Source: Fusobacterium varium (GTDB taxonomy: Bacteria > Fusobacteriota > Fusobacteriia > Fusobacteriales > Fusobacteriaceae). Taken from it: a DNA stretch of 64,000 nucleotides. Shown piece after piece: positions 1 to 64,000 of the stretch (position 1 is the first letter of the stretch; the number at the start of each line of letters is the position of its first letter). The position numbers and the translations under genes are program-made. The DNA is taken from contig LR134390.1 in the NCBI GenBank assembly GCA_900637705.1, positions 496,001 through 560,000 of the forward strand. The letters run 5' to 3'. A model generated the notes under the pieces. The model had not been told where the DNA came from. It searched no databases and was given only the letters and a program-made list of their open reading frames with translations.

Positions 1-37
1 AATAAGGAGTGTTGGATATAAATTTGAAATAAAATAA
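1..37 (+). CDS. response regulator, C-terminal tail (partial)
   Basis: The window opens inside a reading frame (codons start at base 2) ending in TAA at 35-37. It encodes IRSVGYKFEIK, which matches the end of the winged-helix DNA-binding domain of OmpR/PhoB-type response regulators (usual form TVRGVGYKF). The histidine kinase starts 21 bases downstream, so the two form a two-component operon. Only 11 residues are visible, so the family call rests on this short motif plus the neighbour. Confidence 0.7.
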   Translation, partial: IRSVGYKFEIK

Positions 38-58
38 AGCAAAGGAATATGGTTATTT

Positions 59-1450
59 ATGAAGAAAATTTTTTATAAAATATTTTTTATACTTATTATT
101 GTTACATATATGCCTCTTATTATAATATATGGATTTAACAGTTTATATGTTAACGAATATATTAAAAAGAAAAAAGCTAAAGATTTAAAAGAAATAACAG
201 AGTTTGTAAATATAAATTCTTTTTCACTTAAATATAAAAAAAAGATAGAGGAAACAGAAGATATAAAAATAGATATTGTAGATTTAGAAGCTGAGAAGCC
301 TAAAGCCTATATTTTCGAATATCTTAATAAAAGAGATCTAAAAATTGATATAGAACATATGAAGATAAATGAGAGCATTGTGAAATTTGTAAAAAGGACA
401 AATCTTTTAAATAATATATATATTATAAAAAAGGTAGATAAAGAAAAATTTATTGTAATATCTTCATTGATGGTAGTTCCAGAGGTAATAAGCCATATAA
501 TTTTATCTGCATATTTTTATGTTACAGCTCTTATTATACCAGTGTTATTTATTTTAACATATTTTATTTCAAAAAAAATGTCAAAACCAATAGAGCTTTT
601 AGAAGAAGTGTCAAAAAAAATGTCAAACCTTGATTTTTCAAAAAAAATTGAATTTAAAAGTGATGATGAACTTACAAGACTTGGAAGAAATATAAATAAC
701 ATGGCTGAAGTATTGAAAAATAACATAGATGAATTGAGTCTTGTAAATAAAAAATTGAAAAAAGAACTAGAAACAAATGAAAAACTTATGAAATTTGAGA
801 AAAACTTTATGAATTCAATAAGTCATGAACTTAAAACGCCTATTGCTATTATAAATGGGTATATAGAAATGCTTCAAGATAAAATTATTAAGAATCCTGA
901 AGAAATAGAAAAAATATATGCAGTCATGTTTGATGAAGGTGTTTATCTTAATAAGATGATAAAAGATTTAAATTCTTATCATAGATATGAATCTAATTTC
1001 TTTAAAATAGAAAAAAGAGAGATAAGAATAAAAGATTTTATAACTGGGCTTTTAAGTAAATATCATCTTGATATAGAAGAAAGAAAAATAAACTTAATAG
1101 TTGATATAGAGGATAAAATTATAATAGGAGATTTAGGAAAACTTTCGATTATATTAAACAATCTTTTAACTAATGCAATTTCATATACTGATAAAAGGGG
1201 AATAATAGAAATAAATTATAAAAATAATAATTTGAGAATATCAAATAGTGCAGAAATTATTTCAGAAGAAAAATTTGCTCAAATATTTCAACCTTTTTAT
1301 AAAATAGATTTTTCAAGAAATAGAAAATATGGAGGTACAGGATTAGGGCTTTCCATTGTAAAGAATATTTTAGAACTTCTTCATCTTGAATATAATATGA
1401 AGTTTGATAAAAAAAGAAATTTTGTTATATTTGACATAAGGTTTAATTAA
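59..1450 (+). CDS. two-component sensor histidine kinase
   Basis: 463 residues. Membrane segments lie at about 5-27 and 146-170, enclosing an extracytoplasmic sensor region of about 115 residues with no recognised fold. A HAMP linker (about 171-223) and short coiled coil follow. The H-box MNSISHELKTP places the phosphoacceptor His at residue 256. N-box NNLLTNAISY and G-box GGTGLGLSIVKN form the ATP-binding domain. It should autophosphorylate and pass phosphate to the response regulator whose tail is at 1-37. The signal sensed cannot be told from sequence. An AAAGGA ribosome site at 41-46 precedes the ATG. A bidirectional terminator follows. Confidence 0.93.
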   Translation: MKKIFYKIFFILIIVTYMPLIIIYGFNSLYVNEYIKKKKAKDLKEITEFVNINSFSLKYKKKIEETEDIKIDIVDLEAEKPKAYIFEYLNKRDLKIDIEHMKINESIVKFVKRTNLLNNIYIIKKVDKEKFIVISSLMVVPEVISHIILSAYFYVTALIIPVLFILTYFISKKMSKPIELLEEVSKKMSNLDFSKKIEFKSDDELTRLGRNINNMAEVLKNNIDELSLVNKKLKKELETNEKLMKFEKNFMNSISHELKTPIAIINGYIEMLQDKIIKNPEEIEKIYAVMFDEGVYLNKMIKDLNSYHRYESNFFKIEKREIRIKDFITGLLSKYHLDIEERKINLIVDIEDKIIIGDLGKLSIILNNLLTNAISYTDKRGIIEINYKNNNLRISNSAEIISEEKFAQIFQPFYKIDFSRNRKYGGTGLGLSIVKNILELLHLEYNMKFDKKRNFVIFDIRFN

Positions 1451-1465
1451 AACAGAATAAAATAA

Positions 1466-1506
1466 AAAAAGAAGCTTCTTTAAAACTAGAGAAGCTTCCC
1501 TTTTAT
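1466..1506. terminator. bidirectional intrinsic terminator
   Basis: A ten-base stem (AGAAGCTTCT and its partner AGAAGCTTC) with an eight-base loop sits between convergent genes. It has A-rich DNA on the left and TTTTATT on the right, so it can terminate both the kinase transcript and the ThrE-type transcript. Confidence 0.75.
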
Positions 1507-2000
1507 TAAAATTTATTTATTTGTTTTTTTAATTTTATAGAATTTCGTAAATCTATTTTTTTCTTTATTTTATTATATCTTCTTATTTTATAATATATTT
1601 GAGAAAAAGTAGAAACAAATACTATTCCTACTGTAATAGCAACTGTTATAAGAATAGTTTCAGTTCCTTTAGCTACAGCTTTTTCTATTTTATTTTCAAC
1701 GAGATAAGACATTGTGAAATACACTCCACTTCCAGGAACCAGAGGTATAAGACTAGCTATTAAAGTAGAAGTAACTGGTGTTTTTAAAAATCTAGCAATT
1801 ATTTCAGAGTATATAGTAATTGCTATTGAAGAGTATAAGAATGAGGCTGGAATAGAACTCCCATTGTATTTAAAAAATATATACACAGCCCAGCCTAATG
1901 CTCCACCAGCACTTGCACAAAATAATTTCTTTCCTTTAAGATTGAATATAATACCAAAAGCAAAAGTACTTGCAGCAGCCCATAAAATCTCTAATAACAT
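1506..2000 (-). CDS. threonine/serine exporter-like small subunit (ThrE_2/YjjB type)
   Basis: About 164 residues, four to five hydrophobic segments, with the motif LIPLVPGSGVYFTM typical of the ThrE_2 (DUF3815, YjjB) half. In split systems it pairs with a DUF1212/YjjP half, which is the gene directly upstream. E. coli YjjPB exports succinate and ThrE exports Thr/Ser, so the substrate here is not assignable. An in-frame ATG also exists at 2015, but the GGGGGG ribosome site lies between it and the ATG at 2000, so I place the start at 2000, two bases past the stop of the upstream gene. Confidence 0.85.
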   Translation of the reverse strand: MLLEILWAAASTFAFGIIFNLKGKKLFCASAGGALGWAVYIFFKYNGSSIPASFLYSSIAITIYSEIIARFLKTPVTSTLIASLIPLVPGSGVYFTMSYLVENKIEKAVAKGTETILITVAITVGIVFVSTFSQIYYKIRRYNKIKKKIDLRNSIKLKKQINKF

Positions 2001-2001
2001 T

Positions 2002-2757
2002 TTATATCCCCCCAAATCTTACAAGAATAAATAGTGCGAATCCAGTACCTATTGCTAAAGCTGCTCCTACAAGAAAAGCCTCCACAGCACGAGATACTCC
2101 TGAAAGAAGATCTCCAGCTACTAAATCTCTTATTGCATTTGTAAGGGCTATTCCAGGAACAAGAAGCATAATAGCTCCAATAATAGAATATGAAACTGTA
2201 TCTGTAAAACCTATTTTATATGAAAGGTAAGAACATATTGTGCAGATAAATCCTCCTAATGTATTTATAAAAAAACTATTTGATTGAAGTTTAGCAGCAA
2301 AATCTGATATAACAAATATAAGTCCTCCACTTATAAAAGCACAACAAGCATCATTAAATTTTCCCTTAAAAAGAAGGGAGAAAGAAAATGCTCCAAAGCA
2401 GTATGCTAAAAAGTATATGTATTTTTTATAAGGAATTTCTTTATCTATTATATTTACATTTTTAGCAAATTCATCAAAAGAATATTTCTTTATATCTCTT
2501 ACTAATTGATTTATACTATGAACTTTATTTAAATTAGTAGTTCTGTTAGGAACTCTTTCTACAGAACAGAAAAGTTCTCCTTTATGGTTTCTTACAGAAG
2601 TAATAATGCAAGTAATAGAAACAAAGCATTGAGCATTTAATCCATAATGCCTACATATTCTATTTATTATATCCTCTACTCTATAAGTTTCAGCACCACT
2701 TTGTAATGCCATTTTTCCCACTAAGTTAGCTAGTATGAGAACTCTGTTTTCATTCAT
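2002..2757 (-). CDS. threonine/serine exporter-like large subunit (ThrE/YjjP type)
   Basis: 251 residues. The soluble N-terminal region carries LANLVGKMALQSGAETYRVEDIIN, in which the GAETYRVED stretch is diagnostic for the DUF1212/ThrE N domain. Five hydrophobic helices follow from about residue 115, including LLVPGIALTNAIRDLVAGD. It precedes the small ThrE_2 subunit with a two-base gap, so the pair forms one inner-membrane exporter made of two chains. A GGGGAGGAAAATTTT ribosome site lies upstream. The substrate is unknown (amino acid or dicarboxylate). Confidence 0.9.
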   Translation of the reverse strand: MNENRVLILANLVGKMALQSGAETYRVEDIINRICRHYGLNAQCFVSITCIITSVRNHKGELFCSVERVPNRTTNLNKVHSINQLVRDIKKYSFDEFAKNVNIIDKEIPYKKYIYFLAYCFGAFSFSLLFKGKFNDACCAFISGGLIFVISDFAAKLQSNSFFINTLGGFICTICSYLSYKIGFTDTVSYSIIGAIMLLVPGIALTNAIRDLVAGDLLSGVSRAVEAFLVGAALAIGTGFALFILVRFGGI

Positions 2758-2789
2758 AAAATTTTCCTCCCCAAGAATGAAAATATAAA

Positions 2790-3524
2790 TTATTTAAACA
2801 TTTCCAAAACTTCACTAGAATACTGTCCATCGTTATTATGAGTGAATAAAGGAGGTAATATTCTAAGTCCAGGTTTGCCATATTTAATTCCTTCTATTAA
2901 TAATATTTTTCCTTCTTTGTCAGTTTTAGAATGACAGAATTGAATTCTTTTTGGTTCAATAAGATGTTTTTTCATAATCTCAATTATTTCAATAAGTCTA
3001 TCAACTCGATGAACAAGAACAAAATATCCTTTATCTTTTAATAGTGCCGAAGCAGTTTCTATAAGAGTGTCAAGAGTAATAGAGATTTCATGTCTTGCTA
3101 ATGTCAATTGAGTAAGATCATTTAAAAGTTCTTCATTACCATTAAACTTGAAAAAAGGAGGATTTGATACCACCATATCTAAAGTATGAGTTGTAAAATA
3201 TTTTCTCCAATTTTTCATATCATCATTAATAATAGTAATCTGATTTTCAAGGTTATTAAGCTTTACATTTCTTCTTGCAAGATTGCTTGATATTTCTTGG
3301 ATTTCAATACCGGTTATTTTAGCCTTTGTTTTTTTAGAAAGAAAAAGTGGAATAGCACCATTTCCAGTTCCTAAGTCTACAATATTATTAGTATTTTTAG
3401 TAATAGATGCAAATTCTGAGATAAGAAGTGAATCTAAAGAAAAAGCAAAGTGATCAGTTCTTTGGATTATTTTCATATCTTTTTTTAAAAGATCTATAAT
3501 AGTTTCAAATTCGTTAGTAATCAT
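2790..3524 (-). CDS. trmN6: tRNA1(Val) (adenine(37)-N6)-methyltransferase-like enzyme
   Basis: 244 residues, a Rossmann-fold SAM-dependent methyltransferase. Motif I is DLGTGNGAIPLFL (about 48-60) and the catalytic N6-adenine motif is VVSNPPFF (about 139-146). This combination and length match the YfiC/TrmN6 family, which modifies A37 of tRNA-Val. A GGAGGG ribosome site precedes the ATG. It is in the same direction as the ThrE pair, 32 bases upstream of it, so probably co-transcribed without functional linkage. Another small-domain methyltransferase target is possible. Confidence 0.85.
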   Translation of the reverse strand: MITNEFETIIDLLKKDMKIIQRTDHFAFSLDSLLISEFASITKNTNNIVDLGTGNGAIPLFLSKKTKAKITGIEIQEISSNLARRNVKLNNLENQITIINDDMKNWRKYFTTHTLDMVVSNPPFFKFNGNEELLNDLTQLTLARHEISITLDTLIETASALLKDKGYFVLVHRVDRLIEIIEIMKKHLIEPKRIQFCHSKTDKEGKILLIEGIKYGKPGLRILPPLFTHNNDGQYSSEVLEMFK

Positions 3525-3593
3525 AATATATTTTTCCCTCCTATTGCATTATATCAAATTTAAATATAAATTAAAATTAGAATTTTAAGAAGG

Positions 3594-3645
3594 AAAAAAA
3601 GAGCAGCTGAAATTAAATTTGAAAATAATTTACAGCTGCTTCTTA
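3594..3645 (-). terminator. intrinsic terminator after the GntP-type permease
   Basis: On the minus strand GAAGCAGCTG pairs with CAGCTGCTC across an AT-rich loop of about 27 bases and is followed by a run of seven T. It lies 27 bases past the permease stop codon and separates the permease from trmN6. Confidence 0.7.
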
Positions 3646-3671
3646 TTAATAAATATTATTTGATTTTAAAA

Positions 3672-4988
3672 TTATACAATTCCCATCATTCCTAAAATTA
3701 TAGCTGCAGCTAGTGCAAGTAGAGGAATGACACAGGTAACCATTCCAATATCATTATATGAATCTTTATGAGTCATACCTGTAACTGCCAGAAGAGTTAT
3801 AACGGCACCACAATGCGGAAGAGAATCTAAACCTCCAGAAGCAATTGTAGCTATTCTATGAAAAGCTTCTACATTTATTCCTTGAGATGCAGCTATAGCC
3901 ATATATTGAGGACCAAGAGCTTCTAATGCTATACCCATACCACCTGAAGATGAACCAGTAGCTCCAGCAAGAAGAGTTATAGCTAATGCTTCTGAGATTA
4001 AAGGACTTGCATCTATTCCAAGAAGTTTATCAGTAAGAACTTGAAATCCTGGTACAGCCCTTACAACTCCACCAAAACCAACAGCTGCTGCAGTATTAAG
4101 TATTGCTATAACTGAACCATTTCCACCTTCATTTAGCGCTTTTATAAAAAACTTAGACTTATTTAAATTAAGTACAGCGACAACAATGTTTCCACATAAA
4201 AGTGATAAGATACTAGCTGGAGTTATAGCCATACCAGCTTTTTTACTTAGTATGTAAAGCACAAGAACAACTGTAATGAGAGGAACTAATGAAAGATATT
4301 CATTTGGAAGATCTCCATCTTCTTCTTTAATATTATTAGCAGGTTCAATAAAATGTTCACCAGCTTTTATTAGTTTTTCTTGTTTCCAGTAAAGATAAAA
4401 ATATCCACAAACGAGCATTATTAATCCAGCAACTATACCCATAATAGGAGCTGCATAAGGAGTAGTATTAAAATATCTTCCAGCAATTATATTATTTAAT
4501 TGAGGACTTCCAGGGAAAGCTGTCATAGTAAAAGTAAATGCTCCAAGTGCAATAGCTCCAGGAATAAGTTTTCTTGGTAAATTAGCTTCTCTGAAAAGAG
4601 ATATAGCAAGTGGGTATATAGCAAAAACTACAACAAAAAGGCTAACTCCTCCATAAGTAAGAACAGCACAACTTACAATAACTCCAAGAAGCGCTCTTTT
4701 AGCTCCAACAAATTTTACAAGGAGGTGTGCAACAGAACGAGCTGCTCCAGTAACATCCATCATTTTTCCAAAAACTGCTCCTAGAAAGAACAGAGGAAAC
4801 CATGATTTAGTAAAGCTAGCTAAGGACCCCATGTAGTTTTCAGTATATGATTCCAACAAAACTTGTCCATTGAATCCGAATCCATATAAAGCAACAATGA
4901 TAGCTGAAAGTGGTGCTACCCAGATAATAGAATATCCTTTATATGAAAGAAAAACTAATAATAATAAACCTAAAAGTATACCCAGCAT
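3672..4988 (-). CDS. GntP-family permease (probable hydroxy-acid/short-chain acid symporter)
   Basis: 438 residues with about 12 hydrophobic segments, the usual size for the GntP family of proton-coupled carriers for gluconate, 3-hydroxybutyrate and related acids. Recognisable parts are the N-terminal LSYKGYSIIWVAPLSAI, the central FPGSPQLNNII and the C-terminal ATGSSSGGMGIALEALG and SGGLDSLPHCGAVITLL. It sits beside a LysR regulator and a CoA-transferase, which suggests uptake of a carboxylic acid that is then activated to its CoA thioester. A candidate LysR box (5170-5185) lies about 180 bases upstream. The exact substrate is inferred from context only. Confidence 0.85.
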   Translation of the reverse strand: MLGILLGLLLLVFLSYKGYSIIWVAPLSAIIVALYGFGFNGQVLLESYTENYMGSLASFTKSWFPLFFLGAVFGKMMDVTGAARSVAHLLVKFVGAKRALLGVIVSCAVLTYGGVSLFVVVFAIYPLAISLFREANLPRKLIPGAIALGAFTFTMTAFPGSPQLNNIIAGRYFNTTPYAAPIMGIVAGLIMLVCGYFYLYWKQEKLIKAGEHFIEPANNIKEEDGDLPNEYLSLVPLITVVLVLYILSKKAGMAITPASILSLLCGNIVVAVLNLNKSKFFIKALNEGGNGSVIAILNTAAAVGFGGVVRAVPGFQVLTDKLLGIDASPLISEALAITLLAGATGSSSGGMGIALEALGPQYMAIAASQGINVEAFHRIATIASGGLDSLPHCGAVITLLAVTGMTHKDSYNDIGMVTCVIPLLALAAAIILGMMGIV

Positions 4989-5169
4989 ATATTTTCCTCC
5001 CTAAATTTATTTTTTACCTTATTATCAAAATTATCAAATTTATCATTGAATTTTGAAGCAACAAATTAGAACATAAATTATAATTAATATACAAAATGAA
5101 CTGATAGTTTTATGTTAAAATTATATTTCAATAAGTAGATAAAGTAAAATACTAGAATTTCATTTGTGC

Positions 5170-5185
5170 TATGAAAAAAATCATA
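5170..5185. promoter_or_regulatory. candidate LysR-type operator upstream of the permease
   Basis: TATGA-N6-TCATA, an interrupted palindrome. A near-identical box (TATGA-N7-TCATA) is at 6217-6233 before the CoA-transferase. Both flank the LysR gene, so they are the natural candidates for its binding sites. The match is by eye and short. Confidence 0.45.
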
Positions 5186-5223
5186 CATAGGTATAAAAAA
5201 TGAAATTAAGGGATAAAATGAAA

Positions 5224-6105
5224 TTATAAATCTATATTTTTTACAAATTCAATAAAAAGTTTTATAGCCTTGGATACATATTTATCTTTTCTAACAATAA
5301 GTGCTATATTCCATGGAAATTCTGGGTCTTTGATAGTTAAAAGTCTAATATTTTTAGAATGGAATTTACTGAGTATAGGTCTAGGAAGTATAGTTATTCC
5401 TTGATTAAGAGCCACCATTTCAGCAATAAAATCCCATTGAGAACTGCTGCAAATAATGTTTGGTTCAAAACCAGCTTTAGCGCAAAGAGCTTTTATTCTG
5501 TCATGAAGCATATATGTTTCATTTAAAATGATAAGAGGTTCATCTTTTATTTCTGAAAATGAAACTTCTTTTTTAGAAGCTAAAGGATGATTTTTATGGA
5601 CAACAACAACATTGTCTGACATGAATACGGAAGTTATATTAAAATCTTGAGAAGAAAATGGAAGAATGACAACTCCAATATCAATTTCTCCTTTTTCAAC
5701 TTTATCTTTTACTGTATTAGCTCCAGCTTCAATAACACTTAGATTGATATTAGGATACATATTTCTAAATTCTTGTATTGTAGATGTAAAATAGATAGTA
5801 CTTATCACAGGAGGTACTCCAACTTTGATACTTCCTTTTTCTAAACTTATACTATCTTGAAGTTTAGTAAGCTGCTCATTTATTACTTTTAAAGCAATGA
5901 TACCATTTTCGTAAAGAAGCTGTCCTTCTGGGGTCAGTTTGAAATTTTTAGATGTCCTGTCTATAAGGATAATATCTAATTCACTTTCAAAAGTTTTTAT
6001 AGCTTTACTTAAAGCTGATTGGCATATATACAAATTTTTAGAAGCATTTGTAAAACTTTTCTGTCTAGCTATTTCAACAAAGTAGTTCAAAAGTTTTATG
6101 TTAAT
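5224..6105 (-). CDS. LysR-family transcriptional regulator (apparent ATT start)
   Basis: About 293 residues. An N-terminal helix-turn-helix (SFTNASKNLYICQSALSKAIK) is followed by a periplasmic-binding-protein-like effector domain (GSIKVGVPPV onward). LysR proteins normally begin MNIKLLNYF. Here those codons read ATT AAC ATA AAA CTT TTG AAC TAC, with the first at 6105-6103. The ribosome site GGAGGGG (6113-6119) is correctly spaced only for the ATT, since the TTG at 6090 is 22 bases away. So the start is probably ATT, or an ATG misread as ATT. It likely controls the divergent CoA-transferase and the permease in response to a carboxylic acid or acyl-CoA. Confidence 0.88.
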   Translation of the reverse strand: MNIKLLNYFVEIARQKSFTNASKNLYICQSALSKAIKTFESELDIILIDRTSKNFKLTPEGQLLYENGIIALKVINEQLTKLQDSISLEKGSIKVGVPPVISTIYFTSTIQEFRNMYPNINLSVIEAGANTVKDKVEKGEIDIGVVILPFSSQDFNITSVFMSDNVVVVHKNHPLASKKEVSFSEIKDEPLIILNETYMLHDRIKALCAKAGFEPNIICSSSQWDFIAEMVALNQGITILPRPILSKFHSKNIRLLTIKDPEFPWNIALIVRKDKYVSKAIKLFIEFVKNIDL

Positions 6106-6216
6106 ATGAATCCCCTCCTTTTTTATAATTAAAATTTAGAATTTAATAATTTTTATTATACTTAAAGTATACACTTTTTAGCAGCATAAAATTAAATACT
6201 TTTTTATCATATAATG

Positions 6217-6233
6217 TATGAATTAAATTCATA
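6217..6233. promoter_or_regulatory. candidate LysR-type operator between the regulator and CoA-transferase
   Basis: A perfect 8-base inverted repeat with a one-base centre, TATGAATT-A-AATTCATA, containing the T-N11-A signature of LysR sites. It lies in the divergent intergenic region, about 110 bases upstream of the regulator start and 137 bases upstream of the CoA-transferase -35 box. Confidence 0.55.
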
Positions 6234-6369
6234 AAAGAAAAAGGTAATAATATATAAAAGTTATCCATAACTCAAGTATTATAACATATTTTTATAAAAT
6301 ATAAAATTTTCTCCAGTTAAAGAAAAATATTTATTTTAAAGAATGATAATTTATTTTTGAATACATCTA

Positions 6370-6399
6370 TTGACTTTTCTGTAAAGAATGCACTATAAT
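6370..6399 (+). promoter_or_regulatory. sigma-70-type promoter of the CoA-transferase
   Basis: TTGACT (6370-6375) and TATAAT (6394-6399) with an 18-base spacer, about 105 bases upstream of the start codon. This leaves a long untranslated leader in which I recognise no riboswitch. Confidence 0.7.
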
Positions 6400-6511
6400 C
6401 CTACTAACAAATTAGAATCATATTTAGTGTATGAAATGGCATGACTTAGTTCTAAAAAAGAATACAAAAATATTCTGATAGGTATTTTTGGTAAAAAAAG
6501 GAGTGAGTTAA

Positions 6512-8068
6512 ATGGCTGAGTTTATTAAAGCATCTCAAGCTGCCAGATTAATAAAAGATGATTCATTTTTACTGGTATGTGGTTTTGTAGGGATAGGAAG
6601 TCCAGAAGAGATATTTATTGAAATGGAAAAATCTTTTTTGGAAAAAGGAACACCAAAGAATCTTGATCTTATGTTTGCCGCTGGATTTGGTGATGGGAAA
6701 ACAAAAGGTCTTAATCATTTTGCTCATAAAGGAATGATAAAAAAAGCTATAGGAGGACATTGGGGATTGGCCCCAGGTCTTGCACAACTGGTAAATAACA
6801 ATGATATGGAAGGCTACAATCTGCCACAGGGAGTAATTGCCCAAATGTTTAGAGATATGGCAGCAGGAAAGCCAGGAACTATTTCACATGTTGGATTAGG
6901 AACATTTGTGGATCCAGAAATCCAAGGTGGAAAACTTAATGATGTTACAACAAAAGATATTGTTGAAAAACTAACGCTAAATGGAAGAGAAGTGTTATTT
7001 TTTCATGGACAAAGACCAAACTTTGGTATTTTAAAAGGAACTTCATCAGATGAAGATGGAAATATTTCCTTTGAGGAAGAACCATTGACACTAGAAACAT
7101 TATCAATAGCAATGGCTGTAAAAAATGCTGGTGGAAAGATAATTGTTCAGGTTAAGAAAAAAGTAGAAAATGGGGTAATTCAGCCTAAAAATGTAAAGAT
7201 ACCTGGAATATTAGTAGATTATGTAGTGGTGGTTGAAAATCTTGAAAATCATAAACAGACATTGGCTGAAGAATTTAATCTTGAATATGTTACTAGAATT
7301 ATATCAGATAAACCATCAAAAGTGGAAGCAGTGCAATTAGATGAAAGAAAAGTAGTATCAAGAAGATGTGCAATGCTACTTTCTAGAGAAAAGAAAATAA
7401 TAAATTATGGAATAGGAATGCCAGAAGTAATAGCTGCTGTACTTAATGAAGAGGGACAAGAAGAATATTTTACTCCAACAGTAGAACCAGGAGCTATAGG
7501 AGGAACTCCAGCAGGAGGACTTAACTTTGGAGCATCAGTAAATCCTGTATGTATAATAGATCAACCATATCAATTTGATTTTTATGATGGTGGGGGATTA
7601 GATATGGCATTTTTAGGTCTTGCTCAATGTGATAGATATGGAAATATAAATGTATCAAAATTTGGACCAAAGATAGCAGGGTGTGGAGGTTTTATAAATA
7701 TAACACAGAATGCGAAAGAAGTAGTTTTCTGTGGTACATTTACAGCAGGAGGATTAAAACTTGAAATAGCTGATGGAAAATTAAAAATAGTTCAAGAAGG
7801 AAAAATCAAAAAATTTGTAAAAGATGTTGAGCAGATTACATTTAGTGGAAAATTAGCAAAGGAAAATAAAAAGAAAGTAAAATATGTAACAGAGAGAGCA
7901 GTTTTTGAATTAAAACCTGAAGGACTAACACTAATTGAAATAGCGCCAGGGATAGATATAGAAAGAGATATATTAGAACAAATGGAATTTAAACCATTGA
8001 TTTCAAATGAGTTGAAAACTATGGATGAAAAAATATTTAAAGCGGAGAAAATGGGATTAGTATTATAA
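6512..8068 (+). CDS. acyl-CoA:acetate CoA-transferase (YdiF/propionate CoA-transferase family)
   Basis: 518 residues, the usual size for the single-chain fused alpha-beta CoA-transferases (E. coli YdiF, Clostridium Pct). The alpha-like half begins FIKASQAARLIKDDSFLLVCGFVGIGSP. In the beta-like half, the motif TPTVEPGAIGGTPAGG places the catalytic Glu at residue 325. It exchanges CoA between a short-chain acyl-CoA and a free acid such as acetate. AAAAGGAG precedes the ATG. With the hydratase, dehydrogenase and Etf genes downstream it fits crotonate/hydroxybutyrate/butyrate metabolism. The natural acid is not determined by sequence. Confidence 0.92.
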   Translation: MAEFIKASQAARLIKDDSFLLVCGFVGIGSPEEIFIEMEKSFLEKGTPKNLDLMFAAGFGDGKTKGLNHFAHKGMIKKAIGGHWGLAPGLAQLVNNNDMEGYNLPQGVIAQMFRDMAAGKPGTISHVGLGTFVDPEIQGGKLNDVTTKDIVEKLTLNGREVLFFHGQRPNFGILKGTSSDEDGNISFEEEPLTLETLSIAMAVKNAGGKIIVQVKKKVENGVIQPKNVKIPGILVDYVVVVENLENHKQTLAEEFNLEYVTRIISDKPSKVEAVQLDERKVVSRRCAMLLSREKKIINYGIGMPEVIAAVLNEEGQEEYFTPTVEPGAIGGTPAGGLNFGASVNPVCIIDQPYQFDFYDGGGLDMAFLGLAQCDRYGNINVSKFGPKIAGCGGFINITQNAKEVVFCGTFTAGGLKLEIADGKLKIVQEGKIKKFVKDVEQITFSGKLAKENKKKVKYVTERAVFELKPEGLTLIEIAPGIDIERDILEQMEFKPLISNELKTMDEKIFKAEKMGLVL

Positions 8069-8514
8069 TAATTTGAATACTATTTTATCTTAATAATTTT
8101 AATAAGTAAGAAACCATTGTTCATAAAAAATTCTATTTGACATTGTATTCAATAAGTATTTCTTAGTTTTAGGAGAATAAAGATAAATTTTCTACAATTT
8201 GATTATTTTTTAATAAATATAACGCAAAAAATGAGCAAAAAATAGAAAGTATTCCCTAGCTCTTGACTTTGAGTTAAAATATTGGTATAACTTATAATAG
8301 AGTACAATTGACAGGTTACGTGTATGTAAAAAAGCATTAGATACATATAAAACAAAATAGTACGATTTTAGAACGGGATTAAACTAGAAATATTTGGTTA
8401 ATTTTTTTTGAAAAAGTGCTATAATAAAATATATTTATATCTATATAATAATATATTTATATCTACTGTTTTTTATTAATCAAAGAAATTTATGAATGAT
8501 GGATTGGAGGGGAT
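8069..8514 (+). promoter_or_regulatory. 446-base intergenic region with a promoter for the hydratase operon
   Basis: It contains a clear promoter, TTGACT (8263-8268), 17-base spacer, TATAAC (8286-8291), and a second TATAAT about 70 bases before the next gene within a repeated TATATTTATATCTA sequence. I see no strong terminator after the CoA-transferase and no RNA gene or coding frame. Confidence 0.5.
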
Positions 8515-8905
8515 ATGAATTTCGGAGATTTGAAAATAGGTATGAAGGCTCAAGTTACAAAACAATAACAGAAGCTGATGTTATTCTTTATGCAGGTATT
8601 ACATTGGATATAAATCCAGCCCACTTAAATGAAGAACATGCTAAAAAAACTATTTTCAAACACAGAATAGCACATGGTATGCTAACTGCAGGTCTTGTAT
8701 CTGCTGTATTAGGAACAAAACTTCCAGGTGAGGGAAGTATTTACATGGGACAGGAACTAATGTTCACAGCACCTGTTTATTTTGGAGATACTATCACAGC
8801 AACTGCTGAGATTATAGAATTAATTCCAGAAAAAACAGGGTAATATTATCAACAATATGTACAAATCAAGACGGTAAAGAAGTATTAAAAGGTCAAGCAA
8901 AATAA
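8515..8905 (+). pseudogene. MaoC-like (R)-specific enoyl-CoA hydratase, two frameshifts in this sequence
   Basis: Adding one A to the runs at 8559-8562 and 8830-8835 restores a 130-residue protein beginning MNFGDLKIGMKAQVTKTITEAD. It has the MaoC hot-dog hydratase motif ITLDINPAHLNEEHA with catalytic Asp and His, followed by HGMLTAGLVSAVLG. Family length is about 130-140, so the repaired product is full size. It hydrates trans-2-enoyl-CoA to (R)-3-hydroxyacyl-CoA. The ribosome site GGAGGGG (8506-8512) fits the ATG at 8515. Both lesions are single-base losses in A runs, so I think the gene is intact in the organism. Confidence 0.88.
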
Positions 8906-8950
8906 TGAAAAAATAGTTAGATAACAAAGACTAGTAGGAGGATTAAGATA

Positions 8951-10094
8951 ATGGAATTTAATATACCTAAGACACATGAACTTTTCAGACAAATGATAAG
9001 AGAATTTGCTGAAAAAGAGGTAAAACCTTTAGCTGCTGAAGTAGATGAAGAAGAAAGATTCCCTGTTGAAACAGTTAAAAAATGGCTGAAATCGGGTTAA
9101 TGGGAATCCCTATTCCAAACAATATGGTGGAGCAGGTGGAGATAATGTAATGTATGCAATGGCAGTAGAAGAACTTTCAAGAGTATGTGGAACTACTGGA
9201 GTTATTGTATCTGCGCATACTTCACTAGGAACTTGGCCAATATTACACTTTGGTACTGAAGAACAAAAACAAAAATATATTCCAAAACTAGCAAGCGGAG
9301 AATGGTTAGGAGCCTTTGGATTGACTGAACCAAATGCTGGAACAGATGCTGCTGGACAACAAACTACTGCAGTTTTAGATGAAGCTACAAATGAATGGGT
9401 TATCAATGGTTCTAAAATATTTATAACAAATGCTGGATATGCTGATGTTTATGTTATATTTGGAATGACAGATAGATCAAAAGGATTAAAAGGAATTTCA
9501 GCTTTCATATTAGAAGCAGGAACACCAGGATTCTCTATAGGTAAAAAAGAAAAGAAACTTGGAATTAAAGGTTCATCAACATGTGAATTGATATTTGAAA
9601 ATGTAAGAATACCTAAATCTAATCTATTGGGAGAAGTTGGAAAAGGATTTAAAATCGCTATGATGACTCTTGATGGAGGAAGAATAGGAATTGCTTCTCA
9701 AGCATTAGGAATTGCTCAAGGTGCTTTAGATGAAACTGTTGGATATGTAAAAGAAAGAAAACAATTTGGAAGAGCTATTGCAAAATTCCAAAATACTCAA
9801 TTCCAACTAGCTGATTTAGAAGTTAAAATAGAAGCTTCAAGACTTCTAGTTTATAAAGCAGCATGGAGAGAAAGTAATAATTTACCATATACAGTAGATG
9901 CAGCTAGAGCTAAACTATTTGCAGCTGAAACTGCTATGGAAGTTACAACTAAAGCAGTTCAGTTACATGGAGGATATGGATATACTAGAGAATATCCAGT
10001 AGAAAGAATGATGAGAGATGCTAAAATTACTGAGATCTATGAAGGAACTTCAGAAGTTCAAAGAATGGTAATAGCAGGAAATCTTTTAAAATAA
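8951..10094 (+). pseudogene. butyryl/short-chain acyl-CoA dehydrogenase, two frameshifts in this sequence
   Basis: Repair of one A in each of the runs 9077-9082 and 9117-9119 gives about 381 residues, normal for acyl-CoA dehydrogenases. It starts MEFNIPKTHELFRQMIREFAE with AGGAGG upstream. FAD and substrate motifs are FGLTEPNAGTDAAG, ITNAG and QLHGGYGYTREYPVERMMRDAKI. The catalytic base is the Glu in IYEGTSEVQR. etfB and etfA follow within 50 bases, so this is probably the dehydrogenase of a Bcd-EtfAB complex, the crotonyl-CoA reducing and ferredoxin-bifurcating enzyme of butyrate fermenters. Bifurcation itself is inferred from context. Confidence 0.9.
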
Positions 10095-10143
10095 TTAACC
10101 AATAGAGAAAAAAGTATATGAATTAATATATGGAGGATGGAAG

Positions 10144-10929
10144 ATGAAAATAGTAGTTTGTATAAAACAAGTTCCAGACACAACTGAGATCAAATTAGAT
10201 CCAGTAAAGGGAACACTAATCAGAGATGGAGTTCCTAGTATCATGAACCCAGATGATAAAGGTGGATTGGAAGAGGCTTTAAAACTTAAAGATAAATATG
10301 GAGCTCATGTAACAGTTATCACAATGGGACCTCCTCAAGCAGAAGCTATCCTAAGAGAAGCATATGCAATGGGTGTAGATAGAGCTATTCTTTTGACAGA
10401 TAGAAAATTTGGAGGAGCAGATACTTTAGCTACTTCTAACACTATTGCAGCTGCTTTAAGAAATATTGAAGCTGACCTAATAATCGCAGGAAGACAAGCT
10501 ATTGATGGAGATACTGCACAAGTTGGACCACAAATAGCTGAGCATTTAGGGTTACCTCAAGTATCTTATGTAAAAGATATGCAATATAATACAGAAGACA
10601 ATTCATTAACAATTAAAAGAGTTGTGGAAGATGGATATTATCTAGTAAATGTCCAATTACCTGCTCTAGTTACTGTATTATCAGAAGCTAATCAACCTAG
10701 ATATATGAGAGTTGGAGGAATTGTTGAAGCTTTTGATAAACAAGTTGAAACTTGGACTTTTGATGATATAACAATAGATCCAGCAATTATTGGATTGAAT
10801 GGATCACCTACTAAAGTTAAAAAATCATTTACTAAAGGAGCTAAACAGGCTGGTAAAGTATTTGAATTGGAAGCAAAAGAAGCAGTAAACTTGATTGTTG
10901 AAAAATTAAAAGAAAAATTTGTTATTTAA
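10144..10929 (+). CDS. etfB: electron transfer flavoprotein beta subunit
   Basis: 261 residues starting MKIVVCIKQVPDTTEIKLD, the canonical EtfB N terminus. It carries the nucleotide-binding segment AGRQAIDGDTAQVGPQIAEHLG (about 119-140). With EtfA it carries electrons from NADH to the acyl-CoA dehydrogenase upstream. In clostridial homologues EtfB binds NADH and the bifurcating FAD. GGAGG precedes the ATG. It lies 49 bases after the dehydrogenase and 31 bases before etfA, so all three share an operon. Confidence 0.96.
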   Translation: MKIVVCIKQVPDTTEIKLDPVKGTLIRDGVPSIMNPDDKGGLEEALKLKDKYGAHVTVITMGPPQAEAILREAYAMGVDRAILLTDRKFGGADTLATSNTIAAALRNIEADLIIAGRQAIDGDTAQVGPQIAEHLGLPQVSYVKDMQYNTEDNSLTIKRVVEDGYYLVNVQLPALVTVLSEANQPRYMRVGGIVEAFDKQVETWTFDDITIDPAIIGLNGSPTKVKKSFTKGAKQAGKVFELEAKEAVNLIVEKLKEKFVI

Positions 10930-10960
10930 CAAATGAACCTTAGGAAAAGGAGATAGGATA

Positions 10961-11971
10961 ATGAATTTAAGTGATTATAAAGGAATATTAGTATTTGCAG
11001 AACAAAGAGATGGGGTAATTCAAACTGTTGGTTTGGAATTAATTGGAAAAGCTAAAGAATTAGCTGGAGTATTAAATGTACCAGTAACAGCTGCTTTAAT
11101 TGGATATAATGTTGGAGGATTAGCAAAAACTCTAATTGAGTATGGAGCTGACAAAGTTGTAGTTGTAGACCAAGCTAGATTAGAAGTTTATGATACTGAA
11201 GCATATACTCAAGTATTTAAAGCTATAATTGATGCTAAAAAACCTGAAATCGTTCTATTTGGAGCTACTACTTTAGGAAGAGATTTAGCACCTAGAGTAT
11301 CTTCAAGAATGGCTACAGGACTTACAGCTGACTGTACAAAACTTGAAATTTCTGAAGAAACTAAAGGTTTAGAAATGACAAGACCTGCATTTGGAGGAAA
11401 CTTAATGGCAACTATTGTTTGTCCTGACCATAGACCTCAAATGTCTACAGTTAGACCTGGAGTAATGCAAAAAGCTCCAAGAGTAGAAGGAAGAGAAGGA
11501 GAAATAGAAAATTTCTCTGTATCTTTAGATACTTCTAAAATGAAAGTTAAAGTTGTTCAAATAGTTAAAGAAACTGCTAACAAAGTAGATATTTCTGAAG
11601 CTAAAATTCTTGTATCTGGTGGAAGAGGAATTGGATCAGCTGAGAATTTTGCTGCATTAGAAGCTGTAGCTAAAGAAATTGGAGCAACTGTATCTGCTTC
11701 AAGAGCAGCAGTTGATGCTGGATATATTGATCATGATAGACAAGTTGGACAAACTGGTAAAACAGTTAGACCTGACATTTACTTCGCATGTGGAATTTCT
11801 GGAGCAATCCAACACGTTGCAGGTATGGAAGAATCTGAATATATAGTAGCTATCAATAAAGATAAAGATGCACCTATATTCAACGTTGCAGATTTAGGAA
11901 TTGTTGGAGATGCTAACAAAATAGCTCCATTATTAGCTGAAGAATTAAAAAAAGCTAAAGATGCTAAATAA
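10961..11971 (+). CDS. etfA: electron transfer flavoprotein alpha subunit
   Basis: 336 residues. The N-terminal Rossmann-like half is followed by the FAD-binding C-terminal domain with SGGRGIGSAENFAALEAVA (about 219-237), the VGQTGKTVRPDIYFACGISGAIQH stretch and IFNVADLGIVGDA near the end, all signature parts of EtfA. It forms a heterodimer with EtfB, passing electrons between NADH, ferredoxin and the acyl-CoA dehydrogenase. AAAGGAG precedes the ATG. A strong terminator 30 bases downstream closes the operon. Confidence 0.96.
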   Translation: MNLSDYKGILVFAEQRDGVIQTVGLELIGKAKELAGVLNVPVTAALIGYNVGGLAKTLIEYGADKVVVVDQARLEVYDTEAYTQVFKAIIDAKKPEIVLFGATTLGRDLAPRVSSRMATGLTADCTKLEISEETKGLEMTRPAFGGNLMATIVCPDHRPQMSTVRPGVMQKAPRVEGREGEIENFSVSLDTSKMKVKVVQIVKETANKVDISEAKILVSGGRGIGSAENFAALEAVAKEIGATVSASRAAVDAGYIDHDRQVGQTGKTVRPDIYFACGISGAIQHVAGMEESEYIVAINKDKDAPIFNVADLGIVGDANKIAPLLAEELKKAKDAK

Positions 11972-12000
11972 TAATAAATAAAATTTGAAGAGATTTATGA

Positions 12001-12036
12001 GAAACTGGTCAATAAAAGAGTTGACCAGTTTCTTTA
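12001..12036 (+). terminator. intrinsic terminator after etfA
   Basis: A 12-base perfect stem, GAAACTGGTCAA with TTGACCAGTTTC, eight-base loop, then TTTATTT. The 3' arm doubles as the -35 box of the next promoter. Confidence 0.88.
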
Positions 12037-12049
12037 TTTATAATATAAT
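12021..12049 (+). promoter_or_regulatory. glmS promoter overlapping the etfA terminator
   Basis: TTGACC (12021-12026), 17-base spacer, TATAAT (12044-12049). The -35 hexamer is the first part of the terminator 3' arm. Transcription would start near 12056, just before the ribozyme. Confidence 0.65.
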
Positions 12050-12059
12050 AATCTGACAA

Positions 12060-12215
12060 GGGGACTAATGTAAGACAAGCGCCAGAACTTTTAACAAAAG
12101 TTGACGAGGACTGAGATAATCGAAATTTCGGCGGGTTTCTCAGAGGTGGTTACAACCGTTACTAACAAAGCTATAGGGTAACCTATAGAACAAAGAGGTA
12201 ACTGTAACAAGTCTC
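12060..12215 (+). ncRNA. glmS ribozyme-riboswitch
   Basis: The leader of glmS contains the conserved core AAGCGCCAGAAC, GACGAGGACTGAGA, TTCGGCGGG and TCTCAGAGGTGGTTACAACCG. CTGAGA pairs with TCTCAG as expected for P2. In this family glucosamine-6-phosphate binds and promotes self-cleavage directly 5' of GCGCC, here between 12078 and 12079, which leads to mRNA decay when the amino sugar is plentiful. The position immediately before glmS confirms the call. The 3' limit is approximate because the P3-P4 domain is less conserved. Confidence 0.95.
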
Positions 12216-12249
12216 CTATGGACATTTAAAATTAAATAGGAGGTTGCAT

Positions 12250-14076
12250 ATGTGTGGAATTATCGGATATGTAGGAAATGATGAAAAGGCAGTAGAAGTA
12301 ATACTTGATGGATTGAGCAAGCTTGAATACAGAGGGTATGACTCTGCTGGACTTGCAATTATTGAAAAAGGACATCTTTTTGTAGAGAAAAAAAGTGGGA
12401 AGCTGGATAATTTGAAGAATTCTCTAAAAGATGCAGGACATTATTCAAATGTAGGAATAGGACATACTAGATGGGCGACTCATGGAGTACCAACAGATGT
12501 TAATTCACACCCTCATTGTAGTTGTGATAAAAAAGTAGCAGTAGTTCATAATGGGATAATAGAAAATTATGCTACATTGAAAGATGAACTTATAGAGAAA
12601 GGATACGTTTTTTCTTCTGATACTGACAGTGAAGTAGCAGCACAACTTTTTTCTTATCTTTATACAGGAGATTTGTTAGAAACAATAATGAAGGTAAGGG
12701 ATAAAATAAGAGGAAGTTATGCTTTAGGTATAATACATGAAGAGCAGCCAGATAAAATCATCTGTACTAGAAAAGAGAGTCCTTTAATTATAGGTTTAGG
12801 AAAGGATAAGAATTTTATTGCATCAGATGTCCCAGCTATTTTAAAATATACAAGAGATGTTATTTTCTTAGAAAATGATGAGATAGCTATCATTGAAGAA
12901 GGAAAAGTAACAGTTTTTAACGAAGAAGGCAAGCCGATAGTGAAAGAAATTAGTAAAATTGAATGGGATATGGAGCAAGCAAGTAAAAATGGATATCCTC
13001 ATTTTATGCTAAAAGAAATAGAAGAGCAGCCTGCTGTTGTAGAAAGAACCTTAGAAGTATATATAAAACCAGATGGAAAAATAGACTTTGGAAAAGCATT
13101 TGAAAAAATTGATTTTGAAAAAATTAAAGAAATTGATATAATTGCATGTGGAACAGCTTATCATGCTGGATTGCAGGCAGCATATTTCTTTAAGAAGATG
13201 GCAAAAATAAAAACAAACGTGGATATTGCATCTGAATTTAGATATAGTGATCCTTTTTTAAATGAAGACAATCTTGTTATATTTATAAGTCAGTCTGGAG
13301 AAACTCTTGATACTCTTATGGCATTGAAATTGGCTAGGAGCAAAGGAGCAAAAACTCTGGCAATAACAAATGTAGTTGGCTCAACTATTTCAAGAGAGGC
13401 AGATGTAGTACTGTATACTGTTGCTGGACCTGAAATATCAGTAGCTTCAACAAAAGCCTATACAACACAAGTAGTGACATTTTATCTTCTTGCACTTTAT
13501 GTAGCATTCAAATGTAAAAGAGTAACTTTAGAAGAATATGATAGTTACTTGGACAAAATTTATAGTTTAAGTGAAAAAATAGGAAAAATGTTTTTTAATA
13601 AAGAAAAGATAGAAAAAATAGCTCAAGAGATAAAAGATAAGAAAAATGGTTTTTATATTGGAAGAGGAATAGATGAAAAAATAACAAGAGAGGGATCTCT
13701 AAAAATGAAAGAGATAACTTATATTCATACTGAAGCTTTTCCAGCTGGAGAATTAAAGCATGGTCCAATAGCACTTATTGAAGAAGGAACTATGATTGTA
13801 GTGGTTTCAACTCAAAGAGATATGGTGGAAAAAGTAGCATCTAATATTAAAGAACTAAAAGCAAGAGGAGCCTTTGTTATTTCTGTTACAAAGGCAGATT
13901 ATAAAGAAATTTTAGATGTATCTGACAGAGTGATACTTATAGATGACATAGATGATATGGTGGCTCCATTATTATCTATGATCCCATTACAGCTGTTGTC
14001 ATATTATACAGCAGTAGCAAAAGGTTTGGATGTTGATAAACCAAGAAACCTTGCAAAATCTGTTACTGTTGAATAA
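12250..14076 (+). CDS. glmS: glutamine--fructose-6-phosphate aminotransferase (isomerizing)
   Basis: 608 residues, the normal GlmS length. The start at 12250 leaves Cys as residue 2 (MCGIIGYVGN), the N-terminal nucleophile of the class II glutamine amidotransferase domain; AGGAGGT lies just upstream. Other motifs: HTRWATHG and NGIIEN in the glutaminase half, two SIS domains with FISQSGETLDT and the segment EAFPAGELKHGP, and the C-terminal KPRNLAKSVTVE. It makes glucosamine-6-phosphate for peptidoglycan and lipid A. The upstream ribozyme provides product feedback. Confidence 0.98.
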   Translation: MCGIIGYVGNDEKAVEVILDGLSKLEYRGYDSAGLAIIEKGHLFVEKKSGKLDNLKNSLKDAGHYSNVGIGHTRWATHGVPTDVNSHPHCSCDKKVAVVHNGIIENYATLKDELIEKGYVFSSDTDSEVAAQLFSYLYTGDLLETIMKVRDKIRGSYALGIIHEEQPDKIICTRKESPLIIGLGKDKNFIASDVPAILKYTRDVIFLENDEIAIIEEGKVTVFNEEGKPIVKEISKIEWDMEQASKNGYPHFMLKEIEEQPAVVERTLEVYIKPDGKIDFGKAFEKIDFEKIKEIDIIACGTAYHAGLQAAYFFKKMAKIKTNVDIASEFRYSDPFLNEDNLVIFISQSGETLDTLMALKLARSKGAKTLAITNVVGSTISREADVVLYTVAGPEISVASTKAYTTQVVTFYLLALYVAFKCKRVTLEEYDSYLDKIYSLSEKIGKMFFNKEKIEKIAQEIKDKKNGFYIGRGIDEKITREGSLKMKEITYIHTEAFPAGELKHGPIALIEEGTMIVVVSTQRDMVEKVASNIKELKARGAFVISVTKADYKEILDVSDRVILIDDIDDMVAPLLSMIPLQLLSYYTAVAKGLDVDKPRNLAKSVTVE

Positions 14077-14101
14077 AATATATTAAACAGAGGTGAATTT
14101 T

Positions 14102-15882
14102 TTGAGCAACATAAGAGAAAGAATCATTAAACTGAGGAAACTAATGAAAGAAAAAGGAATAGATGTATATGTTATTCCTTCTTCAGATTATCATCAAAGT
14201 GAATATGTAGGAGAATATTTTAAAACAAGAGAATTTATATCAGGTTTTACAGGATCGGCTGGAACAGTAGTGGTAACAGAAAATGAAGCTGGTCTTTGGA
14301 CTGATGGAAGATATTTTATTCAAGCTGAAAAACAGCTTGAAGGAAGTTCAATAACTCTTTTTAAAATGGGAGAAGAAAATGTTCCGACATTTATTGAATA
14401 TATAAGCAAAAATTTAAAAAGTGGTCAATGTCTGGGATTTGATGGTAAAGTATTATCAGTAAAAAATGTATTTGATATAAAAAATGGATTTGGAAAAAAA
14501 GAAATAAAGTTAGAAGACAGGTATGATTTAGTAAACGAAATATGGAATGATAGACCAGCACTTCCTAAATCAAATGTGTTTATACTTGATGAAAAATACT
14601 GTGGTGAAAGTTTTGAAAGTAAAATTAAAAGAATAAGAGAAAAAATGTCAAAATTAGATGCAAATAGACATATATTAACCTCTCTTGATGATATTGCATG
14701 GCTTTATAACATAAGAGGAAGAGATATAAAGAATAATCCTGTTTCTTTAGCATATACTATGATTTCTGCGGAAGAAGTTGTATTGTATATAGATAAAAAT
14801 AAAATAACAGAAGAAGCTGAAAAATATTTCATTGATAAAAATATCAAAATAAAGGATTACTTTTCCATATATGAGGAAGTAAAAGTTATATCATCAGAAG
14901 ACAAAGTACTTTTAGATACCAATAAAGTAAATTATTTTATTTATAACAGCATACCGAGAGGAACAGAAATAATAGATAAGCCAAATCCAAGCACTTTTAT
15001 GAAGGCTTGTAAAAATGATATAGAATTAGAAAACCTTAAAAATGCTCATATAAAAGACGGAGTTGCAGTTACAAAGTTTATGTATTGGCTTAAAAAAAAT
15101 ATTGGAAGTCAAGAAATGACAGAAATGAGTGTAGCTGAAAAATTAGAATCTTTTAGAAAAGAGTGGACTGATTATATAGAACCAAGTTTTAATACAATTT
15201 CAGCATATGAAGCAAATGCTGCTATGATGCACTATAGTGCCAATAAAGACTCTAATAGTCAACTTGCACCAAGAAATCTTCTTTTGGTGGATTCAGGTGG
15301 ACAATATATAGATGGAACTACAGATATAACTAGAACTTTTGTACTGGGAGAATGTAGTGGAGAAGTGAAAGAGCATTTTACTTTGGTACTGAAAGGAATG
15401 CTGTCACTTTCAATGATTAAATTCATGTATGGAGTTACAGGAACAAACTTGGATATATTAGCTAGAAGACCAGTGTGGTCAAGAGGAATAGATTATAAGT
15501 GTGGAACTGGTCATGGAGTGGGATTTCTTCTGAATGTACATGAAGGACCTCATAGTATAAGATGGCAGTATAATCCTCAAGTACTGGAAGCAGGAATGAC
15601 AGTAACAAATGAACCTGGAGTATATATTCAAGGATCCCATGGAATTAGGCTTGAAAATGAATTGATAGTAAGAAATGCTGAAAAACAGATTTTGGTCAAT
15701 TCATGGTTTTTGAAACAATGACCTATGCTCCATTAGATTTAGATGGAGTGGTTTCTGAACTTTTAAATGAAGAGGAAAAAGAATTTTTAAATAATTACCA
15801 TCAAATGGTATTTGAAAAAATTTCTCCATTCTTGAGTGAAGAAGAAAAAAAATGGTTAAAAGAATATACTAGAAAAATATAA
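14102..15882 (+). pseudogene. pepP: Xaa-Pro aminopeptidase, one frameshift near the 3' end in this sequence
   Basis: Adding one A to the run 15681-15685 joins the main frame to a C-terminal tail (ATGACCTATGCTCCA onward) for 593 residues, the three-domain XPNPEP1-like form. Metal-binding motifs of the pita-bread fold are visible: LLVDSGGQYIDGTTDITRTF (two Asp), GTGHGVG (His), NEPGVY and RLENE (two Glu). It removes N-terminal residues preceding proline and uses two divalent metals. The start is a TTG at 14102, spaced correctly from AGAGGTGA; a GTG at 14093 lies inside that site. Without repair the last 50 residues are lost. Confidence 0.9.
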
Positions 15883-15890
15883 AAGTTATT

Positions 15891-15937
15891 AAAGATGTTT
15901 AAGAGGATATAAATTCTTTTAAGCATCTTTTTTTATT
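15891..15937 (+). terminator. intrinsic terminator after the aminopeptidase
   Basis: AAAGATGtTTAAGAG pairs with CTTTTAAgCATCTTT, followed by TTTTTATTT. It insulates the rRNA operon from upstream transcription. Confidence 0.75.
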
Positions 15938-16068
15938 TATGCGATATTTTTATGAATGAAAAACTTGGATAAAAACAATTTTGTTTTAAAAAATATTATA
16001 AAAAGTCTTTATTATCAAGAGTTTTTGAGCATGGAGAAAAATATTTGAAAATAATTGAAAAAAAGTTG

Positions 16069-16097
16069 TTGACGGAAAGTATTATTTATGATATTAT
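16069..16097 (+). promoter_or_regulatory. rRNA operon promoter
   Basis: TTGACG (16069-16074), 17-base spacer, TATTAT (16092-16097), preceded by A-rich DNA resembling an UP element. The start would be about 140 bases before mature 16S. A second overlapping TATAAT at 16095 is poorly spaced. Confidence 0.6.
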
Positions 16098-16245
16098 AAT
16101 CAATGTGCCGCAGGAAAGCAGTGCGAAGCACAAAATAATTAAATAATGAAAATAAGGACATTAACAACAGAATAGAGAGAGATGAAAAAATCAACAAACA
16201 ATAAATAGGTGTAAACAATCAGTTGAAAAAACTGAGTAAATAGAT

Positions 16246-17753
<1,508 letters not shown>

Positions 17754-17923
17754 CTAAGGAGATCATTTCTCTTTCTCTATTCTATTGATAATGTTCTTGC
17801 AGCGTATTAGCGCTGGATAACTTATCAAATGGACATTGGAAACTATATAGTAGATAATACAATTTTAACTCTTGTTTATATAAACAGAGTTAGCTGTCAA
17901 TCAAATTAAACAAAAACAAAATA
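17754..17923 (+). other. 16S-23S spacer without tRNA
   Basis: 170 bases. It begins with the 3' half of the 16S processing stem and ends with the 5' half of the 23S stem (17831-17860 pairs with 20855-20884, core AAACTATATAGTAG). No tRNA-Ile or tRNA-Ala cloverleaf is present. Confidence 0.85.
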
Positions 17924-20834
<2,911 letters not shown>

Positions 20835-20904
20835 AAGATTGAAAAGCGCGAAAGCGTATACTACTATATAGTTTCAAGTGTCTATTAGAAGAGAAAAAGA
20901 CACA

Positions 20905-21022
20905 GCTTGGTAAGAATAGCTGCGGGGGTACACCTGGTCCCATTCCGAACCCAGAAGTTAAGCCCGTAAACGCTGAAAGTACTTGGAGGGAAGCCTCCTG
21001 GGAGGATAGGAACTTGCCAAGC
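20905..21022 (+). rRNA. rrf: 5S ribosomal RNA
   Basis: About 118 bases. 5' GCTTGGTAAGAATAGC pairs with 3' GAACTTGCCAAGC. It contains the conserved CCCATTCCGAACCCAGAAGTTAAG. It is followed at once by TTTTTTTATTTTTT, so the terminal helix with the T run acts as the operon terminator. Confidence 0.96.
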
Positions 21023-21150
21023 TTTTTTTATTTTTTGAAATAAATAAAAAAGATTCTTCTTACTTAATAGCTTACATTCTGAATTTTTAAACTTAATTTA
21101 AAAAAAATACTTTTTTATTAAAAATTATATATATAACTACTGTTATTATT

Positions 21151-21178
21151 TTGAAGTCTAGTGAAGTTATGATATAAT
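21151..21178 (+). promoter_or_regulatory. promoter of the PHP-domain gene
   Basis: TTGAAG (21151-21156), 16-base spacer, TATAAT (21173-21178), 22 bases before the start codon. Confidence 0.55.
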
Positions 21179-21200
21179 ATAACGAAAGGAAGTGATAGGA

Positions 21201-21938
21201 ATGTCATATCTTATAGATTTACATATACATACTAATGTAAACCCACATGCATATAGTACATTAGAAGAAGATATAAATTCTGCTTTAAAAAAGGGAATGA
21301 AGGTTATAGCAATAACTAATCATGGACCAGCATTGCAAGATTCTCCTCATTGGTGGAGTTTGGTAAATATGAAGGTAATTCCTCGAGAAGTAGAAGGAAT
21401 GAAAATACTAAGAGGAGTAGAAACTAACTTAGTAGATGATTGTGGAAATTTTGATATAAATCAAAGAGTATATGATGCAATGGATATAATTCTTTGTGGT
21501 CTTCACCCAGTAGAACTATATGGGGAAGTAGGAAATAAGGAAAAAAATACTAGAGCAGTACTTAATATCATGAAAAAGCAAAAAATAGATATAATGGTTC
21601 ATTTGGGGAATCCACAATTTCCTATTGATTATGAAGCAGTTGTAAAAGCAGCTAAAGAATTAAACATAGCAATAGAGCTTAATAATTCATCTTTAGTTTC
21701 CTCAAGATTAGGTTCAGAACCTAATTGTCAAAAAATATTAGAACTATGTAAGAAACATGGTTGCATGATTTCATTAGGAACAGATTCACATATTTCTTAT
21801 GATATAGGGAATTTTGAGCAAGCTGAAAGACTTTTAAATAACACTAATTTTCCAGAGAAGTATATAATAAACTCATCAATAGAAAACCTTGAGAACTTCC
21901 TTAGATTAAGAAAAAACCTAAGAGTAAAAGATATTTAA
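21201..21938 (+). CDS. PHP-domain phosphatase (YcdX-like)
   Basis: 245 residues. The N terminus IDLHIHTNVNPHAYSTLEE carries the first metal-binding HxH, and further His/Asp ligands occur in ITNHGP, CGLHP, VHLGNP and GTDSH. The order and length match E. coli YcdX, a trinuclear-zinc PHP hydrolase acting on small phosphoesters. The physiological substrate of this group is unsettled. I take the ATG at 21201, since the in-frame GTG at 21192 abuts the AAAGGA ribosome site. It stands alone behind the rRNA operon. Confidence 0.9.
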   Translation: MSYLIDLHIHTNVNPHAYSTLEEDINSALKKGMKVIAITNHGPALQDSPHWWSLVNMKVIPREVEGMKILRGVETNLVDDCGNFDINQRVYDAMDIILCGLHPVELYGEVGNKEKNTRAVLNIMKKQKIDIMVHLGNPQFPIDYEAVVKAAKELNIAIELNNSSLVSSRLGSEPNCQKILELCKKHGCMISLGTDSHISYDIGNFEQAERLLNNTNFPEKYIINSSIENLENFLRLRKNLRVKDI

Positions 21939-22025
21939 AAAACACCTGTTATATAATACTTTACTAATAATATTACATATGTTATAATTAAAAATAATTA
22001 TTTATATATTTAGGAGGTAAAGTTA

Positions 22026-22964
22026 ATGTTAGCAATAGGTGATTTAAAAATAAACATCCCAATTATTCAGGGTGGAATGGCAATCAGAGCATCAATGGCA
22101 AAACTAGCTGCTGCTGTTGCAAATGAAGGTGGAATAGGAGTAATTGCTGGAACAGCATTATCAATAGATGAACTAAAAAAGGAAATCAAAAGAGCTAAAG
22201 ATATGATTGTAAATAAAGGAGGAGCATTAGGTGTAAATATTATGTATGCTACTACTAATTTTATGGATCTTGTGCATGCTTCTATTGAGGCAGGTATTGA
22301 TGTTATCATATTTGGTGCTGGATTTTCTAGAGATATATTTGAAGTAGCTAAAGGCACAGGAGTAAAAATAATACCAGTAGTTTCATCACTTAAATTAGCT
22401 AAAATTTCTCAAAAATTAGGAGCTGATGCTATTGTTGTTGAAGGTGGGAATGCAGGAGGACACTTAGGAACAGAAAAAGATTCATGGGATATAGTTGGAG
22501 AAATTGCTGAAAATATTTCTATTCCAGTTTTTGGAGCAGGAGGTGTAATAACTCCTGAAGATGCAGAAAGAATGCTTGCATTAGGAGCTGATGGAGTTCA
22601 AATGGGAAGCAGATTTATAGCTGCTGAAGAATGCGAAGTAGATGATTTCTTTAAACAAATGTATATTAACTGTAAAGAAGGAGATGTAGTTGAAATGATG
22701 AGTTCTGCTGGCTTACCAGCAAATGCTATTGTTTCCCCTTATGTAAAAAAAGTTTTGAATGAAACTACTGAACCACCAAAGAGTTGTAATAAATGCTTGA
22801 AAAAGTGCACATATAAATTTTGTGTAAATGAAAGATTAGTAAAAGCACATGATGGAAACTATGAGGAAGGAATATTTTTTGCTGGAAGAGATGCATGGAA
22901 AATTAATGAAATTCTTTCAGTTAAAGAAATTTTTGATAGATTTAAAAAAGTATTCAAGGAATAA
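22026..22964 (+). CDS. nitronate monooxygenase/FabK-like flavin oxidoreductase with C-terminal Cys cluster
   Basis: 312 residues, an FMN-binding TIM barrel of the 2-nitropropane dioxygenase/FabK family: PIIQGGMAIRAS at the start, GGNAGGHLG and VFGAGGVITPEDAERMLALGADGVQMGSRF for flavin phosphate binding. It differs from its neighbour by a tail containing CNKCLKKCTYKFC (about 259-271), four Cys spaced x2, x3, x4, a possible metal or iron-sulfur site seen in anaerobe members of this group. Function could be nitronate oxidation or enoyl reduction. AGGAGG precedes the ATG. It is co-directional with the next gene, 21 bases apart. Confidence 0.85.
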   Translation: MLAIGDLKINIPIIQGGMAIRASMAKLAAAVANEGGIGVIAGTALSIDELKKEIKRAKDMIVNKGGALGVNIMYATTNFMDLVHASIEAGIDVIIFGAGFSRDIFEVAKGTGVKIIPVVSSLKLAKISQKLGADAIVVEGGNAGGHLGTEKDSWDIVGEIAENISIPVFGAGGVITPEDAERMLALGADGVQMGSRFIAAEECEVDDFFKQMYINCKEGDVVEMMSSAGLPANAIVSPYVKKVLNETTEPPKSCNKCLKKCTYKFCVNERLVKAHDGNYEEGIFFAGRDAWKINEILSVKEIFDRFKKVFKE

Positions 22965-22985
22965 TTTATATTTTTAGGAGGATTT

Positions 22986-23939
22986 ATGAGTAATAACGAG
23001 ATCTGTAAACTACTTGGAATCAAATATCCAATCATACAAGGAGCAATGGCATGGATTGCTAATGGTAATCTTGCTGGACACGTTTCTAAAGAGGGAGGTC
23101 TAGGAATCATTGCTGGTGGAGGAATGCCTTGTGATATTTTGAGACAAGAAATCAGAAAAGCTAAAGCTATAACTTCTAATCCATTTGGAGTAAATTTAAT
23201 GCTCATGATGGCAGATGTAGAAGAACAAATTAACATCTGTATAGAAGAAAAAGTCCAAGTAGTGACAACAGGAGCAGGAAATCCAGGACCTTATATGGAA
23301 AAATTAAAGGCAGCAGGAATAAAAGTTTTGCCAGTAGTGGCTTCAGTAGCATTAGCCAAGAGAATGGAAAGAATTGGAGCTGATGCTGTAATAGCTGAAG
23401 GTATGGAAGGAGGAGGTCATATAGGAAGTATAACAACTATGGCTCTCGTACCTCAAGTAGTAGAAAAAGTTGGTATTCCTGTAATTGCAGCAGGAGGAAT
23501 TGCAGGAGGAGAACAATTTTTAGCAGCTCTTTCATTAGGAGCTTCTGGTATACAGATAGGAACTAAATTTTTAGTAGCTGAAGAGTGTACAATACATGAA
23601 AATTACAAACAAGCTATATTAAAGGCTAAGGATAGATCAACTGTATCAACTGGAAACTATACGGGGCATCCTGTAAGGGTTATTGAAAATAAATTTGCTA
23701 AATTAATATTAGAAAAAGAAAAAGAAGGAGTTCCTAAAGAAGAAATTGAACAAATGGGAACTGGGAAATTAAGACTTGCTGTTGTTGATGGAGATATTGA
23801 CAATGGTAGTGTAATGGCAGGACAAGTTGCTGCTATGGTAAATGAAAAAGCAACTGTAAAAGAAATTCTTGAAAGTATGATGAAAGGTTTAGAAGAAGCA
23901 AAGGAAAATCTAGACAAAAGAATGTCAAGCTGGAAATAA
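22986..23939 (+). CDS. FabK-type enoyl-ACP reductase II / nitronate monooxygenase family
   Basis: 317 residues of the same FMN TIM-barrel family as the preceding gene but clearly divergent. Motifs: [32 protein letters not shown] (residues about 14-45), [40 protein letters not shown]. This pattern resembles FabK, the flavin-dependent enoyl-ACP reductase that completes fatty-acid elongation in bacteria lacking FabI. No other fab gene is nearby, so FabK is likely but not proven. AGGAGG precedes ATG. A bidirectional terminator follows. Confidence 0.85.
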
Positions 23940-23942
23940 TTA

Positions 23943-23990
23943 ATAAAAAAAATGGACTTAAAAATTTATTTAAGGCCATTTTTTTATTAA
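23943..23990. terminator. bidirectional terminator between fabK-like and LysR genes
   Basis: AAAAATGGaCTTAAA pairs with TTTAAGgCCATTTTT, flanked by A and T runs on both sides, between convergent genes. Its right flank overlaps the last codons of the LysR gene. Confidence 0.8.
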
Positions 23991-24862
23991 TTAATTTTTT
24001 TTGCTGATTCAATAAAAGTAGACATAGTACTTGAAATATATTTATCTTTATGATAAACAATATAATTATTATTTTCTAATTTAAAATCTTCAATAGAAAG
24101 TTTTTTCAATTCATTCTTCTCTAACTCTGGTGTAACTAGTATGTCTGGAAGAACAGTTATACCAAGATTATTTTTAACTCCTTGTATCAATGCTTGAGAA
24201 TTAATGCTTGTCCAAGAAGAAACAGCAAAGATATCTTTACTTGCTAAAGCATTATCTAGACAATCTCTTATGGCGCTTCCCTTTTCTCTCAGTAAAAGAT
24301 TTTCTTTTAAAAATTCATCAATAGAAATAGATTTTCTTCTTGAAAAAGAGTGTTCAGCAGAACAAATTACACTTAATTCATATGAAGAAAAAAATATTTT
24401 GATAAGATTTTCATTTTGTATTCCTCCTTCAATTAGAGCAATGTCGATTTTATTATTTAAAAGCATTTTTTCTATTATAGCAGCACTATTAATTTCAAGT
24501 TTTAATGGTGTTTCTGGGTAAATTTTTTTAAAGTTTTTTATAATAGATGGAAGCCAAAAATTACCTATTGTTATACATGAACCAATATGTATAGGAATAT
24601 CTTTTTCAGAATTATAAAAGTTATTTTCTAAATCATTGTATAACTCAAGAATTCTTAAAGTTTTACTTAGAAAAAGTTTTCCTATTTCAGTTAGATATAT
24701 CTTTTTAGATATACGGTCAAATAGAACATGTCCAATTTCTTGCTCTAAGTCATTTATTACATGAGATATAGCAGGTTGTGTCATATATAACTTTTCTGCT
24801 GCTCGAGTAAAATTCATTTCTTCACAAACAATTTTAAAAATATGAAGATGTCTTATATTCAA
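23987..24862 (-). CDS. LysR-family regulator, divergent from the chromate transporter genes
   Basis: 291 residues. The helix-turn-helix is FTRAAEKLYMTQPAISHVINDLE (about 18-40) and the effector domain begins about residue 90 with IPIHIGSCITIGNFWLP. The start codon is TTG, well spaced from AGGAGGAA. It lies head-to-head with the two ChrA-like genes, with 116 bases between, the usual arrangement for a LysR protein controlling its neighbour. Effector unknown. Confidence 0.9.
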   Translation of the reverse strand: MNIRHLHIFKIVCEEMNFTRAAEKLYMTQPAISHVINDLEQEIGHVLFDRISKKIYLTEIGKLFLSKTLRILELYNDLENNFYNSEKDIPIHIGSCITIGNFWLPSIIKNFKKIYPETPLKLEINSAAIIEKMLLNNKIDIALIEGGIQNENLIKIFFSSYELSVICSAEHSFSRRKSISIDEFLKENLLLREKGSAIRDCLDNALASKDIFAVSSWTSINSQALIQGVKNNLGITVLPDILVTPELEKNELKKLSIEDFKLENNNYIVYHKDKYISSTMSTFIESAKKIN

Positions 24863-24978
24863 AATCTTCCTCCTTTTATCATTATTAAAAAGTAATGATA
24901 TTAATAAAATAATAACATTTTATTTATTATAAATCAATTGGTATAATAAAAAGAGTAAAAAAGAAAAGGAGCTGAAGA

Positions 24979-25560
24979 ATGAGAAATAATAGGATAAAAA
25001 TATGTATATGGCTTTTTGGGATAAATTTTTTTATAAGTGCTTTTACTTTTGGAGGAGGGTATATAGTCATTCCTATGATAAAAAAGTATTTTGTAGATAG
25101 AAAACAACTTTTTAATAATGAAGAGTTAATGGATATGGCTGCAATAGCTCAATCCTCTCCTGGAGCAATAGCTATTAATCTCACAGTTTTAGCTGGTTAT
25201 AAAGCAGTAGGAATGATTGGAGCTGTTATAAGTTGTATAGCAGCAGTTTTCCCACCACTTATTATATTAGGAATAATTTCAGTATATTATTTGATGTTTA
25301 GGGATAATCAAGTTATTTCCTCTGTACTAAAAGGAATGGAAGCAGGAGTAGGAGCTTTAATAGTAGATATTGTTTTAGATATGAGTAGAGCTGTTTTTAG
25401 GGAAAAACAAAAATTGATGTCATTAATTATTCCAGCTACATTTCTAGCTAGCTTTATATTTCAGATGAATGTTATATTTATAATTTTATTTTGTTCAGTG
25501 ATTTGTTTTATTGATGGTTGGAGAAAGCAGAAAAAGGGAGAGAAAATATGTGGAATTTAA
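24979..25560 (+). CDS. chromate transporter family protein, first half (ChrA-like)
   Basis: 193 residues, one Chromate_transp domain with about six hydrophobic segments. It holds the family motifs FGGGYIVIPMIKKYFVD (about 24-40) and MAAIAQSSPGAIAINLTVLAGYKAVG. Single-domain ChrA proteins work as pairs, and the partner overlaps by 13 bases. Known members export chromate or import/export sulfate-like anions. The substrate here is not known, and in an anaerobe it may not be chromate. Confidence 0.9.
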   Translation: MRNNRIKICIWLFGINFFISAFTFGGGYIVIPMIKKYFVDRKQLFNNEELMDMAAIAQSSPGAIAINLTVLAGYKAVGMIGAVISCIAAVFPPLIILGIISVYYLMFRDNQVISSVLKGMEAGVGALIVDIVLDMSRAVFREKQKLMSLIIPATFLASFIFQMNVIFIILFCSVICFIDGWRKQKKGEKICGI

Positions 25561-26111
25561 TTTTTATTTTATTGATAAGTTTTTTACAAATAGGGTTATT
25601 TAGTGTAGGAGGAGGATATGCTACAATTCCATTGATACAAGAACAGGTAGTAAATATACATAAATGGCTGACATTTCAAGAGTTTACTGATATAATAACT
25701 ATTTCACAAATGACTCCAGGGCCTCTTGCTGTAAATACTTCCACATTTGTAGGAATAAGAATAGCAGGAATACCTGGAGCAATTACTGCAACTTTTGGTT
25801 GTGTTATTTCTGGCTTTATAATTTCCATAGCATTGTATAATTTTTTTAATAAATATAGAAAAATTAATACTATTTTAAATGTTCTTAGTGGATTGAGAGC
25901 AGTGTCTGTGGGATTGATAGCTTCTTCTGCAAGTACACTAATCTTAATAGCTTTAGGTGGTATATCCAAGTTAGAAGAAATAGGGAGCATTAATATAAAT
26001 GTAGTAGCAATAGGAATATTTCTTATTTCTATATTTTTGTTAAAAAAATTTAAAATAAATCCAATGTTAATGATGATATTAAGTGGTGCAGCTGGTTTCT
26101 TTCTATATTAA
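25548..26111 (+). CDS. chromate transporter family protein, second half (ChrA-like)
   Basis: 187 residues from the ATG at 25548, which has AAAGGGAGAG upstream and overlaps the previous gene by 13 bases. Motifs: FSVGGGYATIPLIQEQVV and TISQMTPGPLAVNTSTFVGIRIAG. About six hydrophobic segments. Together with the previous gene it reconstitutes the two-domain ChrA architecture, probably inserted in opposite orientations. Overlap implies translational coupling. Confidence 0.9.
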   Translation: MWNLIFILLISFLQIGLFSVGGGYATIPLIQEQVVNIHKWLTFQEFTDIITISQMTPGPLAVNTSTFVGIRIAGIPGAITATFGCVISGFIISIALYNFFNKYRKINTILNVLSGLRAVSVGLIASSASTLILIALGGISKLEEIGSININVVAIGIFLISIFLLKKFKINPMLMMILSGAAGFFLY

Positions 26112-26123
26112 TTATATGAAATA

Positions 26124-26233
26124 AAAAAGTGGATAATTTATAAAGAGAAAGATAATATCAATAATTATAACAGCTAAAATTATTAACTGTTTAATTAATG
26201 AGGATATGATCTAACTTTTTAGTTATCCACTTT
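26124..26233. other. 110-base intergenic inverted-repeat element
   Basis: The ends AAAAGTGGATAA and TTATCCACTTTT are perfect 12-base inverted repeats separated by about 85 bases. Inside, AACAG and CTGTT can form a smaller hairpin. It lies between convergent genes and ends in T-rich DNA on either strand, so it may be an unusually long bidirectional terminator or a small repeat element. A similar layout recurs at 34538-34678 with different arms. Confidence 0.5.
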
Positions 26234-26259
26234 TACAATAATTTTTATATATCTTAAAA

Positions 26260-27128
26260 TTATTTTGACATTTTCTTTTCACCAAGTTTTATCATAATTA
26301 TAGAAAATATAATGAGAATAAGGCTTACAAGATGAGGTGCTCTTATATTAGCAATCATAAGATCTTCAGCTCTGAAAAAACTTACAAAGATTCTAATTAT
26401 ACTATATATTATAATATAATACCACCACATATATCCAGGGGCTTTATTTTCTCTTTTCCTAAGTACAAACCATATGAAAAGAAAACCAATGAAATTTAAA
26501 ATAAGTTCATATAGCATAGCTGGATGGAGTGCCATATTAGGAAATTCACTTCCTGCAGGAGATGAACTAGGGAATACAACTCCCCAAGGAACAAGTGTAT
26601 TGAAGTTCATTTTGTCAATTGCTGGAAGAGAAGTATAATAAGAATACCACTCATAAAATTTTGGCTTTATGCTAAAAATAACATTCCATGGGGTAAAAGT
26701 AGGTACACCATGGATTTCACCATTCATAAAATTTCCAAAACGTCCAAGAGCCTGACCTAACAAAAGAGGAGCAGCTGCATAATCTCCTAAAGTTAAAGGA
26801 TTTAATTTTTTTATTTTAGCATAGATAAAAGTACCAATTATACCTCCGATTATGCCACCATGTATAGCCATTCCTCCATGCCAAGTTGCAAGTATTTCAG
26901 ACGGATGATAAAGATAATAATCTAGATTAAACATTACATAGTATAATCTACCACCTAATAAACCTGAAATCATAGCAGCAAAAGCATAATTTTCAATTAT
27001 ACTTGTTTTAAAGTTTCTTTCTCTTGCCATATATTTTGCAATTTCTATCCCAATAAAAAAGATAGAGCATACATTAAACCATAAAAACGGATTTCAAATC
27101 CGCCTATAGTAAATAGAACTGGATGCAT
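26260..27128 (-). pseudogene. lgt: prolipoprotein diacylglyceryl transferase, one frameshift in this sequence
   Basis: Restoring one base in the run at 27055-27060 gives 289 residues beginning MHPVLFTIGGFEIRFYGLMYALS, the expected Lgt N terminus, with AGGAGGT before the ATG at 27128. Downstream motifs are HGGMAIHGG (essential His) and ALGRFGNFMNGEIHG (Lgt signature). About seven membrane segments. It transfers diacylglycerol from phosphatidylglycerol to the lipobox Cys of prolipoproteins; several lipoproteins are encoded in this window. Lgt is essential in most diderm bacteria, so this lesion is best read as a base-calling error. Confidence 0.92.
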
Positions 27129-27540
27129 AAAAGTACCTCCTAAATATGAAATTTCTTCAAGAAATTATATCATAATTTACTGAAAAGTGCTAGAAAAGGC
27201 TAGTATTAATATTTTTAAAAATGGTATAATAAAATATGCTAGATAAAATAATAAAAAAAAGGAATAGAGAGTGAAAAGAAAGGATATATAGATAAATATA
27301 AAGAAAAATATAAACAAAACTACTTTAAATCTTAAATATCCCTTAATTTCAGAAATAAAAAAATTATAAAAATATATCACAAATTTTTCTATTTTGGTAA
27401 AAGATATATCTTTTTTATAAAAATTTAATAAAAAAGTTGAAATATTTTGATAAGTCGAATATTATATATATAGGGTTATTTTTTAGAATTATGGAAAGTT
27501 ATAGGAAAAAGGTATATAGAATAGCTTTCAGGAGGAAGGA
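27129..27540 (+). promoter_or_regulatory. 412-base divergent intergenic region with promoter for the 2-hydroxyacid dehydrogenase
   Basis: TTGAAA (27437-27442), 17-base spacer, TATTAT (27460-27465), about 75 bases before the start codon. The rest is very AT-rich. A short lysine-rich frame near 27237 has no ribosome site and I do not call it. No RNA gene seen. Confidence 0.5.
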
Positions 27541-28460
27541 ATGAAAAAAAGATACTGGTTACTATTCCAATGGAAGAGAAACATAAAAGAAAAATAGCAA
27601 CTATTGCTTCAGATGCTGAAGTTATATATCTGACACCTGATAAAGCAGAAAAGTCTATAGTACAAGAGGCAGAAATAATTTTAGGGAATGTAGCTGTTGA
27701 TGCTGTAAGAGGAAGTAAAAATTTAAAATGGATACAGCTCAATAGTGCAGGAGCCAATCAGTATACTGAAGAAGGAGTTCTTTTAGAAGGAACTATATTA
27801 ACAAATGCTACTGGAGCATATGGACTTGCTATTGCAGAACATATGCTAGGTATGGTATTATGTTTACAGAAAAAAATGTATATTTATATCAAAAATCAAA
27901 AAGAACATATGTGGAAAGATGAAGGAGCTGTAACTTCTATATATGGTTCAAAGACACTAGTAGTAGGTTTGGGAGATATAGGAGGAGAGTTTGCAATGAG
28001 AATGCATGCTCTAGGAAGTAAAGTATATGGAATAAAAAGAAATAAAAGTGTAGTACCTGAATATCTTCAAGATGTATATCAGTTAGATAAACTAGATGAT
28101 ATACTTCATGAATTTGATATTGTAGCTTTATCTCTGCCAGAAACAAAAGAAACTAAAAACTTATTTAACAGCCATAAATTTCAAAAAATGAAGACAGGAG
28201 CAATTCTTTTAAATGTAGGAAGAGGAAGTACTGTTCATACTGCTGATTTATGCGAAGCATTAAACAGTGGTAAATTGGGAGGAGCAGGACTAGATGTAGT
28301 AGATATAGAACCACTTCCAGTAGAAAGTCCATTATGGAATGCTAAAAACTTGATACTTACACCACATGTATCAGGAGGATATCATTTAAAAGAAACACTT
28401 GAAAGAATAAGAGAAATCTCTATAGAAAATCTTAAATCTTTTTATGAAAAAAACCTATGA
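27541..28460 (+). pseudogene. D-2-hydroxyacid dehydrogenase family protein, one frameshift at the start
   Basis: Adding one A to the run 27544-27550 links the ATG at 27541 (AGGAGGAAGGA upstream) to the long frame, giving 306 residues that begin MKKKILVTIPMEEKHKRKI. NAD-binding motif is VVGLGDIGGEFAMRMHALG (about 130-148). Active-site elements are NVGRGS, the Arg/Glu region GGAGLDVVDIEPLP and the His in LTPHVSGG. It reduces a 2-keto acid or acts in reverse; substrate cannot be read from sequence. The protein is somewhat shorter than the 320-330 typical of the family. Confidence 0.87.
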
Positions 28461-28570
28461 AGAATTTAGTAGATTTTAAAACAGGATATAGGAAATTTGT
28501 AAAATAGGAATGTCTTTATATTAATTAGCAATTATTGAATAAATAAATTTATTAGGAGGAAAAGAAAAAA

Positions 28571-29782
28571 ATGTATTGTTGTACTAAAGTTACAAATGAT
28601 GTATCATGGATAGGTGTTAATGACAGAAAAACTGAGAGATTTGAAAACTATATGCCATTACCATATGGAGTTGCATATAATTCATATCTAATAAATGATG
28701 AAAAAACTTGTGTCATAGATGCAGTTGAATTTGGAAGTTCAGCTCTTTATATTGAAAAAGTAATATTAGGTCTTGATGGAAAGAATCTAGATTATATAGT
28801 TATTAATCATGTAGAGCCAGATCATTCAAGTGGATTAAAAGATATATTGAGAGTTTTTCCAAATGTGAAAGTGGTAGGGAATTCTAAAACTTTAGGAATG
28901 CTTAGAGCTTTTAATATTGAGTTTCCAGATGAAAATTTCATCACTGTAAAAGAAGGAGATATATTAGATTTAGGAAAACATAAACTTACTTTTGCGATGA
29001 TACCAATGGTACATTGGCCAGAATCAATGGTAACTTACGATACTACTGAAAAAATACTTTTTTCTAATGATGCTTTTGGAGGATTTGGAGCATTAGATGG
29101 AGGAATATTTGATGATGAGGTAAATTTTGATTTCTATATTGATGAGATGAGAAGATATTATGCAAATATAGTAGGAAAATATGGAGCACAAGTAACTAGT
29201 GCAATAAAGAAGCTTGGAGGATTTGAAATCAAACTTATATGTCCTTCTCATGGATTGATTTGGAGAAAGGATATAAAAAAAGTTATATCATTATATAGTA
29301 CTTGGGCTCAGCTTCTTCCAGAAGAAGAGGGTGTGGTAATAGTTTATGGAAGTATGTATGGAAATACAGCTAAAATGGCTGAAATTATAGGAAGAGAATT
29401 AAATGCTCAAGGAATAAAAGAAGTAAAAATATATGATGCTTCTAAAACAGATCATTCTTTCATAGTGGCTGAAATATGGAAATACAAAGGATTAGTAATT
29501 GGTTCTTGTGCTCATAATAATTCAGTTTACCCTAAAGTACAACCATTGCTTCATAAATTAGAAAATTATGGATTGAAAAATAGATATTTAGGAATATTTG
29601 GAACTATGATGTGGAGTGGTGGTGGAGTAAGAGGAATAGAAGCTTTTGCTAATGGATTAAAGGGAATAGAAGTAGTAGCAGAGCCAGTAGAAGTAAAAGG
29701 AACTCCAAAAGCTGAAGATTTAGAAAGATTAGAAAATATAGCAAGAGAAATAGCATCTAGATTAATAGCTGAAAGAAATTAA
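28571..29782 (+). CDS. flavodiiron protein (A-type, FprA-like)
   Basis: 403 residues. An N-terminal metallo-beta-lactamase-like diiron domain carries HVEPDHSSGL, MVHWPESM, FSNDAFGGFG and CPSHGLIW, which supply the His, Glu and Asp iron ligands. A C-terminal flavodoxin domain starts VVIVYGSMYGNTAKMAEIIG (FMN phosphate loop). Such cytoplasmic enzymes reduce O2 to water or NO to N2O and protect anaerobes. Electron donor is probably rubredoxin or another carrier not present here. AGGAGGA precedes the ATG. Confidence 0.94.
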   Translation: MYCCTKVTNDVSWIGVNDRKTERFENYMPLPYGVAYNSYLINDEKTCVIDAVEFGSSALYIEKVILGLDGKNLDYIVINHVEPDHSSGLKDILRVFPNVKVVGNSKTLGMLRAFNIEFPDENFITVKEGDILDLGKHKLTFAMIPMVHWPESMVTYDTTEKILFSNDAFGGFGALDGGIFDDEVNFDFYIDEMRRYYANIVGKYGAQVTSAIKKLGGFEIKLICPSHGLIWRKDIKKVISLYSTWAQLLPEEEGVVIVYGSMYGNTAKMAEIIGRELNAQGIKEVKIYDASKTDHSFIVAEIWKYKGLVIGSCAHNNSVYPKVQPLLHKLENYGLKNRYLGIFGTMMWSGGGVRGIEAFANGLKGIEVVAEPVEVKGTPKAEDLERLENIAREIASRLIAERN

Positions 29783-29799
29783 TAAATTAAGATAAAAAA

Positions 29800-29876
29800 G
29801 CTTCCATAGCTCAATCGGATAGAGCATCTGACTTCGGATCAGAGGGTTAGGGGTTCGATTCCTCTTGGGAGCGCCA
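29800..29876 (+). tRNA. tRNA-Arg (anticodon TCG)
   Basis: 77 bases with encoded CCA. Acceptor GCTTCCA pairs with TGGGAGC. The D arm is GCTC...GAGC, the anticodon stem TCTGA/TCAGA surrounds the loop CTTCGGA with anticodon TCG, and the T arm is AGGGG-TTCGATT-CCTCT. It reads CGA and possibly other CGN arginine codons. It lies 17 bases after the flavodiiron gene. Confidence 0.95.
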
Positions 29877-29926
29877 TTAATATCTGAAATAGATAATAAT
29901 AAAATTTAGTTTTTTAAAAATATAAA

Positions 29927-29973
29927 ATAAAAAAGTTGTAGATTAAAAAAGTATCTACAACTTTTTTAATTTA
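29927..29973. terminator. intrinsic terminator after tRNA-Arg
   Basis: AAAAAAGTTGTAGAT pairs with ATCTACAACTTTTTT over a nine-base loop. T-rich on both sides. Confidence 0.85.
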
Positions 29974-30203
29974 AGGGATATAAAATTTATAAAATTAATT
30001 ATAAATGGTAGATTTATAAAAGTATAATAGAAAAATTATCAAGAATTATATACAAAGAAAAAATTAGAGTTATAGAATATTAATTTTTATTTAAAAGATA
30101 CAAAAACACATAATATTAACTTGTAATGTTTGATTTTTCTTGATAAATATTGTATCATATACTTGGAGAAATTCCTTAAAAGATATTATAAGGGAGTGAT
30201 TTT

Positions 30204-30473
30204 GTGAAAAAAGTAATAGGGATATTCTTTTTATTGATGGTTATGAGTGCTTGTGGAGCTCAAACTGATGAAAGAGGATTTTACATCGAAGGGAAAAATA
30301 TTGGGAAACATAAAGAAACTAATACCTTATATGATCCAGAAGGATATGATAAAGATGGATTTAATTTAGAAGGATATGACTTCAATGGATATACAAGGGA
30401 AGATTATGAAAAAGAAGGTTTAGATAATGAAAATTATGATGGAGAAGAGGAAATAGAAGAAGAAAAACAATAA
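30204..30473 (+). CDS. small lipoprotein with acidic GYDxx pentad repeats
   Basis: 89 residues. A Sec/lipoprotein signal ends in the lipobox VMSAC (Cys 17). Residues about 43-80 form seven or eight five-residue units, such as GYDKD, GFNLE, GYDFN, GYTRE, DYEKE, GLDNE. The pattern is Gly, aromatic or Leu, Asp/Asn, any, acidic or Asn. The tail is nearly all Glu/Lys. It is not the A(D/N)Lxx pentapeptide-repeat family. GTG start with AAGGGAGTGA upstream. The mature protein should be membrane-anchored and strongly acidic, perhaps calcium-binding, but the function is unknown. Flanked by terminators, so monocistronic. Confidence 0.8.
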   Translation: MKKVIGIFFLLMVMSACGAQTDERGFYIEGKNIGKHKETNTLYDPEGYDKDGFNLEGYDFNGYTREDYEKEGLDNENYDGEEEIEEEKQ

Positions 30474-30481
30474 AATTATAG

Positions 30482-30516
30482 AAAAACACAAGCTTACACA
30501 GCTTGTGTTTTTTATT
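30482..30516 (+). terminator. intrinsic terminator after the small lipoprotein
   Basis: AAAACACAAGCT pairs with AGCTTGTGTTTT over a five-base loop, then TTTATTTTT. Confidence 0.88.
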
Positions 30517-30534
30517 TTTAAATATCATTCTAAA

Positions 30535-30563
30535 TTGACAAATATAAGTAAATAGAGTACAAT
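30535..30563 (+). promoter_or_regulatory. promoter of the DUF1456 gene
   Basis: TTGACA (30535-30540), 17-base spacer, TACAAT (30558-30563), 65 bases before the start codon. Confidence 0.7.
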
Positions 30564-30627
30564 TATTAGGAATAAATAAAAGTATGAAAATATATTTTAA
30601 GGATTAAAAGAAATATTTGGAGGAAAA

Positions 30628-31103
30628 ATGGTAAATAATGATATATTAAGAAGAGTAAGATATGCATTGAATCTAAAGGATTCTGTAATGTTGGAAATCT
30701 TTAAATCAGCAGATTGTATAATCACTCATGAGGAATTATTAAATTTATTAAAAAAAGAAGATGAAGAAGGGTTTGAAAAGTGTAATAATAAAATACTTGA
30801 AGCTTTTTTAAATGGGCTTATTATTTTAAAAAGAGGGAAACAGGAGCCAAAGCCAGGAGAAACAATTCAAGAGGTTAAAATAAATAGAAATAATATAAAC
30901 AATATAATCCTTAAAAATTAAAGATAGCTCTTTCATTTAGAAGTGATGATATGTTAAAAATTTTTAAATTAGCAGGATTAGAGCTATCATCTTCTGAATT
31001 GAGTGCTCTTTTTAGAAAAGAAGATCATAAAAACTATAGAGAGTGTGGAGATAAATATATAAGAAACTTTTTAAAAGGTCTAACTATTTATTATAGAGGT
31101 TAA
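30628..31103 (+). pseudogene. DUF1456 family protein (YehS-like), one frameshift in this sequence
   Basis: One A added to the run 30913-30917 restores 158 residues, the length of E. coli YehS. The family has two similar repeats: NDILRRVRYALNLKDSVMLEIFK...KKEDEEGFEKC and, after the lesion, LKIALSFRSDDMLKIFK...RKEDHKNYRECGDKYIRNFLKGL. Both repeats are well preserved, which supports an intact gene in the organism. A soluble cytoplasmic protein of unknown function, with proposed nucleic-acid links only. GGAGG precedes the ATG. Confidence 0.9.
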
Positions 31104-31108
31104 TAATG

Positions 31109-31139
31109 AGGCTGACAGGGATAAGTCAGCCTTTTTTTA
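31109..31139 (+). terminator. intrinsic terminator after the DUF1456 gene
   Basis: GGCTGAC pairs with GTCAGCC over an eight-base loop, then a run of seven T. Confidence 0.88.
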
Positions 31140-31152
31140 AAGGGAGGATTTT

Positions 31153-31350
31153 ATGAATATGGTCTATATAATTTTACTTGTAATAACTTTTGATGCTTTC
31201 CTATTTTTGAATAATCAAAAAAAGTTTAAGGGATATGTCACTTTAAAGCATTATGCAGAAACATTAAAAATGCCTATATATCAAAAATTACTAATGATGA
31301 AAATAATGATAGTAGTTTTTTTGACAACTCTTTTAAATTTTGTTTTATAA
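31153..31350 (+). CDS. small membrane protein of unknown function
   Basis: 65 residues with hydrophobic stretches at about 3-18 and 46-63 joined by a basic loop (NNQKKFKGYVTLKHYAETLK), so probably a two-helix hairpin in the inner membrane. A good ribosome site (GGGAGGA) eight bases before the ATG supports translation. It lies just past a terminator, so read-through or its own promoter is needed. I recognise no family. Confidence 0.6.
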   Translation: MNMVYIILLVITFDAFLFLNNQKKFKGYVTLKHYAETLKMPIYQKLLMMKIMIVVFLTTLLNFVL

Positions 31351-31565
31351 AGTGAATTTAATAAAAATAAATAGATTTTATTCATAAAATAAATATTTTT
31401 TCTTTTGGATAAAAAATAAACATTTTTTTGCTTTTTATTTAACCTATAATATTAGATTATCTTTTTAAAATGAAGATTTTTTGTAAAAATAAAAAATAAC
31501 TTGAAATTTATATTTTTTTGATAGAATATTAATGAGTATATGAAAGTTAAACTATATTTTACAAA

Positions 31566-31592
31566 ATAAAGTTCTATTTAATAGAACTTTAT
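31566..31592. promoter_or_regulatory. 27-base near-perfect palindrome upstream of the hydrogenase
   Basis: Arms ATAAAGTTCTATT and AATAGAACTTTAT (13 bases each) around a single central T. It sits 47 bases before the hydrogenase start. There is no T run directly after it, so an operator or an mRNA 5' hairpin seems likelier than a terminator. No second copy was noticed in the window. The rest of 31351-31639 is AT-rich with no gene. Confidence 0.55.
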
Positions 31593-31639
31593 ATCAAATT
31601 TTTAAAACTAAATAAATTTAAAATATATCAGGAGGTCAA

Positions 31640-33573
31640 ATGACAAGCAAAAATATTATTCTTCAAAGTTCATTTGGATCAGTATTTTCTGCAGTTGAAG
31701 ATATTGAAGAAAGAGAAGGAATAGAAAGTAGTAGCCGAATGGTTGTAGTTGCTGGAAGAGTAAATAATCCAGGAGTTATTGCAATACCAGAGAATGCAAC
31801 TTTGAATGATGTAATTGGGTTGGCAGGTGGAATAAAAAATAAAAAAATTTTAAGGCAGCTCAATTTGGATTACCTTTTGGAGGATTTCTTACAAAAAAAA
31901 GTTTAGATAAAGTTATAGATTTTTCTCTATTTCCAGAAGGAGTAGATAGAAATATTATTATTTTATCAGAGGAAGATTGTATTGTTTCATTTGCTAAATT
32001 CTATGTAGAATTTTTGATGAGTAAAATAGAGCGTAGTGAATATGTGCAGTATACATCAGTAGAAAATGAGATAGAAAGAATATGGAGAATATTAGATAGA
32101 ATATCTAAAGGAAAAGCAAATATGAGAGATGTCTATCTTCTTAGACATTTATCTGAAACTATTAAGACAGAATTAAATCAAAGACATAATCTTGTACTAG
32201 AAAGTATAGAAGAATTTTATGAAGAAATAGAAGAGCATATAGAAGAACATAAATGTACTGCAGGTCAATGTATTCATCTTTTAAAATTCAGAATCACTGA
32301 AAAATGTATAGGGTGTACTGCATGTGCAAGAGTTTGCCCTGTGAAGTGTATCAGTGGAAAAATAAAAGAAAGACATATTTTAGATACAAGTAGATGTACT
32401 CACTGTGGTCAATGTGTTGCTGCTTGTCCTGTGGGAGCAATATTTGAAGGGGATCATACAATGAAACTCTTAAAAGATTTGGCTACACCAAATAGAATTG
32501 TTGTGGTACAGATAGCTCCAGCAGTAAGAGTAGCTATAGGAGAAGCATTTGGATTTGAGGCAGGAACAAATGTTGAAAAAAAATTGGTAGGAGCACTTAA
32601 AAAATTAGGTGTAAACTATGTATTTGATACAACTTGGGCAGCTGACATCACAGTAATGGAAGAAGCAAGTGAATTTCAAGAAAGACTTGAGAGATATTAT
32701 AAAGGAGATGACACAGTAAGACTTCCTATACTAACTTCTTGTTGTCCAGCATGGGTTAAATTTATTGAACAAAATTATCCTGATATGCTTGATGTTCCAT
32801 CTTCTGTGAAATCACCTATGCAGATATTCTCTACAATAGCAAAAGATATTTGGGCAAAAGAAAAAGGTTATGTAAGAGAAAGAGTATCAGTAGTGGGAAT
32901 AATGCCATGTCTTGCTAAGAAATATGAGGCTTCAAGACCTGAATTTTCAAGAGGAGATAACTATGATACTGATTATGTTATTTCCACAAGAGAACTTATC
33001 AAAATTTTTAAAGAGTCTGGAATAGATCTTAAAGATGTAGAAGAAAAAGATTTTGATAATCCATTAGGAGAATATTCAGGAGCAGGAATAATTTTTGGAA
33101 GAACAGGAGGAGTTATCGAAGCTGCAACAAGAAGTACTATAGAAATGATAACAGGAACTCATTTAGATGAAATAGAATTTAAAGAATTAAGAGGTTGGGA
33201 AGGATTTAGAACTGCTGAACTTACTATTGGTCATATAGAACTTAGAATAGGAATTGCTCATGGATTAGAAGAAGCTGCAAAAATGCTTGATAAGATAAGA
33301 GCTGGAGAGGAATTCTTCCATGCTATAGAAATTATGGCTTGTAAAGGTGGCTGCATTGGTGGTGGTGGACAACCAAAAGCTGTAAAAAAACAAGAAACAC
33401 TTGAAAAAAGAGCTGAAGGACTTAATACTATAGATAGAGGAATGAAGATTAGAAGATCTCATGAAAATCCTTATGTAAAAGCAATTTATGACAAATATTT
33501 AGATTATCCATTGAGTCATAAAGCACACGAACTTTTACATACTAAGTATTTCCCAAAAATAAAAAATAGATAA
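31640..33573 (+). pseudogene. [FeFe] hydrogenase with NuoF-like N-terminal module, one frameshift in this sequence
   Basis: Adding one A to the run 31841-31847 gives 644 residues. In order: an SLBB-like beta-grasp (VAGRVNNPGVIAIPENATLNDVIGLAGG, about 37-64), a helical segment equivalent to the NuoF C-terminal domain but without its CxxCxxC ligands (about 120-185), CTAGQC, two [4Fe-4S] ferredoxin motifs ([11 protein letters not shown] and [11 protein letters not shown], about 223-263), and the H-cluster domain with L1 TSCCPAW (Cys near 368), L2 [10 protein letters not shown] (Cys near 424) and L3 MACKGGC (Cys near 568 and 572). All H-cluster ligands are present. It should be cytoplasmic, evolving H2 from ferredoxin or as part of a complex. 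AGGAGG precedes the ATG. Maturases HydEFG are not in the window. Confidence 0.93.
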
Positions 33574-33576
33574 TTT

Positions 33577-33612
33577 TATGGCCTGATACATTTGTGTCAG
33601 GCTTATTTTAAT
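33577..33612 (+). terminator. intrinsic terminator after the hydrogenase
   Basis: GCCTGAtACA pairs with TGTgTCAGGC around a short T loop, followed by TTATTTTAAT. Confidence 0.75.
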
Positions 33613-33655
33613 ATCATATGATAAAATATATATAAAAAACTATGGAGAAAGATAA

Positions 33656-34517
33656 ATGGATAATAAAAAAACATCTTTGCTGCAAATTCATATAGCTGTA
33701 TTCCTTTTTGGAATATCAGGTTTATTTGCAAAATTTATTGTACAACCATCAATAATAATAGTTTTGGGGCGAGTATTTTTTTCAAGTATATTTCTTTTGC
33801 TTGGAATATGTATTTCTAAGGAAGATTTAAAATTGAAAAATAAAAAGACTTGATAATCATTTTTATTATGGGAATAATATTAGCAATACATTGGTGCACT
33901 TTTTTTCAAGGAATCAAATTTTCAACTGTGGCAATAGGATTACTAACATTTTCAACTTTTCCTATTTTTATAACATTTATGGAACCTTTTTTCTTTTGTG
34001 AAAAATTGAAAAAAGAAGATATTTTTTAGCTTTTATGACTTTTGTAGGGATACTTTTTGTTATACCTAGTTTTCAAATAAAAAATGAAATGACTATGGGA
34101 GTAATCTTTGGAATAATTTCTAGTTTTTCTTATGCTGTTCTTTCTTTGCTGAATAAGAAATATGTAAAAGAATATAAAGGAGTAATTATAGCTTTCTATG
34201 AGCAATTTATATCATTTGTAATATTATTACCTTTTTTCTTTATTATAAAGCCTGTAATTGCTGAAAAAGAAATATTACTTTTATTACTCTTGGGAATAGT
34301 ATTCACTGGGATAGCACATACACTTTTTATTAATAGTTTAAAAAATATAAAAACGCAAACAGCAGGAATAATTTCCAGTTTAGAACCCTTATATGGAATA
34401 TTGCTTTCAATATTTTTTTTAAATGAAATTCCTTCTATAAAAGAAATAGTTGGAGGAATAATTATTTTAGGAACTGTATTTTATTCTACAATGAAAAATT
34501 TAAAAAATAAAAATTAA
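33656..34517 (+). pseudogene. EamA/DMT-family transporter, two frameshifts in this sequence
   Basis: Repair of an A run at 33842-33846 and a T run at 34022-34027 gives 287 residues with about ten hydrophobic segments, typical of two-EamA-domain drug/metabolite transporters. The two halves start ...HIAVFLFGISGLFAKFI and ...IFGIISSFSYAVLSLLNKKYVK. The C terminus reads SLEPLYGILLSIFFLNEIPS, a characteristic EamA ending. Substrate unknown. Both lesions are single-base losses in homopolymers. Confidence 0.88.
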
Positions 34518-34537
34518 TAATTAATTATTTTGAAAAA

Positions 34538-34678
34538 AGATGACTGAAAGTGAGATTAAATTTTTGAATTTTAAAATTAGAAATATTTGTCAATTAATGA
34601 AATAAAGAAAATTAATGACGATATTATCTACGAAAGGTTCTTGAATTATATCTCTGTCTTAAAGTCATCTATTTTTTT
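34538..34678. other. 140-base intergenic structured element ending in a T run
   Basis: AGATGACT (34538-34545) pairs with AGTCATCT (34663-34670) and, further in, GAGAT (34552) with ATCTC (34650). Between them GTCaATTAAT and ATTAATGAC form a second hairpin. A run of seven T follows the outer stem. This could be a long branched terminator for the EamA transporter gene or a small RNA. It resembles 26124-26233 in layout but not in arm sequence. Confidence 0.45.
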
Positions 34679-34720
34679 AATATAAAGTAATAAAAAAAAT
34701 TTGAAACACAAAATAAAAGA

Positions 34721-34748
34721 GTGAAAAAATTTAAAAATTTGATATAAT
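34721..34748 (+). promoter_or_regulatory. promoter of the efflux operon
   Basis: GTGAAA (34721-34726), 16-base spacer, TATAAT (34743-34748), about 80 bases before the TolC-like gene. The -35 match is weak. Confidence 0.4.
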
Positions 34749-34830
34749 AGATGGGTAAGATTTGTTTTGACATATTCAGGACAAAAAGAAGTGAGATACT
34801 TAAATAAATAAAAAGAGGAAGGAGAGGGAA

Positions 34831-36076
34831 ATGAAAAAAGTTTTTTAGTGATATATTGTTTTGGGGAATTGCTTCTTATAGCAAAGAAATAAACCTAGAT
34901 ATGCTTTTGAATGAAATATCAAAAACTTCTTACCAAAATAAATTATATGAAATAAGGAAATCTACAAATGATTCAAAGGAGAAATATTATAAATTAGATA
35001 CTTTTAATGGGATAGAAACTTCAGTATCTTCTGAATATAGTGATCAAGAGGATAGTTTTCAAACGACAGGGAAAATAAGTTATGGACCTTTTTATGTGGA
35101 AGGAACAAAACCTTATAATTCTGATGATGACTATGCTTCTTTTGGTATTGAAAAAAGTTTAAAAGATTTGATTTTTTCCAAAAGTGATAATGAACTTAGT
35201 AAATTAGGAATAAGCAGAGAAATAGATAGAGTAACACATGAAAAAAATATGGAAACTCAAAAAATAGATCTTATTAATTTATATAGAGATTATAAAATAA
35301 ATGAACTTGAGCTTAAAATAAAGAAAAATGGATTAGTTACTTTGAAAAAAGAAGAAGATACTATGAAAAAATCTTTTAATTTGGGAGCAATAGCAAAAAT
35401 AGAACTGGATACTCTTCAATATAGCATAAAAAATCTTGAGATAGAAATAAAGAATTTAGAAGACAATTTAATTAAATTGCAGGGAAGATTTTATTATGAA
35501 TATAAATTTGATATAAGAGGGAGTTCTTTAGCAGAAATAGCTCCTGTAGAAAAAAATATTGATGAGCTATTAATAAAATATGGAACTAAGGATTTAGATA
35601 AACTTAAATATCAAAAAGAACTTACAAATGAAAATTTAAAGTATTTAAAATATGATGATAAAATGCCAGAAATATCATTGGGAGTAGAACATAGTACAAG
35701 ATTTGATGAGAATAGGGTAGTTGCAAAATTTTCAAAAAAATTATTTGATTTTAATTATGATTTAGAAGAAGAAAAAAATAGTTTGTTAGAACAAGAGGTA
35801 ACATTAAAACAGAAAATAGATGAAAATGAAGCTGAAAAACTGCAGGCTATGAATAATTATTATAATTATTTAAAAGAATATGAAGTAAATAAAAATAAAG
35901 CTGAATTAGAATTGTCAAAATATAATATAAGAAAACTTGAATATAATCTTGGAAAAGTTAATTATATAGATGTAATGGAATCTTTTGATGATTATCTAGA
36001 TTATGAAGTAGCAAAAGAAAAAGCTATAAATACATTGAATGGATATATATATGAAATCATGGTCAGAGGTGAATGA
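34831..36076 (+). pseudogene. TolC-like outer membrane efflux protein, 5' frameshift in this sequence
   Basis: The long frame (first codon 34856) lacks a proper start, while an ATG with AAGGAGAGGG lies at 34831 in another frame. Two missing T (for example in TTTTTT at 34841-34846 and TT at 34856-34857) would give MKKVFLVIYLFWGIASYSKE, a plausible signal peptide, and 415 residues in all. The body is rich in long amphipathic helices with heptad patterns (IDLINLYRDYKINELELKIKKNGLVTLKKEED), as in the TolC tunnel. Its last codons overlap macA, which fixes its role as the outer membrane channel of a tripartite pump. Confidence 0.82.
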
Positions 36077-37185
36077 TGAAAAAAAAGCTTGATATAAAAA
36101 TAGTACTTTTGATAATTTTAATAGTAATAGTAGCAGGAGTAGAATTTATAAGATACAGAACAACCATTGATACAAAAAAAGATATATCAACGTATGCAGC
36201 TTTGAGAGTTAAAGACAATGGTGGAAGAGGATATATAGAAGCTGATGGAAATGTTGCTGCAAATGATACCAAAAAAGTTTTTGTGGATAAAAAATTAAAA
36301 GTAGATGAAGTTTTCATACAAGAGGGAGATTATGTAGAAAAGGGTCAGTTACTGATGACTTTTGATGAAACAGAAAGAAACAATACTATGAGAAAGTTAG
36401 AAAGGGAAAGACTGGCTCTAGCAAAATTAAAAAGAGATATAAAAGTTGAAAGAGAACTTAATAAAATAGGTGGAAGTTCTGATAATGCTGTAAAGGAATT
36501 AAATGAGGAAATAAGGAAAATTGAAATAAATATAGAAGAGTATATGGAGGATCTTTCTAAAACAGCTGAGAAAATAGAAAGTCCAGTAAGTGGAACTATA
36601 ACATCTCTGACTGCTCAGGAAAATTATTTGGTTGATACAGATTCACCTCTTATGGAAATTGCAGATTTATCAGACATAAAAATTGTTTTAGAAGTACCTG
36701 AATATGATGTAAAAGATATAGAACTTGGACAAAAACTTATGATTAAACCAGAAGTTTTTGAAAAGAAAAAATCATATCCAGGGGTGATAACAAAGATATC
36801 AAGAATATCAAAAGTATCAGAAACTACATCTGAAAATGTTTTGGAAGTGGAAGTAAAGCCTGATGAAGCTATTCCATATATAGTTCCTGGGTTCAAAGTA
36901 TCTGCTGTAATATATTTAGAACAAAGGGATAGTGGAATACTTATTCCTAAGACAGCTATTCTTGAAGAAGCTGGAAAATATTATGTCTTTGTAAGTAGTG
37001 ATGATGGAGTGCTTTCTAAGAGAATAATAGAAATAGAAAATATTAAAGGTGATGATATAGTTGTAAAAAATGGATTAAAAGCAGGAGAGAATATATTGAT
37101 AACTCCTGATGAAAACTTGAAGGAGGGAAGCAAAGTATTTCTTCAGTTTAAAAATTCTGAGAGGAAAGGAGCTGGAAGAGCATGA
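36073..37185 (+). CDS. periplasmic adaptor (MacA/HlyD family)
   Basis: 370 residues. One N-terminal membrane anchor (IVLLIILIVIVAGVEFI), then a split biotinyl-lipoyl domain (KLKVDEVFIQEGDYVEKGQLLMTFD with the returning half IESPVSGTITSLTAQENYLVDTDSPLMEIADLS), a coiled-coil hairpin between them (about 110-170), and beta-barrel and membrane-proximal domains with GFKVSAVIYLEQRDSGILIPKTAI. It bridges the inner-membrane MacB-like transporter and the TolC-like channel. The start overlaps the TolC stop, and the end overlaps the ATPase gene by four bases. Confidence 0.92.
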   Translation: MMKKKLDIKIVLLIILIVIVAGVEFIRYRTTIDTKKDISTYAALRVKDNGGRGYIEADGNVAANDTKKVFVDKKLKVDEVFIQEGDYVEKGQLLMTFDETERNNTMRKLERERLALAKLKRDIKVERELNKIGGSSDNAVKELNEEIRKIEINIEEYMEDLSKTAEKIESPVSGTITSLTAQENYLVDTDSPLMEIADLSDIKIVLEVPEYDVKDIELGQKLMIKPEVFEKKKSYPGVITKISRISKVSETTSENVLEVEVKPDEAIPYIVPGFKVSAVIYLEQRDSGILIPKTAILEEAGKYYVFVSSDDGVLSKRIIEIENIKGDDIVVKNGLKAGENILITPDENLKEGSKVFLQFKNSERKGAGRA

Positions 37186-37859
37186 TAAAAGTAGAGCATC
37201 TCAATAAATACTACATTAATGGGGAAATGAAACTTCATGCACTGAAAGATTTATCTTTTCACATAAAAGAAGGAGAGTTTGTTGCTATAATGGGAAGCAG
37301 TGGAAGTGGAAAATCAACGATGATGAACATACTTGGCTGCTTGGATAAAAACTCAGAAGGAACATATATTTTAGATGGTATAGATGTATCAAAAATCAGA
37401 GATGAAGAATTATGTAAAATAAGAAATGTAAAAATAGGTTTTGTATTTCAGTCATTTAATCTTTTATCAAAGCTAACAGCTCTTGAAAATGTAGAGCTTC
37501 CATTGATATATGCAGGAATAGGTAAAAAAGAAAGAGAAGAAAAAGCAAAAGAAGTATTGAAAAAAGTAGGTCTTGAAAATAGAATACATCATAAACCTAA
37601 TGAGCTTTCTGGAGGGCAAAGGCAAAGGGTAGCCATAGCAAGAGCTTTAGTAAATAATCCTGCGATAATACTTGCAGACGAACCAACAGGAAATCTCGAT
37701 AGTGTGTCTGAAAAAGAGATAATGGAGATATTTACAGATTTTAATAAACAGGGGAAAACTATAATTGTGGTAACTCATGAACCAGAAGTTGCAAAATATG
37801 TAAAAAGAGTTCTTCTGTTTAAAGATGGAAGAATAATAAGAGATGGTGAACCAGAATGA
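37182..37859 (+). CDS. ABC transporter ATP-binding protein (MacB/LolD type)
   Basis: 225 residues. Walker A GSSGSGKST (about 38-46), Q-loop VFQSFNLL, signature LSGGQRQRVAIARAL, Walker B IILADEPTG and H-loop VVTHEPE are all intact. The LALLxxLTALENVELPL-type segment and length are typical of the MacB/LolD/FtsE branch that powers mechanotransmission rather than membrane transport by the cassette itself. ATGA-type overlaps on both sides (with macA and the permease) imply coupled translation. Confidence 0.95.
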   Translation: MIKVEHLNKYYINGEMKLHALKDLSFHIKEGEFVAIMGSSGSGKSTMMNILGCLDKNSEGTYILDGIDVSKIRDEELCKIRNVKIGFVFQSFNLLSKLTALENVELPLIYAGIGKKEREEKAKEVLKKVGLENRIHHKPNELSGGQRQRVAIARALVNNPAIILADEPTGNLDSVSEKEIMEIFTDFNKQGKTIIVVTHEPEVAKYVKRVLLFKDGRIIRDGEPE

Positions 37860-39079
37860 ATTTTATTGAAAGTTTGAAAAGTGCTATTCAAAGTCTTAAA
37901 GGTAATAAGATGAGGTCATTTCTTACAATGCTTGGGATAATAATAGGGATATCTTCTGTTATAACTATGTCTGCTATTGGAAAAGGTGGTCAGGAAAATA
38001 TAACTGGAAATCTTAAAGAGGGAGGATATGGAAAATTTACAATATCTGTAGATAAACAAGATGAAGAGTTTAGATGGAAATATCTTCTAGATGACTCTAT
38101 TATAGAGAAAATAAGAGAAAGTGGAAAATTTAAGGCTGTCAGTCCTAAAATAAGCAGTAATTTTGCAGTGAAAATTGGAGAAAGAAAGGAAATGATGTTT
38201 CTCAGTGTAACTACTCCAGATTTTGAAGAGATAGATAAAATAAATATTGTTTATGGAAGAAATATACTTCCATTTGAATATGAAAGTGGAGAAAAAGTTA
38301 TAACAATAGATCAACTTACAGCCAGAGCTCTTTTTACCAATGAAAAAAACGCTGTAGGTCAGACAGTGGAACTTTCACAAGGGAGAAGAGGAAATGATAT
38401 AACTTACAAAATAGTGGGAGTGTATAAAAATCCTTTGGAACAGATGATAAAAATAATGGGAGGACGAAGAATTCCTAGATTTGTAAGAATGCCTCTTAAT
38501 ACTTATGATAAACTCTTTGATTTACAGTCAGGGGGATATACATCATTGATAGTAGAAGGAAAAGATCCTGAGAAACTAGCTGAGAGTATGACTGATGCTA
38601 AAAAACTTATGGCAGATATAACAGGAATAGAGGAACTATATGAAGTAAATGCTGAGTCAAATGCTGCAGCTTCTTTTGATAATATATTATCTACTTTAAA
38701 TATATTTGTTACCTTTGTTGCAGGAATATCCCTTTTTGTTGGAGGAATAGGAGTAATGAACATAATGTTGGTTAGTGTGATAGAAAGAACAAAGGAAATT
38801 GGAATTAGAAAAGCAATTGGGGCAACAAATGGAGATATAATGATACAGTTTTTAATGGAATCAATTATTTTAACAGGACTGGGAGGAATACTTGGAATAA
38901 TAATAGGAATTTTATTAGGTTTAGGAATAGGCTTTGTTGTAAAAATTCCACCAATATTTTCTACAATTTCTATAATTTCTTCATTGATAGTTTCAACTGT
39001 AATAGGAATAGTATTTGGGGTAACACCTGCTAAAAAAGCAGCTCAACTTAATCCAGTAGATGCTTTAAGAAGTGAATAA
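37856..39079 (+). CDS. ABC transporter permease (MacB type)
   Basis: 407 residues. First membrane helix after SLKGNKMRSFLTMLGIIIGISSVITMSAIG, a large extracytoplasmic MacB_PCD domain (about 45-270), then three helices in the FtsX domain with FVAGISLFVGGIGVMNIMLVSVIERTKEIGIRKAIGA and the ending AAQLNPVDALRSE. In MacB proteins the ATPase is fused; here it is separate. Together with the adaptor and TolC-like protein it should export a peptide, lipid or toxin. Actual cargo is unknown. Confidence 0.94.
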   Translation: MNFIESLKSAIQSLKGNKMRSFLTMLGIIIGISSVITMSAIGKGGQENITGNLKEGGYGKFTISVDKQDEEFRWKYLLDDSIIEKIRESGKFKAVSPKISSNFAVKIGERKEMMFLSVTTPDFEEIDKINIVYGRNILPFEYESGEKVITIDQLTARALFTNEKNAVGQTVELSQGRRGNDITYKIVGVYKNPLEQMIKIMGGRRIPRFVRMPLNTYDKLFDLQSGGYTSLIVEGKDPEKLAESMTDAKKLMADITGIEELYEVNAESNAAASFDNILSTLNIFVTFVAGISLFVGGIGVMNIMLVSVIERTKEIGIRKAIGATNGDIMIQFLMESIILTGLGGILGIIIGILLGLGIGFVVKIPPIFSTISIISSLIVSTVIGIVFGVTPAKKAAQLNPVDALRSE

Positions 39080-39084
39080 AATGA

Positions 39085-39130
39085 AAAGAGAGGTTGGTTG
39101 AGAGCGAGATTGCTTTAAACTAACCTCTTT
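39085..39130. terminator. terminator between the efflux operon and the VanZ-like gene
   Basis: AGAGGTTgGTT pairs with AACtAACCTCT over an 18-base loop, with A/T-rich flanks. It serves convergent genes. Confidence 0.65.
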
Positions 39131-39133
39131 AAC

Positions 39134-39679
39134 TTAAAGAAGACTAGGCAAGATACCTAAAATTGTAAAGATTAATATTGTTTTTACATTATAAATGACT
39201 TCTTTTCTCTTATTTTCAATAGTAAATAAGGATTTGTCAGGAAGATTTTTTTTGTGATAATGTTTGGATATGAGCACAATAAAAATATAACCAAGGGTAA
39301 AAAATAGAATATCCATAGTGTCAAAAGTTCCAATTACACTTCCATGTCCTCCAAAGTATAACTGAACAAATTCTAAGATTATCATTAAGATATAGATACT
39401 TGTAAAAACAATAAAGTCATAAAAATAAAATATTCTATCAATTAATAGTGCTGCTCCAAAAGAAAAAAGCCATAATCCATCTGGAAGGGAATAAACCACC
39501 CAGGTAGAAAACATTTTTCTATATAGTTTTGCAAAATCTCTTATGTGTAAAACAGGTTTGCTCAAAAAAGTAGAATGTATTAGTTTGAAGTAAAAAAGAT
39601 TTCTACTTCTATAGAGCAGATAAATTCCTATCCCTAAGAAAAGTGGAAAAAGAATTAAAAGTATTTTTCTCTTTCTCAT
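39134..39679 (-). CDS. membrane protein, possibly VanZ-like
   Basis: 181 residues with about five hydrophobic segments. The middle has YSLPDGLWLFSFGAALL and IILEFVQLYFGGHGSVIGTFDTMDILFFTLGY, which resembles the core of VanZ-like proteins (an acidic D-x-x-D pair after a Gly-rich loop). VanZ proteins are linked to glycopeptide or envelope-stress resistance, but most family members are uncharacterised. A GAGAGGA ribosome site precedes the ATG. Call is by motif only. Confidence 0.55.
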   Translation of the reverse strand: MRKRKILLILFPLFLGIGIYLLYRSRNLFYFKLIHSTFLSKPVLHIRDFAKLYRKMFSTWVVYSLPDGLWLFSFGAALLIDRIFYFYDFIVFTSIYILMIILEFVQLYFGGHGSVIGTFDTMDILFFTLGYIFIVLISKHYHKKNLPDKSLFTIENKRKEVIYNVKTILIFTILGILPSLL

Positions 39680-40064
39680 ATTGTCCTCTCATTCAATATT
39701 GGTATAAATTACAAAAAAATATTTCTATGTAGTTACAATACCTTGAACTTGGAAAAAAGTCAATATTAAATTGAAAAACTTCAAGAAGAAATTAAAAAAA
39801 GATTGACTTATAAATGTAAGTGGTATAAAATTTTTATTGATTTTCATATTAAAATATTATTTTTTGTAAAAAGTTAAATTTTATAAAAGTGAATAATAAA
39901 ATTTTTCTAAAAAGGAAATTCGTATATTAATTTGTATAAAAAAGGTATATAATGAATGAGTTTTATTTTCGGGGGAGAATAAAAATCAAAAGATTAAAAG
40001 ATTTTACTCAATGATTCCCAAGATAGGTCTTAGGGAAATTTTACTTAGATAAGGGGGAAAAAAC
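39680..40064 (+). promoter_or_regulatory. 385-base intergenic region with structured leader before the hydrolase
   Basis: A candidate -10 TATAAT is at about 39947-39952 and an alternative TTGACT/TATAAA pair with a short 15-base spacer is at 39803-39829. The leader carries the hairpin TTCCC-AAGA-tagg-TCTT-a-GGGAA at about 40015-40037 flanked by similar TTTTACT repeats. I do not recognise a known riboswitch. No coding frame is supported. Confidence 0.4.
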
Positions 40065-41012
40065 TTGGAATATAAACCATCATTAATTTTTAAAAATGCA
40101 CATATAAATACTTGTTTTCCAACTCTTTTTAGAAAAATAAATGTAAGTTATACTAGGGAAAGAATAAGCACACCAGATGAAGATTTTTTAGATATTGATT
40201 GGATGAAAAACGGCAATACAAAAGTGATAGTATTATGCCATGGATTAGAAGGTAGTTCTAGGAGCAAATATATACAGGGAACTGCTAGATATTTTTCCGA
40301 GAGAGGCTGGGATATACTTGCCATGAATTATAGAGGGTGCAGTGGAGAATTAAATAAAAAGGTTACTTTTTATCATATGGGTCAAACAAATGATTTAGAA
40401 ACTGTACTTGAAAAAACAAAGGAATATAAAGAATTAGTTATAGCTGGCTTCAGTTTAGGAGCTAATCTTGTATTGAAATATATGGGAGAGAGGGAAGTTT
40501 ATCCAGATAATTTATTATGTGGAATGGCAGTATCTCCTCCATGTGATCTTGTTTCAAATTCTGTCGCTTTTAGACAACCTAAAAATATTATTTATAGAAG
40601 ATATTTTGTAAGTAAGTTAAAAGAAAAAGCAGCTCAAAAAGCTCTCCTTTATCCAACTAAAATAAATATGAATCTTATATCTAAAGTAGTGGATATTGAA
40701 GATTTTGATAATCTTTTTACAGCTCCACTGAATGGATATTTAGACGCAATAGACTACTATGAAAAAACAAGTAGTATAAATTTTATTCCAAATATAAAGA
40801 AGAAAACTTTGATATTAATGCCTCTAGATGATCCAATAATGTCAAAAAAATGTTATCCTTACAAAGAAGCTGCTGAAAATGATTATATAGAATTAGAAAC
40901 ACCAAAATATGGAGGACATGTAGGTTTTTCTAGTTTATTTTCTAAAACTTATTGGTTAGAAAAAAGATTGTTTGAATATGTAAAAAATGTAGAAGAACAA
41001 ATTAAAATATAA
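40065..41012 (+). CDS. alpha/beta-hydrolase, YheT family
   Basis: 315 residues. The N terminus (SLIFKNAHINTCFPTLFRKI) and the order of motifs fit YheT-type esterases (ABHD1/2/3-like): oxyanion region VLCHGLEGSSRSKYIQG, YRGCSGE, nucleophile elbow IAGFSLGANLVLKYMGE with Ser, Asp in LMPLDDPIM and His in YGGHVGF. It should be a cytoplasmic esterase; the substrate is unknown. TTG start with AAGGGGGAAA upstream. LysE-type gene follows after 16 bases. Confidence 0.88.
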   Translation: MEYKPSLIFKNAHINTCFPTLFRKINVSYTRERISTPDEDFLDIDWMKNGNTKVIVLCHGLEGSSRSKYIQGTARYFSERGWDILAMNYRGCSGELNKKVTFYHMGQTNDLETVLEKTKEYKELVIAGFSLGANLVLKYMGEREVYPDNLLCGMAVSPPCDLVSNSVAFRQPKNIIYRRYFVSKLKEKAAQKALLYPTKINMNLISKVVDIEDFDNLFTAPLNGYLDAIDYYEKTSSINFIPNIKKKTLILMPLDDPIMSKKCYPYKEAAENDYIELETPKYGGHVGFSSLFSKTYWLEKRLFEYVKNVEEQIKI

Positions 41013-41028
41013 TTCAGGGGGAAAGAAA

Positions 41029-41664
41029 ATGTTTGGAATAGTAAATTATACAGTATTTTTTACATCTTGTTTGATACTGCATATTACACCTGGGTCAGAT
41101 ACTATGTATATTTTAGGAAAGTCTATGTCTGAAGATAAGAAAACTGGAGTAGCATCAGTCTTGGGAATATCTACAGGAGTTTTGATACATACTGTATTGG
41201 CTGCATTTGGATTATCCATCATACTTGCAAAGTCAGCAACAGCTTTTAATACTGTAAAGTATATGGGGGCAGCTTATCTTGTTTATATGGGAATTAAAAC
41301 TATCATGAATAAAAAAACTTTATTTATGAAAAATGAAGCTGGGGAGAAAGAAAAAATTAAAAAAGTTTATTTTCAAGGGGTAATAACAAATGTTTTAAAT
41401 CCTAAAGTAGCTTTGTTTTTTCTTGCCTTTTTACCTCAATTCATAGATATAAATAATAGTTATGGAGTGATTCCATTTCTTTTGTTGGGATTAAGTTTCT
41501 TTATAACAAGTAGTTTATATGGAATAATCCTTGCTCTATTTGCTTCTTCAGCAGCAGGAATAATAACTAAAAAACCTGGAACTTCTCAAATAATGACAAA
41601 AATATCAGGGTGTATATATATTTTTTTAGGTTTAAGTTTATTAAAAGCTAAATTAAAAAATTAA
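41029..41664 (+). CDS. LysE/RhtB family amino acid exporter
   Basis: 211 residues, six hydrophobic segments. N-terminal LHITPGSDTMYILGKSMSEDKKTGVASVLGISTG is the LysE/RhtB signature, followed by LNPKVALFFLAFLPQFI. Members export lysine, homoserine, threonine or leucine, and the specificity here is open. It shares a transcript with the YheT-type hydrolase. Confidence 0.9.
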   Translation: MFGIVNYTVFFTSCLILHITPGSDTMYILGKSMSEDKKTGVASVLGISTGVLIHTVLAAFGLSIILAKSATAFNTVKYMGAAYLVYMGIKTIMNKKTLFMKNEAGEKEKIKKVYFQGVITNVLNPKVALFFLAFLPQFIDINNSYGVIPFLLLGLSFFITSSLYGIILALFASSAAGIITKKPGTSQIMTKISGCIYIFLGLSLLKAKLKN

Positions 41665-41705
41665 AAATAGTAAAAGGTGGTATTTTTGATACCACCTTTG
41701 CTATT
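41662..41705. terminator. bidirectional terminator between LysE-type gene and glyA
   Basis: AAAGGTGGTAT pairs with ATACCACCTTT over a short T loop, extended by AAAATAG/CTATTTT. It serves both convergent genes. Confidence 0.88.
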
Positions 41706-42956
41706 TTAATTATATAATGGAAACTTTAAACAAAGTTCTTTTACTTGCTCTCTAATTTCAGTTAATTTTTTATCATCATCTATATTATCTACTACTTGAA
41801 GAATGAAATTAGCAATTTGCTTCATCTCTTCTTCTTTCATACCTCTAGTAGTCATAGCAGGAGATCCTATTCTTATTCCACTTGTAACCATAGGTTTTTC
41901 AGTATCATATGGGATTCCATTTTTGTTGACTGTAATTCCAGCTTTACCTAAGGCTTTTTCTACCTGAGCTCCAGTAAGATTTTTATTTGCTTTTACATCT
42001 ATAAGAACCATATGGTTATCAGTTCCACCACTTACTACTCTCAATCCACCAGCATTTAAGACTTCAGCCAATATTTTAGCATTTTTTACAACCTGTTTTT
42101 GATATTCTTTAAACTCAGGCTCAAGAGCTTGTTTAAATGCGACAGCTTTTGCAGCTATAATATGCATTAATGGTCCACCTTGTATTCCTGGGAAAATAGC
42201 TTTGTCTATTTTTTTAGCTATCTCTTCATCATTAGTCATTATAACTCCACCACGAGGACCTCTTAAAGTTTTATGAGTAGTTGTAGTAACAACATGAGCA
42301 TAAGGGATAGGGCTTGGGTGTTCTCCAGCAGCAACTAAACCAGCTATATGAGCCATGTCAACCATAAGTATAGCGCCAACTTTATCAGCTATTTCTCTAA
42401 ACTTTTTAAAATCAATTGTTCTAGAATATGCACTTGCCCCAGCAACAATAAGTTTTGGTTTAACTTCCATTGCTAGTCTTTCAACTTCTTCATAATCTAT
42501 ATGTTCATCATCTTTTCTTACGCTATAAGAGCAGACATTATAATCTTTTCCAGAGAAATTTACATTTTTACCATGTGTCAAATGACCACCATGATCCAGT
42601 TTCATTCCTAAAATAGTATCTCCTATATTTAGAAGAGCTTTATATACTCCCATATTAGCTTGAGAACCAGAATGTGGTTGTACATTAACAAATTTTACAT
42701 CAAAAAGTTTTTTTGCTCTTTCAATAGCTAATTTTTCAGCTATATCCACACATTCACACCCACCATAGTATCTTTTGTCAGGGTAACCTTCAGCATATTT
42801 ATTAGTCATTACGCTTCCAGCTGCCTCTAATATCGATTCTGATACAAAGTTTTCCGAAGCGATAAGTTCTATTCCTTCATTTTGTCTTTTTTTCTCAGCC
42901 TCTATGGCGTCATAGATTTCTTTGTCATCAATAAAAAGTTTTTCTAAATCTTTCAT
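41706..42956 (-). CDS. glyA: serine hydroxymethyltransferase
   Basis: 416 residues. Motifs in order: [64 protein letters not shown] and the PLP lysine motif [15 protein letters not shown]. It converts serine and tetrahydrofolate to glycine and methylene-tetrahydrofolate in the cytoplasm. GAGGGGAACC lies before the ATG. The promoter region carries a palindrome over the -10 box. Confidence 0.98.
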
Positions 42957-42987
42957 TGGTTCCCCTCCTCGAATAAAAATAAGTTGT

Positions 42988-43021
42988 TGTTATAATATAA
43001 CATAAAATAAATTTTTATCAA
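42988..43021 (-). promoter_or_regulatory. glyA promoter with overlapping palindrome
   Basis: On the minus strand TTGATA (43021-43016), 18-base spacer, TATTAT (42997-42992). The palindrome TGTTATA-A-TATAACA (42988-43002 on the plus strand) covers the -10 box and is a candidate repressor site. The rest of the 249-base gap up to 43205 is AT-rich with no gene. Confidence 0.5.
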
Positions 43022-43205
43022 AATTAAAATAGAAATCTTATTTAAAAATTAGAATAAGTTATGATATCTGAAATAAATGTAACATAACGATTTAGAATAT
43101 ATAAATTTTTATAGCTTAAAATATTATTGATTTTCAAAAATATATTAGTCTTTAAGAATATTATATTTGAATAAAAGTGAGTAAATTATTAGCTGAGTTA
43201 TTATA

Positions 43206-43838
43206 TTAATAATCCATATATACAAATCCACCACCAAGGGTAGTTGATTTCAGCCATAAAGAAAGATTTACTTTTTTTTCAATACTTTCATCGTATATTG
43301 CTGCTTTTAAAATATTTTTTTCTCTATCATAGTCAATAGAAGTAAGAAGTACCCAGTGCCATCTGTCAAGAGTTGGTTCATCTCCACTGCACAGATTTAA
43401 AAAAGCAACAGGTCTGTCTTTTGAAAGAGCTTCTAAAAGAAATGCTAAAAGTGTTTCAAAAGATGGCTTGTTTTCATTAGGTTCTGGGACATCGAGAATG
43501 TGAAGTTCACCTTTTATATTTTTGAAATTTAAATATGTTTTAAATTTTTCACAAAATATTTCAGTAGTTGGAATACCTCTATTTCCAGGAGTGACATACT
43601 TCCACAATTCTTCCATTAATGAAAGCATAGAGCTTTTTATGCATGGAACCTTATTAGGCTTATTTTTAACATATAGATAGTAATGTACAAGCATAGCTGC
43701 AGTAGTTGGTCCACAGCCTGATAGGCGCTGTCTTTCATCTGAAAACCATTCCTGATTACAACCTATAAATATTTTATCAGTTGTATCATCTTTAATTTTA
43801 AATAAATCAAGATTTGCGATTGATGCTGTATAAAGCAT
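43206..43838 (-). CDS. papain-like (C39-type) cysteine peptidase domain protein
   Basis: 210 residues, no signal peptide. A likely catalytic Cys 42 is in RLSGCGPTTAAMLVHYYL, the hallmark of C39-like peptidases, with His in RWHWVLLTSI (about 175) and a possible Asp in AIYDES. Such proteins may be true peptidases or related transferases; nothing nearby identifies a target. Terminal GGGFVYMDY is typical of the fold's last strand. It is upstream of glyA in the same direction but 249 bases away, so probably separate. Confidence 0.65.
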   Translation of the reverse strand: MLYTASIANLDLFKIKDDTTDKIFIGCNQEWFSDERQRLSGCGPTTAAMLVHYYLYVKNKPNKVPCIKSSMLSLMEELWKYVTPGNRGIPTTEIFCEKFKTYLNFKNIKGELHILDVPEPNENKPSFETLLAFLLEALSKDRPVAFLNLCSGDEPTLDRWHWVLLTSIDYDREKNILKAAIYDESIEKKVNLSLWLKSTTLGGGFVYMDY

Positions 43839-43888
43839 AAAAACACCCCCTATAGTTGATTTTCCTTTTGAGGTATTAAATATCTCAA

Positions 43889-44347
43889 TTATTTCAAATT
43901 TGCAATATCTTTTGTATCAATTATCATTGTTACAGGTCCATCATTAAGAAGTTCAACTTTCATGTCTGCACCAAATTTTCCACATTCAGTTTTTATTCCA
44001 AAACTTCTGCATTTTTCTAGAAATTTTTCATATAATGGCTCAGCAAGATCTGGTCTTGCAGCTTCTGTAAATCCAGGACGACGTCCCTTAATACAGTTTC
44101 CATAAAGAGTAAATTGAGATATAACAAGAAGTTCACCTTTGATATCTTCCAGTCCTAAATTCATTTTTCCTTCTTCGTCTTCAAATATTCTAAGGTCTTT
44201 AACTTTAGCTGCCAACCAGTTTACTTCTTTTTCTGTATCTGTATGAGTCACACCAAGAAGTACTAGAAGTCCATTCCCTATCTCTCCTAGAATATTTCCA
44301 TCAACTGTGACACTTGAATGTTTAACTCTTTGAATAACTGCTCTCAT
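43889..44347 (-). CDS. dtd: D-aminoacyl-tRNA deacylase
   Basis: 152 residues, standard DTD length. Starts MRAVIQRVKHSSVTVDG. Catalytic elements are SQFTLYGNCIKGRRPGF and the cross-subunit Gly-Pro motif NDGPVTMIID. It hydrolyses D-amino acids (and glycine from tRNA-Ala) mischarged to tRNA. A TGAGGTGAAAA ribosome site lies before the ATG. Confidence 0.97.
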   Translation of the reverse strand: MRAVIQRVKHSSVTVDGNILGEIGNGLLVLLGVTHTDTEKEVNWLAAKVKDLRIFEDEEGKMNLGLEDIKGELLVISQFTLYGNCIKGRRPGFTEAARPDLAEPLYEKFLEKCRSFGIKTECGKFGADMKVELLNDGPVTMIIDTKDIANLK

Positions 44348-44450
44348 ATTTTCACCTCAAATAATTTAATCTAGTTAATTCTATTATAAATTTCTAACTT
44401 TTGCAAGGATTAAAAATTGCTGGATTAAATGGTTTAGATTAAATAAGGAT

Positions 44451-44479
44451 TTGGAAAAACTCTAAATAAATGATATAAT
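44451..44479 (+). promoter_or_regulatory. promoter of the nicotinate phosphoribosyltransferase gene
   Basis: TTGGAA (44451-44456), 17-base spacer, TATAAT (44474-44479), about 60 bases before the start codon. Confidence 0.6.
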
Positions 44480-44539
44480 TGATAAGATAAAATGCATTAT
44501 TTCATAGATTATATTTTTATATAAAAAAGGAGCTAGAGA

Positions 44540-46072
44540 ATGGAAAGAGAGATAGTCTTAACAGAATTTGCAAGAGTAATAAATTCAGATAGATATCAGT
44601 ACACAGAAAGTGATATTTTTTTAATGGAACATATGGAGGAAAAAGAAGCTGTTTTTGATATGTTTTTTAGAAAAACTGAAGATGGAGGATTTGCTGTAGT
44701 TTCGGGAATACAGGAAGTTATAAATCTTATAGAAATTTTGAATAGTACAAGTGAAGAAGAAAAAAGAATGTACTTTTCAAAACTTATTCATGAAGAGCAT
44801 TTAGTTGAATATCTTTCTAAAATAAAATTTACTGGGGATATATATGCCATGAGAGATGGTGAGATAGCATATCCAAATGAACCTGTTATAACTGTTAAAG
44901 CTCCTTTGATAGAAGCTAAAATATTAGAAACTCCTATATTAAATATTATGAATATGCAGATGGCTATAGCTACAAAAGCTTCAAGAGTTACAAGGGCAGC
45001 TTATCCTGTACAAGTTTCATCTTTTGGAAGCAGAAGAGCTCATGGATTTGATAGTGCAGTGGCTGGAAATAAAGCTGCTATAATTGGAGGGTGTACAAGT
45101 CATTCAAATCTTGTGACTGAATATAAATATGGAGTACCAAGTATAGGAACTATGGCTCATTCGTATATCCAGACTTTTGGAGTGGGAAGCCATGCTGAAA
45201 GAATAGCCTTTGATACATTTATAAAACATAGAAGAAATAGAAAATCAAATGCACTAATTCTTCTTATTGATACATATAATACAATTGGAATAGGAATAAG
45301 AAATGCAATAGATTCATTTAAAGCTTGTGGTATAGATGATAATTATCCTGGAATATATGGAGTGAGAATAGATTCAGGGGACCTTGCTTATCTTTCTAAA
45401 AAATGCAGAGCAATGTTAGATGAAGCAGGACTTACAAAAGCAAAAATATTTCTTACTAATTCATTGAATGAAGAACTTATAAGATCATTAAGAGAACAGG
45501 GAGTATGTGCAGATACATATGGGGTAGGAGATGAAATTGCCGTAAGCAAGTCTAATCCTTGTTTTGGTGGAGTGTATAAAATAGTTGAAATAGATAATGA
45601 ACCAGTAATAAAGTTATCAGAAGATATTATAAAAATATCTAATCCTGGATTTAAAGAAGTATATAGAATATATGATAAAGAAGGATTGGCATATGCTGAT
45701 TTGATAACTCTTGTTGAAAATGATAGTGATAAAGAAAAATTAATAAAAGGGAAAGATATTACTATCAGAGATGAAAAATATGACTTTAAATTTAGCAATT
45801 TAAAAGAAGGAGGATACAGCATAAAAAAACTTACTAGAAAATATGTAATAGATGGGGAAGTTATGTCAGAGGAATATAAAAAATTATTTGATGTTCTTGG
45901 TTCTCAAAAATATTATCTAGAAAGTTTGGAAAAAATTTCTGCTGAAAGAAAGAGATTAGAAAATCCTCATAAATATAAAGTAGATTTGTCAGAAGATTTA
46001 ATAAGATTAAAATATGATATGATTAAAACTATTCAATCTGAAGTATTAAAAGATGACTCTCGTAAAAATTAA
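44540..46072 (+). CDS. pncB: nicotinate phosphoribosyltransferase
   Basis: 510 residues, close to the size of the long bacterial NAPRTase. Motifs: NIMNMQMAIATKASRV, SFGSRRAHGFDSAVAGNKAAIIGG, GVPSIGTMAHSYIQTF and GVRIDSGDLAYLSKKCR with the PRPP-binding region downstream (VGDEIAVSKSNPCFGGVYK). It makes nicotinate mononucleotide from nicotinate and PRPP in NAD salvage. AAAGGAG precedes the ATG. The stop overlaps the shared terminator. Confidence 0.95.
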   Translation: MEREIVLTEFARVINSDRYQYTESDIFLMEHMEEKEAVFDMFFRKTEDGGFAVVSGIQEVINLIEILNSTSEEEKRMYFSKLIHEEHLVEYLSKIKFTGDIYAMRDGEIAYPNEPVITVKAPLIEAKILETPILNIMNMQMAIATKASRVTRAAYPVQVSSFGSRRAHGFDSAVAGNKAAIIGGCTSHSNLVTEYKYGVPSIGTMAHSYIQTFGVGSHAERIAFDTFIKHRRNRKSNALILLIDTYNTIGIGIRNAIDSFKACGIDDNYPGIYGVRIDSGDLAYLSKKCRAMLDEAGLTKAKIFLTNSLNEELIRSLREQGVCADTYGVGDEIAVSKSNPCFGGVYKIVEIDNEPVIKLSEDIIKISNPGFKEVYRIYDKEGLAYADLITLVENDSDKEKLIKGKDITIRDEKYDFKFSNLKEGGYSIKKLTRKYVIDGEVMSEEYKKLFDVLGSQKYYLESLEKISAERKRLENPHKYKVDLSEDLIRLKYDMIKTIQSEVLKDDSRKN

Positions 46073-46088
46073 GAGAGTCATCATATGA
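46049..46088. terminator. bidirectional hairpin between pncB and mgsA
   Basis: GATGACTCTC pairs with GAGAGTCATC around an 11-base loop. The pncB stop codon lies in the loop. A T-rich tract follows on the minus strand (TTTTAATACTT), so it mainly terminates mgsA. Confidence 0.75.
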
Positions 46089-46090
46089 GT

Positions 46091-46459
46091 TTATTTTTTC
46101 AAAGCTATTACTAGTAATTGAGCAGTAGAAAGATTAGTAGCAATAGGAATTTTGTGTACATCAGCAAGTCTGATAAGGGCAGAAATATCAGGTTCATGAG
46201 GTTGAGCTGTAAGAGGATCTCTTAAAAAGAATACAGCTTTGATTTTATTAAGAGCAATATCGGCACCAATCTGCTGATCTCCTCCTATTGGACCAGATTG
46301 ATATCTGTGTATATTTAATCCAGTTGCTTCTGCTATTCTTTTCCCAGTTGTACCTGTGGCTACTAATTCAAAATTTTTAAAAAAATCAAGGTTTTCTTTT
46401 ACAAAAGTAACTATTTCATCTTTCATGTTGTCATGAGCTATAAGAGCGATTCTTTCCAT
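46091..46459 (-). CDS. mgsA: methylglyoxal synthase
   Basis: 122 residues. [12 protein letters not shown] at the N terminus, phosphate-binding [14 protein letters not shown], then [12 protein letters not shown] with the catalytic Asp region [15 protein letters not shown]. It converts dihydroxyacetone phosphate to methylglyoxal, a bypass used under phosphate limitation or sugar overload. Divergent from psd, with 97 bases between starts. GGGAGG precedes the ATG. Confidence 0.97.
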
Positions 46460-46556
46460 TATTATAGTTCCTCCCTTGGAAATTAATTGATATAGTTATT
46501 ATATAATAATTTTGTATGAAATTACTAGTAATTTCAAAATAAAAAAGGGTGATAGT

Positions 46557-47462
46557 GTGAAATTTAGTAAAATAAAATATATAGAGAGAAAAACAGGGGA
46601 AATTCTTACTGAAAAGGTACCAGGAGAAAAATATTTAAAATTTTTATATTATAATCCTTTTGGTGAACTTCCTTTGAATTTGATAGTAAAAAAGAAATTT
46701 TTTACTGAATATTATGGAAAAAAGATGGATAGTAAAGAGTCTTGTAAAAAAATATCTTCATTTATTGAGGAAGCAGGAATTAATATTGAAGAAGCAAAAA
46801 AATCTATAGAAGAGTTTACTTCTTTTAATGATTTTTTCTATAGAGAGTTGAAGGATGGAAAAAGACCAGTTAATCAAGATGAGAATGTACTTGTTTCTCC
46901 AGCAGATGGAAAAATAATAGTATTTGAAAACTTGAGTGACAAAGATGAACTTTTTGTAAAGGGAGATAAGTTTACCTTAAAAGAGTTTTTTAGAAATAAA
47001 GAAATGGCAGAAAAATTTGAAGGAGGAGTATTTCTTATTGTTAGATTAGCTCCAGTAGATTATCATAGATTTCATTTTCCAGCAGATGGAAAAATAAGCA
47101 GTAGTAATTTAATAGAGGGAGATTACTATTCCGTTTCAACTCATGCTGTAAAGAAAAATTTTAGAATATTTTGTGAAAATAAAAGAGAATATTCTATTCT
47201 TAGTACAGAAAAGTTTGGAGATATAGCTATGTTTGAGGTTGGAGCTACAATGGTAGGAGGAATCAGGCAAACATACATACCAGATTCATTTGTAAAAAAA
47301 GGTGAGGAGAAGGGGTATTTCTTTTTTGGAGGATCTACTTGTGTGTTAGTTTTTGAAAAAGATAAAATAGAGATAGATAAAGATTTAATTGAAAATACTA
47401 AAAAAGGAATTGAGACGAAGGTATATATGGGAGAAAGAATAGGAGTTTCCCATAAAAGATAA
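46557..47462 (+). CDS. psd: phosphatidylserine decarboxylase proenzyme
   Basis: 301 residues from a GTG at 46557, which has AAGGGTGA at good distance; a TTG 45 bases upstream has none. Motifs: YYNPFGELPLN, SFNDFFYRELKDGKRPV, SPADGKI, DYHRFHFP and the processing site FFGGSTCVLVFE. Cleavage between Gly and Ser yields the pyruvoyl prosthetic group. It makes phosphatidylethanolamine at the inner membrane, fitting a diderm envelope. It starts a dense run of genes to about 50.8 kb. Confidence 0.95.
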   Translation: MKFSKIKYIERKTGEILTEKVPGEKYLKFLYYNPFGELPLNLIVKKKFFTEYYGKKMDSKESCKKISSFIEEAGINIEEAKKSIEEFTSFNDFFYRELKDGKRPVNQDENVLVSPADGKIIVFENLSDKDELFVKGDKFTLKEFFRNKEMAEKFEGGVFLIVRLAPVDYHRFHFPADGKISSSNLIEGDYYSVSTHAVKKNFRIFCENKREYSILSTEKFGDIAMFEVGATMVGGIRQTYIPDSFVKKGEEKGYFFFGGSTCVLVFEKDKIEIDKDLIENTKKGIETKVYMGERIGVSHKR

Positions 47463-47470
47463 GGAGAAAT

Positions 47471-47875
47471 ATGAAGAGAAAGGCAAGATATTTTAAAATA
47501 GGAGATTTGATTATTTATTCCTTTCTTCTGTTTTTCTTTATTACTTTAGGGATAAATATTACAAAATCATCTCAAGAAAAAGCTTCTAAAGTGGAGATAT
47601 ATGTAGATGGAAATCTGCAATATGTATATCCTTTGCAGGAAGAAGAAAGAGATATTTTTGTTGATACAAATATTGGAGGAGTAAATGTTAAGTTTAAAGA
47701 TAATATGGTAAGAGTTACAACTTCTAATTCACCGTTGAAACTAAATGTAAAACAAGGCTGGATAAAAAATCCAGGAGAAGTTATAATAGGTGTTCCTGAT
47801 AGACTTTTGATAAAAATAGTAGGGGATTCAAAAAATAACAATAATGACAATGATTTAGATTTCATAATAAGGTAG
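47471..47875 (+). CDS. NusG domain II-containing membrane-anchored protein
   Basis: 134 residues. One N-terminal membrane helix (IIYSFLLFFFITLGINI), then a small beta domain with KVEIYVDGNLQYVYPL and KQGWIKNPGEVIIGVPDRLLIKIVG. This corresponds to the NusG_II (KOW-unrelated beta-barrel) domain found in stand-alone secreted proteins of Firmicutes and Fusobacteria, function unknown. Gap to psd is 8 bases and to the next gene 9 bases, so co-transcribed. Confidence 0.8.
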   Translation: MKRKARYFKIGDLIIYSFLLFFFITLGINITKSSQEKASKVEIYVDGNLQYVYPLQEEERDIFVDTNIGGVNVKFKDNMVRVTTSNSPLKLNVKQGWIKNPGEVIIGVPDRLLIKIVGDSKNNNNDNDLDFIIR

Positions 47876-47884
47876 GAGAGAATA

Positions 47885-49008
47885 GTGGAAAAAAAATGGA
47901 CTTTTTTTAAAATTTTAGGAGCTGGAATAATACTTATATTGATACAAAGCTTTTTTCAGAAGTATGATGCTTTTAAGGATATATACAGCACTTATATTGG
48001 TTATCTTATACCAATGATATATGCCTTATTTATCTCTATATTTCTGGAACCTTTAGTGAGTAAGATAGAAAATAGATTTAAGCTTAAACGCTGGGTGTCT
48101 GTATCAATAGTTATTGTTTTGGTAATAATAGGAGTTGCAGGATTTGTAGGGCTTATATTGCCCCAGTTGGGAAAAAGTTTTAAAGAATTATACAATAAAC
48201 TTCCTTATATGCAGGAACAATTAGGTGACTTTATAAAAAGAGTTCTTGATTATCTTAAAGAAAAAGAATTACTTGTAATTGGGGAAAAGCAGATAGAAGA
48301 GAATATAGTAAATCTATTAAAAAGAAATATAGGAAATTTACAGGAATTTGGAATATCAGTTCTTTTAAATATTATGTGGTGGACTGTTGCTCTTAGTAAA
48401 TTTTTTATAGGTTTTTTTCTTGCAGTATTTATTTTGTTGGATAAAGAATATTTTGTTAAGTTTTTAAATAATATCCTTACAATAATTTTAGGGAAAGAAA
48501 AAGGAATATATATGAGTGATTTTCTTAATCAATCTAGGAATGTTCTTTTGAATTATGTGTGGGGAAGAATAATAGCTTCTGCTTTTGTTGGGGCTGTGAC
48601 TTTTATAGTATTATTTTTTACAGGGGTTCCATATGCTCTATTGAGTTCTTTAATGATAGGAATAGGAAATATGATACCATATGTAGGTTCTATTGTTGCA
48701 GGAGCTGTTGCTATATTTTTGGTAATTTTAGCAGAACCTTCAAAAATAATATATCTTTTTATTGCAATGATGGTAGGACAAGCAGTAGATGGCTGGATTG
48801 TAGGACCAAGAATTGTGAGTGAAACAGTAGGAATGAGTACATTCTGGGTAATAGTAGCAGTACTTATTGGAGGAAGCCTTATGGGTCCTGTTGGAATGTT
48901 TTTGGAGTTCCAGCTTTTGGAATAATGAAGCTTGTCTATGAAATACAAGTAAAAAAAATTGATAATAAAATCATTAAAAATAAAAAGGAGAAAAAATGGA
49001 AAAAATAA
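47885..49008 (+). pseudogene. AI-2E family transporter, one frameshift near the 3' end in this sequence
   Basis: One G added at 48904-48905 changes the end to GPVGMFLGVPAFGIMKLVYEIQ and extends the protein to 374 residues, the usual family length; the restored stop at 49006-49008 overlaps the next gene. Family features: eight hydrophobic segments, the amphipathic insert (SFKELYNKLPYMQEQLGDFIKR) and IGIGNMIPYVGSIVAG. Members include AI-2 exporter TqsA and Na+/H+ antiporters, so substrate is uncertain. This is the only G-run lesion noted in the window. GTG start with AGGAGAG upstream. Confidence 0.87.
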
Positions 49009-50150
49009 CTTTGATAGCTTCAAGTACTATGGGGCTTGAAAGTGTTGTAAAAGATGAATGTATAGAGCTTGGATTTGAAAATGTAAAGGCATTTAATGGA
49101 AGAGTAGAATTTGATGGAACTATAAGAGATATAGTTAAGGCAAATATACATTTAAGATGTGCAGATAGAGTATTTATAAAAATGGGAGAATTTAAAGCAG
49201 TTACTTTTGAAGAGCTTTTTAGAAATATGAAAAAAATAGAATGGGCTGATTATATTCCTGAAAATGGAGAATTTCCTATTAGCTGGGTAAGTTCTGTAAA
49301 ATCTAAACTTTTTTCAAAATCGGATATACAAAAAATAGCTAAAAAAGCTATGGTAGAAAAAATGAAAGAAAGATATAAAAAAGATTATTTCTATGAAGAT
49401 GGAGCTTTGTATGCAATTAAAATACAGGCACATAATGATATTTTTATAGTAATGATGGATACAAGTGGAGATGGATTGCATAAAAGGGGATACAGAGCTA
49501 TAAAAAATGAAGCTCCTATAAAAGAAACCATGGCAGCGGCTCTTGTGAAATTATCAAGATGGACAGGAGGGGAAAGACCTCTGTTAGATCCTATGTGTGG
49601 AACAGGGACTATATTGATAGAAGCAGCTATGATAGCTCGAAATATAGCTCCAGGAGCTAATAGAAATTTTGCTTCTGAAGGTTGGAATATTATTCCTGAA
49701 AGTGAATGGATAGAAGTAAGAGATGAAGCCTTTTCAAATGAAGATTATGAAAAAAAAGTACAAATATATGGTTCAGATATAGATCCTGAAACTATCGAAA
49801 TTGCCAAAGAAAATATAAGAAAAGCTGGAGTGGAAGATGATATAATATTGGAGTGCAAAAATTTCCTTGATATTGAAATGGAAGCTAGACAAGGGTGTCT
49901 TATAACAAACCCTCCATATGGTGATAGACTTCTTGATGAAAAAGCTGTTGAAAGACTTTATGGACTTCTTGGAGATGTTTGCAGAATGAGAATACCAAAA
50001 TGGTCTTACTATATAATAACTTCATATGAAGAATTTGAAAAGTGTTTTGGTGGAAAAGCTAGTAAAAATAGAAAATTATACAATGGTGGAATAAAATGTT
50101 ATTATTATCAATATTATGGAGAAAATAATGGAAAAAACAACAAGAAATAA
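48996..50150 (+). CDS. THUMP-domain class I SAM-dependent RNA methyltransferase (RlmL/YpsC type)
   Basis: 384 residues. An N-terminal ferredoxin-like plus THUMP region (about 1-160) binds RNA. The methyltransferase domain follows with LLDPMCGTGTILIEAAMIARNIAPG (motif I), GSDIDPETIEIAKEN and the catalytic TNPPYGDRL. It fits single-domain RlmL/YpsC-type enzymes that make N2-methylguanosine in 23S rRNA. AAGGAG precedes the ATG. It overlaps both neighbours, so translation is probably coupled. Confidence 0.92.
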   Translation: MEKITLIASSTMGLESVVKDECIELGFENVKAFNGRVEFDGTIRDIVKANIHLRCADRVFIKMGEFKAVTFEELFRNMKKIEWADYIPENGEFPISWVSSVKSKLFSKSDIQKIAKKAMVEKMKERYKKDYFYEDGALYAIKIQAHNDIFIVMMDTSGDGLHKRGYRAIKNEAPIKETMAAALVKLSRWTGGERPLLDPMCGTGTILIEAAMIARNIAPGANRNFASEGWNIIPESEWIEVRDEAFSNEDYEKKVQIYGSDIDPETIEIAKENIRKAGVEDDIILECKNFLDIEMEARQGCLITNPPYGDRLLDEKAVERLYGLLGDVCRMRIPKWSYYIITSYEEFEKCFGGKASKNRKLYNGGIKCYYYQYYGENNGKNNKK

Positions 50151-50787
50151 TGATACTTTGAAATTTTCAATAGAGGTAATATTACAAGTTTTTAAATCGG
50201 TAAATAAAAAAATAGATGAACTGAAGAAAATTGGGGATATTTCAGCTATAGAAATACTTGAAAGAGATGTTATACCCAAATATGAAAAACTTTATGGGGG
50301 ATTGACAGGAGAAGAGATAAAAAAGTTTGATGAAGAACAACTTGCTGCTATAAAAAAATATATTAAAGATATAATGAAAGAAAATAATTTCAATGAGGAA
50401 TATATAAAAAAGCAGATGGAACTTAGAGAAAAATTAAAAGGAGATTCTGGAGCTGAGGTAGTGAAAAGATTTTTCCAATATGAAAAGAAAGAGCTCGAAA
50501 AGACTAAATATGAACTTTTAGATAGAGCTGATAAAATATTAGAGGAAGAAGAAAAACTTTCTATGGAAATGAAAAATGCAGTACAGGAGGAAGAACAGAT
50601 TGAATATATCTATAAACTTCAACCTGTAAGAGCTGAATTTAGAAAAATAGAAGAAAAAATGCTAAAAATTCAGGAAAAGCTTAATGTTTTAAATAAAAGA
50701 TTAACATCAGAATGGCCATATGAAATATATGGGACTCTATCAAAAGATGAAATGTTGAAAACATATAACAAAATTATGAAAAAATAA
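50128..50787 (+). CDS. coiled-coil protein of unknown function
   Basis: 219 residues, very rich in Glu and Lys with long helical stretches (about 60-200), no signal peptide and no membrane helix. I recognise no family. I place the start at 50128, where GGAG lies six bases upstream; an ATG at 50116 overlaps that site. It overlaps the methyltransferase by 23 bases and precedes the cyclophilin gene, so it is part of the psd operon. A structural or regulatory role is possible but not shown. Confidence 0.7.
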   Translation: MEKTTRNNDTLKFSIEVILQVFKSVNKKIDELKKIGDISAIEILERDVIPKYEKLYGGLTGEEIKKFDEEQLAAIKKYIKDIMKENNFNEEYIKKQMELREKLKGDSGAEVVKRFFQYEKKELEKTKYELLDRADKILEEEEKLSMEMKNAVQEEEQIEYIYKLQPVRAEFRKIEEKMLKIQEKLNVLNKRLTSEWPYEIYGTLSKDEMLKTYNKIMKK

Positions 50788-50829
50788 TTATGATTTTTAG
50801 AAAAGTATGATAGAATTATGGAGGAGAAA

Positions 50830-51471
50830 ATGAAAATGGTAAAAATAGTAATATTGCTATTAATAATTGCAGGAGGTTTTTTCTATCATTCGAGAAAGAG
50901 TCGTTCAGCTGATTTAAATATTAAGGAGGGAACAAAAGTGGAAAATATAGTATTAAATGCTAAAATAAAAACATCAAAAGGTGAGATAAATTTAAAATTA
51001 TATCCAGAAGCTACACCTATAACAGTAACAAATTTTGTACATTTAGCAAGAAAAGGATATTATGATGGATTAAAATTTCATAGAGTAATAGCAGATTTTA
51101 TGATTCAAGGTGGAGATCCTACAGGAACTGGAGCAGGAGGACCTGGATATCAATTTGGTGATGAATTTATTGAAGAATTTACATTTAATGAACCAGGAAA
51201 ATTAGCAATGGCTAATGCAGGACCTGGAACAAATGGTTCTCAATTTTTTATAACTCATGTACCAACTGAGTGGCTTAACTACAAGCATACTATTTTTGGG
51301 GAGGTAGTTTCTGATGCTGATCAAGCTGTAGTTAATAAAGTAGAACAGGGAGATACCATTGAAACAATAGAAATTACTGGAGATGTAGATAAATTTTTAG
51401 AAGCTAATAAAGAAATGACAGAGAAAATGGATGAAATATTAGCTCAAACAATGCCTAATTTAAAAAAATAA
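50830..51471 (+). CDS. peptidyl-prolyl cis-trans isomerase, cyclophilin type
   Basis: 213 residues from the ATG at 50830 (GGAGGAG directly upstream; the in-frame ATG at 50818 overlaps that site). One N-terminal hydrophobic segment ([14 protein letters not shown]) suggests a membrane anchor facing the periplasm. Cyclophilin motifs are [42 protein letters not shown] and [12 protein letters not shown]. It accelerates proline isomerisation during protein folding. The last gene before a strong terminator. Confidence 0.93.
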
Positions 51472-51487
51472 TAGAAATAAAAATAAA

Positions 51488-51537
51488 AGTCAACTACCAG
51501 CTGTGTTATTTGAAACAGTGGTTAGTTGACTTTTTTT
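51488..51537. terminator. bidirectional terminator between cyclophilin and the peptide-binding protein
   Basis: AGTCAACTA pairs with TAGTTGACT with inner CCA/TGG, then seven T on the plus strand and TTTTATTTTT on the minus strand. Confidence 0.88.
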
Positions 51538-51553
51538 AGAGAGGGAAGTTTTA

Positions 51554-53092
51554 TTATTCAGTTACATATACATTTGTAAGATCTAAATATCCATTGTTTT
51601 TCATAATAAGATTATGAATATTTTTTCTCATTCCAAGATTTAGTTTTGGATAAAGAATAGTGTAGTGAGGAAGTTCTTCCTGCAATATCTCCTGAGCTTT
51701 TCCATAAAGCTCTTTTCTAATTTTAGGATCCATTGTTATTCTTGCTTTATCAAGAGTTTCATCTAAGTCTTTATTTATAAAAGCAGTCACATTCATAGAA
51801 CCTTTTATTTGTGAAGAATGGAAAAGAGGATACATAGTTTTATCGCAATCTCCATTGGCTGTATTCCAAGACATATAGAAAATAGGTTTTACTTCATTTT
51901 CGTTTTCAATCATTTTTATATAAGTTGCCCATTGAAAAACTTTAATTTCAGTATTAATTCCTATTCCTCTTAACTGTTCTTGAATAATAACGCAAGCATC
52001 AATTCTTGCAGAATCATCACTTACCCATAATTCAATATTGAAACCATTAGGGTATCCAGCTTCAGCTAAAAGTTCTTTTGCTTTAGCAGTATTTAAATCA
52101 TATTTTTTAGCATTGGGATTAAAATCTGTCATAGCAGGAGGAACTACAGAAGTTCCAGGTGTTGCAGAATCTCCATATATAGCTTGAGTAATAGCATTAT
52201 TATCTACAGCATAAGCTATAGCTTGTCTTACCCTCTTATCTTTCAGCAGCTCATTTTTAGTATCGAATCCAATAAACTGACTAGTAGGAGCTTCAACTTC
52301 TATATAATCTAAAGAGTTGTTGTTTTTAATAGATTTTAGGTCCATAACTCCCATATCTAAAGAGATGTCAGCTTCACCAGTTTCCAGCATAATCATTCTG
52401 CTGTTATTTTCAGTTATAAATTTGATAACTACTTCTTTTAGCTTTGAAATAGTTCCATAGTAATCATCAAATCTTTCTATAGTAAGTTTGTTTCCTATAT
52501 CCCATGATTTAAATTTGAATTGTCCAGTTCCTACAGGATTAGTAAGAAATACATCTTCTGAAGCTTCAACTAGTTTTTTATTCACTATTGAAGAATTTGT
52601 GATACTAAGTTGGTTTAAAAGACTTCCAAAAGGAGTATCTGTAGTTATTTTAATAGTATTTTCATCAATTACAGTTATCTCTTTTATAGGAGTGAAATTA
52701 TATGCACATTGAGGAAGGCTTCTAGCTCTATCCAGAGAAAATTTTACATCTTCAGCAGTCATTATATCTCCATTGTGAAATTTTACACCTTTTTTCAAGT
52801 GAAATACTGTGTTTAAAGGATCAATTGATTCCCAGCTTTCTGCCAATCCAGGAAGAAGATTAAGATCTTTATCCATAGTTATTAAAGTATCAAACATAAG
52901 CTGAATTATTTTATTAGATACTGAATCTGTACTTTTTTGTGGGTCAAGAGTTTTGATTTCAGATTTTTGAGCAATAACTAGAGTATCTTTTAATTTAGTT
53001 TCTACTGAAGTTTCAGATTTTATAGCTTTTGTTCCTCCTAGTAATAAAGCACAAGTAAGTAAAAAAATTACAGCCAATAGTTTCTTTTTCAT
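51554..53092 (-). CDS. ABC transporter peptide-binding protein (SBP family 5), solitary
   Basis: 512 residues from the ATG at 53092, which has GAGGGGG upstream; an earlier in-frame start at 53146 lies inside the attenuator hairpin. Signal peptide MKKKLLAVIFLLTCALLLGG lacks a clear lipobox, so the product is probably periplasmic. Family-5 motifs: LDPQKSTDSVSNKIIQLMFDTL, LAESWESIDPLNTVFHLKKGVKFHNGD and DKRVRQAIAYAVDN. It resembles dipeptide/oligopeptide-binding proteins. No permease or ATPase gene adjoins it, so it must supply a transporter encoded elsewhere. A Trp-rich leader frame and terminator precede it. Confidence 0.92.
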   Translation of the reverse strand: MKKKLLAVIFLLTCALLLGGTKAIKSETSVETKLKDTLVIAQKSEIKTLDPQKSTDSVSNKIIQLMFDTLITMDKDLNLLPGLAESWESIDPLNTVFHLKKGVKFHNGDIMTAEDVKFSLDRARSLPQCAYNFTPIKEITVIDENTIKITTDTPFGSLLNQLSITNSSIVNKKLVEASEDVFLTNPVGTGQFKFKSWDIGNKLTIERFDDYYGTISKLKEVVIKFITENNSRMIMLETGEADISLDMGVMDLKSIKNNNSLDYIEVEAPTSQFIGFDTKNELLKDKRVRQAIAYAVDNNAITQAIYGDSATPGTSVVPPAMTDFNPNAKKYDLNTAKAKELLAEAGYPNGFNIELWVSDDSARIDACVIIQEQLRGIGINTEIKVFQWATYIKMIENENEVKPIFYMSWNTANGDCDKTMYPLFHSSQIKGSMNVTAFINKDLDETLDKARITMDPKIRKELYGKAQEILQEELPHYTILYPKLNLGMRKNIHNLIMKNNGYLDLTNVYVTE

Positions 53093-53136
53093 TTTTGTTT
53101 CCCCCTCTGTATAGTTAAAAAGTTCTTTAAGAATAA

Positions 53137-53163
53137 AAAAAAGCAACCTGGTTAGATTGCTTT
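53137..53163 (-). terminator. leader-region terminator (attenuator) before the peptide-binding protein
   Basis: In transcript sense AAAGCAA pairs with TTGCTTT over CTAACCAG-type loop bases, followed by TTTTT and ATTC. It lies upstream of the coding start and downstream of the leader frame, the position of an attenuator. Part of its 5' arm and loop (AUCUAAC) is complementary to GUUAGAU in the leader frame. Confidence 0.75.
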
Positions 53164-53182
53164 AAAAACAAGTGATATTTTA

Positions 53183-53235
53183 TATATATCATGTGTGCTC
53201 CAAAAAACATGATATATAAATTATAATTTATATAT
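53183..53235 (-). promoter_or_regulatory. overlapping alternative hairpins in the leader
   Basis: One hairpin has an 11-base stem (53183-53193 with 53208-53218, core ATATCATG/CATGATAT) and a 14-base loop. A second, a 24-base perfect palindrome at 53212-53235, shares bases 53212-53218 with it, so the two exclude each other. Mutually exclusive stems after a leader frame are typical of attenuation control. Confidence 0.6.
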
Positions 53236-53254
53236 TCAAATATTTTAAAGGAGT

Positions 53255-53383
53255 TTACACAGAAGTATAAAAGTTATCAAAAGACGCAAGCTTATATCTA
53301 ACATTAAAAATTTCTGTATGCAGTTTTTCTGTGCAGCTCCACCACCAATATTGGAATACAGAGTTTAAGTTAGATGCAGTCAT
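53255..53383 (-). CDS. 42-residue leader peptide with three consecutive Trp codons
   Basis: ATG at 53383 with AAAAGGAGGT ending eight bases upstream, the best ribosome site in the neighbourhood, and TAA at 53255. Residues 11-17 are QYWWWSC, where the three TGG codons occupy 53347-53339. Ten of 42 residues are aromatic (3 Trp, 4 Phe, 3 Tyr). It lies about 30 bases from the predicted transcription start and is followed by alternative hairpins and a terminator, so its translation probably controls read-through into the peptide-binding gene in response to charged tRNA-Trp. A stand-alone function for the peptide is less likely but not excluded. Confidence 0.8.
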   Translation of the reverse strand: MTASNLNSVFQYWWWSCTEKLHTEIFNVRYKLASFDNFYTSV

Positions 53384-53423
53384 ATTGATAACCTCCTTTT
53401 TCATAGTTTTATTTCTTGTAATG

Positions 53424-53452
53424 AGTATATTCTAATTTTTTTTAAAAGTCAA
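53424..53452 (-). promoter_or_regulatory. promoter of the leader-peptide operon
   Basis: On the minus strand TTGACT (53452-53447), 17-base spacer, TATACT (53429-53424). The -35 box overlaps the pdxT stop codon. Predicted start near 53417 leaves about 33 bases before the leader ATG. Confidence 0.75.
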
Positions 53453-54026
53453 CTATTTTTTTGATTTTTTATAATATCTAAAAAATATTCATGAACAGAA
53501 GTGTCATTAGTAAGCTCTGGGTGGAAAGATACAGCTAGCATATTTTTTTCTCTAACAGCAGTTATATTTCCATTTACAGTTGCCAGTATTTCTACTCCTT
53601 CTTTTATATTTTCTACATATGGGGCTCGTATAAATACCATTTTAACTTTTTGTTGATACCTTTAAAATCTTCTTCTATTTCAAAACTTCCAAGTTGTCTG
53701 CCATAAGCATTTCTTTTCACTTCTATTCCCATAACTCCTAAATGTACAGTTTCACTGTTTGAAAGCTTCTCTGCAAGAAGTATCATACCAGAACAAGTTC
53801 CAAATACAGGAAGACCATTTTTTATTTTTTCTTTAAGAGGTTCAAGGATATTAAAATCTCTCAAAAGTTTTCCCATAGCAGTACTTTCACCTCCTGGAAG
53901 AATTATACCATCTATATCTTCCAGCTGTTCTTTGGTCTTTACTAAACAGTTATCTACCTTTAGAGAATCAAGGATATTTTTATGCTCTAAGAAAGCTCCT
54001 TGAAGAGCTAAAATACCTATTTTCAT
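53449..54026 (-). pseudogene. pdxT: pyridoxal 5'-phosphate synthase glutaminase subunit, one frameshift in this sequence
   Basis: Restoring one base in the run at 53647-53651 gives 192 residues, the normal PdxT length. Motifs: MKIGILALQGAFLEH, LPGGESTAMGKLLRDF, the nucleophile Cys in VFGTCSGMILLAE, and (after the lesion) FIRAPYV and the catalytic His/Glu in SFHPELT. It releases ammonia from glutamine for PdxS. The start at 54026 is three bases past the pdxS stop, with its ribosome site (GAGGTTGG) inside the pdxS end. Confidence 0.93.
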
Positions 54027-54028
54027 AA

Positions 54029-54904
54029 CTACCAACCTCTTTTAGCCATTTTTTCATCTTCTGTGAGAGAGTAAACATTAATTCCTACCATTGCTTCTCC
54101 TAAATCTTCAGATATTTCAGCAAGAATTTTTGGATTGTTATAGTTAGTAACAGCTTTCACTATAGCAGCAGCTCTTTTTGCAGGATCACCAGACTTGAAT
54201 ATTCCAGATCCAACAAAGACACCATCACACCCAAGCTGCATCATAAGAGCAGCATCAGCAGGAGTTGCAACTCCACCAGCAGCAAAGTTAACAACAGGAA
54301 GTTTTCCATTATCATGAACATATTTTACTAAGTCATAAGGAGCTTCTAATTCTTTTGCAATATGATAAAGTTCAGATTCAGGAGAAGATACAACTTTTCT
54401 GATATCTTCATTTAATGTTCTCATATGTTTAACAGCTTCTATAACATCTCCAGTTCCTGGTTCTCCCTTAGTTCTTATCATACTTGCTCCCTCAGCTATT
54501 CTTCTAAGAGCTTCACCTAAATTTCTTGAACCACATACAAATGGAACTTTGAATAATGTTTTGTCAACATGGAATCTATCATCTGCAGGAGTAAGAACTT
54601 CACTTTCATCTATGTAATCTATTTCAAGAGCTTCAAGTATTTGAGCTTCTACAAAATGTCCTATTCTTACTTTAGCCATTACTGGAATAGAAACAGCAGC
54701 TTGTATTTCTTTTATCATTTTAGGGTCTGACATTCTTGCTACTCCACCATTTTTTCTTATATCAGCAGGAACTCTTTCAAGAGCCATTACTGCACATGCA
54801 CCAGCCTCTTCTGCTATTTTCGCTTCAGCAGCTGTAGTTACGTCCATTATTACTCCACCTTTTAACATTTGAGCTAGGTTTTTATTCAAATCATATCTTG
54901 ACAT
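54029..54904 (-). CDS. pdxS: pyridoxal 5'-phosphate synthase subunit PdxS
   Basis: 291 residues, a TIM barrel. [38 protein letters not shown] at the N terminus, the active-site Lys in [13 protein letters not shown], the second Lys region GEAGT-like TKGEPGTGD and the phosphate site [31 protein letters not shown]. It combines ribose 5-phosphate, glyceraldehyde 3-phosphate and ammonia to make vitamin B6 de novo, in a dodecamer decorated by PdxT. Divergent from the PdxR-type regulator. Confidence 0.98.
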
Positions 54905-55073
54905 AGTCTTACCTCCATATATTCATTGATTATTTTTTTGATTAATATTATAATAAGAGTATCGATACAATCTATTAAAAATTAATTTTCTAGTAATAGT
55001 ATCACATAAAATATGAAATTATTCAATTCTAAAAATCATTAAGTGTACCGTAACAATTTTTGATGGAGGAAAA
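54905..55073. promoter_or_regulatory. divergent pdxS/pdxR control region
   Basis: A pdxS -10 box (TATAAT on the minus strand, 54952-54947) has no good -35 hexamer, as for an activated promoter. The palindrome GTATCGATAC (54959-54968) lies between -10 and -35. The hexamer AGTATC occurs at 54958 and again at 54998, 40 bases apart on the same face of the helix. These are candidate PdxR sites. Confidence 0.45.
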
Positions 55074-56461
55074 ATGGAAATAGAGTTATCTAGAGAGAAT
55101 GGAGAAAAAATATATCTTCAGCTTTATTCTAAACTAAAAGAAATGATAGAAAATGGAGAGATAAAAGGAAAAATATTTTCTATAAGAGAACTTGCTAAAA
55201 GTTTAAAAGTGAGTATTTCTACAGTAGTGAAAGCATATGAGCAATTGGAAAAAAATGATTATATATATCTTAGAGGTGGCAGTGGTGCATATGTAAAATA
55301 TAGTAGAGAAAAAAAGCTCTATTTGGAAGATCATATGGAAAATGAGATATTTAAATATGGTTATTTTAATTCTGAATATAGAATAGATTTTTCTACTGCA
55401 TCACCTAATGCTGATTTTTTTCCCATTGAAGAGTTAAAAAAAGCAATTAATTATATTTTAGACAGAGATGGAGGAAAGGCACTTCTTTATGAAAATCCTC
55501 AAGGATACATTGAACTTCGTAAAACTATAAAAAGAGAATTGAAAAATGAAGGGATAGATGTAGAAATAAAAGATATTCAAATAATGTCAGGAGCACAGCA
55601 AGGAATAGATATACTAAGCAAAACATTGATATATCCAGGAGATATTGTAGTTACAGAAGATCCAGCATATAAAGGAGCTATTGTAAGTTTTAAAAATAAT
55701 GGAGCAAAAGTAGAACGAATATCTATAAAAAAAGATGGACTTGATATAAAAGAACTTGAAAATATTCTTAAAAGAGATAAAATAAAATTTATATATACAG
55801 CAGCTACTTTTCATAATCCAACAGGAATATCAATATCAGAAAAAAAGAGAATTGAACTTTTAAAATTAGCAGAAAAGTATGATTTTTACATTGTAGAAGA
55901 TGACTGTAGCTCAGATATATTTTTTGATGATAAAAAATAAAAAGTATAAAAAGTTATGATAAAAATAAAAGAGTAATATATATAAAAAGTTATTCAAAAG
56001 TTTTTATGCCAGGGTTTAGATTAGGATTTATGATAGTTCCAGAAAAAATAGCAAATTCTGTATTAGCAGGGAAATATTCAAGTGATATATCTAATTCAGG
56101 GTTAAACCAAAGAGTTTTTCAATATTTTTTAGAAAATGGTATTTGGAATAGACATATAGAAAAATCTAGAAAAGAATTTCATAAGAAGCAAAAATATATG
56201 TATAGCAAGCTAAAGAAAATAGAGAATATAAAAATTAATAAGCCAAAAGGTGGTATGTGTTTTTGGATAGAACTGCCAAAAGAAATAACAGGAGAAGCTG
56301 TATATATGAAGCTTGCTAAAAGAGGTGTTGGAATTTTACCTGGAGTGGTTTTTTCAGAAAAATCATATAACTATATAAGGTTAAGTTTTGCACAATGTAA
56401 TGAAAAAGAGATAGATGAAGGTATAGAAATATTAGGAAAAGTAATTGATGAATTAAGATGA
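55074..56461 (+). pseudogene. pdxR: PdxR-like MocR regulator (GntR-aminotransferase fusion), one frameshift in this sequence
   Basis: One A added to the run 55932-55937 joins both frames into 462 residues. An N-terminal GntR winged helix (YLQLYSKLKEMIENGEIKGKIFSIRELAKSL, about 16-46; SISTVVKAYEQLEKNDYI) is fused to an aminotransferase class I domain with NPQGYIELRKTI, NPTGISISEKKR and, after the lesion, the PLP lysine motif SYSKVFMPGFRLGF. MocR/PdxR proteins bind PLP and activate pdxST when B6 is low. Position head-to-head with pdxS supports that role. The break falls between the Asp and Lys of the PLP site, so the unrepaired protein could not bind PLP. Confidence 0.92.
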
Positions 56462-56474
56462 GGAGAAAAGAATT

Positions 56475-56576
56475 ATGTTTAACAGAAAAGATGGAAATAT
56501 AAAAAGAATAAAAATAAAATTGGTGATATTAGCTGTTTTGGTAATAATAGCTTTTGGAATGAAATATTTTAAATAA
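56475..56576 (+). CDS. 33-residue single-helix membrane peptide
   Basis: ATG at 56475 with GAGGAGAAAAG just upstream, starting 13 bases after the pdxR stop. The basic N terminus (MFNRKDGNIKRIKIK) is followed by a hydrophobic stretch (LVILAVLVIIAFGM) and a KYFK end, so a probable one-pass inner membrane peptide. A terminator-like hairpin follows within ten bases. No family recognised; the spacing suggests that it is translated with pdxR. Confidence 0.55.
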   Translation: MFNRKDGNIKRIKIKLVILAVLVIIAFGMKYFK

Positions 56577-56578
56577 AA

Positions 56579-56645
56579 AGAAGAGAGATACCTTTAAAAT
56601 TCTAAAATTAAATTTCTATTGATAAGGTAATCTCTCTTTATTTTT
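56579..56645. terminator. terminator between the small membrane peptide and the EI24 gene
   Basis: AGAGAGAT-a-CCTT pairs with AAGG-ta-ATCTCTCT around an AT loop of about 28 bases; TTTATTTTT follows on the plus strand. Serves convergent genes. Confidence 0.7.
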
Positions 56646-56646
56646 G

Positions 56647-57402
56647 TTAATCTATTATTTCTGGAGCTTTATCCCTTTCTATCAGTTCCAAAGTTACTTT
56701 AGTAGTAGCTACACAAGTAACAAGGGGAGCTAAAAATATACCTATAAAAGGGATAAAAAACAGAAGGGTAAATATACTTCCACATAATAGGGAATAAACT
56801 CTCTTTTTTTTCAGAAACTCAAGACTTTCTTTAGGAGAAAATTTATATCTTTCTAAAGTATAATCCATAAATGAAAATCCTGTAAAATACCCCTGAAGTA
56901 AAAATATAAGCAGAGGTATGGATAAATTTATAGGAAAAAGAAAACTTAACAGCATAATAACACATGTTCCAATAAGCTGTTTAATAAAACTTCTAAATCC
57001 AATTTCAGCACCTCTCATTAAAAATCTCATATTGTCTTTAATTGTAAAATCATATTTTTTTCCTGTAAGATGACTGTCTACCCTTTCAGATACATATCCC
57101 AATATAGGAGATAAAAATAATAACAGTAATGATTTATAAACTAGATAATAAAAGAAAACTGCTACTATCCATATTATTATTCTAATAAGAATAGAAATTA
57201 AAGCATGATATTTTTCCAATTCAAATATTGATTCAAGCGAATTCATTATTCCAAATGAAAGTAAATTTGCCAGAAGCATCAAAACTATAAAAAGAAAAAT
57301 ACCAATGATCCCTGGAAGAAAATAATATTTTTTTAATTTAGCCTCATTGATGATTCTGAAAGAATCTGAAAAGGAAGCAAGCACAAGTTTTATACTTTTC
57401 AT
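56647..57402 (-). CDS. EI24 domain membrane protein (CysZ-like)
   Basis: 251 residues, about six hydrophobic segments. The conserved LLFLSPILGYVSERVDSHLTGKKYDF segment and the later GYFTGFSFMDYTLERYKFSPKESLEFLKKKR belong to the EI24/CysZ family. E. coli CysZ mediates sulfate uptake, but many bacterial members are uncharacterised. No sulfur gene is nearby. It is co-directional with the phosphatase gene 15 bases upstream. Confidence 0.85.
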   Translation of the reverse strand: MKSIKLVLASFSDSFRIINEAKLKKYYFLPGIIGIFLFIVLMLLANLLSFGIMNSLESIFELEKYHALISILIRIIIWIVAVFFYYLVYKSLLLLFLSPILGYVSERVDSHLTGKKYDFTIKDNMRFLMRGAEIGFRSFIKQLIGTCVIMLLSFLFPINLSIPLLIFLLQGYFTGFSFMDYTLERYKFSPKESLEFLKKKRVYSLLCGSIFTLLFFIPFIGIFLAPLVTCVATTKVTLELIERDKAPEIID

Positions 57403-57417
57403 ATTTATTCTCCTGTA

Positions 57418-58032
57418 TTAGTCCAAATGCGATGTATCAGAAAAAACTTCAACATCAAATTTGCCATTTTCATATTTTACTATTGAAACACTTGTGTTTT
57501 GTGGAACTTTAGCAGCTCCTAATAACTCCATTTTTTCTTTAGTTATAATATGGAATAGAGCTTTTAAAGTTACACCATGAGTAACAACCACAACTCTATC
57601 GTTGTTATTAAGATACGATAAAAGCTTATCCAATCCTTTTTTTACTCTTTCAATTACTTGATAATAATTTTCTCCATGATAAATTTTTGGATCATAATCT
57701 ACAGGATTATTAAAAAAGTCATAAAATTCTTTTGGATACTTTTCTTCAAATTCTGCACGAGGCATTCCTTCAATATCACCCATAGAGATTTCTTTGAATT
57801 CATCTATAAATTTTATTTCCTGTTTTCTGTTTCCCATAATAATTTTTGTTGTTTGGATAGTTCTTCCCATTGGTGAAGAATAAAAGTCTGTAAATTCAAT
57901 ATCTTTAAGTTTTTCTGCAAGTCTTTCAGCTTGTGATATTCCTAATTCTGTAAGTGGAGAATCAGAACTTCCTTGAAATATTTTTAAAGTGTTCCATAGT
58001 GTTTCTCCATGTCTGATAAAATAAATTTCCAT
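57418..58032 (-). CDS. histidine phosphatase family protein (phosphoglycerate mutase-like)
   Basis: 204 residues. Catalytic motif IYFIRHGETLWN with the phosphorylated His, then ELGISQAERLAEKL, SSPMGRTIQTTKII, Glu in ISMGDIEGM and second His in VVVTHGVTLKALFH. Belongs to the co-factor-independent-of-metal branch 1 histidine phosphatases (GpmB/CobC/PhoE-like). Substrate undetermined. Downstream gene EI24 is 15 bases away. Confidence 0.92.
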   Translation of the reverse strand: MEIYFIRHGETLWNTLKIFQGSSDSPLTELGISQAERLAEKLKDIEFTDFYSSPMGRTIQTTKIIMGNRKQEIKFIDEFKEISMGDIEGMPRAEFEEKYPKEFYDFFNNPVDYDPKIYHGENYYQVIERVKKGLDKLLSYLNNNDRVVVVTHGVTLKALFHIITKEKMELLGAAKVPQNTSVSIVKYENGKFDVEVFSDTSHLD

Positions 58033-58061
58033 TTGTTTATATTTCCCTTCTTAATAATTTT

Positions 58062-58838
58062 TTATTTTTTTACATTTAAAAATGTAGGACTATTTAAAAA
58101 CTTTTTGATGTTTTCTATTCTAGTTTTATCGTTAGGGTGAGTACTTAAAAATTCAGGTGATTGTTTTCCTGCACTTGCAGAAGACATTCTTTCCCAGAAA
58201 GTAAGAGCATAACTAGGATTATATCCAGCAAGCTTCATGAAAATAAGTCCAAGTTCATCAGCTTCAGTTTCCTGTTTTCTGCTGTAACCAAGCATAACTA
58301 AATTAGAAGCACTTCCATAAAGTTCTTGAGGAACCCCAAATGCAGTTTGAAGAACTGCTCCTACTCCACTTTGAATCATACTTTGACTTTGTTGTTCCCT
58401 ACTGTGTTCTGCTACTGCATGGGCAATTTCATGAGACATAACTACTGCAATTCCCTGCTCTCCTTTTGTATAAGGAAGAATACCAGTATAAAAAGCAACT
58501 TTACCACCAGGCATACACCAAGCATTAGGAGTATCATCTTTTATAAGATTAAATTCCCATTGGTATTTAATCTTAGATGTTCTTTGCTCAGGGTGAAGTT
58601 CAAAATATTTTTCTACAGCTTTGGCAATATTATTTCCGACTTTTTTTACAAGTTGAGCATCATTGTTGTTTAGTACAGTACTTTGTTTTATGACTTGAGC
58701 ATATTGAGCATAACTATTCTGAATAGTTTCTTCTTCATTTACTAAAAGGAGCTGTTTTCTTCCAGTAATAGGAGTACTAGAACAAGAGATAAGAAAAAGG
58801 GCCAAAAATACTAACGATAAAACTTTTTTCATTTTCAT
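58062..58838 (-). CDS. M48-family zinc metalloprotease, lipoprotein
   Basis: 258 residues. A lipoprotein signal with lipobox LISC (SLVFLALFLISCSS). Zinc site HEIAHAVAEHS (about 135-145) with the third ligand Glu in KQETEADELGL. This is the Oma1/LoiP/YcaL type, periplasmic and membrane-anchored, involved in envelope protein quality control. GGAGGG precedes the ATG. Lipidation would need Lgt, encoded at 26260-27128. Confidence 0.92.
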   Translation of the reverse strand: MKMKKVLSLVFLALFLISCSSTPITGRKQLLLVNEEETIQNSYAQYAQVIKQSTVLNNNDAQLVKKVGNNIAKAVEKYFELHPEQRTSKIKYQWEFNLIKDDTPNAWCMPGGKVAFYTGILPYTKGEQGIAVVMSHEIAHAVAEHSREQQSQSMIQSGVGAVLQTAFGVPQELYGSASNLVMLGYSRKQETEADELGLIFMKLAGYNPSYALTFWERMSSASAGKQSPEFLSTHPNDKTRIENIKKFLNSPTFLNVKK

Positions 58839-58948
58839 AAAATCCCTCCGATGTAAATATGATATTTTTTCTTTGAATATTCTTTTGTTTTTAGGTATAA
58901 TAAGAATGTTGATATATTTATTTTACACAATTTGAAGGAGGATGTAAA

Positions 58949-59689
58949 TTGAAATTTTTAGGAGTTATACCATCGAGATATGCCTCGACAAGATTAGATG
59001 GAAAACCATTGAAAGATATATGTGGACATACAATGGTAGAATGGGTATATAGAAGAGCTCTTTTATCAAAATTGGATAATGTAGTAATTGCAACAGATGA
59101 TGATAGAATAGTGAAAGAAATAGAAGCTTTTGGTGGGAATGTTATTATGACAAGAAAAGATCATATTAATGGAACAAGCAGAATTGCAGAAGTTTGTGAA
59201 AAATATTCTGAATATGATGTTATTGTAAACATTCAAGGTGATGAACCTCTAATAGAGCCTGAAATGATAAACTCTATAATTGATTCATTTTTAAAAGATA
59301 AATCTATTGTTATGAGTACACTAAAACATAAACTAAATACTATGGAAGAAGTAGAAAATCCAAATTCTGTAAAAGTGATAACTGATAAAAATGATTTTGC
59401 AATATATTTCTCAAGAAGTGTAATCCCTTATCCAAGAAGTTTAGATTTAAAAAATTACTATAAGCATATAGGGATATATGGATATAAAAGAGAGTTTGTA
59501 ATGGAATATTCAAAAATGGAATCTACTCCTTTGGAACTTTCAGAATCTTTAGAACAACTTAGGGTATTGGAAAATGGATATAAAATTAAAGTTATAGAAA
59601 CTCCTTATAAAATAATAGGTGTAGATACTCAGGACGAGCTTGATAAAGTTAGAGAATACATCAGAGAACATAACATAAAGATAAAATAA
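58949..59689 (+). CDS. kdsB: 3-deoxy-manno-octulosonate cytidylyltransferase
   Basis: 246 residues. KFLGVIPSRYASTRLDGKPL (CTP-binding loop), VVIATDDDRI, HINGTSRIAEV, NIQGDEPLIEP and the C-terminal GVDTQDELDKVREY are KdsB signatures. It activates Kdo as CMP-Kdo for lipopolysaccharide, direct evidence for an outer membrane with LPS. The start is TTG at 58949, correctly placed after AAGGAGGATG. Confidence 0.97.
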   Translation: MKFLGVIPSRYASTRLDGKPLKDICGHTMVEWVYRRALLSKLDNVVIATDDDRIVKEIEAFGGNVIMTRKDHINGTSRIAEVCEKYSEYDVIVNIQGDEPLIEPEMINSIIDSFLKDKSIVMSTLKHKLNTMEEVENPNSVKVITDKNDFAIYFSRSVIPYPRSLDLKNYYKHIGIYGYKREFVMEYSKMESTPLELSESLEQLRVLENGYKIKVIETPYKIIGVDTQDELDKVREYIREHNIKIK

Positions 59690-59713
59690 CATCATTTAGG
59701 GGGAACAAAACTT

Positions 59714-61321
59714 ATGAAAAAGAAATTAAGCAAAATATTTATAGCTATAATAATGATGGTTTTTATAGCTGGTTGTAGTTCAACATCTTCAAAAAAATCT
59801 TCTTCTGTAGGTGGTTTTGGTGGAATATTTACAAGTTCTAAACCACAAAAAGCTCAGCATACAGATGCTGATTATGAGTTGGATTATAGTTTTTTTAAAC
59901 AAAAAGGACTTCCAATTCCAGACAATTTTAAAGGAAAATCTGTAGAGTATCTTGTACCAGGAAATGATGTATTAAAAGAGCATGGGTATAGCTTTTTTAA
60001 AAAATATGATGAAAAAGAAATACTTAAGTTTTTTAAAGATACTTCAATAACTGGATATGGATCAAATTCTAATTATTGGAGATGGAAGATAACATTTACA
60101 GAAAAGGAATTAATGAATTCAGTAGCTCGTAATCTTCCTATGGTATACAGAGTAAGACCAAGAGATGTAATGACATTGAACAAAGGGGAGTGGAAATCTC
60201 TTCCTATAAATGCAGCAGCAGTTGGGGAAGTAAAAGATATAGAAGTAGCTGCAAGAGGAAGATCGGGAGTAATAACTTATCTTCTAGTAACTACAAATAA
60301 GAATAAATTTTTAGTGTCTAAAGAGTTAAATGTAAGAAAGCTTCTTACTGCTGATAAAAATAGTACTAAAACTAATAGAACAATTCCTTTATATGGAGCA
60401 AAGGGTGGAAGTGAAGGTTATAATTTGAAAGCTTTGAGAAATAACATAACTCTTTTACCGTCAGCTTATTTTGCCATAGAAAAAAAATCTGGAAATATAA
60501 CTTTATATGGAGGAGGAAATGGTCATGGAGTAGGTATGCCTCAATGGACAGCTTATGACTTAACTAAAAATTATAATTATTCATATAAAGATGTACTAAA
60601 AAGATATTATCCTAATACTGATATAAAAAATATGTATAGTATAAAAAATGTAGATAAAAACATCAGAGTTGGAATAAGTAATAGTAATGGTGGATTAGAC
60701 CATACAAAAGTTACTCTTTATAGTGGTGGAAAATTAAAGATAGTAGGTTCAGGATTTAAAATAGATGTACCTGTAAGACAGAGAATAGAAGTTATAAATG
60801 AAGGAAAAAAACTTTCTATAAAAGTAAATGGGAAGCAAAGAGTAAAGACTGTTAATCCTGTAACAATCGAAGGTACTGGATATTATATAACTTTAGCTGG
60901 AATAAAAAAGATGCATACTACAAATCCTAATTATCGTGGAACAATAGAATTAAAACCTTCAAGAACTGCTAGTAAAGGAATCAGAATAATAAATGAAGTT
61001 TATATGGAAGATTATTTAAAACAAGTGGTGCCTAGTGAAATGCCACAAAGTTTTGGAGTAGAAGCACTCAAAGCTCAGGCAGTTGCAGCTAGAACTTATG
61101 CATTAAGTGATTATTTGAAATTCAGATATAAAAATGATGGATTTCATGTAAAAGACACTACTGAAAGTCAGGTGTATAATAATCAGATTGAGAATGATGA
61201 TGCTAAAGAGGCTATCGAAAGTACAAAAGGAAAAGTTTTAATGCATGGAGATGATCCAGTAGATGCGAAATATTTTTCTACATCAGGAGGATTTACTGAA
61301 GCAGCCAATTATGTATGGTAA
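59714..61321 (+). CDS. SpoIID/LytB-domain lipoprotein, C terminus short
   Basis: 535 residues. Lipobox VFIAGCSS (Cys 21). The C-terminal third is the SpoIID domain with VYMEDYLKQVVPSEMPQSFGVEALKAQAVAARTYAL and YFSTSGGFTEAANYVW, where the frame stops. Related proteins cut glycan strands as peptidoglycan lytic transglycosylases or amidase activators. Family members usually continue past VWG for some 80-100 residues. Read one frame over, the next bases give GN after VW, so a further indel is possible, but a terminator begins 52 bases on, so the loss of the tail seems real. The central region repeats the theme GGGNGHGVGMPQWTAYDL, also found in SpoIID proteins. Confidence 0.82.
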   Translation: MKKKLSKIFIAIIMMVFIAGCSSTSSKKSSSVGGFGGIFTSSKPQKAQHTDADYELDYSFFKQKGLPIPDNFKGKSVEYLVPGNDVLKEHGYSFFKKYDEKEILKFFKDTSITGYGSNSNYWRWKITFTEKELMNSVARNLPMVYRVRPRDVMTLNKGEWKSLPINAAAVGEVKDIEVAARGRSGVITYLLVTTNKNKFLVSKELNVRKLLTADKNSTKTNRTIPLYGAKGGSEGYNLKALRNNITLLPSAYFAIEKKSGNITLYGGGNGHGVGMPQWTAYDLTKNYNYSYKDVLKRYYPNTDIKNMYSIKNVDKNIRVGISNSNGGLDHTKVTLYSGGKLKIVGSGFKIDVPVRQRIEVINEGKKLSIKVNGKQRVKTVNPVTIEGTGYYITLAGIKKMHTTNPNYRGTIELKPSRTASKGIRIINEVYMEDYLKQVVPSEMPQSFGVEALKAQAVAARTYALSDYLKFRYKNDGFHVKDTTESQVYNNQIENDDAKEAIESTKGKVLMHGDDPVDAKYFSTSGGFTEAANYVW

Positions 61322-61372
61322 TGTTTTTCTGAGAGTGATATCAATTAAAGTAACCAATAAAATATAATAATA

Positions 61373-61412
61373 AAGGTGGGCTATCAATGTTAAGGATAGC
61401 CCACCTTTTGAA
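61373..61412 (+). terminator. intrinsic terminator after the SpoIID-domain gene
   Basis: GGTGGGCTATC pairs with GATAGCCCACC over a ten-base loop, then TTTT. The 200 bases after it up to 61607 are AT-rich with nothing recognised. Confidence 0.88.
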
Positions 61413-61607
61413 TATGAATAAATAAGATGAAGTCATATTTGTGTTTGTTGTTAGAACTTAGAAGAAAATATTTAGAATTTCTAAAAATAGCTAAATGAAT
61501 GATAATGATCCCATTAATATACCAAAATTATATTCTATTCAGTAAAATACATATGTAAAGTATTATTTATTTAGAATAAAATTTTAATGGCATTTCATTT
61601 AATATTG

Positions 61608-62273
61608 TTATTCCAAAGCTGTATTTTCTAGGTTGAAATATACAGAAATTGATCTGTTGTAATTATTTAAATGCTGTGTAATATAGTAATCAGTTGATAC
61701 TCCAAACTCTGGATGATTTCTATAATTTGTTGGAGCATGTGTCCATCCATCACTTCTAGGATAAGATACAAGCAAAGATTCTTGAGACAATCTATTTAAT
61801 TCCATATCATTAAGCTTAATACTTGTTTGTGAACTGTCATAAAAAATTGTGATGGAAGTAATAGTTCCATCTGTAATTTCTTGGAAGTTTTTATCTTTTT
61901 CTGAATCTACTTGGTTTGCTATTGTTACTTCTAGGAGAGTTTCATTTTTTTCTAATAACCTAATAATAGAACCACCTGGATAAATTCCTTTACTATCTTT
62001 AGATAGTGAAAAATTAGAGCGTACTTCATAATAATCTTCACTAACCAAAGGCAAGAGATGAGGTGTTTGTGTACTAATAATCCACCCTTTATCAAGAAAT
62101 TGTTTTAAAGTACTTGGGATAGGATAATATATATTATTAATTGTGAGTCCAAATTCAGTTATATTCTCCATCCTTTTATGTTCATCCCCCTTTTTTTCTA
62201 TGTCACTTGCCTTTGACGCAATAATTGATAAGAAGAAACAAAAGTATAGAGTAAATATCAGCATTTTTTTCAT
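61608..62273 (-). CDS. secreted protein of unknown function
   Basis: 221 residues. N-terminal signal peptide MKKMLIFTLYFCFFLSIIASKAS with likely cleavage after SKA. The mature part has no membrane helix, mixed beta-like sequence (YYEVRSNFSLSKDSKGIYPGGSIIRLLEKNETLLEVTIAN) and many polar residues, consistent with a small periplasmic beta protein. I recognise no family. It stands alone between a terminator and the acetyltransferase gene. No clear strong ribosome site (AGAAAAAT only); GAAAGGAT lies about 12 bases upstream of the ATG. Confidence 0.65.
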   Translation of the reverse strand: MKKMLIFTLYFCFFLSIIASKASDIEKKGDEHKRMENITEFGLTINNIYYPIPSTLKQFLDKGWIISTQTPHLLPLVSEDYYEVRSNFSLSKDSKGIYPGGSIIRLLEKNETLLEVTIANQVDSEKDKNFQEITDGTITSITIFYDSSQTSIKLNDMELNRLSQESLLVSYPRSDGWTHAPTNYRNHPEFGVSTDYYITQHLNNYNRSISVYFNLENTALE

Positions 62274-62364
62274 ATTTTTCTAATCCTTTCTGCAAAAAGT
62301 CTAAAACTCTATATAGATATAAGTTTAATCAATAGCCAGTCAATAATAATAGTTTAATTTAAAC

Positions 62365-62904
62365 TTAATCTTCTTTTAAAATAAGTTCTTCCTTAAAAAG
62401 TCCCATTTCAATTATGTCATGATATTTTCCAAATCTGAAAAGTTCTTTTCTTCTTACTCCTTCTTGTTTGAAACCAACTTTCTCATAACATTTTTTTCCT
62501 TTTTCATTGAAGCTGAAATAATCAAGGTCAATTTTATGAATATTCATTTCATCAAAGATAAAACGGCAAAGAGTTCTAAGAACATCACTTCCATAACCTT
62601 TTCCCTGATATTGTTCTCCAAGCCATAATCCAATGATTACTTTTCTGTTTTTATCATCATAGGAATTTATTCCACAGCCACCAATATATTCTCCACTCTC
62701 TTTTTCTTCAATAGCGAAATTAAAAGTTGGTCCATTGTTAATCATAGCTTTTTCTACAAATTCTTTTTGTGCAGACATTGAAAAGGGAAAAATATTGTTC
62801 CTTCCAAGCATTGTTCTTATATTTAAAGTATTTATAAGTTTAAAAGAAATTTCAATATCACTTTCTTTATAAGCACGCAGAATTATCTTTTTCCCCTCTA
62901 TCAT
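62365..62904 (-). CDS. GNAT-family N-acetyltransferase (RimJ/RimL type)
   Basis: 179 residues. KKIILRAYKESDIEISFKLIN at the N terminus, acetyl-CoA loop IGLWLGEQYQGKGYGSDVLRTLCRFIFDE and the ending NEKGKKCYEKVGFKQEGVRRKELFRFGKYHDIIEMGLF are those of RimL-like transferases. Substrate may be a protein N terminus, an antibiotic or a small amine. AGGAGGAAAC precedes the ATG. pepD ends ten bases upstream, so the two are likely co-transcribed. Confidence 0.92.
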   Translation of the reverse strand: MIEGKKIILRAYKESDIEISFKLINTLNIRTMLGRNNIFPFSMSAQKEFVEKAMINNGPTFNFAIEEKESGEYIGGCGINSYDDKNRKVIIGLWLGEQYQGKGYGSDVLRTLCRFIFDEMNIHKIDLDYFSFNEKGKKCYEKVGFKQEGVRRKELFRFGKYHDIIEMGLFKEELILKED

Positions 62905-62913
62905 AGTTTCCTC

Positions 62914-64000
62914 CTAAAGATTTTCTAAATATTTTACAAGAAGTTTGTATGTATTATCAAATGATTCTAAATTCATTCTTTCATTAGGAGTATGAACATC
63001 ATAAGATTCAACTCCAAGTGTAACTATATCAATATCAGGAATTATTTTTTTAAATACTCCACATTCAAGACCACCATGAGTAGCTTTAATTTGAATATCT
63101 CTATCATAAAAATCTTTATATACAGTTTTTAAAATTTCTCTCATAGTAGAATTTTCACTATATTCCCAAGCTGGATAACGTGAGCCACTTTCCCATTCAA
63201 AACCGAATATATTACAGAAATTAATCAATATTTCCATACCTTCATCATTATATGATTCAATTGCACCACGAAGAGAAAAAGTACAGATAACTTCATTATC
63301 TATAGTCTTTATTACTCCCATATTTTGAGAAGCAACTGTAAGACCATCAATTACCATACTTCTATGTTTAAATCCATTAGGAACCATATAGAACATAGTA
63401 ATTATAGAATCACTTACATCTTTTACACACATTTCTTCAGCTTTGTCTTCATAAAGTTCAATAGTAAGTCCAGCATCGCTGTACATAAGTTCTTTTTTAT
63501 TTTTCTTTTTGTTCAGCAACAATATTCTTGATATTTTCAATATTACCTGAACTAGCAAAAATGGCAGTAGCTTCTCTAGGAATAGCATTTTCTTTTGACC
63601 CACCATCTATATTTATAAGATTTATACCAGCTTCCTTATTTAAATGATAAAGAACTCTGCTGCATATTTTGTTTGAATTTCCTCTTTCAAGATGAATGTT
63701 TCCTCCTGAATGTCCTCCATACAATCCTCTTATTTCTAACCTATAAACAGAAGAGTTACATTTTTCCATTTTTAATTTCTTTTTTAGTCTGAATCTTAGT
63801 CCCCCAGAACAAGAAACGTAAGTACTCAATGCACTGCTGTTATCTAAGTTGATAAGTCTTTTAGATGTAAAGTCTTTTTTATCAAGGGCTTGGGCACCAA
63901 TGAGTCCAACTTCTTCACAAACTGTAAAAACACATTCTAAAGCTGGATGTTTTAAAGTTTTATCTGCAAGAATAGCCATTGTTAAAGCAGCTCCAGCACC
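62914..64000 (-). pseudogene. pepD: aminoacyl-histidine dipeptidase (PepD), 5' end beyond the window, one frameshift
   Basis: The gene enters at the right edge and lacks its N-terminal part. Adding one base in the runs at about 63491-63505 joins the frames (AEQKEKNKKELMYSDAG), leaving about 362 residues. M20-family motifs: FTVCEEVGLIGAQAL (catalytic Glu), NLDNSS, YGGHSGGNIHLERGN (dimer/lid domain) and ATHGGLECGVF near the end, with ESYDVHTPNERM supplying the last zinc His. It hydrolyses Xaa-His dipeptides such as carnosine. Family length is about 480, so roughly 120 residues lie outside. Confidence 0.9.

Follow-up and report, generated by a model that had tools for sequence, protein, structure and literature searches.

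A Trp-Codon Leader in Front of a Lone Binding-Protein Gene

Does a short reading frame with three consecutive Trp codons, lying between a promoter and an intrinsic terminator, adjust the expression of a lone substrate-binding protein gene of Fusobacterium varium to the Trp supply? The question came from a sequence-only reading of the window (the whole stretch of 64,000 nucleotides analyzed here), which had proposed a Trp attenuator at this place. Our analysis points to a ribosome-mediated transcription attenuator that would sense charged tRNA-Trp and control a Trp-acquisition gene, and we put the probability of this reading at about 0.85. The features of the locus are the following.

53452-53447 and 53429-53424, minus strand: promoter with -35 box TTGACT, a 17-base spacer and -10 box TATACT; TTGAC(A/T)-17-TATA(C/A)T in 11 of 11 homologous leaders
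53392-53396, minus strand: leader Shine-Dalgarno (SD) sequence GGAGG; GGAGGTTATCAA invariant in 11 leaders
53255-53383, minus strand: leader ORF of 42 codons, MTASNLNSVFQYWWWSCTEKLHTEIFNVRYKLASFDNFYTSV, with ATG at 53383 and stop codon TAA at 53257-53255
53339-53347, minus strand: proposed regulatory codons TGG TGG TGG; TGG TGG invariant in 11 leaders
53368-53376, minus strand: segment 1 (CATCTAAC), partner of segment 2; further pairs extend upward to about 53357
53326-53340, minus strand: 5' strand of helix P2, beginning within the last Trp codon; double change U-A/C-G
53288-53302, minus strand: segment 2 (GTTAGATATAAGCTT), the antiterminator strand; GTTAGA invariant in ten genus leaders
53273-53280, minus strand: 3' strand of helix P1, TTGATAAC, complement of the leader's own SD region
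53250-53265, minus strand: 3' strand of P2, overlapping the stop codon
53140-53163, minus strand: intrinsic terminator stem of 10 bp, T run to about 53135; two doubly changed pairs across relatives
53163-53151, minus strand: segment 3, the 5' arm of the terminator (AAAGCAATCTAAC), partner of segment 2
51554-53092, minus strand: putatively regulated gene, a lone SBP_bac_5 substrate-binding protein of 512 aa (PF00496, 6.7e-90)

The promoter (53452-53424), the 42-codon frame with its Trp codons between Tyr and Cys codons (TAT TGG TGG TGG AGC TGC), and the terminator (53163-53140) ahead of a family 5 binding-protein gene were found as the sequence-only reading had described them. The SD sequence had been placed 33 bases past the promoter, and the distance from the -10 box to GGAGG measured 27 bases. 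GGAGG and the next bases, TTATCAA, make up the 5' strand of P1. The locus contains a translated leader with promoter, SD sequence, start and stop codons, tandem Trp codons, and a terminator with a mutually exclusive antiterminator. The leader folded better than 200 shuffles (z = -3.8). Short SD-preceded frames with WWW were absent from 40 random first-order 64-kb sequences, and those with WW occurred at 0.025 per sequence; in the real 64-kb window, one SD-preceded leader combined a residue run with a terminator, and this was the WWW leader before SBP_bac_5.

The SBP gene forms a single-gene unit, with a convergent gene next downstream, and pdxS and pdxT lie upstream of the leader on the same strand. 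In the window, a frameshift near 53640 divides pdxT (53449-54035, minus strand), and it is one intact frame in three close relatives; the probable cause is an indel in the assembly, as further split genes occur in the same genome. One of them is the PdxR/MocR regulator gene (55074-56461, plus strand), with frames of 288 and 151 aa, which suggests indel errors or gene decay. A glmS ribozyme was also observed at 12067-12213 of the window, plus strand (RF00234, 91 bits).

Conservation and Targets of the Leader

Of the 12 genus genomes, 10 contained the leader in a DNA search, and one of the other two is 71% complete. In four genomes, the group of the window, the leader (93-100% identity) precedes SBP5, and in six others a diverged leader (66-73% identity) precedes a transporter of the sodium:neurotransmitter-symporter family (SNF/NSS). 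One further leader, outside the genus, was detected in G031 by sequence-model search (E 1.6e-10; 1.0e-15 with the rebuilt model), and there it lies before a lone PF04392 binding protein that is closest to TrpX (NF041285, 225.6 bits, the curated equivalog cut-off being 390). All 11 leaders share the promoter with 17-base spacing, GGAGGTTATCAA and TGG TGG(TGG). The distance from the last Trp codon to the stop is 27 codons in all ten genus leaders and 28 in G031; despite this fixed tail length, the number of codons ahead of the Trp run varies from 5 to 12. The comparison with relatives that the sequence-only reading had proposed as a check came out in its favor, with the WW(W) frame, promoter, SD sequence, antiterminator and terminator kept in these ten genomes and in the one of another genus.

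A pattern search covered 84,980 species genomes, a collection that may leave out close relatives of the window, and gave 38 matches; the only real leader among them was that of Fusobacterium mortiferum An814, and the others were without a Trp-run leader or chance-like. Model matches in other Fusobacteriota had E values of about 1e-4 and weaker, and the four strongest, when inspected (L056-L059), were no leaders. Across 98 genomes of the phylum, the exact SD pattern was confined to this genus, and no significant second copy of the Trp leader was found within its own genome. Two pattern-matching terminators in G000/G010 (3008470 and 3872792) lie behind tRNA genes and lack a leader.

The genes downstream of the Trp leader thus code for SBP5, a member of the NSS family of amino-acid symporters or a lone TrpX-family binding protein. 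That the SBP gene in the window stands alone, as had been stated, held; the leader is no isolated oddity, being also found on NSS and TrpX-family genes. The Trp-biosynthesis enzyme indole-3-glycerol-phosphate synthase (IGPS, PF00218) was absent in all 12 genus genomes and present in 14 of 14 controls. The organisms are probably Trp auxotrophs, and in the absence of IGPS, control of uptake rather than of synthesis makes sense. Together, the conserved leader, the transporter targets, one of them in a Trp-binding-protein family, and the lack of IGPS support the Trp-attenuator interpretation at the level of sequence, and SBP_bac_5 would be an importer of Trp, of Trp-containing peptides or of another Trp source.

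An NSS ortholog (78% identity) has been retained in three of the four genomes of the window's group, with no leader in front. The ribosome site of this leaderless gene (L174, L175 and L176) reads AAGGAGGTTTATCATG, close to the leader's AAGGAGGTTATCAATATG, and is possibly the scar of a lost leader.

RNA Pairing, Leader Peptide and Rival Explanations

Four conserved, mutually exclusive pairings were found: P1, which joins the SD region with TTGATAAC; P2, which joins the bases just past WWW with those at the stop; 1:2; and the antiterminator 2:3. Of the two mutually exclusive hairpins proposed earlier, the exclusivity stood, now as these pairings. The AU-rich spacer hairpins (about 53249-53170) did not: they are confined to the SBP group and were rejected as the switch. 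P2 and the terminator showed double base changes, and 98.1% of their cells paired, a share that fell to 51% or less when the strands were slid. For the antiterminator, 98% of cells were paired versus at most 48% when slid, and none of its pairs was doubly changed within the Trp set. Among 2000 position-matched shuffles, 0-42 did as well as P1, 0-7 as well as P2 and 6-46 as well as the antiterminator; P1 barely varies and so has no covariation support. Segment 1 depends on the leader type, being UCUAAC in long leaders and GAGCACAAUAUU in short ones, and each form pairs with segment 2.

The fixed distance from the Trp codons to the stop, and a tail motif, (S)-(I/F)-D-N, that recurs among the leaders, could also be expected of a TnaC-like system, in which free Trp causes the nascent leader peptide to arrest its ribosome and the gene is induced by abundant Trp. 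Nevertheless, differences in the tail were spread evenly over codon positions 1, 2 and 3 (11, 8, 7; 14, 11, 12; 8, 9, 9), amino-acid identity dropped to 6/26, and leader L008 carries a compensating pair of frameshifts in the tail, indicating no selection on the tail peptide itself. The D-N codons, which are conserved, form the P1 complement of the SD sequence. The tails end in V or M, with no conserved C-terminal peptide and without the Pro that TnaC has ahead of its stop, and the genes behind the leaders serve uptake and are preceded by an intrinsic terminator. From these sequence comparisons, the unconserved tail peptide favors RNA switching, and we regard an arrest peptide as improbable.

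With pdxST directly upstream on the same strand, the terminator might merely end read-through from these genes, the small ORF being non-regulatory. We give this slightly less credence still, because the same leader, promoter and terminator stand before NSS and TrpX-family genes with different upstream neighbors, and WW(W), the frame and the pairings are conserved across 10 genomes. Just as hard to sustain is the idea that Trp supply acts through the leader on translation or mRNA stability, with no transcription termination: the leader's own SD sequence is indeed hidden by P1, but conservation extends to a strong U-tailed terminator, which carries double base changes, and to the antiterminator that competes with it. 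The least probable controller is a T-box or another RNA that binds tRNA or a metabolite directly. Streptococcus suis trpX is under Trp T-boxes (PMC9382623); what is conserved here, however, is a translated frame that contains Trp codons, and in a search of the leader and its relatives against Rfam no family reached its gathering score, T-box, riboswitch and trp leader families included. At relaxed thresholds, the sole match was Phe_leader, below threshold at 24.3 versus 55 bits.

A Model for the Proposed Switch

For the ribosome-mediated attenuator, the order of events, the direction of control, the response to Trp and the substrate of the SBP are what we infer from this arrangement. The leader would be translated by a ribosome while RNA polymerase nears the terminator. 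With ample Trp-tRNA, the ribosome would clear the TGG run, P1 and 1:2 would form behind it, and P2 could form after its release; segment 2 (GUUAGAU...GCUU) would then be held, segment 3 left free, the terminator would fold and transcription would stop. With scarce Trp-tRNA, the ribosome would wait on TGG TGG TGG, covering the 5' strand of P2 and hindering 1:2, so that free segment 2 could pair with segment 3 before the 3' arm of the terminator is made, and transcription would proceed into the SBP gene. If no ribosome were loaded, the leader's own SD sequence would be hidden by P1. Segment 2 would thus be held by two systems, P1 and 1:2 behind the ribosome and P2 ahead of it, unless the ribosome is near the Trp codons.

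This scheme was evaluated with a masking model, in which the ribosome is represented by a masked footprint and the RNA behind it is assumed unable to pair with the RNA ahead. In the ten genus leaders, antiterminator pairing was usually 80-99% as the TGG codons entered the A site, remained high for a few codons, and was 0 once segment 2 was covered and at the stop. The rise occurred at the second Trp codon in two short leaders, pairing was already substantial a few codons earlier in the longest leaders, and in G031 the rise came one codon past the Trp run. When pairing around the ribosome was allowed, SBP-type leaders stayed near 0% antiterminator at the Trp codons, and the antiterminator step at these codons is therefore model-dependent.

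Sister Leaders with Other Codon Runs

The closest paralogs of the SBP have leaders of their own, with Ile and Phe/Tyr codons, and these, too, show that the Trp leader is no one-off oddity. These paralogs (50-55% identity) lie in one cluster, arranged as SBP5-M20-SBP5-M20 and SBP5-M20, behind leaders beginning MFLFNIIIFVICIIVLIL and MLRTNLEFRAFVYFYYFYYFF with matching terminators. At L177 (G000:C1:718500-729800), an Ile leader and a Phe/Tyr leader stand ahead of clustered SBP5 and M20 amidohydrolase genes; a split was seen in one SBP5 frame there, and the Phe/Tyr leader is one T shorter than in G009. In G001 and G005, SBP5 genes likewise follow Phe/Tyr leaders, and G001 has an Ile leader ahead of its SBP5-M20 cluster. 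LivJ-type branched-chain amino-acid binding proteins were found behind Ile leaders in at least eight genus genomes (L199-L206, L111), and ilvE, coding for the branched-chain aminotransferase, has an Ile/Val leader (beginning MIFIILSIIVVVYIV) and a terminator upstream in G003 and G004 (L195, L196, L219).

Between attenuators, segments 2 and 3 co-vary: GUUAGA:UCUAAC in Trp leaders, GUUAGG:CCUAAC in Ile leaders and AUUAGG:CCUAAU in the Ile leader of G001. The codon run fits the function where this is known, i.e., for LivJ-type proteins, IlvE and the TrpX-type protein, and this match supports WWW as a Trp signal on SBP5. We see an even chance that much of amino-acid acquisition in Fusobacterium is under leader-peptide attenuators of one plan, with GUUAG(A/G) against a terminator arm carrying UCUAAC or CCUAAC, and that re-use on a new gene alters nothing but the codon run (Trp, Ile, Ile/Val, Phe/Tyr). 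If so, the leader would label the substrate: among three SBP_bac_5 paralogs in a single genome, one importer would be linked to Trp, one to Ile and one to Phe/Tyr, and the Ile and Phe/Tyr importers would share operons with M20 amidohydrolases.

Relation to Known Systems and Meaning

In the E. coli trpL system, a translated leader carries tandem Trp codons, the RNA pairs as segments 1:2, 2:3 and 3:4, and the SD sequence of the leader can be sequestered. The Fusobacterium leader resembles it in the Trp codons, the three pairings, the intrinsic terminator and the sequestrable SD sequence. It differs in that it would control uptake genes, whereas trpL controls trpEDCBA; in its length of 42 codons and the position of its stop, which lies 27 codons beyond the Trp run and past segment 2; in the extra helix P2, from the last Trp codon to the stop; and in having no match to an Rfam trp leader family. 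TnaC is likewise a short Trp-containing leader, and the tnaAB operon behind it includes a Trp permease; there, an arrest peptide at the stop responds to free Trp, and the Fusobacterium leader peptide is not conserved.

In 2010, leader-peptide systems were regarded as known solely in Proteobacteria and Actinobacteria, and very few ABC transporters were known under attenuation (PMC2965389). Trp leaders of Corynebacterium and Streptomyces, cited as background in PMC4833913, are cases of leader-peptide attenuation outside Proteobacteria; they sit on biosynthesis genes and belong to a different phylum. Firmicutes attenuators of this kind include B. subtilis bmrCD, S. aureus and Listeria ilv, and hisS/hisZ (PMC4191407, PMC5794164, PMC5864092, PMC2965389), the leader-peptide cases having come after 2010 (PMC4191407, PMC5794164, PMC5864092). 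They share ribosome-mediated attenuation with the leader proposed here, and bmrCD likewise concerns a transporter; they respond to other signals or control biosynthesis genes, and no sign of homology to the Fusobacterium leader was seen. As in S. suis, a Trp auxotroph whose trpX is under T-box control (PMC9382623), low Trp would induce a TrpX-type binding protein, but a T-box RNA reads tRNA directly, with no leader peptide. The sequence-only reading knew of no described case in Fusobacteria, and we found no leader-peptide attenuator described in Fusobacterium in open-access full text. The mechanism class is already known; within that literature, its occurrence in this phylum, on uptake genes and repeatedly on unrelated transporters appears to be new, as does the P2/P1 stem layout.

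If the proposed reading holds, one attenuator has been re-used on three unrelated transporter families, and classical attenuation would extend to Fusobacteria and to uptake genes in probable Trp non-makers. Family 5 binding proteins are numerous and their substrates are rarely readable from sequence, and the leader codons would give a testable prediction for each. Trp is contested between gut fusobacteria, the host and neighboring organisms, so that the switch would bear on a nutrient relevant to the host.
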